Assembly: GCF_022682495.2 (NCBI RefSeq)
Contig: NC_071388.1
Coordinates: forward strand, 11,871,171 to 11,935,170
DNA length: 64,000 bases
Source of the DNA: Desmodus rotundus
Taxonomy: Eukaryota; Chordata; Mammalia; Chiroptera; Phyllostomidae
Direction of reading: 5' to 3'
The position numbers and the translations under genes are program-made. Within the stretch, counting starts at the first letter, position 1; each line of letters opens with the position of its first letter. Under the pieces are notes generated by a model. The model was not told the origin of the DNA. It searched no databases and saw only the letters and a list, made by a program, of their open reading frames with translations. This document shows positions 1-64,000 of the stretch, piece by piece.

Positions 1-994
1 CTTTCCTCTCCCTGTGCCCAGTCTGGGGTACCGTATCTCAGGAAAAGAAGTAGAAGTCCGTGATTCAGGCTCCTGGCACCATCAGCTGTGTGGCTGCTGC
101 AATCTTCAGTTAATCCAAAGACATGTGGCACCTTCTCATGGCCCACCAGCAAGAGTCCTTTCTCCCCTTTTCTTCCCGGCAAAGTCTCTCCTGCTCCCTA
201 AGCCGCGTGGCAAAAAGAAGCACTCCAAAACCTTGTGGTCCTCTTCCTTTCCCTCCATCAGAACCACGTGATCCTCCTCTCCTATGGCTGCTGTGCCTAG
301 GTTTAAATCCCAGTGCCCATCTTCCTCTGCAGGCCCATTTCCGACTCCTCCTACAATCAGTTACACCTGCCAGCATCCCCGTATTCTTCCAGCTTTACTG
401 GGCTGCCATAGTAAGTCCGGGCAGGTGTGGCCCCATGGCATGGAGCCAATCATCTCCAAGCTTTCACGCAGGCCCTGTAACCAGGGGGAGTTGCTTCTCA
501 GTCCCATCTTGAGTGGAATTCGCTCCCATCCCCCTGGCTCAAAGCATGGGCACAGCTATTTAACATATCTATGAAACCAGTTAAAGGTTATAGATATGTT
601 AAATGACTGAGAAAAGCTCTTGCTACCCAAAACAGCTCTGAATGGCCCTGTTCCATGTGTCCCATCCCCCTGGCTCAGGCTTGTGGGGGTGCGGACATCC
701 TATATATATTTTCTAATATTTCCTGGACACCTTGAGTTCTGGACCTCATTACAAATCCCTATTTGGGGCCCTCCTCTTGGCTGCACCCTGCTTCACTATG
801 TTGACTGCTATGGAGTATTCAGTCTTTACCCAGAGCTAAAAATATAGAAGAAGATCAGCAAATATTTGCAAAATTTAAAAAAAATGAATGAAGAGTATAT
901 GATTTCTGGGTGGCAGAATTATAAGTGCTGTATTGATGGAAAATTAATTCCTGCTGTTCCCTTGTCTTATGTTTCTATTCTTTCACTATGTCAG
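1..994. other. Unassigned 5' stretch, possible upstream intron
   Basis: I recognise no repeat family or gene here. The first 700 bases are more GC-balanced than the rest and carry several overlapping short frames on both strands with no consistent coding signal. A perfect 15-bp inverted repeat at 558-604 is listed separately. If the exon-like segment starting at 995 is real, this stretch is upstream intron or an unrecognised earlier exon plus intron. Confidence 0.4.
558..604. repeat. 15-bp perfect inverted repeat (hairpin)
   Basis: The left arm atttaacatatctat (558-572) is exactly reverse-complementary to 590-604. The 17-nt centre contains a further aacc/ggtt pairing (575-578 with 586-589) after a two-base bulge, so the fold is a 15+4 bp stem with a 7-nt loop. 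I do not recognise it as the end of a known transposon. It could be a palindromic MITE remnant or a chance palindrome in AT-rich DNA. Confidence 0.6.
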
Positions 995-1072
995 CAACAA
1001 AGAAACAATGAATATTGCCCTAAAATCAATGCTGCCAGATATGAAATCGTAAATGAAAGCACAAATCTGGAG
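995..1072 (+). CDS. Candidate internal coding exon A, gene unknown
   Basis: A pyrimidine-rich tract (tttctattctttcactatgtcag) ends at 994 and a consensus donor GAG|gtgagt follows 1072. The 78 nt between are open in one frame only, 26 codons, phase 0 to 0. The encoded peptide begins QQRNNEYCPKINAARY and ends NESTNLE. The other two frames contain stops. Its downstream phase fits the exon-like segment at 1792. I do not recognise the protein or any domain. It could be a coding exon of a larger + strand gene, or an exon of a decayed gene. Splice sites and phase are direct observations; use as an exon is inference. Confidence 0.5.
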
Positions 1073-1791
1073 GTGAGTTTGCATGGCAGTGCAGACAGAC
1101 GCAACTCTGCATTCTCTCTACCCCAGAGGAGGTGGAAGTAGCATTGGGTAGACAAGAGAGCTGAGAGAGAAAAGAGATAGGAACCAAATTTCATTTCCCT
1201 GCCCTGAAATAAACCCTGCAGCACGCATCCTTCCTGGTGTCTGAAGAATATTGGATAAAGGGTGAACCTTATCTTTTACCACTGCTCACACCCATTTTGG
1301 GACTATTCATATCCATAGCCTCATAGATGTATCCTACATCAGAAATTTTAAGACTCATGTACAATTCCTTCTTCTCTCTCCATAAGGTTCACTGGGGGTG
1401 GGGAATCTTCTTCCCCTCCTTTACGTGCTGAATTGAGAGAGGAGAGGGTTCCAAGATGGGCACAAAGTAAACAGAGGCAACAGTGAGGGGATCTCCAAGG
1501 CGGACTGAAAAGCCTTGTGTCCAGAGATGCAGGAGGAGAGCCAGGATGGGAGTCATAAGAGAGATTATGTTAGAGAAGACATAATTTTCCTGCTCATAAT
1601 TCTAAAGCATATTGGAAATTTCTGTACTCCCCAGGGGAGAAAAATAAGGGGTGAGTAAATATAGGCTTTTTCTAGCTCTGACTTCTCTTTCCCAAGGATT
1701 CAGGGTACCCAAATAATGTCTGCTGGTGAGGTTGGGAAGTAGGAATTTTCTGGGAGCATGAATCATCCTATTTTGGTTCTTTTTGTTTTAG
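1073..1791 (+). other. Putative intron between candidate exons A and B
   Basis: This 719-bp stretch starts with gtgagt and ends with ttttggttctttttgttttag, as expected for a GT-AG intron. I see no repeat I can name. Inside it, a short segment at about 1697-1725 also has a pyrimidine tract before it and gtgagg after it. It is only about 30 nt long and I do not call it. Confidence 0.4.
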
Positions 1792-1861
1792 CAATGCTCG
1801 GATAATATCTTCTTCCTCATTACAGAAAAACTGCAATTGCTGGCTCTGCATTTTGGGGAAA
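1792..1861 (+). CDS. Candidate internal coding exon B, gene unknown
   Basis: The acceptor is strong (ggttctttttgttttag, AG at 1790-1791) and the donor is near-perfect (AAA|gtaagt at 1862). The 70 nt between read in phase with candidate exon A as 23 codons plus one base (phase 0 to 1), starting QCSDNIFFLITEKLQLL and ending ALHFGE. A second frame is also open across this segment, but only the first continues exon A. The peptide is helical-looking and hydrophobic, and I recognise no family. The splice sites make this the best single exon candidate in the window. Confidence 0.55.
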
Positions 1862-2074
1862 GTAAGTACTCTTCATGGAGTTGGATTTGGGAGCCCAATT
1901 TTGCCTAGAGAGTCACACTGATTTCTCCAATAAGACATCCATTAAAAAAGGTGAAATTCTAATATGCCATTTGTTTGACTCTTGTCTCAACCTCTGCACT
2001 AGATTTGAATTAGAAAGTGGGGTGGACAGAGAAAGGTTGATGAAATATACCCTTATATTGTAGTATTTGCCTAC

Positions 2075-2415
2075 TTCCTCCCTTCCACTTTTGCCATACT
2101 TCACTGGGGGTAGAGTATACTACACCACCCATTTAAGCTGGGCTTGGCCACACGATTGCTTTGGTTAGTGAAATAGGAGAGGAAATGATAGTGGGCCAGT
2201 AAGAAAACTTTAAGGGCTGCTTTGAGTTTCTTATGCTCCTCCTGATTTCTGCCATCACTATGAGAAGAGCAGACCCTAATTAGCTTCTGGGCCCTGCGTC
2301 CTTGGAGGAGAATAGGATTCACCATGCCTCCTATAGCTCGGCTTCCCCAGCTGATCCCGCACATCCATGACACAAATTAAATGTTTCGTTATATGATGCA
2401 ACTAAACCTCCTACA
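2075..2415 (+). mobile_element. MaLR-type LTR fragment (MLT1-like), sense
   Basis: The stretch from about 2130 (gctgggcttggccacacgat, then gctttggttagtgaaat) through ctgccatcactatgagaag to the end (atgacacaaattaaatg) follows the order of landmarks in mammalian MLT1 LTRs of the ERVL-MaLR group, as I remember the consensus. It is old and diverged, with no coding sequence. The borders are approximate. A homology search against MLT1 consensus sequences would fix the subfamily. Confidence 0.55.
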
Positions 2416-2595
2416 ATGAGCCTGGAACCTCTGAGGCAATGCCAAGGAGTTGCCAGGGAACCAAATGGGCACTAATAAGCCAGTTCCAGTTGCTGTTCCT
2501 GCCAAAAAGCAAAAGAAAACAAGAAGCAGGCCTCTCCCTTCCCACCACTGCCGGGTGGATAATCACCTAGAAGAACTTGTCCTTTTCTTTGGCAG

Positions 2596-2661
2596 CCTGG
2601 AGGCTCGCGAACCTGGAGAGCTCCAGCAGGCCTGCAAAGAGAAGGACGGACCCACAGGGAG
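2596..2661 (+). CDS. Optional in-frame exon-like segment, gene unknown
   Basis: The segment follows a good acceptor (gtccttttctttggcag, ending 2595) and is followed by gag|gtgtga. It is 66 nt long, a multiple of three, and open in all three frames. It could sit between candidate exons B (ends phase 1) and C (starts phase 1) without changing frame; in that reading it gives a WRLANLESSSRPAKRRTDPQG-like basic peptide. The flanks and body contain several CpGs, unlike the neighbourhood. The donor is weaker than those of A, B and C, so this may be an alternative exon or chance. Confidence 0.3.
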
Positions 2662-3221
2662 GTGTGAGCCAGGCTGCCATTGACTAACCATTCTGACTTG
2701 ATCTAGGAATTCTCAGGAAAGGACACATGGAAGAAACATAGTGAGCTAGTTTAAGGAGTTCATATTAGGCAAGCAGTGGCCTCTAGTCAGAAATTTTGAT
2801 TCAGATTTAGAAATAAAGTGTATTTGGCACACTTAAATAGTATACTGTGAATCACATGTCCCACACATTTTAAAGCAAATTACAGTATCACAAGTCCATA
2901 GTTTTTAGGAGTCCCAAAGACAGAATATCCTAATGGCACTTACAGTGAAAAGAGTCTGAGGCCACTTACCATGGCCGTGACTTATTGGTTGTCAGTTGCA
3001 ACTGCTTATCTGACCTGATTCTGTGTGTGCTCGGCCATCTTTTTCTCCCTGGTTTACACATTCACTGCCATCCCCAGTGAGCCTGGGCATATGCATCTCC
3101 TCTGGGATCTTAGATATTCTCAGGAAATATCTATGAAAGTTGTTCCCATTGATATGGTCCATGACCCTATTTCTTCTAGTTAAATCTATAGCTTTAGAAG
3201 TCACACCTACATAGGGGACTT
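2662..3221. other. Unassigned intronic or intergenic DNA
   Basis: I see no recognisable repeat, RNA gene or coding signal on either strand. The short open frames here have no splice-site support. Confidence 0.4.
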
Positions 3222-3235
3222 TTGTTTTTCTTTTT

Positions 3236-3443
3236 TAAAAAATATTTTATTTATTTATTTTTAGAGAGAAGGGAAGGGAAGGAGGAAGAGAGGGAGAGAG
3301 ACATCAATGTGTGGTTGCCTCTCACTCGCCCCCTACTGGGGACCTGGCCTGCAACCCAGGCATGTGCCCTGACTGGGAATTGAACTGGTGAACCTATGGT
3401 TCTCAGACCCGCGCTCAATTCACTGAGCTCCACCAGCCAGAGC
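3236..3443 (-). mobile_element. VES-type tRNA-derived bat SINE, minus strand
   Basis: Read on the minus strand, the element starts with gctctggctggtggagctca at 3443, and its B-box region is ggttcaccagttcaattccc. It continues through cagtcagggcacatgcctgg and ends in a TAAATAAATA-rich tail. This matches bat VES SINEs, which are RNA polymerase III transcribed and mobilised by LINE-1. A 14-bp TSD, ttgtttttcttttt, lies at 3222-3235 and 3444-3457, which fixes the borders and shows retroposition. The 5' CCCTGG head is mutated to GCTCTGG. Confidence 0.9.
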
Positions 3444-3544
3444 TTGTTTTTCTTTTTGAGATATATTCTCTTACTGTGTACTGTTCAGTCAGGGAAACAT
3501 TCCCCTAATGGCAGGAAAGGTTAAGTTTCTTAAATGTTGGCGTA

Positions 3545-3885
3545 TTGATTGCTATTATCTGCATGTTTTTGTCTCCCTAAAATTCATGTTGAAATCCTAA
3601 TGCCCCATGTGATAGTATCAGGAGTTGGGGTGTTTGAGAGGATTTGTTCTCAAGAACAGATTGAAACAGGCTCCAATCCCAAGCCCCTTCCTCTATGTGA
3701 GAACTCAGCAAGAAGGCTTTGGTGCATCAGGAGAGTCCTCACTAGAATGTGACCGTGCTGATGACTTGATCTTGCACTTCCCAACCTCCAGAACGGTGAG
3801 GAGTAAATTTCTGTTCTTTATAAGCTCCCCAGGCCGTGGTATATTGTCACAGCAGCCTGAAGTGACCAAGACACTGATACAATCC
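3545..3885 (+). mobile_element. Solo MaLR LTR (MLT1A/MST-like), sense
   Basis: The order of landmarks is that of a MaLR LTR: ccctaaaattcatgttgaaa near the start, cctaatgccccatgtgat, then ccttcctctatgtgagaac, cttgatcttgcacttcccaa, cctccagaacggtgaggag, taaatttctgttctttataa, and a terminal agcagcctgaagtgaccaag. No internal region or second LTR is adjacent, so it is a solo LTR or a fragment. MaLR elements are old, non-infectious ERVL-related retrotransposons. Borders are approximate. Confidence 0.75.
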
Positions 3886-4686
3886 CATTCTTTTAAGCTC
3901 ATGCCTTCCTTCTTTTTTGCTGAGATGTGGAGTCAATAACATTAATCTTATTTTTAATTCAATGAACTACTTTTACCTTTCATGCTGTTTGCAATAAACA
4001 GTAAGCTCTTCTTCTCCAGATGAATTACATTTAAGCCTCCGGGCTTCTGAAAACAATATAAATAATAGTCAATTTACTCCCATGAGGCATAGGGGCTCAT
4101 TAAGAAAATTAAGAACACACACATGAAACAATCTCAACAGTCACCATATGCTATGTTGGCAAAATTTAGCCTATTTATCATTCTATCGTCAGTAAAATCT
4201 AAAATATTAAACACATCAAGATTTTTTAGTTTCACAAGCTAAGTAGAAAAAGAGAACATACAGTACTTATTACAACATAATTGAGAAATTTCTGTTTCCA
4301 AGCAAACCTTGAAGGTAGCAGCATCATCATGGGCTGAAATGCTCACATTTTGGTAACATTTTACATGTCAGCATCTGAACAATGTCATTGCCAACGACAT
4401 ACCTCTAGCAATCCACCTAGCTGTTGGCTGTGATAATGTCAGGAGACAGGGCTGTCAGCACTGCTGGCTGAGCAGCTGAGGACAAATAAATATTCATCTC
4501 TACTTCCTGCATGTGACACTTGAGTTGTGCAATCAGTGTCCACATTTCAAAAACAACATCACCCAGTTTTACCTTTTTTACTCTGAATAGGGAGCCATCT
4601 AAAAGTACTCTTTTCTTGATCATTTGATTCAAAAAGAGAAAGGAGAGGACTTGGGGATTATGAAATTATAATTTTCTTTTTTGCAG
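3886..4686. other. Unassigned AT-rich DNA upstream of candidate exon C
   Basis: I recognise no repeat here. The last 20 bases are the pyrimidine tract ataattttcttttttgcag, which serves as acceptor for the exon-like segment at 4687. Confidence 0.4.
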
Positions 4687-4735
4687 TGGAAATGGAAGTG
4701 CTTAGTGCAAGAGACTTAGAATGGAGATCATGAAG
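4687..4735 (+). CDS. Candidate coding exon C with in-frame TGA, gene unknown
   Basis: The acceptor (ttttcttttttgcag, AG at 4685-4686) and donor (AAG|gtgagt at 4736) are close to consensus. The segment is 49 nt. Joined to exon B, the first codon is a|tg, the frame reads MEMEVLSARDLEWRS and then TGA (4730-4732 region), and two bases remain to complete a codon with exon D. The other two frames also stop. The TGA followed by A could be a decayed CGA (CpG to TpG), which would restore continuity into D. So this is either a nonsense-bearing exon of a decayed gene, a true C-terminus, or a non-coding exon. Confidence 0.45.
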
Positions 4736-4945
4736 GTGAGTCATTAAGTACCGAAATACGACTGTCCCTTACAACGAAAGCTTTAAGAGGTAATAAAATT
4801 TTGTTGACCACTCACTGTTCTACTTTCCATTAAGTTACCTCAAAATAGTTTGTGAAATAGGGAGCACTTTCAGTAGTCTTTATTTAGTAGTTAAACTATT
4901 TTGATGAGATGAAAATGTACCTAATATGTATTCCCTGATGTGTAG

Positions 4946-5049
4946 TGTGACACCTAAAAATGGCAACAGCGATGCCGATTATGTAAGCATGGCTACTCAA
5001 GATGCCGAAAATCCTGGATCAGCAGAACATATATCAGAATGTTCAAGAG
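4946..5049 (+). CDS. Candidate coding exon D, gene unknown
   Basis: The acceptor AG is at 4944-4945, after a modest pyrimidine tract (attccctgatgtgtag). The donor is AGAG|gtgggt. The 104 nt are open only in the frame that completes a codon begun in exon C: 1 nt, 34 codons, 1 nt. The peptide runs VTPKNGNSDADYVSMATQDA and then ENPGSAEHISECSR. It is hydrophilic and includes an acidic tyrosine context (DADYVSM). The segment carries CpGs (gcgatgccgatt, atgccgaaaa) in an otherwise CpG-poor AT-rich region, which fits past selection. I recognise no family. Confidence 0.45.
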
Positions 5050-5705
5050 GTGGGTCAGATTCTGCTTGATATCATGTTGAACTTGGGATGTTTGGAAAAT
5101 ACACAGAAGTGTTCACCCTTTAAAACAAAGCCTTAGAGAGGATGGTTGTGCTTTACACACTTGAAAATGCCATATGATCCCTTGTGTTTGTTTTACACAA
5201 TTTAAGAGGAGGTGTTTTTTAAGAATATATACAACACAAGTATTTGGCATCTCTGATATAAAATTTAGCATCAAGAAGAAGTGATTTTGTGCAATAAAAG
5301 TAAAGAGCTGACAAGATAAGATGTAACTTCAAGTACAAATACTGAAAAACATAAAACTACTTCATAATACGATGTTAATATTATTTAAAATTATTTAAAG
5401 TGTAGCTTTCCTACACTTACAATTAAAAATAGGAAAATAACAGTAGAGCGATATACTGAACTTTATCATCTACATAATTTTGGCTTAATTTAGATTATTC
5501 ACAGGAATAAAATTGCACTATGTACAAGGAATAAAAAAATAAAATTATGTTCTTATAAATATGTCAGTATTAATATATTGAAATATAGCAATATTGGTTT
5601 ATAAACTTTCTAATTGTTAAAATTATTTTAAAAATTAGACTAATAACACCATTTTATAGTAAATTAAAAAAGCCAAATTAATTAAATATCTGAATTTTCA
5701 TAAAA
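5050..5705. other. AT-rich DNA without recognised features
   Basis: This is very AT-rich sequence with short A and T runs. I see no gene, RNA or transposon landmarks. Confidence 0.4.
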
Positions 5706-5707
5706 TA

Positions 5708-5913
5708 CTCACTGTCCCTGACTTGTGGTGGTTCAACTTACGATTTTCAACTTTATGATGGCACAGAAGCAATAGGCATTCAGTAGACAATGGCTAAGCT
5801 AAGCTATGATGTTTGGTAGGTTAGGGGTATTAAATGCATTTTTTACTGAGTATATTTTCAAATTACCATTGGCTTATTGGACATAACCTCACCTAAGTCA
5901 AGAATCACCTGTG
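5708..5913. mobile_element. Tigger-like DNA transposon relic (non-autonomous)
   Basis: The left end ctcactgtccctgacttg pairs with the right end, whose complement reads cacaggtgattcttgacttag. These are imperfect terminal inverted repeats. TA dinucleotides lie immediately outside at 5706-5707 and 5914-5915, the target duplication expected for Tc1/mariner-class elements. The interior (ggttcaacttacgattttca, ctaagctatgatgtttggta, ggttaggggtattaaatgca) is familiar from widespread mammalian non-autonomous elements that I place with the Tigger group. No transposase remains. Confidence 0.55.
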
Positions 5914-6474
5914 TATTACTTTCAACTTTTTTCAAATTGAATTTATAATTCCTTTGATTTCCTACATAAACATAACAAAACAGGGTAATAAAGTTAGCAA
6001 ATACTAAATTATATCGATAATTTGTCTAAGTTTGTACTTCTTAGAAACAGTGTATAGAGCCGCCTACAGAACACTAACAGTGCAAAAGAAACGAAATAGA
6101 TGCTTGGTGAACATTCACGTCACAAGACCACGGCTTTCCACACTGGTATTTAACTGTTCTACCAGCAGTTAGCACTATATCCTCACATGGTATCAATGGA
6201 TGATCTTATCTCACCCAACAATCAGAACAGAGCTGTTATTTGTAAACTTTTATACAAAACGTAACTCTTCAAGTGGAAGTGAACTACAAAATAAAGTATA
6301 AATAATAGACGTGTAAAATATGCTTATTATTCGATGCATGAGAAAATTGATGACAGGATATAAGTGTTTGTTATACTAAGAAAGAAAACTGCTTTGTGTT
6401 GGAAAACTAGTCAAAAAATGGTGAAAGAACACACCGGTATGGTATTTGTCCTTTCAACATCAGCACAGAACTGA

Positions 6475-7300
6475 ACGTTTTTCTGAACAGTGACATTTGA
6501 ACTAAGATGTGAAAGACAAGTAGGAATTTACCTGGGAGGAAAAAGAAAGGGATTTCTAGGAAAATGAAACAGGTAGCAAAATCTGACTGAATGGAGGGAA
6601 AAAAGCTAATTTGAGTGGGATGAGGAAGAGTGAGTTGGCGCTTAGTGCAAAACAGTCGCTGACGTCAGCAGGGCCAAATTGTGCAAGGCCTTCCAGGCTA
6701 CACAGGTTCTGCTCTGCGACCATAAAACGATGAGTGTCTGCTGTAGAGGTTTAAGCAGAAGATGCCTTTTAACTGTCAACATAGAGACATTCGTTGGGCA
6801 GGGGGAGCAACGTGTCAGGTGCTGAGAAGAGGTCAGAGAGGTGAATGTGAATTTGTGAATATTAGTATGTGGTTTGAATTGAAGCCATGTGTGTGAATGA
6901 AACAGCCAAAGAGAGAGCTTAGAGTAAAAAGAAAACAAATCAGGGCCCAAACCTTGAAAAACACCAACCATTAGTGGTTCAGATTGGGAGGAGAATAAGA
7001 GAAAAAAATGAGCAATCAGGAAGACAAACAGCAAACGAAAAAACAAACAAAATGAAACAAAAGAAAAATGAAGACAAATCCAGGAAAAGGTAGAGGTTGA
7101 AAGTAAAAAGAGTGGGTGTTTGTGAAAAGGCACAGCTAATGGTCTAGCAATGTTGGATATTGCTGGGATGTCAAGTGAGGTACCAACAGAAAACCCTCCA
7201 TCAGAGTTAGGACCACACTCAAGACAGGAGACTTTAGTGATGGCTATGGAAAGAAAGGATGGAAGATGACCTGTATCGTAATAGACCAAGATGCAGGTAA
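6475..7300 (+). repeat. Ancient mammalian interspersed repeat, family not named
   Basis: The segment around gcagggccaaattgtgcaag, gccttccaggctacacaggt and gaggtttaagcagaagatgc follows a pattern found in many old mammalian repeat copies: a clause of the type ggccttgtgtgcca, then a GCAGGGAAGTG-type clause, then aacaccaaccattag-type sequence. I cannot give a reliable family name. A 215-codon open frame on the minus strand (6642-7289) overlaps it completely. That frame is hydrophobic and low-complexity, with no domain, so I treat it as chance. Confidence 0.4.
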
Positions 7301-7414
7301 GGGGGTAAAAAAGTCAGGACTCTTAAGAGACACAATTTGTTCAAGATGTTTGGCTGTGAAGAGTTAGGAAGGTAAGACAATGCCTGGAGGAGTGGATTTG
7401 TTAGAGAAAGAGAT

Positions 7415-7562
7415 CCTCCCTCCCTCCCTTCCTTCCTTCCTTCCTTCCTTCCTTCCTTTTCCTTCCTTCCTTTTCCTTCCTTCCTTCCTTCCTTCCTTCC
7501 TTCCTTCCTTCCTTCCTTCCTTCCTTCCTTCCTTCCTTCCTTCCTTCCTTCCTTCCTTCCTT
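7415..7562. repeat. (TTCC)n microsatellite
   Basis: About 148 bases of cctt/ttcc tetranucleotide units, beginning with a ccct variant block and containing two ttttcc interruptions near 7457-7472. The downstream 85 bases are an uninterrupted array. The strand is pure pyrimidine, so it is a candidate for triplex-type structure and for length polymorphism. The open frames through it are low-complexity artefacts. Confidence 0.97.
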
Positions 7563-7944
7563 CACTTTCTTTCTATTAAACACTTGGATGTGTTTAAAAG
7601 CTGGTGAAGAAGGATCTCAGTAGAAGGTAGAGGAACAATTAATGCATTAGAACCTGCAGAGATGGTAGGTTCAGTGCACAGATGCAGGGATGGGTTTTAG
7701 ATCCTGGGACCACCGTTATTTATAAAAGAAGAAGAGGTCAGGATGGATGCAGGGTGTAGGAAGGTTTGTGGCTGAATGCTCATCCCATTTCTGGCTCTGC
7801 CTCTGTCTCATGACTTTAATAACTGTCCACATTTTCAGGACCTGTCTTTTTATATGTAAATTAAAGAAATAGGGTTGGATAATTTAATACTTAAATTCAT
7901 TTTGGTTCTAAAAGGCATTAAATTGTTTCTTATTTTCAATTTAG

Positions 7945-8036
7945 CAGGGCCGGAAAAGTTTTCCATCTTGTATACCACTGGATTTTGTGTGAACAGTTGG
8001 TTTGGTCTCATTTTTGGCAAAATGCATCCTTCATAA
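7945..8036 (+). other. Weak terminal-exon-like segment
   Basis: A good acceptor (tgtttcttattttcaatttag) ends at 7944. In the phase that continues candidate exon D, the sequence is open for about 30 codons, ending at a TAA at 8034-8036 (the peptide includes GPEKFSILYTTGFCVNSWF). I see no domain and no supporting CpG or codon bias beyond one CpG. This may simply be chance. It is listed because its phase would fit exon D. Confidence 0.2.
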
Positions 8037-8398
8037 AGGTCCTGTGCATGAGCTGTAATCCACAGCTAAGATTTTTGTCTTTTGTTCTCCCTGATGGCAC
8101 TCGCTAATGTGAGCAGTGGTGTGTTGTGTTATCTGGGTAACTATAGGGGCTAAAGCTCTCAAGAAAATGAAAAAAAGGGTTAGCGACGTTTTCATTTTGG
8201 TTCTAATACCATTTCTCTGAGCCTGGAACTTCAGACATTGTTCCTCCCAAATACTTTGTTCGAAGCTTTGGTTTTCGAGGTGTAGTAGGTGTGTTTTAAA
8301 AACTGCACATGTGCAATGCATACGTTTGGTAGGTTTGGACATATGCTGCTCCTGTGACACTGTTCGAATGACTGTAGTTCAAAAAGATGCGTTGGCAG

Positions 8399-8523
8399 GC
8401 ATGTGGAGGAAGGGAAACCCTTGTGCATGGATAGGAATGCCACATGGTGTAGCCATTATGGAAAACAGTAAAACTAAAAATGGGATCATAATATGACCCA
8501 GCAATCTCACTTCTGGGTGTACA
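8399..8523 (+). mobile_element. LINE-1 3' region fragment (old)
   Basis: Landmarks such as aatgccacatggtgtagcca, ttatggaaaacagt and atgacccagcaatctcactt followed by ctgggtgt are those of the end of ORF2 in mammalian L1 elements. The piece is about 125 bases and truncated at both sides. Confidence 0.7.
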
Positions 8524-8568
8524 GGATGGGGCAAACGTAGGTTTGCAGTTGTTTGTATGGAAAACAAT
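8520..8568 (+). mobile_element. Mariner/MITE terminal fragment
   Basis: After a TA dinucleotide (8520-8521) the sequence caggatggggcaaacgtagg, tttgcagttgtttgtatgga resembles the conserved terminus of a mariner-derived mammalian MITE (caggGTGGGGCAAAAGTAGG type). I could not find the opposite terminus nearby, so this is one end only. It lies directly against the L1 fragment. Confidence 0.4.
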
Positions 8569-9317
8569 GGTTAAATCATTTTGTAACCCAGAGGTAGAAT
8601 TTATGTCTCTGGCTTCAGTATTTCAGAAGAGGATGAGATGACATGATTCATGATGCATGTTGCTTCGTAAGTGCTTTTAGAGCCATCACTGAAGACCTAC
8701 AGGGATGTCAATGTGAGCTTGGCAGTCTTACTGTTGCTTTGTTAGAGTGCTGTTGTTGTAGCTGAATCTGTTTTTGAGGGACATAAAGGGACATAAATTG
8801 AGTCCCGTAAGTACCCCACTGCAAGTCTTCCTGGATTCCTTAGGATGTCAGTATCAGCACTGCCTCTTGGAGGAAGAAATTTGTCTTATCTTAAAATAGC
8901 AAAGAATAGCAGCATGGATGACAAGTCTTTTCCCCAGATGCAAGGGCTGCTGGCTCAAGTCAGCCCTTTCTGACAAAACAGCCTTCACTCTCTATAGCTC
9001 CCCTTCTCATATTCTCTTTGAATTTCCCTTCTTATTATCATTTCCCTGAGAATTAGACAAACAAAAAATAGTTTAATCAACATTATGGATAGAAAACTTC
9101 TTTATTTACTTTACTTTATATCCAAGACCAAATTGACTCGAAAAGGAATGTTTAAACACAATTCTTTTGGCACCTGGTGAATAAAACCGATCAGATTATT
9201 TCTTATAAAATATCTTTCAAATTTGAAAGTCTGTAGTTCTTTTTTTTTTAAAAAAAAAAATTAGGAATGTATAGAGAATCTGCCCAGGTAATTTCAAAGT
9301 TTTCTACATTCCCATTA
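8569..9317. other. Unassigned DNA
   Basis: I see no recognised repeat or gene. A T9/A10 mononucleotide pair at about 9241-9260 is the only local oddity. Confidence 0.4.
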
Positions 9318-9560
9318 TACCCGAAGCTGCGTTTTATTTTATCTTTATAGACACGTGTTGTTTTCGAGCCGCTGATGGAAATGCCAGGGGAAATTTCCGC
9401 TGGAGCTCCGGCCGCTGACTCCTGTTTTCTCCGGCTGGTAGAGATCAAGCACCAGGGGGCAGGCTTGGACCACAAACGTTTGCGGCCCTTGTCTGCCTCG
9501 GACCGTCTCCGGCTCTCCGTAATTAGGTGGTGCTGGGCTTCTCATACACCTCTGGCAGAT
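9318..9560. promoter_or_regulatory. CpG-enriched cluster with a CTCF-like motif
   Basis: Within AT-rich DNA that has almost no CpG, this short stretch carries more than ten (for example ccgaagctgcg, ttcgagccgctg, ctccggccgctg, cctcggaccgtctccgg). At 9449-9462 gcaccagggggcag closely matches the CTCF core (CCACCAGGGGGC type). A TATA-less CpG patch of about 240 bases could be an old CpG island, an enhancer or insulator, or the remains of a GC-rich transposon end. I do not recognise it as a known repeat. Confidence 0.4.
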
Positions 9561-10734
9561 TTGCCCACGTCTGCAGATGGGCTGGGTTGTATAGCATCCC
9601 CACCTCCAAATACGGGATCGGCAATAACACTACACTGATAGTGGTAACTGTTACGTTGATTTTTAGAACTGTAGAATAAATGTGGTCTCTAGTCCTGAGT
9701 TTGTGGTGTGTTCATTTATGTTAATGTGTAGGGAAGAGACGTTGACTGATGGCAATAGGGATTAAGTATTGCTAGATTATTGACAGTTTTTCATTTGGGA
9801 GTGAGTCACGTGATGGACGGCCTAATTATAAAAATGAAGGAAAGAAGATGCAAGCTTTGCCAAGTGATGGAGTGAAGAAGGTTTTGTATGCTTTTTATCA
9901 GGTGTCATAAAATTCGTGCATGCCTTTTGTAGTTGCTGCTTGGTAACTGGTAGAGGAGAACATATGAGGGGGAAAAACTCGGCTTTGCTAGCCAATCTCT
10001 CCAGAGGTACATAGTTGCGGAGTACAACCACAGTGGCCTAGCGTGTTGAAACATTCTATCACCCCATCATGCACTCCTCCGTGCAGAGAAACTAAATAAA
10101 TGGTTTTATCTCCTAATTCACTGTGATTTATAACAAATCAGGAATATTATTCTATTGTGCATTTTTGTCAAATGTGACTTTAATACTTAGTAAACTTGCT
10201 GTTGTACCAGAGTTCTATTAGTTTTAGATATAAAATAATTTATATATTTATAAATTATTTATATATTGCATGACATTTTTTCCTTGAGTTTGACATGAAG
10301 AACCATTTTTAATTTCATGACAATTGAGAGACCATACCAATAGCTCAGCTAATTTCAAACTAACAAAACTACTGTATGAAAGGAAAAAATGGTGTTTGTG
10401 TTCAGTAAATGTTTGAAAAAAAAACATCCATTTTTATCATGTCCACAAATTCAAGAAATTATAATTCATATAAAATTTTACATTTTGTATTTTTGTGAAG
10501 TGGAAAACAAACTTCCTCAGTTCTAGTTTTTTAATTTAATTTTACTCATCATATATCATGGTACAAGTGAAGTTTGGGGCTTTTTTTTACAGATAGTAAC
10601 TGCTCTGTAATGTTAACTATATATAATGATGTTTTGTAAAACTAACAGAATACTTAGAAAATAATAGGTTATTGGCAAAATAACTTGGAATCTTGGATCT
10701 TCTAAAATAGCTATTTTTTCTTTATCTATTTTAT
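9561..10734. other. Unassigned AT-rich DNA
   Basis: I recognise no gene or named repeat. The segment contains ordinary AT-rich sequence with a short palindromic ttataaattattta stretch near 10240. Confidence 0.35.
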
Positions 10735-10862
10735 TATGGAAAATGTAGAATTTAGTGAACACACAATACAACACACAAGTGATGTTATAGAATTGTACAC
10801 TTGAAACCTATATAATTTTATTAACCAATGTCACCCCAATAAATTCAATAAAAATTGGGAAA
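10735..10862 (+). mobile_element. LINE-1-type 3' terminus, copy 1
   Basis: It contains agaattgtacacttgaaacc, tatataattttattaaccaa, tgtcaccccaataaattcaa and then an AATAAA-type signal and an A-rich end. The same sequence occurs at about 16180 and 63740, so it is a dispersed repeat ending in a poly(A) tail. I assign it by memory to a laurasiatherian L1-type 3' end. The repetition inside the window is direct evidence. The family name is not. Confidence 0.6.
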
Positions 10863-11739
10863 AAGAAGTTAGTGACATGCGAAAAAGAATAAAACACCTA
10901 GCTACCTTTATCAGAACATCCAGTGAGAACCACCGTTACCTTTAGATGTACTTCTTAAAGGTACATTTTAAATCAAGATGCTTGTATCTATCCCAATCTA
11001 CCTGCTTCTATTTTTCACTTAATTTATTATTGACAATTTTCCTGGCATTGAATGTTCTTCTATATTGTGATATATAAAATTTTGTAGTATTATAGTGTAT
11101 CAACTAGCATAATTTATATACTCAGTATTTTAAGTTTTGTAGCCTACTGACAACTTGTTGATAAGTTCTTTTAAAATGAAAATATACTCTTTGCTTTCCG
11201 AAATCAATGGACCATAATGCATGTATTTTTTGTAGTCAAAACATTTTTTTATACATTGAAACAACATAGTTTACTTTCAAAGTAAAAGATTAATTTTAGA
11301 TAAGGATGGCATACTAATTTACAACCTCTTGAAGAAAGGTGAATCACAATCGAGAGGCCCGTTTTCACACTCATTTAAGGTATTAATCATGTAATTCTCT
11401 TCCCTATGGCATTACGTCAAATCACATTTAATGACCACTTGCCAAAAGAAATCATTTGAAATGTGGTTTCTCACTATGACTAAGAATATGAAAATTTACC
11501 TTGTCCCATTATTTAAGTCATCCTCATTTAGTGCCAATTAACAACACCTTAATGGAATATTTCCCACATTTCAGGGGAGTTTTCTATGTGATGTCTGGAT
11601 ATGTCACTGCCAATAAAAATTACAGTGCGTAAAGTGACTCCTAAACATACAAAAGTAAAGCTATTGAGGACTACTCTGGTTCTGGAGGCAAGTCGACTTT
11701 CAGGTGTCTGTACTGATATGTATTATGTAAATAATTATT
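10863..11739. other. Unassigned AT-rich DNA
   Basis: I recognise no gene, RNA or repeat with confidence. Confidence 0.35.
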
Positions 11740-11885
11740 ATGCCATCAGTAGTGACAATCAGTGTGAACTTGGGCAAGTTGTTCAAAACCCCGTTAGACA
11801 CCAGACTCTTCTGTAAAGCAGGATTGGCCAGGGCTATCTTTGCAACGTTACCGTGAGTGTTAGAAGTGGTGGTTATAATGTGCTG
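11740..11885 (+). mobile_element. MIR SINE fragment, sense
   Basis: Sequence near 11760 (gtgtgaacttgggcaagttg) corresponds to the conserved MIR core GTGTGACCTTGGGCAAGTTA. It is followed by a degraded 3' part (ttctgtaaagcaggattg in place of TCTGTAAAATGGG). MIR is an ancient tRNA-derived mammalian SINE. Borders are approximate. Confidence 0.6.
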
Positions 11886-12194
11886 TGTGGCTCCCATTGA
11901 TAACACTGAGAGTGGGGAAAGGGCTGTGCTATGGAGCTTCAGCTGCGCCAGAGACTCACGGGAGCAGTGGAGAAGCTGAGATTCACAACTGATGGAGACC
12001 CTCTCCCTCCCCATCAACATCAACAGTAAACATAGGCATCAGTTCCAAGATCACCTAGATTTCAACCCCAGCTTTAGTGAAGGGCATCTGCACCCTGGAG
12101 TGGACCTACACCTGCCTTCGCATACCTTTTTGCCTCTGTTACCAAGTGGGCAGGAAAGAGCCCCAGACCCTCAGACATTGCTGGCGGGATATAA

Positions 12195-12640
12195 AATGAG
12201 GCAGTCACCCCAACATATACTTTGACGTTTCCGCAGAATGATAAACACAGACTTACCACGTGGACCAGCAAATCCACCCCTAAATATATATACAAGAAAA
12301 GTAAAAAAACACACCCCCACAAAAATTTGCACAGCACTGTAGCACCATGATTCACAATAGCACAAAAGTGAAAACAGCCTAAGTCTGTCAGCTGTTGAAT
12401 GTGTCCTGTGCCTAAAAGGGAGTCTTACCTGAAAATAAAAAGGAGTGAATGACTGGTGCATGTTTTGATGTGGAGGGGCCTTACGTGCATTGTGTAAGTG
12501 AGATCACATGCTCTATGGTTCCACTTGTAGAAGATGCACGGAATAGGCGATTCCATAGAGGTAGAAAGTAGGCTAGGGTTTTCTGTGGCTGGAAGTAGGG
12601 AGGTGAGGGGGAAAATGGATTTTTTAATGAGGCATTTTTA
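12195..12640 (+). mobile_element. Old LINE-1 (L1M-type) 3' end
   Basis: It contains the typical order: acacccccacaaaaatttgc, gattcacaatagcacaaaag, gaaaacagcctaagtctgtc, aaaaaggagtgaatgactgg, gttccacttgtagaagatg, gcgattccatagaggtagaa, then the ggctggaagtagggaggtgag clause. This corresponds to the ORF2 end and 3' UTR of old mammalian L1M elements. It is 5' truncated and highly diverged, with no usable ORF. Confidence 0.75.
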
Positions 12641-13934
12641 TTAAAAATATGTTCAGTTCACCGTTATAAGAGAAATAGCTGATTACAGAGTTATTTTTAC
12701 AATGCCCTCCTATTAAAATTATTTTAAAAATTTATTTAAATGCTGAAGAAAACAATAATGAATAAACACGATTGTTATATAAGCCCAGGTATCTAGGCAA
12801 TCCGCATGAAATAAGAATTACTAAAGCAGTTAAAATATTTGTAATATAAGTGGCATAATTTAATGGTTGTAGGTTTATTATGTGGTTGACATAGTTCTCA
12901 GAAATAACTTCATTATTTTATTTTTTGATTGATGTATAAGTTTGTGGCTAATTATTTACTAACTTTATATTTCAATATTACTAACTTTACAGATACTAAT
13001 TAGCAAGGCAATTAAAATCGAACTTTCACTTATAAAAACAGCTTATAGTTCAAAATATAATTTTTTACAAAATATGTTTTAAAATGTCATATATTCAATT
13101 AAAATATGTATCTTCTCTTTATTTTATAAAATAAGCATAAACATAATGGCAAAAGTATAAGTTTTAACTTTTAATTTTAAAGAATGCTTTTATTATTAAA
13201 TCTAATTTATGCTTTTTGCACTACCTCTTACCTCTCATATGTTCTCTGCTGGCAACCCCCCCAACACACACAAATAATGATAATCTTCCTCCCTCGATGT
13301 CTGTGATATCTTCATAATACTGACTGATGTAAAAGAAGTAGAATTCCTAAAGTTGCTTGTGTTTAAAAAAATCAGTTAAAAATGGAAGCACAAACAATTA
13401 AAAAAGTCTCATCTGAAAGAGAATTTTTTTGACTTCCAAGTGTTCATAAATGCTCCTGTTCATTTTCAGTAATACCTGTCAAACCCAGGGCATCCTCCAA
13501 GTGAGGTCACCGTAGAATTAAAAGACACGCATGCACTCCTAGCTTGTGGAGGCTTGTCTGAATGGTTTCATTGGTAGGATGTGTCACTACCAACTCTTGG
13601 TCTGATGTAAAACTGAGTTTTGAAATGACACATAGTTCCTGTATTCTCCACTTAGCCATAAATTTCTGTTGGGCTTCCTCTTCTTTTCTTATCATCTGTA
13701 GAAGAAAAAAGAAACCAAGGGACTTGAGAAGACACCTGAAAAAGCAGAAACTACTGTCTCATTTTATTCAAAACGCTTTCTCCACCTGTTCTAGGCATAT
13801 CCAAGGTCTGTGCAGCTCTCCTAACAAGGAAAACCGGCTGCGGAAGTCTGGACCCAGGGAAGAGCGTAGATAGGCCACTGAACATCCCAGAGCTGCACTG
13901 TAGGCAGGGCCTCGCCCACAAAGACACACGCCAG
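12641..13934. other. Unassigned AT-rich DNA
   Basis: I recognise no gene or named repeat. The region 12700-13200 is extremely AT-rich. A short segment 13470-13500 sits between a pyrimidine tract with AG and gtgagg, but at 31 nt with no frame support it is not called. Confidence 0.35.
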
Positions 13935-14133
13935 CAGTGGGTCCAAACTTTTGGCATCTCTGGGCCACACTGGAAGAAGAAAAATTGTGTTGGGCCACCC
14001 ATTAAACACACAAACACTAATGAAAACTGATGAGCAAAAAAAGATCCGTGCATAATTTTCGTGATATCCGCCACCACAGATGGGCAAAAAAGTCCTTGCA
14101 TATGGCCCATGGGCTGCAGGTTGGACACCCCTG
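13935..14133. mobile_element. hAT-type non-autonomous DNA transposon
   Basis: The left end cagtgggtccaaacttttgg and the right end gcaggttggacacccctg form imperfect terminal inverted repeats (the complement of the right end reads caggggtgtccaacc). The interior (ctgggccacactggaagaag, ttgtgttgggccacccatta, actgatgagcaaaaaaagat, ggcccatgggctgcagg) resembles a widespread mammalian hAT MITE. I could not make out a convincing 8-bp TSD. It encodes no protein. Confidence 0.6.
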
Positions 14134-16039
14134 AGGAACCGGGCTAGGGTGAGTGATACACCTATAGGGTAAAGAAAGTGTTTGACTGCTAGTAGGTGAT
14201 GACAAAATAAAATGTCTTTCCTGCTATATGACCAAGGAAAAAAAATAAAAGAGCTACATTGTTAATTACATTTGTTCAGGGGAGGAATAAGTATGTAAAA
14301 ATTGTATACTTGTGCCTGTTGTTTATTTTTATGATTTGTGACATATGCTTATCTAAAAGGGGGGAGTGGTTTGAAGCCAGACTTCTAAATAGTGAGTCCC
14401 TGATCTCCTGTCATCTAAAGGGCATTAAAGTTGTCACCGTTTTGTAGCTCGCCACCCTGGCTTACCTGTCTGAATCTACCCTACCGGGATCACATCTTTC
14501 TACTGACACTGAAGTAATATACATCTCTAGTTCCTTCACACACTCTTCATACCCTCACATACAAAGTGTGACAGCTTGTGTGAGGCAATAGAACAGGAAG
14601 CTATGAATGTGCCGAATTAATGAGGCAGGAGGAAGGATCTTTGTACAGAAAAGTCAAGAGACAGAGAGATCAGCAAACTCAGGACCACTGGTGCCTAAAA
14701 GAAACACAGCGGAGGCTCTGGCATGAACTCACTAGAACTTCTGGTGACATGGGACATCCAACTTAAGTGTGAGCTCTCTATCAGAAATTGTATTTCTGGA
14801 GAGTTCTGAAAAAAGCATGCCAAGAGATAAAACAGTGAAAAGTTGTTTATTATTACAATTTTTGACATATTCTAATTGATGTGCTTAATAGTTATCATCT
14901 GTGTGTCCAAAATGCAGGTAGAAAGTTTCCCTGCAATACTATGAGGCAGCATGATCTGCAGCTGGTGGGATGAGAATGGGATTCATATAATTGAGACGGT
15001 CCATTCTCCTTTGGGTTGATTTTTAAAATCAATAAGACATTAAAACATTTATTTATTTAACAAAATCAGTTTTGAAGAAACTTTAGAGCAGACAGAAGTA
15101 AGAAAGCATCACCCTTACCCTTTTTTAATTTTTGTATGTGGGACATAATGAAATATAAATTCTATTTATGTCCTTTATGTTAAGTTATTGCTTGGTAACA
15201 AAATCATGCTGATGAGAAAGGTTTGCTTTGATACTTTTTTGATATGATATGAATCACCAGGTGTAGAAACAAATGATTAATTGCCACCTACACACTACCA
15301 CCCAGTTATTTTGAAAATCACAATTTTCCCTCTCATTTGTCAGATTTTCCGCACTAGAAGGAAATTCCATCCATTGACTTGAAGAAGGATAATATTCTAA
15401 AAAAACTCAAGAAAGATGCCAATCGTTTTCAAATAACCCTTTGTTTTTTGAATTTGTTTTCGAAGGGCATTTTCCTGTCAATATGCACATGTGTGCCTCT
15501 TATTCTAGGAATTGGGATTAGAAACAAAAAGCATTTTCAGGAACCTATCATCAGATAGGGACACTGAGCTGTCAGATAAATCTACTAGGAAGAACTTCAT
15601 TGGGGATTTCCATAACAACCTAAAATATGAGGTCATGGTGTGAAAGTGTACTTTGAAAAGTATTTCCTAATCTTTTATTTTTATTAAATGTTATAGTTGC
15701 TGTGTGCTGAACTTATGTACTTTCTAACATTAGATGTGTGCAACAGTTAGGATCCTAATGGGCTTACACCCTAAGGCTGGTGAGGCATAGAAAGGTCAAG
15801 AGACTCTTGAGTTCTTGTGAATCGCAGTTACAGTGCTGGGGCTCACGCTGGGGAAGACTGCACCGCGTGCTTCTTACACCATCCAACACAGTGTTTGGAC
15901 ACACAGGCTGCATATGAGCTGGATGACATCATTCACTGGCTTCTTGTTTCTTCTTCTTAATTTAAAGATAAGTGCACATTCCATGTGTTAAGGTGCTAAA
16001 CTTGAGCATTTCCTCTCTGTGCACATTGCTGAAAAGCAG
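14134..16039. other. Unassigned DNA
   Basis: I see no gene or confidently named repeat. The stretch 15750-15860 (gaggcatagaaaggtcaaga and following) might be a very degraded MIR on the minus strand, but it is not supported well enough to call. Confidence 0.35.
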
Positions 16040-16232
16040 TCAGACTTGGTACGTGATAGCATTGGGAGCAGAAGTGGGCAAAGGGGCAATAAATGGGGAT
16101 GGAAAGAGACTTGTTTGGGTGGTGAGTGCACAATGCAGTGTGCAGATGATGTGTTACTGAATTGTACACGTGAAACCGGTATGGTTTTATTAACCAATGT
16201 CACCCCCCCAAATTCAGTAAAAAACGTTACAG
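16040..16232 (+). mobile_element. LINE-1-type 3' terminus, copy 2
   Basis: From gggcaataaatggggatgga through tgcagatgatgtgttactga, attgtacacgtgaaaccggt and ttttattaaccaatgtcacc this is the same repeat end as at 10735 and 63685. It extends about 90 bases further upstream and ends in a C-rich then A-rich tail. It is diverged from the other two copies. Confidence 0.6.
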
Positions 16233-17494
16233 AAAATTTAGCCATTTTTATAACTTGAACCTTTAATATTTTCTGTAATATTTACCTAATGGGCAGGTAT
16301 GTTTATCATTGTCTTAGAGAATGGGCATTATAGACACAGGTGAAAAAAAGAAGAAAAGCTAAAGCAGCACATAGAAATAATAACAAAATAGTGCCGATCT
16401 ACAAAAACAAATTCTTATACAGAATTACACAAATAGCATGATGGTTTGATGTAAAGCCTGTTAAGGGACAAGACATGTATTTATTCAAATTTAATATTTC
16501 CATTGTCACCAGCAGGAGCAGTAGGATAAAGTGATCAGAGAATAATTTTTCATTAAAGACTTTCTAAAATCTCTGTGCTATGTGGATGTACCCAACTCTA
16601 CAGTTTATACACATATCACGCTGATATTACATCGTGTTCTGCCCCTCTCACTAAATGCCCTCCCAAGTTGGACATGTATCAAGTTATCGTACGTGGAAAC
16701 ATATTTTTAGAATCTACTTCATCAAATTTCCAAATACTGCTTAAAACAATTTGGAGTATTTGACTGTCACAATTTAGAACCTACAGTGTTTGCTTAGACT
16801 CTTTCTGAAAGTGACGGCTTCCTCCCAATCTGTTGAATTCTCTATCGTCATTGAGAATACATGGAAACAGAAAGACATTAATGCCGACAAAACAATAAAA
16901 GTACAGTCTGAAATGTTTTCATCCAGCAGATGACATTTTGTGGATTATTTAGTGAGCATGAGGGTCTAGTCGTCTTTGAAATCAATAAGCAGATGTATGT
17001 AGTGGCATTTGTAAAGGTTTTATTGTTCTTGCTGTAAACTCTGCTCTTTTTATAAAAAATAGCATAACATGCTGCAAATCCTTTAATGCCAGTATGTCAG
17101 AATAGCATGTAATCTGCTCATTGAAGAAATTCCAAGAGGTACTTGGTATATTTAAATTACATTTGCCATCAGTCTGTGATCTTTCACAACGTGGTTTATC
17201 TCATAAGCTATATCATTCAAATAAATGTATTTAACATATTATTTTTAGCTTAAAATGGTAGTTAAGAAGGTTGTTGATTAAAAATTATTTCCAAAATTCA
17301 TTAGTAATAAGTTAAATTTCTTGGTCCCCATTATATTACTCTGAAATAAAACTTTATTGCAATACCATCTGAGTCAATTTTAACAAACCTGACCTTGGAG
17401 GAAAATACATTTTAGTTTTTTACCATAAAATTGTTCAGAAAAATTATTATGGAAATACCTGACTTGAACTAAGTAACAAAAAGAAAATACTTGC
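16233..17494. other. Unassigned AT-rich DNA
   Basis: I see no recognised gene, RNA or repeat on either strand. Confidence 0.35.
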
Positions 17495-17685
17495 AATGCG
17501 TTCACATACCTTAGCCCTTGTGAGAATCCTGCTAATCTAACGTAACAGGTAGACGGGTACTTTTCTTCCTATTTTAACAATAATAAAATTTTTTACACAA
17601 GGACTCACAGCCAGTATGTGACAGAGGTAAATCTATGATATAATTTATGTCTCCTGAATTTGTACCAGCCTTCTTTTAACTACAA
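17495..17685 (-). mobile_element. MIR SINE fragment, minus strand
   Basis: The order cttgtgagaatcctgctaat, ttcctattttaacaataata, acaaggactcacagccagta and tgtgacagaggtaaatctat mirrors the minus-strand MIR consensus (CTCACAACAACCC, TTTTACAGATGAGG, AGGTCACACAGC, GTGGCAGAGC). Old and diverged. Confidence 0.5.
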
Positions 17686-18099
17686 AGAGCTGCAGTTTTC
17701 TGGAGACGTCATCCTGACGTCTAGAGTATGGGGTTCTTTTAGAGGTGAGATCTGTCTACAGGCCGGGATACTTCATAAGTAAAACATACTTTGGGACGTG
17801 CGGTGTATTTCCTTAAGGCAAGTTTGTTATGTAAGGAATTATATTGATAAAAATTCATTTGAAAAAGCATAAAATGTGGTTGGAACTCCCAGGATGGTGA
17901 ATGAAGAAACTATAAAATATAGTTCTCCATAAAACCCATGAAAAAATTAGCCAAAATTGCCAACGTCAACTCTTTCAGAATTCTTAACCAAATGCTTAGA
18001 ACAATCCAGGGAGTATTTTTTCAAGTAAAATGGTTGAAACTTGCTACTCAGGTCAACTATATTCTTATTTATTTATTTTTGCCTGCTTGGTGTGTCAAT

Positions 18100-18355
18100 T
18101 AGTGATATAGAGGTGTCAAAGTTTCCAAATAAAACAGTGGATTTGTCTGTTTTGCCTTTCAGTTCTCTCAGCCTCCTCTCATGGATGTTAACACCCTTTT
18201 GGTAGGTATACACATGTTTAGAATTTTGTGTCTTTTTGATAATTGACCCCTTTAAAATTAGGTCATCTTTTCAATCCCTCATAATCTTCCTTGTTCTGAA
18301 GTATACTTTGCTACTAATAGAGCTACTGTAGCTCTTTCGATTATTGTTAACAAAT
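18100..18355 (-). mobile_element. Old LINE-1 ORF2 fragment, antisense
   Basis: On the + strand, phrases such as tgtctttttgataattgacc, cctttaaaattaggtcatct and tctgaagtatactttgctac are the complement of the endonuclease-to-RT region of L1M ORF2. The segment has no intact frame. It precedes a sense-strand L1 piece, so at least two L1 insertions lie back to back. Confidence 0.5.
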
Positions 18356-18399
18356 TGAAAATTAAGCAATATACCATAACAATAGGCTAAAGAACAAAA

Positions 18400-19400
18400 T
18401 TATATACTCAGATTAAGTGATGCAGAAAGATCATTTGATAAAAGCCAAAACCACTCACTGTAAAAGAAAATCTCCACGAAGTTGGAACAGAAGAGTACTT
18501 TCTCAAACTGAAGAACGAATCTACAAAAAATCCTATGTCAACATTATTCTTAATGGTGGGACCCTGGACTATGGGGAACAAGTCAGGGATGTTCTCTACC
18601 ATCTCTCATATTCAACATCATAGTGGAAGTCACAGACTGCAAATACAAGAAAAAGTATTAATAGTATGGAGACTAAAAGAGAAGAAATGAAACTGCATGT
18701 ATTTTCAGATGACTCACTTATAGTTAGGAAACCATGTAAAATATACCAACCTCCCCCATAAATCCCAAAACAGGCAAACAAAAACTTGAAACAAATAAAT
18801 AGGTATAGCAAGGTAAAGGATACAAGAGCAATACAAAAAATTTTCTTCCAAATATATCAGCAGCAAACAATTGAAAGTTGGAATTAAAAGAGAAAAGCCT
18901 TAGCTTACATTAGCACCGAAATTCTATGGTACTTAGTTGTAAATCTAACAAAATATGTTCAGATTCTTTTGCTATGAACTCCAAAACACTAGTAAAAGCA
19001 ATCAAAGAGGATAAAAATAAATGGAGGTATAGTCTCCCTTCATGGATTGGAAGACTCAAAAGATCCTGGGCTTCCTCACCCCACCCATAGTTTTCTCATT
19101 TCTCTTTGGTGAAGATCTTAGAAACTGAGTCATATACTCCCAACTTGATGTATGGATCAATGTAATCCTAATGAAAATTCTATCAAACTACTTTTGAAGA
19201 TGTCAAAAAAGAGATCCTAATTGTTTTTGTGGAAGAGCAAAGTCATACAATAGCCAACACAATACGGAAGAAAATAACAAAGTTGAACGATTCAAACTAC
19301 AAGATTTTAAGACTTACAAATCTAGAGTAGCTATGACAACATGAAACTGGCAAAAGAGTAGGCAAATATATCAATAGGCCATTATATTAATGGGGTGGGG
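18400..19400 (+). pseudogene. Degraded LINE-1 ORF2 (reverse transcriptase region)
   Basis: Sense-strand landmarks of L1 ORF2 appear in order: aacattattcttaatggtgg, gaacaagtcagggatgttct, ctaccatctctcatattcaa catcatagtggaagtc, gaaactgcatgtattttcag followed by atgactcacttatag (the RT FADD-type region), gaattctatggtacttag, aataaatggaggtatag, and tgaaactggcaaaagagtag near the end. Many frameshifts and stops leave fragments of at most about 70 codons. It is an old 5'-truncated L1 and has no function today. Confidence 0.75.
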
Positions 19401-20466
19401 GAGTGAAGGGCTGGTGGGGTGGGGAGCCTCCAGTTGCCCCAGTCCCGATGGCTAGTCAACAGGTAGTCATATCTTCCTCATTATCTCCCTCAGCAACTCA
19501 TAATTCCAAAAGTCAGTATCAAGCAATGGATAGGCAATGAGTGGGACAAGGAATTATTCAAAAATTCAATGAAGTGAGCTGTTAGAGAATTTGGCCTATT
19601 AGGATAGGTATGTGACGTAGATTCATTCAGAGGATACCTACATGGTATTAAATTAGTAAATGCTAGATAATTCTTTGAAAGTTAATGCCTCATTATAGGA
19701 AAATTATTAAATATATTTTACAATAACATCCATTAAAATTAAACCTTGAAAAATATTTAATAACATTTTAATTCATACAAAATGATCTGTCAAAAAAAGA
19801 TGAGGTATAGAACTGTGGATAGAAGGTAAAACGTATATTTGTAGAAGACTTAGATAAATTTGCTTGCACAGGAGAAATATGGCAGTGTCGTTTTGGGGTT
19901 CTTAAGTATCTTCAAACTGCACTTGTTCTTATATGTATTTTTCTGGGGAAAGAGGTCCTATAGATTTCATTCTAGTCTCAGAGGTTTCCACAATCTAAAA
20001 GAAATGAATGATTAAAAAATTCCTTTCATTATAAGGAAGAGTTAGGAATATTGAGGTTATCCCTAAGTGTCCATAGTATCTTTTTTGTATCCTACTATGA
20101 ACCATTATCAAGGTTAAAAATCCAGAAAATCTTGAATCCAGAAGCCAGGTTTCCTGCTTCTGTGTCTAGTGCCTTCAGTCAATTTTCATTGCTACTCAGC
20201 AGTTTGAAAATGTGTGATTAAGTTATATTGAATAGTTTAGATAAAATTATAGAACTTTTTTCTGTCAATTTCTTCATAGAAATTAAGCCCCAAGAATGTT
20301 ACTAATTTTTACCTGTAGAACTCACACAGTTTTTTTCTTTTTCTTTACTCTATAAATTTTATTTTCAAGGTCACATCATACCTACTATTTGCCGGAAGTG
20401 TACACAGTTTGCTTTTGGCCACAAATACAAATGCTTACTTGACCAAGTGGTCTTCCCATTATATGT
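19401..20466. other. Unassigned DNA
   Basis: I recognise no gene or named repeat. A short G-rich patch (ggggtgggggagtgaagggctggtggggtgg, 19393-19424) directly follows the L1 remnant. Confidence 0.35.
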
Positions 20467-20541
20467 AGGTAGATATATAGTTGATATAGATAATGATATA
20501 GATGACATAGTGATAAAGATAGAGATAGGGATAGAGATATC
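20467..20541. repeat. Imperfect (GATA)n microsatellite
   Basis: About 75 bases of gata units with interruptions: agatatatag, gatatagataatgatataga, gataaagatagagatagg. It is a degenerate simple repeat. Confidence 0.85.
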
Positions 20542-21034
20542 TCAACACTAAATTTTTGTTTATACTCTTAGTTAGGAGATTTGATTTTTTTAATTGATAA
20601 AACAAACTTCATCATAGCACCTATCTGAATGATACTGATTGCAAGTTACTTACTTTTGAGTAGTTGGGATTTCTTATATGCTAAATAGAGTAACCTGGTT
20701 CTTATGTTCTCATGACACAAAACCTCATGTTAAATTTCGAGTTACTGGAAGTTGCTGGAATAAAATAGTATGTCACCTGGAATTGGTTTGGGCATGAAGA
20801 TAACACCTACATAACCTAATTGTTTCTGGGATTTTTGTTTTGTTTTTTTAAATTTTGGGCCATTCGAACAATGGCTACATAGCAAAGACACTTTTGGATT
20901 CATAGTTTCTTACTCATAGCTTGACTGCTTGTGCCAGTCATACCAATATTTGTTGATATTACTTTTCATGTAAAAAAGCAAAGTAAAACACAGGAATTTG
21001 AGAAGTTACCAACTTTTTGCATTCTCTTTCTCAG

Positions 21035-21113
21035 TATTATGATGTAATGTGGAATTTCTCCATGAGTGAAATGCAAGAGAGAGTCATATTTGACAACTGC
21101 TTACTTAGTGAAG
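21035..21113 (+). CDS. Isolated candidate coding exon, gene unknown
   Basis: A strong acceptor (cattctctttctcag, ending 21034) and a good donor (AAG|gtgagg) bracket 79 nt. They are open in one frame only, with 26 codons plus one base (phase 0 to 1). The peptide starts YYDVMWNFSMSEMQERVIFD and ends NCLLSE. The other two frames stop at once. I recognise no domain. It could belong to the same + strand gene as the 1-5 kb exons, but its phase does not join directly to exon D, so at least one unseen exon would be needed. Confidence 0.4.
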
Positions 21114-21849
21114 GTGAGGTTGTTGATAGAAGGAAAGGGAATTCATAAGCCCATGGCAACGGCCAACATGCACTGACTGGTGGCCCAATTAAACAACTGG
21201 AACCGCAGCTCTTACTCACCGAGACGTTCCCCGGCCCACATGTGTCATCAAAGAAAGTGTTACTGCCGTGTGAAGAACGGGAAATGACTGTGCGCCCAGT
21301 GTAGCACGTAATTAGAAAAAGAAAACTATTCTGAATGAATCGAGCTGAAAGTCAACCAACAGTAAGATACAATTGTGTATGTTCCTAAGACAATGAACTC
21401 ATCAGATATTTATTATCTTGTATTTTTTATTTGGTATAGTTTAGTTTTCCTGTGAGTGTTAGTTATTAGTCTCTGGGAATAGGTAAAGCAGAGATAAACT
21501 TTGATTCCATTTCTTTTGGTCATTTCCTATGAAGGAATGAAATAGTGACATAAATACAAACCGAACTTTCCCTAACCCTGCTCCTTCCTCCTCTATGCCT
21601 TGTCATCATTGCACAGTCTCCGTGCCCTCTATCATGGACTATCTGGACAACCTCATGTCCCTGGGACAAGTTAGAGTGCCTCTAAGCAGCTCAAACGTCC
21701 CTATGTACTTCCAGCTGCAATTCCAGAAGAGGCAGACTACATTGTCCTCTTCAGTGGGGCGTGATAGCAGCCAATCAGAACAGAGGCCAGCTACAATTAA
21801 CCATCTGTTAGTGTGTTCCTTCTGGTAATGTTCTATTTGATAGTGGCAT
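21114..21849. other. Unassigned DNA
   Basis: I see no named repeat. The stretch 21560-21800 is GC-balanced with small open frames on both strands and no splice support. Confidence 0.35.
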
Positions 21850-22170
21850 AGATGACATTTGACTTGGGTGACTCCTCCTGCCTTCTTGAAATTTCCCTTT
21901 CCCTTCTTTTCCAGTACACCACATTCCTTGGTCATTGCTCTTTCTCAGTGGGTGGTTTATTCAGTTTCCTCTCTTTGTTCCTCTTCTTCCTGACCACTAC
22001 CTTCTGGGAGATAGCCTTAAATTTTAGCAGCAGAATTTTTTCCTTCTCTGTTTTTTTCACCTGGCTTAAGCCTATGGATATCTTCCACATGCTGACTTCT
22101 CTCGTAATGCTCACCAATGGCCTTTTTAGGCTCAACTACACATACAGACCCAAGACACAATCATGAAGCC
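21850..22170 (+). mobile_element. L2-type ancient LINE fragment, part 1
   Basis: The run ttctcagtgggtggtttatt, tcctctctttgttcctcttc, ttcctgaccactaccttctg, then atggatatcttccacatgct gacttctctcgtaatg follows an old mammalian LINE consensus that I place in L2. A 104-codon hydrophobic frame here (21852-22166) is a by-product of this pyrimidine-rich repeat. The related continuation is at 23410. Confidence 0.4.
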
Positions 22171-22445
22171 CACTTGACATGAGTCTGCATGGAAGGTGAT
22201 TGGACAGAAGCTGCAGCACGCCAACAACACAACATCAAACCTTTCAGGCAGGAGTAGTTCTTGCAGCAGTCCACAAAACAGTGCACAGGACCACCCAGAA
22301 AATATAAACTCAGATGGCAATTCAGGTTCATGGAGGCCATACCACACTGGGCACACAGAGGAATTTCTCTGGCTTAAAAACCTCATGTCATACGGTAGCC
22401 AATATACCAATAAGCATAGCTTCCAAAGGCTGTACAGGAGACATA
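22171..22445. other. Unassigned segment between L2 fragment and mariner
   Basis: The 275 bases are open over most of their length in one + frame (22196-22480, including QKLQHANNTTSNLSGRSSS) and in one minus frame. I recognise no protein or repeat. It may be more of an old transposon or a processed-pseudogene scrap. Confidence 0.3.
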
Positions 22446-23128
22446 CAAGGTCTGCCTGGAAAAAGTCCAGCCATTGTTAATATAATGAGAACAGTTTGTA
22501 CAACATCAACGTAACCTGGCAGCCAGGGAGAGTGGACTGGACTCAGCATGTGTGAACAATGACAATGTCACTGTACTAGTCAGTGGGGGTGGTAGATGCT
22601 ATTGAGTAAACATGAGTAGCATGTGGCAATCACATTCCAAATGACTGAGCATGTAGAGCAATGAATATGCATCAAATTTTGCTTTAAGCTTGAATATTAC
22701 TTTGCAGAAACTATTTGAAGTATTCAGAAGGCCGAGAATATGGGCAACTGGTGATTAGTAGCTTCCTCATTACAACGCACCAGCTCCTGCATCACATCTT
22801 GTGCAGAGTTTTTTGCTGAAACATCAAATCACCCAGGTAATTCAGCCCCCCTACAGCCCAGATTTGGTGCCCTGTGACTTCTCACTTTTCCCAAAACCAC
22901 AATCACCTTTGAAACAGAAGAGATTTCAGACCATTGATGAGATTCAGGAAATTATGACAGGGCAGCTGATGACAACTGGGAGAACTGTGTGAGGTCCCAA
23001 GGTATCTACTCTGATGAGGACTGAGGGGCCCTTGTCCTAGGTACAATGTTTGTTGTATATTGTATCTTCTTCAGTAAATGTCTCTATTTTTCATAGTACA
23101 TGGTTGGATACTTTCTGGACAGACCTTA
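22446..23128 (+). mobile_element. Internally deleted mariner transposon
   Basis: The left terminus caaggtctgcctggaaaaag (22446 on) pairs with the right terminus tactttctggacagacctta (ends 23128). Over 27 bases the inverted repeats match at 20. A TA lies outside the left end. Between them a transposase start region (atgactgagcatgtagagca at about 22639) is followed after about 30 codons by a jump to the C-terminal part. There the catalytic block reads PPYSPDLVPCDF, followed by FPKPQSPLKQKRFQTIDEIQE (22801-22992). A full mariner is about 1.3 kb; this one is 683 bp, so most of the transposase is missing and it cannot be autonomous. Confidence 0.85.
22801..22992 (+). pseudogene. Mariner transposase C-terminal remnant
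   Basis: This open frame of 63 codons carries the mariner PPYSPDLxPCDF motif, whose last aspartate is the third catalytic residue in the mariner DD34D triad. The upstream two-thirds of the protein, including the first two catalytic aspartates and the rest of the DNA-binding domain, is deleted within the element. It therefore has no transposase activity. The stop after GRTV matches the family's usual ending GRTV followed by TGAGGTCC. Confidence 0.8.
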
Positions 23129-23409
23129 TACACATCATAAGAGTCATTGGCTTTCAAGAAAGCCCAATGTATAACCTTATTGGGTATTCAAAGTTCCTTG
23201 TTCAAACTCAGTTTACAAATTTACAAAATAGGTATAATTTCTCTTTTAAGTAACATTTCCTAGAGATGGTGTTTAACTCTTATTAGGTTACCATTGAACC
23301 ATACTCAGCAGGTTCACTGAAGACCAAATCTTCATGTGGAACCGGGAAAGTTTTAAAAACAGAAAAAGCTTAACTTTACATAAAACTCTTAAATTTCTAT
23401 TTTCTGTCT
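23129..23409. other. Unassigned DNA between mariner and L2 fragment
   Basis: I see no recognised feature. Confidence 0.35.
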
Positions 23410-23730
23410 AGACATTTTCTCTGAAGTTCACAGTCATATAACTTACTCTGTCTACTTGACATTTTCTCTTGATTATTTAACTAGTGATGTCAACTAATAA
23501 TATGCAAATTTGAATTCTTCATTTTCCCCACCAAACATATTCTTCTAGTCTTCCAAATCTTACTAAATGCCAATATCTTTCCAGATGCCAATGTTGAATT
23601 ATTGGAGTCATCTACAACTTTTCTTTACCCCTTATATCTCACATCCACTCAGCAGATACTGAATATCCCAAACCCACATATTTCTCCCAATTGTCCCTGT
23701 GATCTCTCTACCTCAAATAGCAACTGTGTG
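23410..23730 (+). mobile_element. L2-type ancient LINE fragment, part 2
   Basis: The order ctgtctacttgacattttct, tgatgtcaactaataatatg, gatgccaatgttgaattatt, ggagtcatctacaacttttc, ctcacatccactcagcagat follows the same remembered L2 consensus as 21850-22170 (CAACTGCCTACTCGACATCTCC, GGAGTCATCCTTGACTCC, CACATCCAATCCATCAGC). The order and orientation suit one L2 copy split by later insertions, including the mariner. Confidence 0.5.
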
Positions 23731-24744
23731 ACTATATAAGGACTTTTGGCAACATAATACATAGTGCTATGTTATTAATATGAGCAGGGTCGAAGGAAGA
23801 AACAAATTTATTTTACTTTTTTCTAGCACAAAAATGAGAGTCCTCAAGAAGTTTACAAAAATAGCTAGGAAGCCAGTTTTTAAGATCCAGTTTGAAGTGG
23901 GCTTTGGCAAAATAATTGAACATAAAATAAATACACAAATTCACTCCATAGACATAGGTTAGCGAGGCCTAAGACCAAGTAAACACCATTCTATACAGAA
24001 TCTATTTATTGACTCACAGATTGTGTATGAACACATTTTGTAATTTCCTAGCCCCCACACAGCTAGCTAGCTGTTCCTTTAGCTTCCTTAGCACGGGGAA
24101 TAAACTAGAATCCTTTCCTTGGCTTAGAGTATATGTTCCTTTTTATAAGAGTTATTTTAAAGCTTTTCCTTGCAACACTCTCTCCTTCAAGAAGGTGCAT
24201 TCACAAATCTCCATCAGACTTGGCAACAGTTCTTGGACTTCCTATATATATTTCCCTATAGGAAATTCAAACTCTCATGCAAAATCTCTCTTAGGTACAG
24301 CTCTAAGAACCACAGATTACCCAAAAAATAAAGAAATAATTCTAAAAATAAATTACATTAGAAAATAACATATGCATAAATCATCTTAAAACCATTTCAG
24401 AGCATAACATTTATCAGGATTTATTTTAAAAAGGTAATTAAAAAAAATTTTAATTCAGAATGATACCTAAGCCATTATTTCATTTAGTTCAACTAATTGT
24501 ATTAAATGCATCACACGTCATTTGAATGTGCAAATGTGAGAATTTTCTAAGGTTTAGTTCTAGAAAGCACATATTAAATTAAGAATAAAAGCAGATCAAT
24601 AATCTCATGATAAAATTGTCTTCATTTACTGTTTCTCTTTTATCAAAATATTATGATAATAGCCATATTAGTCAGATTTTGTTTTGTGGAAGCTCACTGT
24701 TAAGTTCAGTAGGAGAAACAATAATAATCTACTTGTCTTTGATT
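23731..24744. other. Unassigned AT-rich DNA
   Basis: I see no gene or named repeat. Confidence 0.35.
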
Positions 24745-25085
24745 CTGTGGGTTCAGCTGGGGGGTGTTCCTGGTCAGGACTCACTTGGCTGATGTTTGCA
24801 GTCGATTTGGGCCATAGCTGAGAGAGCTAGAATGTCTGGGTAGTTGGATCCCACCTCCTACTGTTCTCTCAGCCTCCAGGATTCTTGCCTGTAATTGCTC
24901 AGATATTGACAGAAAGCTCCCAGCAGTAAGAGAGGGTGAGCCCCAGCACAAGCACTTTTCATTTGTTTTGTTTTCTTGTTCAGAGAAAGTCACATGGTCA
25001 AATAAAGCCAGTATGGGAGGGGAGTATTCAAAGGCATGCACACAGAGAAGACAATTTTGGCCACCAATTCGCAAACAATATCTCA
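24745..25085 (-). mobile_element. MaLR LTR (MLT1-like), minus strand
   Basis: On the + strand, ctcagcctccaggattcttg, gagaaagtcacatggtcaaa, taaagccagtatgggaggg and ggccaccaatt follow the complement of MLT1 LTR landmarks (the sense strand would read TTGACCATGTGACTT). Diverged, with approximate borders. Confidence 0.45.
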
Positions 25086-27010
25086 GTAGACATGCTTAAC
25101 ATGGGTGAGATTATAATAAATAAATGGATAAACAGAGAAAAAGGACAATGCAAGTTTTAATATAAATAAAATTTATGATAGAAGGCCTTTCTTTTAAACT
25201 CTGAAGTATAATATTTATCTCTTCATATCTTTCCTTTTCACAAGTATGTTTAATTCATACTTTATGATGTAACAAAATCTGTGACTTTAATTTTGGCTGA
25301 CATACTTTTTAAACACTCCCAGGGAAAATTAATTGTTTACCCAAGTGCAAAAAAAGAAAAGATGGATAATTAATATGCATATTTTTATTTTACTTACCTT
25401 CTTATGAGCCCAAGAGTAATTAATATAGATATAAAGTAATCACAATTAGTACATAAACTTTAGATGTTATTTGAATAATTATTATTTTCAAATATACTGC
25501 CATACCTAACTTGTTTATCCCTGAAGCTATCTTAGAAGCCAAATACATCTGAGCAAAAGCTAAGAGGCAGTAACATCTATAATTTTGGTTAGATATGATC
25601 ACCAAAACTAAAAATTCCATTATTCTAGAGAGGATTCTAAATTTCTTTACAGCCATATTTATGGGCTAATGATGTTGCTAACCCTCGTTTAATGAAACAG
25701 TGTTATGAAACAGATAAATACTCTAAATGAGACCACAACTGCCAGAAAAAAATGCGGTAATAAAGGAGAGAAAGTTTGGGGCATGTGGCCCATTCCCTTT
25801 TGGAGCCACCTACAAAGCCTGAAGACATAGCTGCCAGAATGTGATTAATAAAGAACCTGGCCTGCTGAAGAAATAATGCCAAATACAGTTGCGCTGTATG
25901 GGTTGACTACTGGGTCCAATCAGAAGCTCTTAAGTAATCTGAGAAGATTTTGTGCTGGGCTGCTGTGTGCTGCCCTGTTTTTCAAGTTCAGCGTAGTTGA
26001 GACTTGAAGGCTGGCTTATTCACTTTTATACAGTGAATATGAAATTCCGTCTGAAAATGCAGACAATTGTAACTGAATAACAATAAAATAAATAAATATA
26101 TAAACCAACCAAACAAAATAACAAAGTGTTGAATTTCTTCAGGAAAATATTTAAGCAAGGTATGAGGTATAATCCTGGCCCAACGTCCAAAATATTAAAA
26201 TAAAATAAATTTGTTAGTTAACTACTGTTAAATGTTAAACCTTGTCTATTACTTTTTGGGGGGGGAACTTTGCTCATTTTGTAACATGTAGTTTAAGAGA
26301 AGTAGAGGGCATTCCATTCCTAAGTAGATCTAGCATGAATTTAATGAATTCACTAGAAGGTTTTCCTGGAGCTTCTAAATAATACTGATAGCACTTTGTT
26401 TCATCGGCACAGCCTATGTTATTGGAGGATGAAAACCTTAGCATCTAAAACACATATTCCCATTTGATTTTCACGTGACTGTATAATGTGCAGTAGCTGA
26501 GAAAGGTCACCCAATAGGCAACTGTGATTTAACAAGAGGTAGAATTCATATCTTTGTGTAACCCAAAACATTATTATCAAATTTTGTGTAAGCTTGCACA
26601 GCAAAATTTTAAAAAGGTTTTCTTTTTATTTCTTATTTAAAAAAACAAATACAAATTCTTTCCGTGAGATAGGGTTTAGATATTCATTTCCTCCTTATTA
26701 ACATTCTTTATGTTCCCTGTGAACCTTCAATTTCAACGTGAAATGTACAGAGATCTGAATTTTTATTCATGATAATATTTATTAATGATAATATTTTGTT
26801 ATAATTCTCTTAAATAGCATACCTGGTCTATATGAGGGAAAAGCTTCTACACTGCCTTACTTTAGCATTTATTTAGAAATTTGGAGTCACGTTTTTAATT
26901 ATTGATTGTTTAAGATAGTAACAACTAAATATTTTCACAATGTTTCATGAGTTACAATTCTGAAAGTGAAATAAATGTACATATCAATAATTGTACAAAT
27001 CAGATCAAAT
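25086..27010. other. Mostly unassigned AT-rich DNA with a possible MIR
   Basis: I see no gene. The sequence at 26440-26570 (cccatttgattttcacgtga, ctgagaaaggtcacccaata, ggcaactgtgatttaacaag, aggtagaattcat) may be a minus-strand MIR. The stretch 25740-26060 is GC-balanced without repeat landmarks and could be a conserved non-coding segment. Confidence 0.35.
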
Positions 27011-27025
27011 TAAATATAATGTGCT

Positions 27026-27383
27026 ACATTATGCTAAGTGAAATAAGCCAGGTGCTGAAGGACAAATACCATATGATCTCACCTATAAGTGGAACCTAAT
27101 CGACAAAACAAATAAGCAAGCAAAATATAAGCAGAGACATTGAAATAAAGGGCAAACTGACAGTATCCAGAGGGGAGGGGGGAGGGGATAAGGGAGGAGA
27201 AAGGGGGAGTATCATCAAGAAACATGTATAAAGGACACATGGACAAAGCCAAAGGGGGGGTAGGATCAAGGGTGGGAGGTGGGGATGAGTGGGGCAGGGG
27301 GGACTGGTGGGGGGAAAATGAAGACAACTGTATTTGAACAATAAAAAAAAGAGAGAAAGAAGAAAATAAAAAATAACAAAAAA
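27026..27383 (+). mobile_element. Bat LINE-1 3' end, 5' truncated, with TSD
   Basis: It begins acattatgctaagtgaaata agccagg, passes through aaataccatatgatctcacc and a purine-rich G-rich 3' UTR (27170-27215), then ataaaggacacatggacaaa, the second G-rich block, and aacaataaaaaaaa with an impure A-rich tail. The flanking duplication taaatataatgtgct / taaatataatgtact (27011-27025 and 27384-27398, one mismatch) sets the borders. It is a 5'-truncated, L1-mobilised insertion of a fairly young bat subfamily. It contains no complete ORF. Confidence 0.9.
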
Positions 27384-27398
27384 TAAATATAATGTACT

Positions 27399-28329
27399 GG
27401 AAACAGTAGACTTTCAATAGATACTTTTGGAAAGAACCAGTGTAAGAAGAGCAGATATTATAATTAAAAACAAAACAGAATAAGTAAACCTACATTTTTC
27501 TGTTACCTCTCCCTCTCTTTGTTTCTTAAAACTATTTCCTAACAGTGAGTGTATGATGGATACCAAAAGTTGTATCTTTTTACAGGGTTTGATTCGCTTT
27601 CCTCCTGCAGCTGTGACATGCTCACAGCACTTCTAAGGGGGCAAGTTTCCATTACTGCACAATTCAAACTTTACATTTTTGAATGTGCCAAAATGACCTG
27701 CCAGAATTCGATCTTCTAACACAATAATCATAGAGGAGGAAAATGCTTTCTTATTTGTAAATTGGTCTTACACTAAAATAAAATTATGATTGGAAACACC
27801 GGTCTCAAGAGTTCCTTCTATTTTGAAGTTTTCTGTTAATAATCTCAAAATAAGCAATAGCAGGGGAAGTCTAACCACATGGTTTACAATTTCATTGTGG
27901 TTTATTGACTTGTTTAAGCTCTTGAAGAGTTCTCCAAAACATTTTCTACCCACTGTTTACGATGACCCTTACAAGATGGGTTCAAAGCCTATACATGAAA
28001 GGCAAAGTTAGGAAACATTTTAAGTAGAATCAAAATAACCTTTTATGTTGTTGTAAAAGTAAAGCATTTCCTTTAAAGGGAATAGAAAAGAAAAAGAAAA
28101 GTTAGTAAATTCTATATGTAAATAAATATCAGAAATAATGTGGAGACATTACATACTAGGCCAACCAACATATGATCAACAATGAACTATTTAGGGACTG
28201 CATATAGAACTTCCACAAATCAGTAAGAAAAGCTAACAGTGTAACATAATAACAGTTAATATGCATAAACAGAAATTTCAGTTAATGGTTCCTGATAGTA
28301 TGACAGGATTTCAACCTCTTTTGTAATCA
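27399..28329. other. Unassigned DNA
   Basis: I see no recognised gene or repeat. Confidence 0.35.
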
Positions 28330-28650
28330 GGGAAATTCCAATTAAAACCACAATGAGATGCCATTTCACACCCACCTGACTGGCAAAAATTAACAAGTCA
28401 AAGAACATGAAGTTTTGGCAAGGAAGTAGAATAATGGGAAATAACAAAGCAGATAGGCTGTGCGTTAGTGCAAACATTTTTGAAAGCATTTTGGCATTGT
28501 GTAATGAAGTCGGGAATGTGAAGTGTGAATTCATAATCTCACTCCTGGGAACATATTTTTGAGAAGTTTTGACCTATGTTCATCAGTATTCATGCAAATG
28601 AATGCTCATAACAGTGGCATTGTTTGTACTGGCAAAACAAAGTGAGACAA
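28330..28650 (+). mobile_element. Old LINE-1 (L1M) ORF2-end fragment
   Basis: attaaaaccacaatgagatg, ccatttcacacccacctgac tggcaaaaattaac, gttttggcaaggaagtagaa, aatctcactcctgggaacat and catgcaaatgaatgctcata are recognisable old-L1 landmarks in sense order. Diverged and non-coding. Confidence 0.7.
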
Positions 28651-28767
28651 ACAAACTAACAAATTACCAAAAAAAACCCCAGAGCCACAGCATGCATTGA
28701 GGGGAAAATAAATTGATACACTGTGCTGCATTTTTATAATGCCAAACTGTTTAGTAAAAAGAAAAGA

Positions 28768-28893
28768 ATAAAGGACACATGGACAAAGCCAAAAGGGGGG
28801 GTGGGATTGAGGGTGGGAGGTGGGGGTGGGCGAGGAGTGGGATACTGGTGGGGGGAAAATGGAGACACCTGTACTTTACAACAGTAAAAAAAG
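28768..28893 (+). mobile_element. Bat LINE-1 3' end, short copy
   Basis: From ataaaggacacatggacaaa gccaaaagggggg through gattgagggtgggaggtggg to actttacaacagtaaaaaaa this repeats the last 130 bases of the 27026 element. It is severely 5' truncated. Candidate flanking duplications (agtaaaaagaaaag and agtaaaaaaagag) are low-complexity and uncertain. Confidence 0.85.
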
Positions 28894-30429
28894 AGAGATG
28901 AAATATACCTATTAGTATCCTGTAATTAAATGTCATAAATTTATTTTGGTTAATAAAAAGCAAGTTGCAAGACGAACCAAGAAATGAAACATGAAAGTGT
29001 TCGTTGTGTTACCACTCTCCGGTCTGGGAGAAAGACAGAGGGAAGAGCAGGAAGGGGGAATTAAGGGTGGACAGAGAGAGATCTCAGTAATATTGCTGAA
29101 GTTTGATTTCTGGGGCTTGTCAGGGAGTATTAGAGTATATGTTATATTTTTGAATGACTTTTGTATACAAATATTGACATTAGTTTATGTTTTCAGAATT
29201 TACTAAACATCAAAAATAGAACTAAAAGTAGATGCCCCAATAGTTTCTTGCTTCCTTCAATGGTTTATCTTGATCAATCAGCTCTTAGATACACTGTGGA
29301 GACCTCCTGCCATAAAAAAAGGGAAAAGAGATTTCGTTATCAGCAATAATAAAAAAAAAAGAAGGAATGTTCAATTTCTCTTCCTTTCTCTCTTACCGAA
29401 CCACATCAGTTTAGATTCCGTCAGGAAAGCAGAAGCCACTCTATGTATTTTGAGTCAGGAGATACACAGTTCAGAAGAGAGCAACTGGCCACTATTGAAA
29501 GAGCTGAAGAAAAAAGGGGAGCTGGCACCAAGGATCTCCTGTATGTCCAACTGCAATGCTCAGGGGGGAAAAGCACTAACAAATCCCACAGAGTCAGCAC
29601 GGAAGTGAGGGGCTACCCTCGCAGAGATTTTGTCATTCTCTATGATTCTCTAGTTTCCCACCTGATATTGATACAGAACCTCTGCAGAACAATATTTGGG
29701 GAACTCTATTGTAAATGGTTATTTTTTTACTACCTCCTGGATCCCTTCTAATATAATATAAAATAAAAATTATATGAATATAAATTCATTGCCTTCAGTA
29801 ACAGCAGCAAGGAAAGTAGTTTCCTAGGAGACAAATGTCTTGGGTGTAGTTGACAACCCCTCAGTCACAGGTACCGAGACTGAGACTTTATACCTTTATG
29901 CAAAGCCTTCCATTGGATTGACCTTCTTCCTGCGGCTGAGAACCAGAGATGGGAAAGAATTATTTCTTATCTTTCAGGAGTAAAGAAACTTGCTAACTAG
30001 AGATTTTGGATTAAGCTCTATATAAACCCATATGGATGGCACACTGACGATAGTGTCTGTGAGTCAATAGAATATTCATGTTAAAAAAAAAAGTGATAGA
30101 CTAATAACATCTTCCCTAGATTAAGGAATGTCTGTGAAGTTTTAGTCAATTTACTCATATTCATTAAGTAGACTTGGGTCAAGTTATTAATAAATTAACA
30201 ATATATTTATTAGGAATAAACCCTACAGAGTTCTCAGAACAATGAGGTAAAAAGAATTCAGCAGGAAAGTGACATCTTTTTTTCCTAAAACTATCAGCAT
30301 ACTTCAATTTTTCTAACTTGAATTCTTATCATTAGACAAGAGTAGGAATGTTGATTTTAACTAGATTTTTGCTGATTCACATAATGATTACCCCTACATG
30401 GAAGAGCTCAATGTACAATTTATACTCCA
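28894..30429. other. Unassigned DNA
   Basis: I see no recognised gene or repeat. Overlapping frames of about 100 codons at 29270-29751 have no splice support or domain. Confidence 0.35.
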
Positions 30430-30590
30430 AAAGATTATTTATAATTTTATCCATCCCTGTAAGACAGGTCCTCTTATTGCAACCATTTTGCAAATGGTAG
30501 TTAGCTTGCTTAAGGTCTTATAGCTTTTAGGAAGCAGAGCTTGGGTGGAACTATGTCTGTTTGCCTCTGGACTCACAATGGACCCTCTGG
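30430..30590 (-). mobile_element. MIR SINE fragment, minus strand
   Basis: accattttgcaaatggtagt, gcttgcttaaggtcttatag, ttttaggaagcagagcttgg and gtggaactatgtctgtttgc follow the minus-strand MIR core (TTTTACAGATGAGG, CTTGCCCAAGGTCACACAG, GGCAGAGCTGGGATT). Confidence 0.6.
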
Positions 30591-31254
30591 GATGCGCCAT
30601 GAGAGATGAATGCTGTGCTGTTGACTTCACATCTGTGTCTGACTTGTTCTGGGGAGGTGCACTTTTGGGAACAATCTCTGGGTCCAAGAAAGCATCTCTG
30701 ACCAAGATGGCCTTTTCTTAGGAATCAGCTAGTGATACCCCAAGAATATAGCTGTGTAAATCCACAGATTTTTTCATACACAGACACTTTTGTTTCCCAT
30801 GGTGCTATCTAAACTCATGCCTACCTTTTTAATTTTGGCAGCTCAAAAGTGGAACAATGCATCTCATGTTTCCTCACTTGGATGGAATGTTTTCCTGCAC
30901 TCCCTGCCCTGTTCTGCCCTCGGTGATCCATGTCCCAACCTGTAAACTTTGACCACACTTTAGCCCTATCCCCTTGGCCCTCGGAACTCAAACTCCAGCC
31001 ACCCCCACCCTGACTCTCTGCCCCTGAGCATTCCTTTGTCCATTTCTTGGCCGGCCACTAACTCAGGGTGGAGTGTCTTGGCTTGGCTTTCCTGGCAGTT
31101 GTATTAAATTTGTTACCGATAGTGAAAGGTTTAGTATTCTAGGAAATTTTATTTGGTATTTAAATGTCAAGCCCCTAGTACATGGACATTACTTTTTAGG
31201 ATATTCTATACATTATGTTGTCCCCTAAAGGGACAATGTGGCTGAATGATAAAA
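30591..31254. other. Unassigned DNA
   Basis: No feature recognised. The stretch 30840-31090 is C-rich and pyrimidine-biased compared with its surroundings. Confidence 0.35.
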
Positions 31255-31259
31255 TACAT

Positions 31260-31485
31260 AGAAAAAAACAAGAGTCAGCTTGTGGAAGGGAAAACTGCTG
31301 CTCTCTGGCTTTACAGCTGCATAATCTTGGGCAAGCTTCTTTGTCTCTTTATGCAGCTCCGTGCCCTCTTCTGTAAAATAAAAAGGAAGGAATCATTGTT
31401 GAGATGATTAAATGAGGTTATACATGTAAAACATTTAGCACTCTTCCTGGCACAGGATAAATCTTATGTACTTTAATATTATTTG
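31260..31485 (+). mobile_element. MIR SINE, sense
   Basis: cataatcttgggcaagcttc, tttgtctctttatgcagctc, ctgtaaaataaaaaggaagg, gagatgattaaatgaggtta tacatgtaaaacatttagc and ctggcacaggataaat match the MIR core and 3' region in order. This is one of the best-preserved MIRs in the window. Confidence 0.8.
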
Positions 31486-31569
31486 GAGCATCAGAATGGT
31501 GCAGTGATTTCACCCCATATTTTATTTCTCATTTAAATTTATAATTATTTTTATCCTCACTTGATATTT

Positions 31570-31738
31570 TTTTCATTGCTGTTGGAGAAGAAGGGAGAGA
31601 GAGAGAGATAGGAACATCAGTGCAAGAGAGAATCATTGATCAGCTGCCTCTTATACCTGCCCTGACTGGGGATGGAACCCACCAACTTTTGTTTTTACGG
31701 GACAATGCTCCAACCAACTGAGCCACACCGGCCAGGAC
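31570..31738 (-). mobile_element. VES-type SINE, older or internally deleted copy
   Basis: Read on the minus strand it starts tcctggccggtgtggctcag, continues ttggttggagcattgtcccg, has the B-box-like clause ggtgggttccatccccagtc and ends in a tccctttct-type region. It belongs to the VES superfamily but lacks about 40 bases of the usual body and ends in a T-rich (minus-strand A-rich) tail. I found no clear TSD. Confidence 0.75.
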
Positions 31739-32254
31739 AATGACTTTTTTTTTTTGGTAAATTATTTCAAGTAGGGTTCTTCATACAAGAACTAAATTTG
31801 GTTGCCCATGGAGGGTATCCATATACCTCTTGGAAAAGGGTACATGTATAATATGTGATCTCCGGAGACTTTAGCAAGTCCACTTTAACATTGCCACTTT
31901 GATTACTGAGAAAAATAAATCTGCATAATTGTAACACTGAAGTCTACGTTTAAATAAACAAGTGCAGAGAATAGCACTTTGCCTTTGGCAGCAGTGAGAA
32001 AATGAGACCGCCTGTGATGAGGTGTCCGTGATGAGAAATGGCTGGAGATAAGAGAGGCTTGCATGGTAATCTGAGTCCACTCTTTCTTCAGGGGAGATGG
32101 CAGTGGGGATGGGCAATGCGTGATTGTGGACAATCCAGTGATGAGGTCTGGTTTGCATCTCAACGATATTTCTCAAACAGCACCGTGAAGATGGCCAGAG
32201 GCCCTCTGATCAGGCAGAAGCCAAGTTCTATAATTTACACCTGAAACAGTTTCA

Positions 32255-32385
32255 GTTTTCTTTGAAGTAAGGTGGAGTTTGTAATAATATCTAACTTGTG
32301 GAATTATAATGGAGATTGAATGTAAAACATTAAAAATAGTGTCTGAAAATAATAAGAATTCAACAAATGTTAGTTCTTAGTAGTA
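32255..32385 (+). mobile_element. MIR SINE 3' fragment, sense
   Basis: taataatatctaacttgtgg, gagattgaatgtaaaacat, gtgtctgaaaataataagaa and ttcaacaaatgttagttc track the MIR 3' part (AATAATAATAGTACC, GTGCCTGGCACATAGTAAG, CAATAAATGTTAG). Confidence 0.55.
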
Positions 32386-33364
32386 AGATGGATATTTCTA
32401 CATATTAAGCACATGCATTTTACCAAATACAATTTTCAAGCGGCCACTCATTCTATTTATGTATGACTTGTTAGTATTACAGACGGGAGAAATTGGAAGG
32501 CTACCACTATATGAACAGATTGATCATTATATAAATTCTTTCAATTTGTGGTGATTATACAATTGTCATAATTACTGTGCCTCTGAACTCTCCATTTTTG
32601 TGTGCTGAGAGATTTAGTGTTTAAAGCTAAATCCTTTTGAAAAGGGAGTTAGACAGGAAGTTGAGAGTAACTGTAAGCATGGCAAATATACTTCTCAATC
32701 TCTATACACCAAGGATTGCTCTACCCTCTATTAAAAAACTACTGGAAAACATCTCTCCTGCAGGCTTTTAGTGTAACACTTACGGTTACAATAACTAGTT
32801 GTTACTGTAACAACTAGGGGCTGAAAGATCGATGTACAAACAGAAGACACAAGAAAAGGCATTGAGTGTAATACCTGGTAATTACACACAAATAAATATC
32901 TCCACTCATGCGTGAACCTGCTCATAGCAATGCCATGATTAGTTTTTATGGGCTACTACAAAAAATTGGAGGATTTTTTTTAAAAGATGTCAAGGGGATT
33001 CCCAGATCTCAGTGCGATTTGAGGAGACAACAGTTAAGAGAAGGTCTGACTGGAAGGCTGTGAAAGGAATTGAAGTTATGCAAAGCAAAATAGACAAGAC
33101 AATTCCCAAGGTATCAGTATACACATAAGAAACTAAAGCAAGCAAAATTAGCCCCTTGGGGAGAAATGCGTTCTGGAGATACTATTAGCTATTAGCTATT
33201 ACATATATAATATATCAAGCTATTTTTACATAGAGCTTCTCATAGGTCAGACCCTCCTTTACTAATGGGGACCTTTGCTCCATCAACATTGGATGCTAAA
33301 TTTTAAATTTTGATCTCTCCTATTATCCAGGAAAACAAGGATGTGGCCAAAGGGCAGAACAGTG
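32386..33364. other. Unassigned DNA
   Basis: No gene or named repeat. Three tandem copies of tattagc(t) occur at about 33183-33206. Confidence 0.35.
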
Positions 33365-33450
33365 GTATTTGTTCATCCATTCATTAAATCCTTATTGAAC
33401 ACCTAAAATATACCAGGTGCTCTCCTAGGCATGTATACTTACTTGCATAC
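33365..33450 (-). mobile_element. L2-like fragment
   Basis: gttcatccattcattaaatc, cttattgaacacctaaaata, taccaggtgctctcctaggc follow the common old-repeat clause TCATTCAACAAATATTTATTGAGCACCTACTATGTGCCAGG, which I place with L2. Confidence 0.5.
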
Positions 33451-33769
33451 ATTGAAATTACTAATTTTAACAGACTTGCATGGCTAGAAAAGGTAATAAG
33501 ATTACACTTTTTCATAGGAACCTGTTCATTAAGTAATTTTGACCTGAAAATTAATTATTGAATCACACTTTTAATGAAAAGTTGGGGAGATTGATAAGTA
33601 TACTACTGATAAGTTTATACTCCAACCAGCAGACTTTGAGCATGAGTGAGGACATGATTTCAATTTTTATTTATATAAACTCCCCAGACCAAACGAGAGA
33701 TCTAAAGATAAAATAATGCACCAAGCACAACAATAAAAATTACCCTAAAGGACCCTAGGTAATTGTTTC

Positions 33770-34010
33770 TTCTTTAAATCAATTCAATCGAGGTATAAAG
33801 AACAAACAGCAAAATGCACTCATTTCATGTGTATAGTTTGTTGAGATTCAAGAAATGCGTACGTGTTACGTACCCACAAATATACCCAAAATGCTGAATT
33901 TCCACCACTTCCCAGGTGTTTACCTGACCCCATTGCAATGTCTCCCCATCTGCTGCTCTGGGCAGACAGCTGCTCTTTGTTCTTGTAGATTAGACTTTCC
34001 TTTACAGAAT
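33770..34010 (-). mobile_element. Old LINE-1 (L1M) 3' end, minus strand
   Basis: ttcaatcgaggtataaagaa, gtatagtttgttgagattca, gcgtacgtgttacgtaccca, ctccccatctgctgctctg and tgtagattagactttccttt match the complement of an old L1 3' region (TTGAGGTATAATTGACATAC and following). Confidence 0.55.
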
Positions 34011-34744
34011 TAGCAATTATTTATTGCTTATGCTTAAAAATAAGCAAAAAGAAAACACTAGAACACTGAAGTGTGTCATTTTTAAAGAGTGTCAAAGTTT
34101 TTACAAAGTGGCTTTATTGGAACTGTAACATTAGAGCCACAAAGAGAGGTCAGTGGCTTCCTTTAAGACTAGGTCTACTGGGAAGGTTCCTTGGATGCCT
34201 TACCCTGCGTGTGCGGCTGGGCGAGGTTGGCTCTGCAAAGTACATGGAAGGGAGAATCACAGAATATAAAAATGAGAGCATTTAGGTCAGTAGACTCAAA
34301 GTGCAGACAAAGAAGCTGAAGTTAAGAGTCCCTAAAAACCTTGTGTGAAGTCGCTGAGACAGTGAGGGAGAAAAGGGGGCGGAAGAGGAGATTGAGTCCA
34401 GCAACAGAGCCTACAGATGGACAATTTTTCTTGTGGAGAGCAAGGTAAATGCTTGTTCAGTTAGCTCCAGGGCAGTGATTCTTGTATATTTCCAATTCTG
34501 TGCCTTTTAAAAACATTCAGTCCATCCTAATTTCCCATACTATTGCAGCCATTTGAGTAAACTTGAAATGTTCTGATTTGTTTAGCTGAAATAATCATAG
34601 CGACACCTTCATTATGGCTTGACCTTATTCTGTTAGGAATTCACGCAGCTCACAAATGGCTGTCCGTAGTCAGGCTAGTGTTTACTGGTAGTTGTGTTGC
34701 CATTGTGATACTCAAAACCAATTTTGGTTGAATTTAATAAACAT
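34011..34744. other. Unassigned DNA
   Basis: No feature recognised. Confidence 0.35.
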
Positions 34745-34960
34745 TTGATAATAACACTAACCCAAGGCTTACATCTGTGGAGGACTTAAAACTTTACGAA
34801 ATACTATCTACCTATTGTGGCACAATATTGTCGCTTTTTTTGAGATGAAAAAACCTGAATCTGAAGACTGTGTGAATAATATTCCTGAGATCATGGAGCT
34901 ATAAGAGATAGAATGAGAACTAGAACCTAAGTTTGTTTATTACTTGTGATCTAGGACTTG
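34745..34960 (-). mobile_element. MIR SINE, minus strand
   Basis: tttgagatgaaaaaacctga, atctgaagactgtgtgaata, cctgagatcatggagctata, agagatagaatgagaactag follow GATGAGGAAACTGAGGC, CCAAGGTCACACAGCTAG, AGTGGCAGAGCTGG in order. Diverged. Confidence 0.5.
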
Positions 34961-36299
34961 CTCCAAGGTCACAAGGTCACAGGTTTCTGTCACTGTGAGC
35001 TATGTCTCTCCCTGTTTCCCTCAAGTCTCCTTCCTGACCCCATTGGCCACCCCAGCTTTCCCTTCTTCTCTCATGTCTCTCTCATGTGGTGACAGGTTGA
35101 TCTTCTGTTACTGGTAAGTAATAGACATATCTTAGAATAATGAATATTCATGAGTATCAATCTAAATTTCTGACTATACAAATATGTATATTTTTCTTTT
35201 CTCTCTGTAACAGACCTCAGAGATTAAAAGATTGTAATTCTAAGCCAAATATGGCACTTATTTATATTTTTAAATTTCCAAGTGATATCCATGGGTCGGC
35301 ATGATCTGAGTTTGACTTTAGGGGAAGAGGTGGGTGGGACTAAGATTAGGGATAGATCAGCTCTGTCTGGCTTCTCTGTCTGCTCTTCTTCTGGGGGAGG
35401 GGGCAGGCCTCCATTCTTACTTTCTCATGGTCTCTTGAGTCCTAAGCGTATTGTATTTATGCAAGAAAAAGAAATTTCCCCTCGTCCTGTCCAGGGACTG
35501 GGTGAAACTTCTGACTTTCTGCTTGGCTCTGATACAGCTCTTCAGCTCGCTTGTACATGATCTTGAATATTTTAAAAGAAAACTTCATCTTTTATTTATT
35601 CTTTCTTTTAGAGGCTAAGCACCTTACAACAAATACCTTGGGCTTTGCTATAAGCTAAGCTTTGAATTTAATGTAGTTTTAACAGCCATGCTTTTTGTTA
35701 GAATTGTAAACATATATTTAATAAATTTGTGTTTTCTTCTTAAGATAGATACATGCATAAAAGCCTTTCTTCTTGCAAATATAAGTCATGCATTCCCTCA
35801 ATGTTCAAAATTTTCTAAAGATATCCCAGTCACCTTTCACTTAATCTCTCAGATGACTTTTAGTAATATGCTTTTATCCTCATAATACCTAATTTAAAAA
35901 TATTTCTTCATTGCTCGTATATTACTCTAATTTTGTATATTCTCTCTTTAAAATCTATTCCTCAGAATTATACTTTTTAAAAATTATTTTTTTAACTTAA
36001 CTATTTTAAATTAACTATTGTTTTATGCAGCAAAATAATGGATATATCACATATTCATTTTAACTATTTCAATTATTAAATATTATTTGTCATAGTTTTT
36101 TTTATTTCATTGTCTTTTGTTCCCAGACATGCAAATTAATTACTTGAAAAAATGTTAGTAGATCTACCAATATTAAAAAGTAAGTTTTAAAATTTTATTT
36201 TATATAAAATCGCATTTATTAGAATATCCAGAGAGATGCTAATTGAGAGTAGGTAAAGACAGTTTGGTGTAGCCTTAGCAGGCATGCTAGTATCTCACT
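34961..36299. other. Unassigned DNA, AT-rich toward the right
   Basis: No gene or named repeat recognised. The stretch 35280-35560 is GC-balanced with one 92-codon frame lacking any domain. The stretch 35880-36230 is extremely AT-rich. Confidence 0.35.
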
Positions 36300-36800
36300 T
36301 GTTGGGGAGGAAAATTTTTTCTACCCTTCTAGGTTCTTTTGACTGGTCTAATAATTAAATCAACATGAAACTGATTAATAAGAAAAAAAAGCCCAGCCAA
36401 ATTTAGTTACATATGTATCTGCAAAAGCCCCTCATACATGAGAGAGTCAGAAACTCCGCAAACATGAGATGTTCAGGGACCGATGGGGAAATGACCTCCT
36501 GTGCTACGGGATGAGGTAGAGGGCCTGAGACTTCGGAGGGGAGGAGGGGAATTCACAGAGCGGTAAGACGGGCAGACATGCAGTGTTTAGGGGTGTGTCT
36601 TGTCATAAAGGTAGGCCGTACAACGTCGACTCTGGGAATAATAGTTATTATGGGCAAGGCTCCCCATTCCACTTTGCCTAAGGGAGGGACAAAAGTGTCT
36701 CTTGAGCCTGCAGGGCCTCCACTGCCTTCAGCTCCAAAGTATCCACACACCGGAAGTGACACATGATGACAAAATGGCATAGCTTGGAAAGGACTGCTCT
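36300..36800 (+). mobile_element. Possible LTR-like element
   Basis: The segment is GC-richer and CpG-bearing compared with its flanks. It runs from ggttcttttgactggtctaa and attaaatcaacatgaaactg through acatgagatgttcagggacc to atccacacaccggaagtgac acatgatgacaaaatgg. Its layout and texture feel like a mammalian LTR, but I cannot name the family and saw no matching partner LTR. Confidence 0.3.
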
Positions 36801-38118
36801 GAGCTCTTTTATATCATTAAGAATAGATTTTGTAATAGTTTCTGTGTATACAGATATGCACACATACAGATAAGAAGATAGATTCATACATAAATACAAA
36901 CATATCTTTCTCATGTAATTGAGCTTGAAGATTCTCATTCTTTCTTACCTCCCTGGGAACATAAGAGTTGATTTCTGTCTTGTCTAGGTTAATTGTAAAT
37001 AAAAGAGACAAGGGAATGTAATAGTTTTATCACCAGAATATACTCCCTCTCTCTGAAATGACAATGGACAAACTGAATGTTGATACGGTATTTGTATAAG
37101 AGCCAAGTGTTCAGAAAGACCAAATCAACCCATGGAAGAAAATTGTTGTACAGGGTGGACTGGTCAGCCAGCAGACTTTATGCTTTAAATAAGATTCACC
37201 TCGTTAACTTTAGTGTGGTTTTTTGGGGCCAGGTTCTCTCTTATCTCCCCTCCTTCCTTCCCTCCCACCTCCCCATGTTTCCAAGTCACTTTCCCACACG
37301 AAGAAACCCTAGTGATCTTGCGGTGGATCAACATTTGAAAGGGAGGTGGGGATGGATTTATCTGAAGCTAAAAGTGTGGGTGCCCAGTTGTGTGACTGTG
37401 CGATATTTCTCTGATGATGTCCCAAATCATGCCAGAAACACTAGCACTGAGGAGAATTTGGCCCGATGTTTGAGAAGGCTGAAAGGGCTCTGGTTTTCCT
37501 GACCCGCCTGGCTTCCTTAGCTTGTACTGCCAGCTTTGCAGAGAGCCAGCCTAGGCCCCAGCTAACCACGTGCATGGGAGCCAGCTCAAGAACACTGCTG
37601 GAACTGCTGCTCAATAAAATCCAGGGTGGAGAAGAAAACAAATTCTATTGTTGTTATCATAATTTATGGTGGATCTGTTCTTTTAGCCCATGCATTCCCC
37701 CCTCTATTCTTTGGGAGCAGAATACCTCCTCTGGTGGAAAACCATTCTGTATTCCTTTGGTAAGACTGATCCTTTCAAATCTCACTCTTCTCATAAGTCG
37801 TGTTCATGACTAAGCATTGGCACGGTCTGGCAAGACCATGGCCACGATATTTGTTAGAAAGCTGGGAGGCAACAGAAGCAAGTCTAAGTATTGTTCTCTA
37901 TTAAGTATAGTGCTCTTTCTGATGTGATGTTAGCCAGTTATTCCTACGTTTGTATATGACTTCTGACCACTTTCTTATACTGGAAGAGAACTTGAAGAGA
38001 AAAGGAAAGACAGACTTCTGTTGAAACCATTGTAGTTTTAGTGAAATAAAGAAACAATGGTGAGAAGGCCAGGGCCTTTCTAAAACCAGCTGAATTATTG
38101 GAAAGAAATATAACTTAC
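36801..38118. other. Unassigned DNA with an AATAAA signal at 37613
   Basis: No recognised gene. The stretch 37190-37640 is GC-richer, includes a pyrimidine-rich block (ctcccctccttccttccctc) and ends in ctgctgctcaataaaatcc, which could be the polyadenylation region of an LTR or an old processed transcript. Open frames of 66-141 codons on both strands show no domain. Confidence 0.3.
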
Positions 38119-38225
38119 CTTGGGCTGGCCAAAAAGTCCATTTATTTTTTCCATACAATAAAAGACACAGTTTTCATTTTAACCAATAACTTTATTGATT
38201 TGGATATTTTGAGTATGTTGGCTAT

Positions 38226-38337
38226 TTTCTGCTATTGACTTCCAGTGGGTAGAGGCCAGGGGTGCTGCTAAACATCTTCGAATGCATAAGACAGCCCTAT
38301 GGTAAAGAATTATTTGGCCAAAATGTCAGTAGTACCA
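38226..38337 (-). mobile_element. hAT fragment inside the mariner
   Basis: tgctattgacttccagtggg, tagaggccaggggtgctgct, aaacatcttcgaatgcataa, gaattatttggccaaaatgt, cagtagtacca aligns clause by clause with the hAT element at 60643-60831 in this same window (tgctactggcatctagaggt, agatgccagagatgcagctg, aacatcctacatgcaca, aaaattatccagtttactat, ggcaatagtacta). Both hAT termini are missing. It is therefore a captured internal-to-3' piece, not a clean insertion. Confidence 0.75.
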
Positions 38338-38538
38338 AAAAACTTTGCACCACTTTTGACATGTTCCATCAGTCATAGCATCTTTTTCATACACTGCACA
38401 AATCTTTTTGCATTTCAGTTGCCTTTTTATCTTTCTTGAAATAATAAAGTATAATACATTGAAAATGTTGCTTGTTTTCTTCCATCTTCAATATTGCAAT
38501 GGCTACACAAGAATTTACCAATTTTGATATGTTTTTTT

Positions 38539-38746
38539 GAAGATTTTATTTATTTATTTTTAGAGAGAGGGGAAAGGAGAGAGAAAGAGAGGGAGAGAAA
38601 CATCAATGTGTGGTTACTCCTCACATGCCTCCTCTGGAGACCTGGCCTGCATCTGGATCCCAGGCATGTGCCCTGCCTGGGAATCGAACCAGCTATGCTT
38701 TGCATTGCAGTCCAGTGCTCAACCCACTGAGCCACACAATCCAGGG
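38539..38746 (-). mobile_element. VES-type SINE, minus strand, nested in mariner
   Basis: The minus strand starts ccctggattgtgtggctcag at 38746, with B-box region ggttcgattcccaggcaggg. It continues cacatgcctgggatccagat (a small insertion relative to other copies), and ends in taaataaataaaatc. A probable diverged TSD, tgatatgttttttt / tgatgtgtgtttttt, flanks it. It sits inside the mariner, so it is younger than that insertion. Confidence 0.9.
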
Positions 38747-38898
38747 TGATGTGTGTTTTTTTTTTTTAAATGCAATGCATATGACAGCTGTCATAATACA
38801 ATCTAACAAAACTGTTTTAAATGATGTTAAAGACACCTAAGCACTACTAGAACCATCGTACAGAAGAAACTAAATGAACTTTTTGACCAACTCAACAC

Positions 38899-40554
38899 AT
38901 ATAAATTTACACATATTGTCTGACTCTCTAACTCAATGGGAGCAACTAACTGCTTCCCTCCATCACCAAACACAAACAAAATTCTTCAGCAGTGGGGTCC
39001 TAATCTAGTTGAGATGAATTTTTATTCTTTGGTATGGAAGAGGCCTAATATACTAATGTCATTATCATATCATGATTATTATATGTTATCTTTATTTTGC
39101 ACCAAAAGGAACACTGGGGAAACATTTTTTATTACATCATAAGTCAGAGATCAAAAAAGGAAAGTAATAATATTAGGTGAAATGAAGAATATGAGTAAGA
39201 TTTAATGAGCTTAAGGAAAATAAAACTTTAGTAGGTAATAATAAAGAACTAGTTTGACAAAATACCCTTTCTTCCCTGAAATGGTGTTGCCTTTTTATCT
39301 TTGTTGCATTTATTTTTGTTGCTCAGATATGATTGGGTTATGGTATATATATTTATTTTAATTGTCAGTGATTTAAACAGTTAACATTTACAAGAGAATC
39401 CCATTCCCTGAAAACAATGTATTTATAATATATTGCGAACTTTCCAGAATTCTGGGTAATCAGACACTGCATACATGTTTGCAGTGTTCTTCTATGAGCA
39501 ATGGGCAGGAGGTTTGGCCCATGAACTTTGAGATATCCCATCAGGCCTCACTTACAAGATGAGGTAAGTTGAGATCACACGACACGTAAAATGCTGTTGG
39601 GATCCATGGTTTTATACATACACAAGAATAGATGTGTACACTAATATACATTATTCTAGAACATTATCAGCATATCTAACATAAACTTAAAATTGTATAC
39701 AAAACTAAGTCATAATTTCATGCTTCTTAAAATGTATTTCAATAGTTAAAATTCTCTAACAATAAATATATGTCAACCTAACCTTATTTTGGCATTGTTT
39801 CCCTAAGGAGTACCAAAACTATGGCTATGCTTTCTTTTCACTATAAAGCACTAATATATGGAATTTCATTATGTTAGCCACTTACATTGATACCAGTAGG
39901 TGTATCATAATTGTACTCCCCAATGTTTTCTTAAGTTATTATGACAGCAGCAGAATTGCTTCAGCAGTTTCATGATGGCATTAAATGCATCTATGGGACG
40001 CTCCTCACATCCTCCCAGTTTGTTTTTCATTAAGATTCTTTAGGAATTAGATAATGAACGTGAGCTCATAGCATGGACACCTGCCAAGAATTAACAGTAG
40101 TTATGCTAGTGAACTATGTTACTTAGTAACAAAAGCAACAATAGCATTTTTATAACATTTTAATAATACATTCAATTTGTCCCAAAGTTCTCATAACTAA
40201 ATACATGGCAAAAATACTCACATATATTACATAAACACCCTGGTGAACATGTATTTTGTCTTCTGTCTCCATGTTTCTTTTGTGTAGTATCCCAGTTTTC
40301 TACTTCATTCTGGAAATGTGTTCTGTGCCACAGTATGCCAAATGCAGAAAGAGAAAAAAATAAAAAGAACCAATTGGTAATTCTAGAAATGAAGAATACA
40401 ATTTCTGAAATAAAGATATTTCTATGAATATAATTTCCACTGAATAGACATGACAAAGGAAGAGAAATCAACATTGCAAGAAATCAATAAAAGTTGATTC
40501 CAACAGGTCTTAGTGGAATCTCATCTCAACAGTTCAATAGAAAACTTTTATATT
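38899..40554. other. Unassigned AT-rich DNA
   Basis: No gene or named repeat recognised on either strand. Confidence 0.35.
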
Positions 40555-40690
40555 AAATGAAGAAGTAGAAAGAGGAGGAGGAAGACAAAAAGAAAGAGAA
40601 AAAGGAAGGAAAAAGAAAGAAAGAAGGAAAGAAAGAAGAAGAAAGAAGGAAAGGAGGGGAAAAAAAAGAAAAGGAAAGGAAAGGAAACTT
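40555..40690. repeat. Polypurine GAAA/GGAA tract
   Basis: About 130 bases almost free of pyrimidines, built of gaaa, ggaa and gaagaa units (gaaagaaagaaggaaagaaa and similar). A degenerate simple repeat with triplex-forming potential. Confidence 0.9.
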
Positions 40691-43140
40691 TTATTTGGTT
40701 TTGTCTTATTTCCTCTTTTCTTGTTCCCAGTACTGCATCATTGGGACTGGAAAATTTGAGAAATATCTGGAAAATAGCAGCTGGGATTCAAAATGACAGA
40801 AAAAAAGGCACAAAAATCATTTGCTGATGATCTCTAAATGGGTGGCCTGTGACAAAGGCACGTCTTTCACTCTCCCTTTCCATGCCCCCAGAGCCCCAGT
40901 GACACTCTGGTCCTCACACCTTCACTCGAGGACACACAGTAGGGTGGAATGTTCTCTCTCTGGAACGATGACAGTTGTCACATAGCGGGGATAGAAGAAG
41001 TATGTCACTTCCACTCACATTTTACTGTACAAAGCTTGCCACATGGCGATACTTGAGTTCAATTGCATAAAATATATTACCCTCCAGCAGGGACTCCAAC
41101 TATTTATGAAAGTTGCCTATAATTCAGTTGGTAACTGTACATCAAATAATGCCAGAAAACTACTAACCTAGGCTGACCTGAAAAATGTCAAAGTGCTTTA
41201 ATTGTATGGGATTAACTTTGTGTTATACATCCAGCACTCATTTTAGCCAAACTATTCAGGAATTATAGATGTCACCATGCTGTTCAAATACACACAATTT
41301 CATGTCCTAACGTACAGATATTTCCCAAAGCAGTAGCTGTGCAGACGTCGAACTGATGCAGTTTTAAGAACTTAACACAAAATAATCCACAGTATTCAGT
41401 GAACTGTTTCTTCTAATTTCCAACAACCTTGTTTATCCACTATGAAAAGTAAAAATGTGTGCAAAAAAATTCTAAGGTCTGGGAGTTCCACAAGAGACTA
41501 TGGATTGAGGCAAGCATACGTTGGATGGAAAGACATTTCCATTTAATTATCATGATAGGCTGAAGACACATACTGTACGTTGAAGATTGATTGAGGTAAA
41601 TACTCGGAGCAGAGACTCACAGCTTATTTTGAGCCAGATAAAAGATTAATATTATTTGAGCACTTAATTACACTCCTCAGGGTAACAGAAGTCGGTCTAC
41701 TGTCATAATGCCTGCTATACCATGGTATGCCGAGCACACATGTTTATGTAATACATGTAAAATGCCTTGCAGATATTACATAACGATCACAGTCCTTTAA
41801 AGGCTGGGCTGGTTTGAATTTGATAATAGCTACCGTTGGGCTTGCCTGTGCAGAAATAATAATTTGAGTTTAGATTGTTGAGTCCTGTTCTTTTGTTTCA
41901 GAACTGAAGTCTGTTTTTCATTTGCATGTGTTCCGTTGGCCATCTGCTTTGACACCAGAGGAGAGGTGCCTCAGGAAAGGTTCTCAGGCCAGGCTGCATT
42001 GTTGAAAGCTTTATAAATCTATTTGGATTCATATAAATATTACTTCTCAGACCTGGCATTATTGATAATAATGTACTTATTTTATTTTATTTCCAAAACA
42101 AGAGAATGGAGAGGTTTGAAATCATAGTTTATTTTTCTTGCTTGCTGTGCAGTCCCATTTACCATCGCATTTTTCTCAGTTTTAAGCCTGAATGTCCTTG
42201 GCTGAAATAATGCACTTTCTCTGAAGATGATGCCTCTAACTCCACCGACATAACTGGCTTCTGCAGGTATCGGTAGAGAAGACTGACAGTTACATGTTAC
42301 CCCATTGCTCCCTGCCCTTACTATTGCTATTTTTTACTTATATTAAAAATAGGAGATCAGGGAAGTTTGCCTACAGTCTGCGTGGACTTGTAAAGAATGC
42401 CCCTTCCAAGTTGCAGTTCTTGCTAGTTCCTGTTTCTACACACCTCCTACAACTGGCTGGATGTAAATGAATATTATTACTTAATCATTATATGCCTGGT
42501 CCTCCATCCTACTGTGATCGCTCTGCACTAAATCTACCTGGTGAGGCTTTTGTTCCCAACCCACACATGGAACGTGTGCCCGTTTTTTCCGTGGTTTTCT
42601 AGTATGTTTGTTTTCTCCTGGCCAGCGTGTCTCTGTTTCAGCTTCATTTATTTTAAGAGCCTGTATATTTTCCCTTTCAGAACAATGTCTTAAAAACTTT
42701 TGTCTCTAAAGTACCTTGAACATCTGAGTGAGGTGTAAGACAGAGTTTTACCCAAAATTTGAGTTTCGAATGTGGATTATTTGAAAGCAAGAATACGAAA
42801 ATAAAATGAAACAAGCTACCATGTCACACCGAGAGACCGTATCAGTTGTAGTTCTCTCTGTTCCCCACCACTTCGTATCAGTTCATGCCACCCAAAGGCA
42901 CTTCCTTCGGCCCCTGTACGTCCACGTTCACTTTGTCCTCTGTCCCTTAGCTTAATCTGTCATCTCACGACCATTAACTTTTAGTGTTTATTTCTTCTCT
43001 AGAATCAAGTTCTTGGTTTATTTTTGCATACAACAACAAATAATAAACGGACAAATATAAAAGCATTCCTTAAACATCTGTCTAACTACTCCTGGTCTCT
43101 GTTGTGTGGCAACAGAAAGATTTGCCTTTGAAACAAAGGA
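40691..43140. other. Repeat-poor segment, possible conserved non-coding DNA
   Basis: I see no transposon landmarks across about 2.4 kb, an unusually long gap for this window. The stretch around 41800-42300 is GC-balanced and contains homeodomain-type motifs (ataataatttgag, cattattgataataatg) and a tttcatttgcatgtg octamer-like site at about 41920. One acceptor-like site at 41900 has no matching donor or good frame. It could hold conserved regulatory elements. No coding signal is seen. Confidence 0.3.
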
Positions 43141-43177
43141 GTTCTGTTGTTGTTGCTGTTGTCGTTGTTGCTGCTGT

Positions 43178-43208
<31 letters not shown>

Positions 43209-43214
43209 GGTGTC
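43141..43214. repeat. Compound (GTT)n(GGT)n trinucleotide repeat
   Basis: gttctgttgttgttgctgtt, then gtcgttgttgctgctgttgg, then ten or so ggt units to 43214. Pure trinucleotide phase is kept across the change of motif. Confidence 0.9.
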
Positions 43215-43655
43215 AATGTGAACACACGTAATGCTGGACTTCCTCTCCCCGACAGCCATTGTTAACAGAAAGAAAACACTACAAAGTTGTATTTTCTTTA
43301 CCTCTGGTCCTTAAAGGTTTCACACTCAATCCACTGCAACTCCTCTGAGCTGCTTTATGTGTTGGTTTTTATTTTAGTTCCACTTTCATTAGATTTTGCA
43401 CAAGAAACTATTACGGAAATCTAAGACATAGATTTCCTCCATCTGAAGACATGATGAAAGGGTCATATTCTGAAAGCTGCCTCTTGGTCAGCTGGACACA
43501 AGCACATAACCACTAAGTATTATTTTGTTTAGAAATGGCCTCTGACTCTAACCTTATTATATACATGAAATGATTAATTACATCCAGAACACTCTTACTT
43601 TATCTTTCTGTTTCTGTCAATATATACAAAAAAGTGAAAACTTTATAAATAAAGT
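43215..43655. other. Unassigned DNA
   Basis: No recognised feature. Confidence 0.35.
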
Positions 43656-43722
43656 TTTATCATATGTACATTTTTGCACATACTTTATAAATAAGTATGT
43701 GCAAAAATGTACGTATGATAAA
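43656..43722. repeat. Near-perfect 30-bp-arm hairpin, pre-miRNA-sized
   Basis: The arm at 43656-43685 (tttatcatatgtacattttt followed by gcacatactt) is complementary to 43693-43722 with one mismatch, which would be a G:U pair in RNA. The loop is the 7-nt tataaat. The total of 67 nt is the size of a pre-miRNA hairpin, and also the size of a short palindromic MITE. A second small palindrome, ctttataaataaag, sits just upstream at about 43641-43654 and shares sequence with the loop. Open frames on both strands across it are consequences of the palindrome. Confidence 0.85.
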
Positions 43723-44633
43723 TGGCAAGCTTTTAATGCATCAATTCTTTTATCTTTTGAATGTCGAACATATTCAGTCTCAATATGCTTCCAGGTAAAC
43801 TTGTACTTTGTTAACAGAACTGAATCAATTACAATGTCCAGGCAAGCGGGTATTTGGAATGTTTGAATAAACATTAATAAGGATAAGATAGATCTGAGGT
43901 AGGAAAGGATTTAATTGAATAAAATCAAGTCAAGTAATGTTCTTGGATTTTATATAGATATTTCATTGGATACACTTAGGGTAGAGAGGAATAGGATATT
44001 CCATGAAAATAATTTTTAGGTTAAGAAAAAAATAAGTCAGTACAGAAAGGCTTAAATACGAAGGTAGGGGAACTAATTGGTTCCCACAAACAGGAGTCCA
44101 GGGTTGGCTTCATCCACTGGTTCCAGATCTCCTTTTCTGGATTTCTCTTGTTACTGCCTTTTTTCAGATGATGTCTTTGCTCTTACGTTGGTACTAGTTC
44201 CCAGCCTGTATCATGTAACTGCAATGTGCAGAAAAGAAAAATTACTCCCCAGTGTTTTTACTGAAAGAAAAAGGAAGTGAGAGAAAGAAAAAGATCTCTA
44301 AAAAAAAAAAACAACAGCAGTAACAACAACAAACACAAAACATATTTCCATCATATTCCCAAACACACTTCCCTCACATGCCTTTGGCTCATAGGGTCAC
44401 ATGACTTCCTCCCTGAACCAAGTCTTGTGACTAGGTTAACGGCATGTGACGATTGACTGATTTGAGAACCAGTCACTGGCAGGGACAATAGCATTATTTT
44501 AAGATAAATGGAACCACATAAATAAAGCTGGCAGGAGCTAGCTTTTCCAAAGTCCATGAAATGGTAAGAAGGCAATATCATAGTTGATAATTATTGTCTA
44601 ACCCCCATCAAATAATACATCGAATTTTAATCT
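43723..44633. other. Unassigned DNA
   Basis: No recognised gene or repeat. An A-rich run with (aac)n-like tail lies at about 44300-44340. Confidence 0.35.
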
Positions 44634-44748
44634 AGCTTGCCCTCCTTATATGCGATTATTTTTGTGGGTGGGATAGCTTGTTGCTATGCTTAGAAACCCT
44701 GCTCCTCTGGTAAATATGAGTGTACAGTTTTTTCTAAGAAGTATAGGT
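44634..44748 (+). repeat. Direct repeat copy 1 (about 115 bp)
   Basis: agcttgccctccttatatgc, tatttttgtgggtgggatag, cttgttgctatgcttagaaa, ccctgctcctctggtaaata recur in the same order and orientation at 45618. The two copies share roughly four bases in five. The pair may be terminal repeats of a short element, a tandem duplication, or two independent copies of an unrecognised repeat. Confidence 0.75.
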
Positions 44749-45123
44749 TAATGTTGCTGTCAGTACTTAGCTGGTTATTAATAAAAGAAAGAGAAGCAAA
44801 GAGACTGAGACACTGAGCTTAATAAAGCAGGAAACTTGAGAATATTTGCTGCACCAGGAGGCTACAGCTTTTCCCTCCATGGGATCATAGCATTTTTCAG
44901 CCGAGGGGATTAACACTCTTCCCCTCCCTGCTCTGGTACGAGACGGTTGCGGTGGGGGGCCTGGCACAAGTGGAGGTGCTTGACCAAAGAGGCCTGTCAG
45001 TCTAACTAGAGTGTGGGCCTATCAAAAGCCCACAAAAATTTGAGAAATCAATTGGTTCTTTTGAAAAGGCATCTAGTCTGTCCAAAGCCCAAGCTAATAT
45101 ACTCCCAGGGGAAAAAAGAAGCG
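44749..45123. other. Unassigned DNA between the direct repeats
   Basis: GC-balanced sequence including a CpG-bearing patch near 44890-44960. No recognised gene or repeat. Confidence 0.35.
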
Positions 45124-45139
45124 CTCTCTCTCTCTCTCT

Positions 45140-45193
<54 letters not shown>
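45124..45193. repeat. (CT)n microsatellite
   Basis: About 70 bases of ct dinucleotides with one taa interruption near 45139. Confidence 0.97.
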
Positions 45194-45194
<1 letters not shown>

Positions 45195-45617
45195 GGATGA
45201 CCTGCACTCCCACAGTGCCCTTGCCTGTTCTCTCCATGGACACGTGGCCTTAGCAGCCACATGGCCGATGGCTGTGTGGACTCCACATACAGGCCCCAGG
45301 AGGAACCTGAACACTGCAGCACAGCAATGGACTGCAGCTGGAAACACACACTAAGCTATCCAGATGCTGGACTAGAATGTATTGTGCTATGGAGCGGAAA
45401 CTGTGGGCAGTGGTCTTTACTCTGGCCCTACTGAAGAACAAGATTGGACGTTTTCCATGGCAAGGTGGATGAAGGCGGGACATTGGGAAGTCAGAAGGGG
45501 AACTCCCTCTTAATTTCATATCATCGATAAAGGTAACCGCAGAACCCCATACTCACGTGCAGGTCTCAGGAAATTCTTTTACTATGATACCACAAGAAGT
45601 CATTTTTCACTGGCACC
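45194..45617. other. Unassigned GC-balanced DNA between the direct repeats
   Basis: No recognised family. It starts directly after the CT tract and contains several CpGs. Minus-strand frames of 69-89 codons have no domain. Confidence 0.35.
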
Positions 45618-45733
45618 AGCTTGCCCTCCTTATACATGGCTATTTTTGTGGGTGGAATAGCTTATTGCTATATTTAGTAACTCTGCTCTTCTGATAAACA
45701 TGGACATATAGGTTTTTCTGAGGAATATAGGTT
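45618..45733 (+). repeat. Direct repeat copy 2 (about 115 bp)
   Basis: agcttgccctccttatacat, ggctatttttgtgggtggaa, tagcttattgctatatttag, taactctgctcttctgataa, with ggtttttctgaggaatatag at the end, is the partner of 44634-44748. Confidence 0.75.
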
Positions 45734-45898
45734 TCCTAAAAAAATTGAATTTGTGTGTGCACTCAAACCAGTGCTAAATAAAATGCTAAATAAACTTCAA
45801 TCACATTATCTTATTCATTTCTCACCTAATTCCACTTGAGCTGTGTACTGTTTTGGCCTAGACAGATACTAAAATTAGATGCATACAGATATGAACAT

Positions 45899-45920
45899 GA
45901 ACATGTTCATGTACATGTTC
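45899..45920. promoter_or_regulatory. p53-response-element-like motif
   Basis: gaacatgttc (45899-45908) matches the RRRCWWGYYY half-site exactly. After a 2-base spacer, gtacatgttc (45911-45920) matches at 9 of 10. Together they form a 19/20 match to the p53 consensus with a short spacer. A third, weaker half-site overlaps upstream. This is a motif match only, with no promoter or gene seen nearby. Confidence 0.35.
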
Positions 45921-46527
45921 TGTAACTCTCTGTAATTATCTAGATTAAATCTTTTAATGCAACAGTTTCCTTCCCAATGTAAACTGAGTTGTGAAAGTTG
46001 TTTGTTTCTAATTTTCTATACTTCTCTTCTTTTGGCAAAACTGTCTAGATTCCACTGACTTGTTGCTCAAGGAGAAATTGTTCTTTAAAGCTCGAACATG
46101 TTATTTTGTTCTGACTTTGAAGTTGGGTCCATCAATGTCTTAACGGCATGTGTGCTGGGTTTGGTTACTGCTGTGGCCATTACTCATCATGTCTAGCTGT
46201 TGGCCATGGCATTATGGAAACTTCTGAGTCTGCACCTTGTGATCTTCCATACGCCGTTGACCAGACTTCCTGTGGTCTAGACAGTGACCTGAGGGAAGAT
46301 AATTTTTGTTAATATCTATTCCTTGAACCATAGTATGCAAATATTGCTTATTAGAGCTTTGTTAGAGTTTGTCTCAAAAAACTTATTTTCAGTGTGTTTG
46401 GGTTCAAGTTATCATTTAATTCATTACAACAGAGAATATATAGTGTGTGTTTATTGTCAAGATATATTTTAAAAAAGGAATTGGTGAAGTATAATACTTG
46501 TCACTTTATTACCTTTAGTTTTTGTAT
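45921..46527. other. Unassigned DNA
   Basis: No recognised feature. Confidence 0.35.
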
Positions 46528-46539
46528 AACAATCAGTCA

Positions 46540-46765
46540 GCCCTGGCTGGTGTGGTTCAGTGGATTGAGCACTGACCGGCCTGTGAACCAAAGGGTCTCT
46601 GGTTCAATTCCCAGTCAGGGCACATGCCTGGGTTGTGGGCCAGGTCCCTAGTAGTGGGGTGTGTGAGAGACAACCACACATTGATGTTTCTCCCCTTCTG
46701 TTTCTCCTCACTTCCCCTCTCCCTATAAATAAATAAATAGATACATAAATAAATAAATATTAAAA
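46540..46765 (+). mobile_element. VES-type SINE, plus strand, with TSD
   Basis: Sense copy: gccctggctggtgtggttca, A box tggttcagtgg (46553-46563), B box ggttcaattcc (46601-46611), then cagtcagggcacatgcctgg, a pyrimidine-rich body and taaataaataaatagataca. TSDs aacaatcagtca (46528-46539) and aacaatcaatca (46766-46777) differ at one base. Complete and fairly young. Confidence 0.95.
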
Positions 46766-46777
46766 AACAATCAATCA

Positions 46778-48919
46778 TTTTAGAAGTGTAATTATTGCTC
46801 ACATAATTCTGTTTGAAATATATATAATAATCAGATATGTATAGATGCTTTTTAAAATATTGTAAAATCTGTTAATATTAAATGTGTATTATTTTCTTTT
46901 ATTTAAAATATTATATTAACAACATCTGTCTGTGCATTTACCTATCTATCCATCTATTTTCACAGATTGTTGTAGTAGAAGAAAAACTAAGATGTAAAAA
47001 CCAAATGCTTATTTAAAACAGTCATGTTAGATCTTAATTATTTACTTTATAAAATAATTTAAGTCTCCTTAGTGCTTTTAACAAAAAAATCGGTTTACTA
47101 TAATTTCATTTAAGCAATTACATTTCAGGAATTTCTTAGTTGTCTGAATAGTAACACATTTGAAGACACCATGAACATTTCAGAGACAAAACAGCACTAA
47201 TTAGTCTCTCTTCTGGGGGAATGTAAGGTGTACTTATGGAGACAGACAGATTTTACACATGTAGATCTATTCAATCATTTTTTAAAATGCTCGGGTTCGT
47301 TCCGATTACCACTGCATGATGTGAAGGTACAATATCTTTTTTTTTTTTTTTTGTAAAGAGATCATTGTATTCTTCTTAGTCACGACTACTCTGAGTTAGT
47401 GTTAACAGTTTCTTCTTGTGAGAGAAGGTAGCAGAAATTCCTGTAAGGCTGCCAGGGAATCTCCCCTGTCACCTCCTTTTGCCAGGGGATTCCAGAAAGA
47501 AACTTCTCCTTAACTTTTAAGAGTGCACCTTTTTCCAATAAGTTAGTTCCTTGGAAGTTGTTATGAGACAGCATGGGAGTAGGTGGAATAGCTTAGTGGG
47601 ATCCAATCCAAGCCCAGACAGTTATACTCAAGTCTCAAGAGAGATGTTGCAAGCCTGGCACTGGAATAATGTAAAATGATAGAAATGGAACAGAAACTAA
47701 AGTTCTAGTATTATTGAGTTTCCTAACGATATTGTAACTTTAACAATGAGAATCAAAATTTATTGAAGTCCAAACTGTAGACCAGCTTAGAGATGGGACT
47801 GGTTTCATTCAAACACCTGACTCCAAAGACTACAGCAGAGAATTCCCAAGGCTTTGTTTTACCTGTATGGAGTTTTACCTTTATTTTCTGTACTATTCAA
47901 GTACTTAGTATGATTCAACTACAAAAAGATTTGACCTAATCCACATAACCACACTATTTCAATTTGTTGTAACTTTTGAAGCTAAGAACAGTAAAACATA
48001 TTCCTATATTTTCTGTTTGGGCTGTAATATTTTGCCTTTGTGGTATCAGTTTCCAGATTAGAATATTTTCTGCCAAGGGCGTTGTGCTGTGATGTATAAC
48101 TACCCATCTTCTCACTCTCCCACGACTGCCACTTAACATGATTTCCTTTACATCTGAGTTCTCTGTGGCAGCTATACCATTTGAGATCGGAAGACTTTGC
48201 TCTCAATGTTATGAAAGTGTCTGAGGTTAGTAGTTTTATTTCTCCCCCTAACATTTCCTGTAAAGTCACTTGGGACCTGCGATTCCCTCTATTCCTGGCA
48301 GTGAGTCATCGCTGTTTTAATTACTTAGATGGCACAATTCAAGCTTTAGCAAGTTTTAATCTTCCCCACACCTACTGTGACATTGTTTATTCTATTGGCA
48401 ATGTCTCTAAATATCTGATCATCTAGCTTGTGTGCTTTATTTTCTTGTCTCTGGGAAATTCAATCTAATTTTAGGATATCTTCTTTTACTAATTTGGAGT
48501 AGTAAGACCTTTCTGATAGTAAACTAATGGTTTGAAGCTATAAACTGTAATATAAAATATTTAAAATTACATTTTAATACCTGTAACATCAAAATTGCAG
48601 CCACTAGAATTTGCACACGATGGGAATAAGTAAATAACGTTACAGTAAGTACAATTATTCTTACAGTCTTTAGAATGCTGATACAATCATAATATTGCAT
48701 TATCCCACCCTTGCATGCTTACTTGTGGTGGGGAAGATACCTTGTCTCTGGTGTGCATCAAACGCAATGATTGCTGAGAAGCCTCAACTACATTGGGACT
48801 TGATTTACATTGAGATTCTGACCCTTGAGCCTCAGCCTGAATATACTGTAAGAAGAGGAGGCCTTTGTAGAGTCTTGGGAGGTGGTGAAGATACTTTGCA
48901 TGTGGAAGAAGTATAAATA
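46778..48919. other. Unassigned DNA
   Basis: No gene or confidently named repeat. A T17 run lies at about 47338-47353. Confidence 0.35.
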
Positions 48920-49480
48920 GTACATGGACAGAGGTCAGACTTCGGTTGTCTTAAAATACGGCCACAAATTCTTTGGTACTCCTTCATCAAGAGGCAGGAG
49001 TGTGCTTGAATTAGGGCAAGATGAGTGCTATAACCAAGAAATTCTAGCCAAGGATGCCACATAAACTTTTTAAGCCATGCCATAAAATGCCATGCCACTT
49101 TTGCCTTACTCACTGAAATGTTCTCTCTGGGAGACTTAAGCTTTCATGTATGAAGACTAGCGAACACGATGTGTCCATGCTGTGAGGAAGCCCAAGCAAC
49201 AGGGAGCTTGTGACAGTGTAGGAACTTCAGTAGTGGCCTGGCATTTGCACTCTCCCCACTCGTTTTTGTCATCTGTGTATACGAAAATGCCTAGAGTCAC
49301 TTACTCATTGAAGCCTTCAGATATCATGAATCAGAGATGATAGCCCTGTCTGCTGGTCCTCTAAATTCCTGAACTGCAGAATCCATTAACGTAATAGAAT
49401 GCTTCTTCTTCTACCCGCTAAGTTTGACTGATCTGCACTGAGATGGTTGGGAACTGGAACACATACTCAGTGCAAATCAG
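48920..49480 (+). mobile_element. MaLR LTR (MLT1-type), sense
   Basis: The order is that of an MLT1 LTR: gtcttaaaatacggccacaa, attctttggtactccttcat, caagaggcaggagtgtgctt, a middle with atgctgtgaggaagcccaag, aaattcctgaactgcagaat, and a terminal tagaatgcttcttcttctac ccgctaagttt. Long and diverged. No internal region was identified next to it. Confidence 0.6.
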
Positions 49481-50082
49481 CATAATGAAGTTTATCATCC
49501 ACTTAGCTAGTTCAGCTATAAAGCTATGACTTGGCATTTCAGGTATAATACCTATCACTTGGAAAATTAAAAAAAAAACTTTTCGTCACCTACTCTTACA
49601 TGTGTATATACTTCCAATTAAACAGAGACATAAACATTTTTATTTAATTATAAAAGATAGTGTGTATTCTGTTTTAATAATAAAATTTAATTATAGTTAA
49701 TTTTAATTTTTATTTGGATGTCTCAGGGATCATTTACTTTTAACAGTCAAAGACTAGAGATATCTCCAAGGTGTTTTATATTTAATTACTTTCTAAGAAA
49801 GGAAGAGCTGAAATGAATAAACCTATTTTTTTCTGTTCTCTCAGGTTTTTTTTAAATCACACTTTTATTTCAATCCATATCTCTAACGTAAGTGACCATC
49901 AGGTGGCATACACAAGAAATCTGATGTGTTAAATCCCAGAATACAAAGAAAATAAGATAAATGTGGGGGGTTTTGCTATAAAAAAAATAACATCAAGATC
50001 TTTATCAAAATTTATCGAGCATAGACATATCACGGCTCTCCAAGAAGGTTTAGTCTCGCATACATACGCAGACATTTGTTTT
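49481..50082. other. Unassigned AT-rich DNA
   Basis: No recognised feature. Confidence 0.35.
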
Positions 50083-50099
50083 ACCACTTGAGATTTTTA

Positions 50100-50319
50100 T
50101 TTTTTATATTTTTTAAAGATTTTATTTATTTGTTTTTAGGCAGAGGGGAAGGGAGGGAGAAAGAGAGGGAGAGAAATATCGATGTGTGGTTGCCTCCTGT
50201 GTGCCCCGAACCAGGGAACCTGGCCTGCAACCCAGGCATGTGCCCTGACTGGGAATTGAACCAGTGACCCTTTGATTCTCAGGCCAAAGCTCAATCCACT
50301 GAGCCACACCAGCCAGGGC
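50100..50319 (-). mobile_element. VES-type SINE, minus strand, with 17-bp TSD
   Basis: The minus strand starts gccctggctggtgtggctca at 50319, with B box ggttcaattcc, then cagtcagggcacatgcctgg, gttgcaggccaggttccctg, and a taaataaaatctttaaaa tail. The TSDs accacttgagattttta (50083-50099) and accacttgaaattttta (50320-50336) differ at one base. Intact and close in sequence to the 46540 copy. Confidence 0.95.
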
Positions 50320-50336
50320 ACCACTTGAAATTTTTA

Positions 50337-51584
50337 AAATGTTCCTAAGGTCTTCTGAAATAATTAAAGCAATCCCAAATGAAATTAAATATCTATAAAT
50401 TTTGAAAGATATTAACAAATTATATAAATGTATCCTTGTATGAACATTTTTAAAAACATAATTTAAATTTACTGGACATAGAAATATTTCATTATCAGTG
50501 ACATTAATGTTTTCCTTGAGAAAATCTTCCCAGAGACACCTCACCCTGAGAGAACCCACATATCTAGAAAAATCAATTGATTGAATTTTTATCTTTCTTT
50601 TGTTTTGGGTAACCACCTGAGACATCTCTTAAAATGATCTTTAGATTTGACTTTCTGATTTGGTTGTTGACATTCATCTTCCTATATAGGAACTGCAACG
50701 TTACTCATTAAAAAGACAGAACTGCCTTCAGACAGCAGAGCATGAGTATTCAAAGCCTGCCTTTGGAAATTATGCTCAGACGGAAGAAATGTTACTTATG
50801 CAGAGTAGGAATTGCACAATGTTATTGAGCCTTCTTCAGAATCTGGGTGTTGGCATAAGTAAAAAGTCAAATTCTTCAGGAATAATCCACTACAGTAACT
50901 CAATTGCAATTATTATAGATTGATTGCATGTCACTAAAGCCAAAACCATCTTCACAAATAACTATTTCTAACTCATAATTAGTAAATCTTATCATTTATG
51001 TAAATTTCACATTAGTTTGTCGAAACATTGTGTTCTAAAAACCAGTATTTTTTTTTACTTTTATTTTTCTAAGCACGGTGCTACATTTATCACTGAAGAA
51101 TATATTCTGAAGAATGTTTTAGTTGTGCCATGCTATACTAGCTCAACTTCACTCCACATATATTGAATAAAATGTCCCTGCGTACATGATACACATATAC
51201 GTTAGTTTTCTCCAAAATACACATCATATTAAGCTATCCGAAATACAAGGCAGCATCACATCTCTAAATGACAAATAGTAGTAGCATTAAAAATAAACCT
51301 ACAAATGAACATAGTATGTTTTTATGTACAAATTCCCTAAATGTTTATGTTTTTGCAAGAAACCGTATGTAACAGGGACCCCCCCCACATACACATATTT
51401 CAATCTTCCTTTCATCCTGTGTAATGGAAACTTGGGAAAGTGCTCTAGCATTCCGAGTGTTCTTTCCACTCCAGAACCATCCTGTCCTCTCTGAGGGTCG
51501 TTGGGAGGAGTTCTGGGTACTTACAATTCCATTGACCTCCTCACAACTCCTCAAATTAGAATAATTGTACGATTCTTGCTTTCA
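50337..51584. other. Unassigned AT-rich DNA
   Basis: No gene or named repeat recognised. A C10 run lies at about 51378. Confidence 0.35.
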
Positions 51585-51780
51585 GTTTATTTATTCATTC
51601 CTTTATTCAAATAAAATGTAGTGTGCGATCACATTTAGGATGCAGTAGTTGTTATTCCAGGGCTTAGGGACACAATGAGAAGCACAGACTTGATGCCTGT
51701 GTGGAGCTTGAGTTTCAGTGGAAAAGACAGGTAAAAAGTAAATGAAATAATTACAAAATGATAGCACAGATGCATCTTGC
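51585..51780 (-). mobile_element. L2-like old LINE fragment
   Basis: tttatttattcattccttta ttcaaataaaa, gttattccagggcttaggga, cacaatgagaagcacagac, tgcctgtgtggagcttgag, agacaggtaaaaagtaaatg follows the familiar old clause TTCATTCAACAAATATT, TTCTAGGCACTGGGGATACA, CCCTGCCCTCATGGAGCTTA, GACAGACAATAAACAAG. Diverged. Confidence 0.5.
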
Positions 51781-52956
51781 CTTGACTTTACAGAGTATCG
51801 ATGGTGCCCTCTTGAAGAAATAGTTGAACAGCAACAACAAAAGTGTAGTATTTAACCTGAGACCTGTAGTTTGGGAAGGAAGAAGCCAAGCAAAGATAGT
51901 CTTAGAGCTAACCCGACAAAAGAAGTTGCAACTACATAGCAATATCCCCAAGATGGTGGAGACACGAAGATGTGAGGAAAAGAAGTCTGAGGTTCAAATT
52001 ACACTGTTAAAAGTTTGTCATGGTCTTCCTGCTTTGGTCCCTGTTTTTGTGTACGGCTGTGTGTAAGTATTTAACCAGCTCTCTTTTTATGGTGACCCCC
52101 TGAAACTGCATGGTTATTTCAACTGTTCACCTTGTAAACTCCAGTAGAATAAGGTTTCCCTTTTTTCTAATATCTTTAGTAAAATCACTAGTCCATTTCT
52201 CAATGGTCAGAATTGATTTCATGTGGTTGACTAAGCCTGGAATATGGGCTGATGCTTGGAGCAGATGAAGGAATAAGCTGCAGCTGAACCACACGGGGAT
52301 GAGTAGGATAATTGACGCGTTGTTACAGCAAAATGTATGAATGGACACCAACCAATAAGGGGCCACTACAGAAGCCTGAGAACATGAAAGCGGACATGTG
52401 GGTGGGCGACCTGGAGCTCTAGTGTCTAGGAATGAGTTAGAGGTTCAAAACAAATGGTAGTTATCAATAGACTATATTGATAGTCTTGAATAGATAATAT
52501 TCAATAAATGAGAAAAGTTTAAGTCGAGTAGTAGAAAGTGTAAAGCAGAGAAAATTGCATGGAACCCAGCCCTACGGGACTCCAGAGGTTCAGTAGATGG
52601 TAAGATGCCAGCACAGCAGTCTGGAGAGCAGCTGCCTGTGCCGCGCAGCTGGGCGATTTGCAAACCTGATGGGCTCTGCTCTTCTGTAGTTGGTTCCGCC
52701 TTCGCTTCCCGTCTTCTGTGCAAGGTCACTCAGAGCTGAGAGTTCTTCTGGGATGCAGCTTCTCTCTAAGCGACCATTTTCTTAGGCCTGTTGTGAATTA
52801 CACTTTCTTTATTCAGTCACTCCTCCCATCCAGTACGAGGGCCACGCTCCAGAAAATCTTCAAAGTCAGCGAAATGCATTAATAGTACACCTCCTTATTT
52901 TGAGAATCATGCTTTGGATTTACACATTTTAAAATAAATAATCTTCATTTCTACAG
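51781..52956. other. Unassigned DNA
   Basis: No recognised gene. The stretch 52540-52740 is GC-richer with several CpGs (cctgtgccgcgcagctgggc, ttccgccttcgcttcccgtc). Its nature is unknown. Confidence 0.35.
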
Positions 52957-52971
52957 GATATTGGGAAGGAA
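52957..52971 (+). other. Possible 15-nt microexon
   Basis: ataatcttcatttctacag is followed by gatattgggaaggaa and then gtaagtaa. A good acceptor and a near-perfect donor are separated by only 15 nt, encoding DIGKE in one frame. Microexons of this size exist in neuronal genes, but a lone pair of sites this close is weak evidence. Confidence 0.2.
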
Positions 52972-53264
52972 GTAAGTAAATGCCTTTCTTCAATCTACCA
53001 CTTTTCACTAGTAGTCTAAACATTGTTTCTATAAAAAATTTTTCAGAAAGTTCTATATATTAAAAAGGAAATACTGCTGTGTAAACAAAGTAATAATTTT
53101 CCCCTGGAAATCGAGATTGGGGATAAGTAATTGAGTAAAATTAACACTTAACTAATGTGTTTTCTTTATAATTTATTAAAAAGTTTAAAGCTTCTGAGGC
53201 AAGAACAGCTCATTTATTATGTTCCAGACCAACTTTATTATAATCAACTAACTTAATGTAACAT

Positions 53265-53660
53265 TCTGATATTCTTGGTTTTATTATTTATTTAAATTTT
53301 TATTGTTATTCAATTACAGTTGTCTGCATTTTCTCCCCATCCCTCCACCCCACCCCAGCCAAACCCACCTCCCTCCCCCGCCTCTACCCTCCCCCTTGGT
53401 TTTGTCCAGGTGTCCTTTATAGTAGCTCCTATATACCCCTCTCCCCACTGTCCCCTCCCCAATCCCCTCTGGCTATTGTTAGATTGTTCTTAACTTCAAT
53501 GTCTCTGGTTATATTTTGTTTGCTTTTTTCTTTTGTTGATTATGTTCCAGTTAAAGGTTAAATCATATGGTATTTGTCCCTCATCACCTGGCTTATTTCA
53601 CTTAGCATATGGCCATACCACTCTGAATACGCCCGATCTCGTCTGATATTCTTGGTTTTA
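53265..53660 (-). mobile_element. Chimeric LINE-1 3' end / 5S rRNA insertion with 19-bp TSD
   Basis: The TSD tctgatattcttggtttta occurs exactly at 53265-53283 and 53642-53660. Between the copies, 53284-53610 is the complement of the bat LINE-1 3' end: tttattgttattcaattaca gttgtctgc at its A-tail end, C-rich 3' UTR, cacctggcttatttcactta gcatat at the truncation point. Positions 53611-53647 are a 5S rRNA piece on the + strand, opposite to the L1. On the sense (minus) strand the target reads gatt|aaaacc, an L1 endonuclease-type site. The last six bases of the 5S piece coincide with the start of the TSD. Confidence 0.9.
53611..53647 (+). pseudogene. 5S rRNA fragment (5' part)
   Basis: ggccataccactctgaatac gcccgatctcgtctgat matches the first 40 or so bases of vertebrate 5S rRNA (starting at about base 7 of the gene). 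Only about three differences are seen: ctc for ccc, and ata for acg within the helix II strand. It lacks the internal promoter, which lies further downstream, so it cannot be transcribed as 5S. It is part of the L1 insertion, not an independent gene. Confidence 0.9.
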
Positions 53661-54644
53661 ATCAGAAATAGCACTTTTGCATTCGTACCAAAATAGGAAT
53701 AAGCGATGTGTAGAAATTTTACCTCTGAGAAAGAACGCATGCACGCATCCATCATCTAACTGGCTGGGTAGTTTGCTTTTATAATTGTGGGTAGACCACA
53801 TCTTCCTAACTCAATTTTCTTTTAAGATTTTAGAAAAATATCTTCAACATAGCTACAGCAGAAATCAGAATACTTGCTTAAAAATATTGCTAATAATTCG
53901 CTATAACTCTGTGGGTAAACTGACCTCTCTGACAAAGGGAGCTTATTTATGATATCTCTTCATAGGATTCTTGCTAGTCAAAGTTGTATAAAAAATGAAA
54001 TATATCACAGTAACAGACATAGAATGGTTACTTAACTCATATTCGTAGATCATTTAAGATAAAAATCAACTTTACAAACCACTCATGGGTTTCTAGTTGG
54101 AGTGTTTTATTTATTAGGTATATTTATACTCAGTAGAAAAACTATTTAAGAATCTTATATGAAACCAGTGTACATGGTTTACATTCATTTTAAAAGTATA
54201 TATTCTATTTAATTCTTTTTTTTCATTTCTTTTTTGGCACTGCCTAAAACCAGGTGATATTATACCCTGAAAAATGAATTGGATACTGAGCTTTTCCAGC
54301 TGTGAAAAAAAATAACATTCCAAACTTTTTAGACACTCTATATAAGAAAAACATTTTTTAATGGCAGATAAATATATACCATGGCTCTTAACTATCTCTA
54401 GGCAAGTAGTCTTATTTCAAATTGTTCTTAAAATGTTTGTGACACTAACTAGAGTTTAGTGAGTCAAATGGGAATGTCTTTTGACTTCATGGCTGGTTAC
54501 ATTTAAACACTTATCTTTTTGCAAAACAAGAAAATATCCTCTATGATGAAAATTGATAATATCCAGTATTAAGTTATGATAGTCCATATTCTGAGTAGAA
54601 ATAAGCCAATTATCATTTAATCTATTTATTCTTAATAGTATTTA
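53661..54644. other. Unassigned AT-rich DNA
   Basis: No recognised feature. Confidence 0.35.
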
Positions 54645-54775
54645 TTCAATACTACTGTGCCATTGGCAAGTTCTGTCACCTCTCTAAACCACAGTTTGAT
54701 CATCTCTAAGTGTGAATAAACACACCCACCTAATTATTGTGTGTCTGTTAAAGAATTTAACTTAATCACAATTTG
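54645..54775 (+). mobile_element. MIR SINE fragment, sense
   Basis: ctgtgccattggcaagttct, gtcacctctctaaaccacag, tttgatcatctctaagtgtg and acacccacctaattattgtg correspond to TGTGACCTTGGGCAAGTTAC, CTCTCTGTGCCTCAGTTTCC, TCATCTGTAAAATGGG and the following clause. Confidence 0.6.
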
Positions 54776-55234
54776 AAAGTGAGGTCATTGCATATGTTAG
54801 AGCTGCTTCTATTCTTGTTCTTATTCTTTTTCTATAAGAAAGAAATGTGATTCAAAGTCAAACTATTTAAGTCTTCATGGAAATTCTTTTTGCTTTGAAC
54901 TCTGCCAGAATTCCATACCCCAGTTTTCAGATACGCTATTTGGTAGCTTATGGGTGTAAGATTTCAGGGGACAAATAAGTAGATTTTGATGTAGCTGCAT
55001 CATTCTGTTGTCTTGTAATAAGCCGAAGGAAATGACAGCCTACAGGATAAAGGAATCCATGTGTCTTCTGTGATGTATTTTTGGTTCCTAGGACACCATG
55101 CCCCCTCTTTTGGAGTTCACTCCTTCTCTTTGAAAGATTATCCTTCACATGAATGAGTACATGAATTACATTTTGGATCTAAATATGTCTGAAATATCTT
55201 TATGCTGCTTTCATGCTGGATTGATAGTTTAGTT
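54776..55234. other. Unassigned DNA
   Basis: No recognised feature. Confidence 0.35.
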
Positions 55235-56215
55235 GGTATGTTAGTTTCTTATTGCTGTTGTAACAAATTATCACAAATATAGTGGCTTAAAACAATACAA
55301 ATTTATTTAAATTGAGTTGGAGGCCTTTGCTTTGGAAAAGCCTCCTTTTTAAGTATCTTTCAGAAAGATGCCTGGGTCTCCGACTGTGACTTCCAGCAAG
55401 GCAAACATGCCTGGGTGGATGTTCCGTGAGTTGCAGAATGGGACGCCGAGCCCTGGAAGGACACTCATCAATTTAATTAATCTTCAGCCTGTGTGGTCCA
55501 GTGAGCACCCTGATTACTTCCTTCCTATGAAGGATGAGGGAATCTTCTGGAACACCAATCGACTTGCTTTTCCCAAATCATTCTATTGAATTGTTAGAAT
55601 TATTTGCTGAAATTTTGCTAAGAAACCTATGCATTAAATTTTGCTGTGTTGCACTGAGTTACTGGCTCATGTTTTCCTCTCTCCCATTTCTTCAGTCCAG
55701 GGTAAATGAAAATATGAGGAAAAAAGAAAGTGTCCGAGGAGATGAGGACTAGGGAGAGAAGGCTACGGACTTGGTGGCTTAAGACGATGCAAATGTATTC
55801 TCACATAATTCTGAAGGTCAGAAGTTTAAAACACATCAGCAGAGCTGCATTTCTTCTAAAGGTTCTAGGAAAAAATCTGCTTCCTCACCTTTTCTAGCTT
55901 CTGGAACCTTCTGAAACTCTTGGCTACTGACCCCACCCTGCATCTTCCTTGCCAGAGACAAACATCTTTTAATCTCTCTCTTTCTCAGCTTACATCATCC
56001 CATGGCCTATTTCTGACTCTAACACTTCTGCCTTCCTTTTATTAGGACTCTTGTAACCACATTGCACCTACCCAGCTAACCCAGAATACGTTCCACATCT
56101 CAGGATCTTCAACCTCACATCTCCAAAGTCCCCTTTGCCATGTGAGGTCGCATATTCACAAATTCCAGGGATTAAGATGTGGGCATCTGGAGGGCCATTA
56201 TTTTGTCTACAAAAG
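55235..56215 (-). mobile_element. MaLR LTR (MLT1/MST-like), minus strand, interrupted
   Basis: On the + strand the LTR complement begins ttagtttcttattgctgttg taacaaattatcacaaatat agtggcttaaaacaatac. It breaks off at about 55307 and resumes at about 55774 (gtggcttaagacgatgcaaa tgtattctcacataattctg). It then continues through ccttctgaaactcttggcta, attaggactcttgtaaccac, ctccaaagtcccctttgcca and attccagggattaagatgtg. It is followed by MaLR internal sequence. In the minus orientation this is the 3' LTR. Confidence 0.7.
55308..55773. other. 466-bp insertion within the MaLR LTR
   Basis: The insertion is flanked by 26-base direct repeats of the LTR (55282-55307 and 55774-55799, 4 mismatches). It contains one + frame of 73 codons (MPGSPTVTSSKANMPGWMF and on) and pyrimidine tracts (gttttcctctctcccatttc ttcag), but I recognise no gene or transposon. 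It has no poly(A) tail or TIRs. It could be an LTR variant block, an old insertion with a long TSD, or a junction of two LTR copies. Confidence 0.4.
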
Positions 56216-57450
56216 ATTCCCCCAAATATTCATGTCCCTCTCACATGCCAAATGCATTCATCCCATTTCAAGATCATCCAGAGCCTCAAGCCTTTATAGC
56301 ACCCTCTCAAATCCAAATTCTCACCTAAGCCTCATCATCACAAAAGGTGCAAAGTTCATTATCTAATAACCTAAATATGAGTAAAGGTCTAAGTATAATC
56401 CATTCTGGGGCAATATTGTTCTCTATGTGTGGATTTGCAACACTAGAAAACATCTTATCTGCTCCCAAAATACAAAGGTGAGCCAGGCATAGCATAACAG
56501 TTATCAATGTCCCAATTCAAAAATGGGAGAAAATGCAAAGAAAAAAGGGCTCACCAGTCCTAAGTAACATCATTTGGTAAATTGAATCCAACTGGGCAAG
56601 CAACATTAGATTCCCAGGCCTGGAAACAATTCTCTGTGGTTCTGGCTCTGGCCTGCACTCACGGACTCATCTTTCCGAAGATGAAGAGAAGTATGTGTTG
56701 CAGCTGAGTAGTTTTATCAGCCTGTTTCTTACCTATAGGATTTTGGGAGTCCAGCAGCCTTCCTTCATTTTGTTCTCCCTCTGTCTCTTTCAGTCCCAGC
56801 TGGCAGTGTGACTGTTGCCAAAACATTCTTAAGAACCATGTAAATCTCCCTTGTATGTTTCGCTCCATTAGACAAAAGGCTCATTTGCATGTGTTTCTGT
56901 GATAATTCCACCTCTATTCCTGGCATCTGTTTAGATGGCTGAAGGGACCTAGTCACTTGCCTAATCTCTCAAAGAGCAACGTGTGAAATTGAATACTATG
57001 ATCCCTTCATCCTTTTAAAGCTTTAGTAAAAGATTGCTCAGCCACACCCCTGGCTTGCTTTTCAGAGTAGTCTTTCTTGACAGCAAACCTGCTAATTTTA
57101 GTGTTTCCAGTAACCTGGGTAGGCTGAGAATTTCCCATGTTAGCAATTCTTATTTCCTTTTTAATTAAAGATGTTTCTCCATCTAGCTCTTTTCTTTTAT
57201 ATTTTACTATAAGCAGCAAGAGAAAGCTGGGCTTGTCTTTCAACAGAAATCTCCTTACATATTCAAGTTCGTTGCTTCCAAATTCTGCTTTCTACATAAC
57301 TGTAGGATATAATTCCACTAAGCTTTTGGCCACTATACAATAAAGATTCCTTTTCATCCACTTTTCAATACCATTTTTTTCATTTCCTTCTGAGCTCTCA
57401 CTAGCAGTGCCTTTGCTGGTCCTATTTCGACCCACATTCCCTCGATGGTG
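56216..57450 (-). mobile_element. MaLR internal sequence, minus strand
   Basis: Adjoining the LTR, the + strand has clauses of MaLR (MLT/MST/THE1-type) internal regions in complement: attcccccaaatattcatgt, gggcaatattgttctc, aagcagcaagagaaagctgg gcttgtctttcaacagaaat, ctccttacatattcaagttc, aattctgctttctacataac tgtaggatataattccacta, catttccttctgagctctca ctagcagtgcctttgctggt. MaLR internal regions carry no intact genes, and none is seen here. No 5' LTR is evident at the right side. Confidence 0.6.
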
Positions 57451-59129
57451 ACTTAGGTGTTCTCTAAGATGAATGAGTACAGACTGGGTGGGGAACAGGC
57501 AATTGGCGCTCCCTCTGAGAACTGCCTTGCTATGTCATTGATTCTTATACTTTGTCATATGAGTGGACTGCTGTCCCTTTTTTTGATATCATTAAGATGT
57601 TGGGACCCTTTAAACTGGAAACCGATGCTCTTAAGTTATGGAAAATTTCCTCTATTAACTTGTTAGTAATATTCTTTTTTGCTAAAATTATTTTTTTTAA
57701 TTTCTGACATGTGTTATTCAGTTATTGGGCTTCCTAGGTTAAACCTGTAATTTTAAAATATATTTTTATTTGCATATTTTTTGTTCTATTTATTTTCCTT
57801 CAGGAAATTTTTTATATTTCAAGAGGTGTACTTATCTCTATTTTTTAAAGTTAACAATTACATTCTGTTGATTCTTTGAGGCACATAATAGTTTATTTTC
57901 TGTCAAGACATTAGTATATAATTGTTAGAATTTTAATATTTTCTTCAATGTATATGCTTTCTGTGATTTCCTTTAACCTATTTTAATTTGTTTTGATAAC
58001 TTACCATGTCGAAGTTTTTCAAAGACATGTGGCCATCCTTAACTGTTCATAATTTACAATGTGACTCTATAAATAATCTTCCAACACTCGGTGTGCCTGT
58101 TGGGACTGGTCGATTAGAGCTATCCTTACTACAGTGATGAGGTAAGGTCCAGCCATTGCAGCACGGCACCTCCAAAACGTTAGTATCAGTGTTTCTGTTC
58201 TTCGAGGCCATTGTTTGTTTCCAAAGAAGAATGCTACACTCTGCTGGTGGCAGGCAGGGGAGAGAATGGTAGATTTTCACAGTAACGCTTACTTGTTTCT
58301 TTGCCATCACGGCACCTAAATCACAACTTGCAACAAGCTTCATATGCCTGAGATGAGAGCTTCAGTGGTCCGTCTGCCCAGAAAGAAAACGATCTATTTT
58401 TTCCCCCCAGGGGTGGAAGTAGTTACTTGACTGTAAGAGGTTGAAAGGGAATGGGAACTGAAATTCCTGATCTATATGCTTTCAACTATAGAACTGACTT
58501 TAGTCCCACATCATCCCCTATGTTCAGAGGCATCTGGTATCCCCGATAGCTGATATTTTCCAGAGTCAGTTATAGTTACTAGCAAATAAGATGCTAGAGC
58601 CTATGAGGTTTATCCTCAGTGAAAGGAAAGAAATAGCACTTCCTGTTTTCACTTAGAACTTGATCATTGTTTGTTTGTTTTTTTTCTAATGCCACTAACT
58701 ACATTTTGGATGATGGCTCTATGGACACAAATTTCTTGAGGTATTTTTTCATCAAATATATACATACATGTGTTTAAAAAATAAAGAGCAAGTTTTTATA
58801 ATTAAGCCTAACGTGCACTGAACCACTTTTTCCACCACCAGTTCTGTTCTCCAGAGTTTAGCTCACGACTACAATCCCTGCCTCCATTTGTCGCTTGCAC
58901 AATTTCAACTTCCATGCTGAAATCCGTCACTCAAAAACACTGTGTTTTGGTTTGCTACTCTCTAATATAATACTGACATCTTATACTTCTCTCCACCTCT
59001 CCTTATACACTTCTTTCTGGGGAAACATTGCATTGTCATGGTCATTAAAATCTTTATTCTGCTCTGTATTTATAAGTAGGTTTTCTATGATTGGAATACA
59101 GATTGCTTCTAAAAGTTAAAAAAATAGTA
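57451..59129. other. Unassigned DNA
   Basis: No recognised repeat. A 98-codon minus-strand frame at 58047-58343 has no domain I recognise and no splice support, though the stretch has more CpGs than its surroundings. Confidence 0.35.
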
Positions 59130-59330
59130 AATAGTATTACTGGATCGGAAGACTCAATATGACTAAAATGGTAATGCTTCCTAAATTCATTTATAAATAC
59201 CACAATATTCCAATCAAAATCCTAGAATTCTTTCTTTATATTGACAAGCCAGTTCTAAAATTTATGTGGAAAATAAAGGACTCAGCATAGCCAAAACAAT
59301 TCTGAGTAAGAACAAAATTGGAGGAACTTG
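59130..59330 (+). mobile_element. Old LINE-1 ORF2 fragment, sense
   Basis: ttactggatcggaagactca, atatgactaaaatggtaatg, cttcctaaattcatttataa, aataccacaatattccaatc aaaatcctag, gaaaataaaggactcagcat agccaaaac are clear L1 ORF2 landmarks. Short and truncated at both sides. Confidence 0.75.
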
Positions 59331-60113
59331 TAGAAATTCCAGCTTTTCCCAAGATTTTAGGATTTCTAGTGGGGAAAACTTCTTTACTACTCTGTTATTA
59401 TCATCACATTTAGACAGCTTCAATATTTTCTGAGACTTTGGTTCTACCCTCCCACTAAATATGCTTCTCTCAAAGGCTTTGCCTTTGCTTTTGCAATCTT
59501 TGTCCTGATTGAGTCTCGACCTGTCCTTTTGAGACCCCCACTCCTGCTGTTTCACGGGATTTATTTTCTTCTGAATCTCTGGTTACCCTTTTAGTTGTTT
59601 CCTTTAGTATTTTTACTGTAAATTCACCACTGATTTCTTAAAAATGGATGAATGTAAGCTAACATTTCCAAGATCTTAAAATATTTTTATTTTTACTATA
59701 TTTTGATTGACAGGTATAAAATTATAGGCTAAAACTAATTTCCCACAGATATTTAAAGTTCATTTTTTTTAATTTCAGGTATTACAGGTGAGATGACTAA
59801 TACCAAATTGGTTCTCATTCTTTTGTTGGTAAACTATTTTATTTCTCTTGAAAGTTTTTAGTTGATACTGCAAAGTGACATGCAGGATGCCAATTATGTA
59901 TCTATTTTTGTTAATTTTTCTTGGAGGTTGCTTAAACCCTTCTACTTTAAGAATTTCTGTCTTCTGCTCAGGAAAATCTCCTGAGTTGTGAGTTCTCTAA
60001 TAATTTTAGCTCTTCTATTTTATGAAGGCTTTTTGTAAACCCCTAGATTCCTGGAAACATAGCTCCTTCTAGTTGCTATTCTTCTTCAGCACTCTCCTTC
60101 TATATTTTGTTAA
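59331..60113. other. Unassigned DNA
   Basis: No recognised feature. Confidence 0.35.
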
Positions 60114-60310
60114 GAGTTACTGTATTTTTTAAATTCATTTTTTATTGTTGTTCAAGTACAGTTGTCTCCATTTTCAGTCTGTGGTGCCCTCCCCATCCCC
60201 ACCTCCCACCCTCGATCCTACTCCCCTTTGGCTTTGTCCGTGGGTCCTTTATACATGTTCTTTGAGAAGGATAATAGGGGATAAAAGAGGAAAAGCCATC
60301 CGAGTTACTG
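60114..60310 (-). mobile_element. Bat LINE-1 3' end, minus strand, probable 5' inversion
   Basis: 60123-60262 is the complement of the bat LINE-1 3' end (tttttattgttgttcaagta cagttgtctcc, then the C-rich block, ggctttgtccgtgggtcctt tatacatgttctt). The next 39 bases (gagaaggataataggggata aaagaggaaaagccatc) are purine-rich. They resemble the sense strand of the same 3' UTR (ggaggggataagggaggaga), i.e. inverted. gagttactg flanks the whole at 60114-60122 and 60302-60310 as a TSD. Confidence 0.7.
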
Positions 60311-60642
60311 CATTATGTATGATGTGACTCACGCTCTGAGTCTAGTTGGTTGATCTGAGGAAAATATGTGAACCAAGAAGGGTCAACAAGTTCTGTTTTT
60401 GTTTTGTTTTTAATGTGACACCATAGAAAGAGGTTGAAACCTGTTTTACTATTTTCAGAGGATGAATTTTAGGTTGTAAAACTCAGTGTTCACATTAATC
60501 ACTCTGCAGAGAAAGTCATAATGAGGAGTAAGTTATACCTATATCAATGCCTATATCTAAATTCTCATCGATGTCTATGTTCACCTATATCTATACAAAA
60601 TCAATATTTATATGAAATACAGATCTACACCTATATCTATAG

Positions 60643-60831
60643 CAGTGATTTTCAATCAGAGGTAATTTTGTCCTCAGGGGACAATTGGCTATAATATTGA
60701 GGGAGGTGCTACTGGCATCTAGAGGTAGATGCCAGAGATGCAGCTGAACATCCTACATGCACAGGGCAACCTCCCACCATGAAAAATTATCCAGTTTACT
60801 ATGGCAATAGTACTACGTTTGAGAAACCCAG
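60643..60831. mobile_element. hAT-type MITE with 8-bp TSD
   Basis: cagtgattttcaatcagagg at the left and gtttgagaaacccag at the right are imperfect terminal inverted repeats. The flanking 8-bp direct repeats atctatag (60635-60642) and atctattg (60832-60839) differ at one base, as expected for hAT elements. The interior matches the fragment captured in the mariner at 38226. Length 189 bp, non-coding, Charlie-type by resemblance. Confidence 0.8.
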
Positions 60832-60839
60832 ATCTATTG

Positions 60840-61403
60840 AGATTTTAGTAAAAATGATATTGCTCATTATTTTTCTTCACCTAAATAGTAGTCACTTCCT
60901 TATTCTTATTTTCTGAAATTACCTCATTATCATTAAAATGTATTCCTCTTTTGTACTTAAACTGATTCAGATGATATTTTAGCTTATTTCAACTCAGAAC
61001 ATCTGAACTGGCAGTGACTTTTTCTATACCTTTTGGTGTCTATTAAATAGTGGCAGATACCTCAATGTATTTGAATGTTTCTTTTTCTTCTTTGTTGCCT
61101 TACAGGCCCAGTATTTTTATATTCATAATATACACATAGAGGTGAAAATAGCATTTGAAAAGAGTAAATAAATAGCATACAAATATGAAAATAAACTCAG
61201 TGTAAATTGTATCAATGTATAAAACTCCTTTGCTTTCAGCACTCACGGCTCTCGGTGTATTTCAGGCCAGAGATATTGCTGCCTATTAACAGCCAAAATG
61301 TGTTCTGAGTCAGAAAATTATGTTTGATTTGACTTTTTCCCAAAGAAGGTGATTCTGAAGTTGGGACTCCTCTAGGAAGTACCAAACTCTCACCGCGGCG
61401 AGT
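60840..61403. other. Unassigned AT-rich DNA
   Basis: No recognised feature. Confidence 0.35.
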
Positions 61404-61418
61404 GAGCAGAGGGCGCCC
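61404..61418 (+). promoter_or_regulatory. CTCF-like motif
   Basis: gagcagagggcgccc resembles the CTCF core (AGNNGGCGCC type), and several CpGs cluster around it (ctcaccgcggcgagtgagca). Weaker than the motif at 9449. Confidence 0.3.
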
Positions 61419-61750
61419 TGGCTGTCTGAACTAGAGAAGGCTGCAAGTATGGAGACCTGAGCGTGCGTGATGGAAGAGAGGTATTTATTAACAAATAGTT
61501 CAGAGTATTATTTTGCCATGCATGAAAGAAAAACAAATACCCAAATATTCTTCCACAGATTACTTACGTATTTATGTATCTTTTCTTTAAAGTTTTCTAT
61601 TGAAAACTGACACCCTAATATTTGTGAATTATCTATTTCTTAAGTAAACACTTCGATGACATCATGTTAGCTAATGTGTCATGCCTTTAGTTGGAAAAAA
61701 CAGAAGTCAATTTTGATTTATGACCTGGAGGATTTATTGCCTCACAAAGT

Positions 61751-61810
61751 CACCTTCCGGGTGGGTGAATTTGGCAACTTCACCTTCCAGGCAGGTTAAT
61801 TTGGCAATTT
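61751..61810. repeat. Tandem duplication, 30 bp x 2
   Basis: caccttccgggtgggtgaat ttggcaactt is followed immediately by caccttccaggcaggttaat ttggcaattt. About 25 of 30 positions agree. An old local duplication. Confidence 0.9.
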
Positions 61811-61853
61811 AAGTACATTACTGAGTTCCTGTTTGTGTTTCTTTTCATTTTAG

Positions 61854-61914
61854 ATTTCAGTGCAAGCTTTATCCTAAGGCATGCTTCCCAGTGGGCTCTG
61901 AAAAACCTTGTGGG
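61854..61914 (+). other. Weak exon-like segment
   Basis: An excellent pyrimidine tract (gtgtttcttttcattttag) precedes 61 nt that are open in one frame (FQCKLYPKACFPVGSEKPCG). The following donor, gtatgg, is mediocre. Four cysteines in twenty residues is suggestive of a secreted domain, but this could easily be chance. Confidence 0.2.
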
Positions 61915-62119
61915 GTATGGTGTATGTTACCTCATGTGAGGAGATGCACACACATACACACACACACAAAAGGGGGAGAGAAAGAGAGATCTAGAAGTCG
62001 TCTCAAAGAGTAAGAGATATTCCCTTTTTTAGCTCCCAGAAAGAGCAATTTAGTAAATATGTTGACGCACAGACTAGCACAGAAGAGCTTTCTCAAACTT
62101 TTCTCTAAATATGGAAGTA

Positions 62120-62285
62120 TGTACAAATCACTTCTGTCAAACAACCCCTGTCAAAGCCTGGGTTGTTATTTAGTGGGTCTAGGTCGAGGTCAGATAATTT
62201 ACATTTTTAACATGTTCCTAGATAACACCTATATTGCTGGCCCTCAAATGATTCAAGTGGTTAGTGCTCCTCATCTTTTCTCACT
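62120..62285 (-). mobile_element. MER20-like hAT fragment
   Basis: caaagcctgggttgttattt agtgggtctaggtcgaggtc, agataatttacatttttaac atgttcctagataacaccta, tattgctggccctcaaatga resembles the clause TTCAGTAGGTCTGGGGTGGGGCCTGAGAATTTGCATTTCTAACAAGTTCCCAGGTGATGCTGATGCTGCTGG of old hAT-Charlie elements. Diverged. Confidence 0.5.
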
Positions 62286-62325
62286 GTCAGGAATAATCAT
62301 TTCAATCAATTACTCCAGAATAAAA

Positions 62326-62430
62326 ATGGCCATGACTTGCTTTAAGAAAGAAATTAGCGTTCTAGTTCTACTTTGGCTCTTGATGACCATTTTTGCCTCA
62401 GCAGCTTCACAAAATACTACTAAGCCATAA
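62326..62430 (+). other. Signal-peptide-like 34-codon frame
   Basis: The frame begins MAMTCFKKEISVLVLLWLLM and continues TIFASAASQNTTKP to a TAA. It has a basic start, a hydrophobic core and an ASA|A-type cleavage context, which is the architecture of a secretory signal peptide. It is the 3' part of a longer open stretch starting at 62059 that overlaps a transposon fragment. No splice donor or continuation is seen. It may be chance. Confidence 0.15.
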
Positions 62431-63684
62431 CTTTGAAAAAAATTTTAAAATTCAACCCTCACGTTATTTGTCACTGTCATTTGTTTGGAAATCAAACTAG
62501 AGAAAAATGAATATACTGAGAAAGTACTGTCTTATATTTTATAATAAAGGAACCAAATGCTGCAATAAATTTAGGATTTTGAATAAATCACTCCACTTTG
62601 GTGTAAAGCTGTAATGTTGACATTAGGAAACTATTTTAGGACCAGATGTCTTAGCCTATGTCTTAGCCTTTTTAGGAGTGCTTCCTTGCACGCCTAAGGA
62701 CGGAACTGAGTACGTTCCAAAACAGAGTTCTTTACGTTCCTTTTCAAGCAATGTGCATTGCTAACGCCACAATAGGTTCACCTCAGAGCAAAAAGTACAA
62801 CATTCCTGAGCAAAGTGACATAAAATTTCATAATAAAATCTGAGTGTCTACTCTGCTCTAAGTTTTTAGTTAAAATCTTCCACTTGCCGTGGTTATTGCT
62901 CCTTCAAAGTGTTTCACTGACTTTCAGAGCCTAACAGACACATGCGGTTATACTTAGTTTATGTTCAATATTTTGACTGTTAGTTTCAATGATGTTTCCT
63001 TCCCTTCTCCTCCTGTTAACATTCCTCTACAGAAGATCCTGATTTCTTGAAAACCGATCTCTGTAATACCCAGTAGTTTATTCATAGATTTTTTTCTACT
63101 GCTTTTCTAAAGCTCACACTTGGTCCCTCTCTTGATTGTTTTCCTTTCTTCATGGGATATCATATCCATGTTTCAAAGCTTATTGAAATCTCTATTACAC
63201 CCAAGAACGCAATGATATTTACGCCATCTGCATCGGTAATGCTGCCTTCCAGAACACATGACGTTCATTACAATATCTTTTATTATTGTCTTATTGTCCT
63301 TTATTATTGTCTTAAGATTGATTAAAATGAAAGTGATTTGCAGGTATGTTTCAAAATATTATAATGAGCACCTTGAAGTTTCAAAACCACTGTCCTTGAC
63401 CATGTATTTAGGTTTCTTTATTCCCTCTATAGATTCACATTTTTTCCTCCTACACCATTTTGCACAAAGTTTAAAAAGTGACCAAATGTACCCTCTGGCC
63501 AAAGACAGAAACACAAGAGGATGTTTTTGGTAACCAAACGTTCTACAGTTTGCACTGAGATAAATTTCACCCTCCCACACATCACAAGGTGAAGAACTTT
63601 GTAATCACTTTACCAGAATTTTGTCCACCAGAATTTAAGCTTCATCTGGGAAGCTTACAATAAAGTACAAATCTTAAGAATTTG
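62431..63684. other. Unassigned AT-rich DNA
   Basis: No recognised gene or named repeat. A short inverted or direct duplication (cctttattattgtctta) occurs near 63276-63314. Confidence 0.35.
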
Positions 63685-63805
63685 ACTTGAGATAGTGAAC
63701 ACAAAACACAATACAGAGATGATGTATTATAGAATTGTATACCTGAAACCTATATAATTTTATTAACCAATGTTACCCTAATACATTTAATAAAAATAAA
63801 AATAT
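63685..63805 (+). mobile_element. LINE-1-type 3' terminus, copy 3
   Basis: acacaaaacacaatacagag atgatgtattatagaattgt, atacctgaaacctatataat tttattaaccaatgttaccc followed by a taataaaaataaaaat tail. This is the same repeat end as at 10735 and 16040, and the cleanest of the three. Confidence 0.65.
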
Positions 63806-64000
63806 GTAAAAAGTGAATATACTTTTGGATTCAAAAAGAGAATTTTTCTACAACAAATAAATCTAAATTTCAGTGGTTTGAACAGTTCAGGCACTGGTAT
63901 TTTTAAATGATGGGATGATGCAAGTGTGTGGCAGGGTTAAGAGTAGTTGGTCTAGGTAATGAGTGGTGAGTAAATATACTAAATATTTATACATATGGCC
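63806..64000. other. Unassigned right end
   Basis: No recognised feature in the last 195 bases. Confidence 0.35.

Follow-up and report, generated by a model that had tools for sequence, protein, structure and literature searches.

The DNA analysed here, a stretch of 64,000 nucleotides referred to below as the window, contains at positions 53265-53660 a composite insertion in which a LINE-1 (L1) 3' end and a fragment of 5S rRNA lie side by side between two copies of one target site duplication (TSD). Along the plus strand, the first TSD copy (53265-53283) is followed by the reversed L1 3' end (53284-53609), the 5S fragment (53611-53647) and the second TSD copy (53642-53660). The last 6 of the 37 bases of the 5S fragment are at the same time the first 6 of the second TSD copy, which leaves 31 bases of 5S (53611-53641) outside the duplication. 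This anatomy can be read directly from the bases.

Target site duplication and L1 part

A repeat search of 53100-53800 found the two TSD copies, each 19 bp long and with a spacing of 377, to be identical at 19 of 19 positions. The copy at 53265-53283 borders the 3' (tail) end of the L1, the copy at 53642-53660 stands at the 5S end, and the single-copy sequence of the target site is TCTGATATTCTTGGTTTTA. One duplication surrounds both the L1 and the 5S parts, and no second TSD lies between them in the range searched. When the flanks are joined at the tail side (...GGTTTTAATCAG...), the plus strand reads GGTTTT/AATCAG, which is TT/AAAA on the L1-sense strand and places an L1 endonuclease (EN) site at 53277-53283 on the minus strand. 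The original prediction had described an exact 19-bp TSD enclosing both parts rather than the L1 alone, and a target context of the L1-endonuclease type; all of this is seen in the bases. Because the 19 TSD bases are identical, the insertion is likely to be fairly young, with a chance of zero differences of 14% at 5% change per copy and of 1.8% at 10%.

The L1 part (53284-53609, minus strand) is a 5'-truncated 3' end with an A-rich tail, which appears as a T-rich run at its left edge on the plus strand. It was delimited by means of other L1 copies in the window: at 27030-27350 there is an L1 3' end with which it shares 79.2% identity over 322 aligned columns, and shorter copies match portions of its 3' end at 60126-60253 (72.5%), 28768-28890 (73.4%) and 26053-26098 (89.8%). 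The element and strand given in the original prediction were retained, and its length of 327 bp was corrected to 326 bp because base 53610 is unsupported by the L1 copy at 27030.

Another L1 3' end of the window, at 27007-27398, has its own TSD, with 17 of 19 positions identical (27007-27025 and 27380-27398), and begins about 4 bp or less from the point in the L1 where the focal copy breaks off. The common 5' end of these two independent insertions may be due to chance or may mark a place at which L1 reverse transcriptase stops. A pattern built from the L1 copies of the window had 0 matches in a viral contig collection. In an Rfam search with 501 bases and E up to 10, NEAT1_2 matched within the L1 part at 20.3 bits (cut-off 60), which was rejected as a chance match.

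The 5S rRNA segment and its junctions

The 5S segment, which begins at 53611, stands next to the 5' end of the L1 fragment, which reaches to 53609. The segment was compared with a reference sequence that we take to be that of vertebrate 5S rRNA. In this comparison, 53611-53647 on the plus strand corresponds to nt 7-43 in sense direction, with 34 of 37 bases identical. Scored without gaps (+1/-3), the match reaches 25, whereas the best score elsewhere in the window is 11 and none of 100 simulated first-order Markov windows exceeds 14, and the 37 bases of plus-strand 5S rRNA that had been predicted were confirmed in this way. An Rfam search with 66 bases returned RF00001 weakly, with 13.8 bits, a gathering score of 38 and an E of 0.76, together with two matches to unrelated families that were weaker than the 5S match; the low 5S score arises because a third of the 120-nt model gives little score. 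The whole window had no Rfam match at the gathering threshold, 5S was not among the matches of the 501-base search (E up to 10), a 59-base piece of the reference 5S had 0 matches in one collection of genome contigs, and ARAGORN with bacterial settings found no tRNA.

Within nt 7-43 there are three differences from the reference 5S, at nt 18, 24 and 25. All are C-to-T or G-to-A changes, the last two of them lying in a CpG. Should nt 4 be the first base of the 5S part, T53610 may be a fourth change, from C6 to T, again at a CpG. The type of these changes, some of them at CpG, suggests that the 5S piece decayed after insertion, as far as a reference that may not equal the 5S genes of the host allows this comparison.

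A position-by-position comparison with the reference 5S places the L1/5S junction at 53608-53610, where TA (53608-53609) fits the L1 as well as 5S nt 4-5. The 5S is antisense to the L1 and truncated, with its 5' side at the junction, and covers nt 7-43, or nt 4-43 if T53610 derives from C6. It ends internally at nt 43, without the remaining 3' side and without a tail. At this end, TCTGAT (53642-53647; nt 38-43) is visibly common to the 5S and the target end, as a run of exactly 6 bases; when positions of the window were paired at random with positions of the 5S, 0.087% of 400,000 pairings gave a run of at least 6. These six bases had been put forward as the priming microhomology, a proposal that their exact extent and their rarity by chance support, and they would mark the site of second-strand priming on the 5S.

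Probable twin priming on two RNAs and its precedents

We consider it very probable that the locus records one L1 insertion, made by target-primed reverse transcription in which twin priming used L1 RNA and 5S RNA. L1 endonuclease would have nicked the plus strand at TTTT/AA, and the nicked plus-strand end would have primed cDNA on the tail of the L1 RNA, with synthesis stopping about 326 nt in. With the minus strand nicked some 18-19 bp away from the first nick, its 3' end (...ATCAGA) would have base-paired with UCUGAU (nt 38-43) in 5S rRNA and would have been extended toward the 5S 5' end, reaching approximately nt 4-7. The two cDNAs would have been linked, perhaps through the 2-bp TA, and the staggered nicks would have been filled in to give the TSD. 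In this sequence of steps, the 5S would come to lie antisense to the L1 because extension runs from a minus-strand primer on 5S RNA. We infer that there was a single event, that its steps took this order and that the template of the 5S part was RNA and not DNA.

Twin priming is favoured because the 6-bp match sits exactly at the position expected for the second primer, because the TSD lies outside both parts with the EN motif at the tail side, and because the 5S has the orientation opposite to that of the L1 and breaks off internally at nt 43, its 3' side missing. It is further favoured because published cases of antisense 5S/L1 chimeras, inverted snRNA/L1 chimeras and 5'-inverted L1s fit. The original prediction had likewise proposed priming by the second target end on 5S RNA, which is the best explanation of the locus.

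Twin priming of 5'-inverted L1 insertions was reportedly treated by Ostertag and Kazazian in 2001, and the study said to be cited for 5S/L1 chimeras is that of Buzdin et al. from 2003. A survey of the human genome counted 253 chimeras of known types, 10.5% of them with 5S (Law and Burns, 2026; PMC13174262). Among the 27 human 5S/L1 insertions, 20 have TSDs of 7-17 bp and 14 have an EN motif; their 5S pieces typically run antisense to the L1, with the 5S start as the common beginning and with truncation at 46 and 90. U6/L1 chimeras have the same orientation in 98.3%, and twin priming is suggested as the cause of antisense chimeras; the word stem microhomolog is absent from the main text of the survey (PMC13174262). 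It had initially been assumed that the small RNA usually has the same orientation as the L1 and that the opposite orientation of the 5S is therefore unusual. According to the survey, the assumption applies to U6 but not to 5S, and an antisense 5S is the typical arrangement.

The present insertion resembles these human cases in that the 5S lies at the 5' end of the L1, antisense and with its 5' side at the junction, and in having a TSD and an EN motif, whereas the host is probably a bat (PMC13174262). Two further differences count against the reading: the TSD of 18-19 bp compares with 7-17 bp in the human 5S/L1 insertions, and the 5S begins at nt 4-7 instead of at the 5S start.

Twin priming was also proposed for inverted U5/U1/U2/U6-L1 chimeras, among which there are U5 pieces complementary to the target (Doucet et al., 2015; PMC4476161). 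As in those chimeras, a 3'-truncated small RNA lies here opposite to the L1 inside one TSD, with an EN site in the L1 direction, the U5-target complementarity being their counterpart of the TCTGAT match; unlike them, the present case involves 5S rRNA and not an snRNA. The Myotis row in a table of that paper is part of a survey of U6 copies, not of 5S. In 5'-inverted L1s, too, the second target end primes internally on RNA via microhomology and gives an inverted 5' segment, but in them a single L1 RNA serves both primers, whereas here the second would use 5S (Kojima, 2010; PMC2912911). In that series, microhomology is absent from only 28 of 605 5'-inverted L1s and amounts to 2-5 bp in about 70%, so that the 6 bp found here exceed most of them, which counts against the reading.

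The insertion joins a class already catalogued in human DNA, for which the twin-priming mechanism is already in print, and adds to it one clear, well-preserved case, probably from a bat. No bat 5S/L1 chimera was recognised in the open-licence literature by titles and abstract starts, among the matches listed. The case bears on how the recurrent 5S end near nt 46 comes about, through cleaved 5S fragments or through annealing of the target end to a loop in uncut 5S RNA. The human chimeras are cut off at 46 and the present piece at 43, in both cases near loop C, and the human survey raised targeted processing of 5S to account for its end point of 46 (Law and Burns, 2026; PMC13174262). We put forward, tentatively, the possibility that the end is set by annealing of the target to the exposed loop C of intact 5S and not by prior cleavage, and that the same event has recurred in bats and primates. 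The 6-bp TCTGAT match at nt 38-43 is suggestive in this respect, as it would be the direct footprint of a 5S end set by annealing.

Competing explanations and other repeats

An unlikely competitor of twin priming is the capture of filler DNA, in which the open 5' end of a 5'-truncating L1 would have been joined via TCTGAT to a free fragment of 5S cDNA or DNA. A 6-bp microhomology fits end joining equally well, and the same anatomy and scar would be left; however, filler capture predicts no fixed orientation or ends, whereas in human 5S/L1 chimeras the 5S typically lies antisense and its ends recur at 46 and 90 (PMC13174262), and the present piece, with nt 7-43, is near this antisense pattern. 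A history of two events, in which an L1 inserted next to an older 5S pseudogene or a 5S retrocopy arrived at the 5' end of the L1, appears highly improbable. Adjoining sequential insertions do occur in genomes, but here both pieces lie inside the 19-bp TSD with no second one between them (53100-53800), the 5S has neither its 3' side nor a tail, and the exact abutment would need luck. Least probable of all is that the L1 reverse transcriptase jumped to an antisense transcript of 5S, or that it copied a pre-formed chimeric RNA, even though U6/L1 chimeras are explained by jumping or RNA ligation (PMC13174262). U6/L1 chimeras have the same orientation and a usually full-length small RNA, whereas the 5S here is on the opposite strand with 37 of about 120 nt; a jump would make the 5S run with the L1 unless antisense 5S RNA had been used, for which nothing speaks, and it leaves the 6-bp target match unexplained.

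SINEs derived from 5S in fruit bats are the subject of a published paper. An element of this kind was rejected at the present locus, where the 5S is directed away from the tail side and comprises just nt 7-43. The window does hold SINE copies of another type, which resemble a consensus that we take to be that of the bat family Ves and which are the main support for the probable bat host. Four of them are near full length (3240-3440, 38540-38746, 46541-46739 and 50115-50318; 77.7-83% identity to the consensus), and there are partial copies in addition. Another repeated family is found at 10753-10855, 16144-16223 and 63693-63797, with matches of 72-105 columns that are 79-87% identical between copies. 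A direct repeat of 116 bp, at 44634-44749 and 45618-45733, is 80% identical between its two copies, which lie approximately 1 kb apart.
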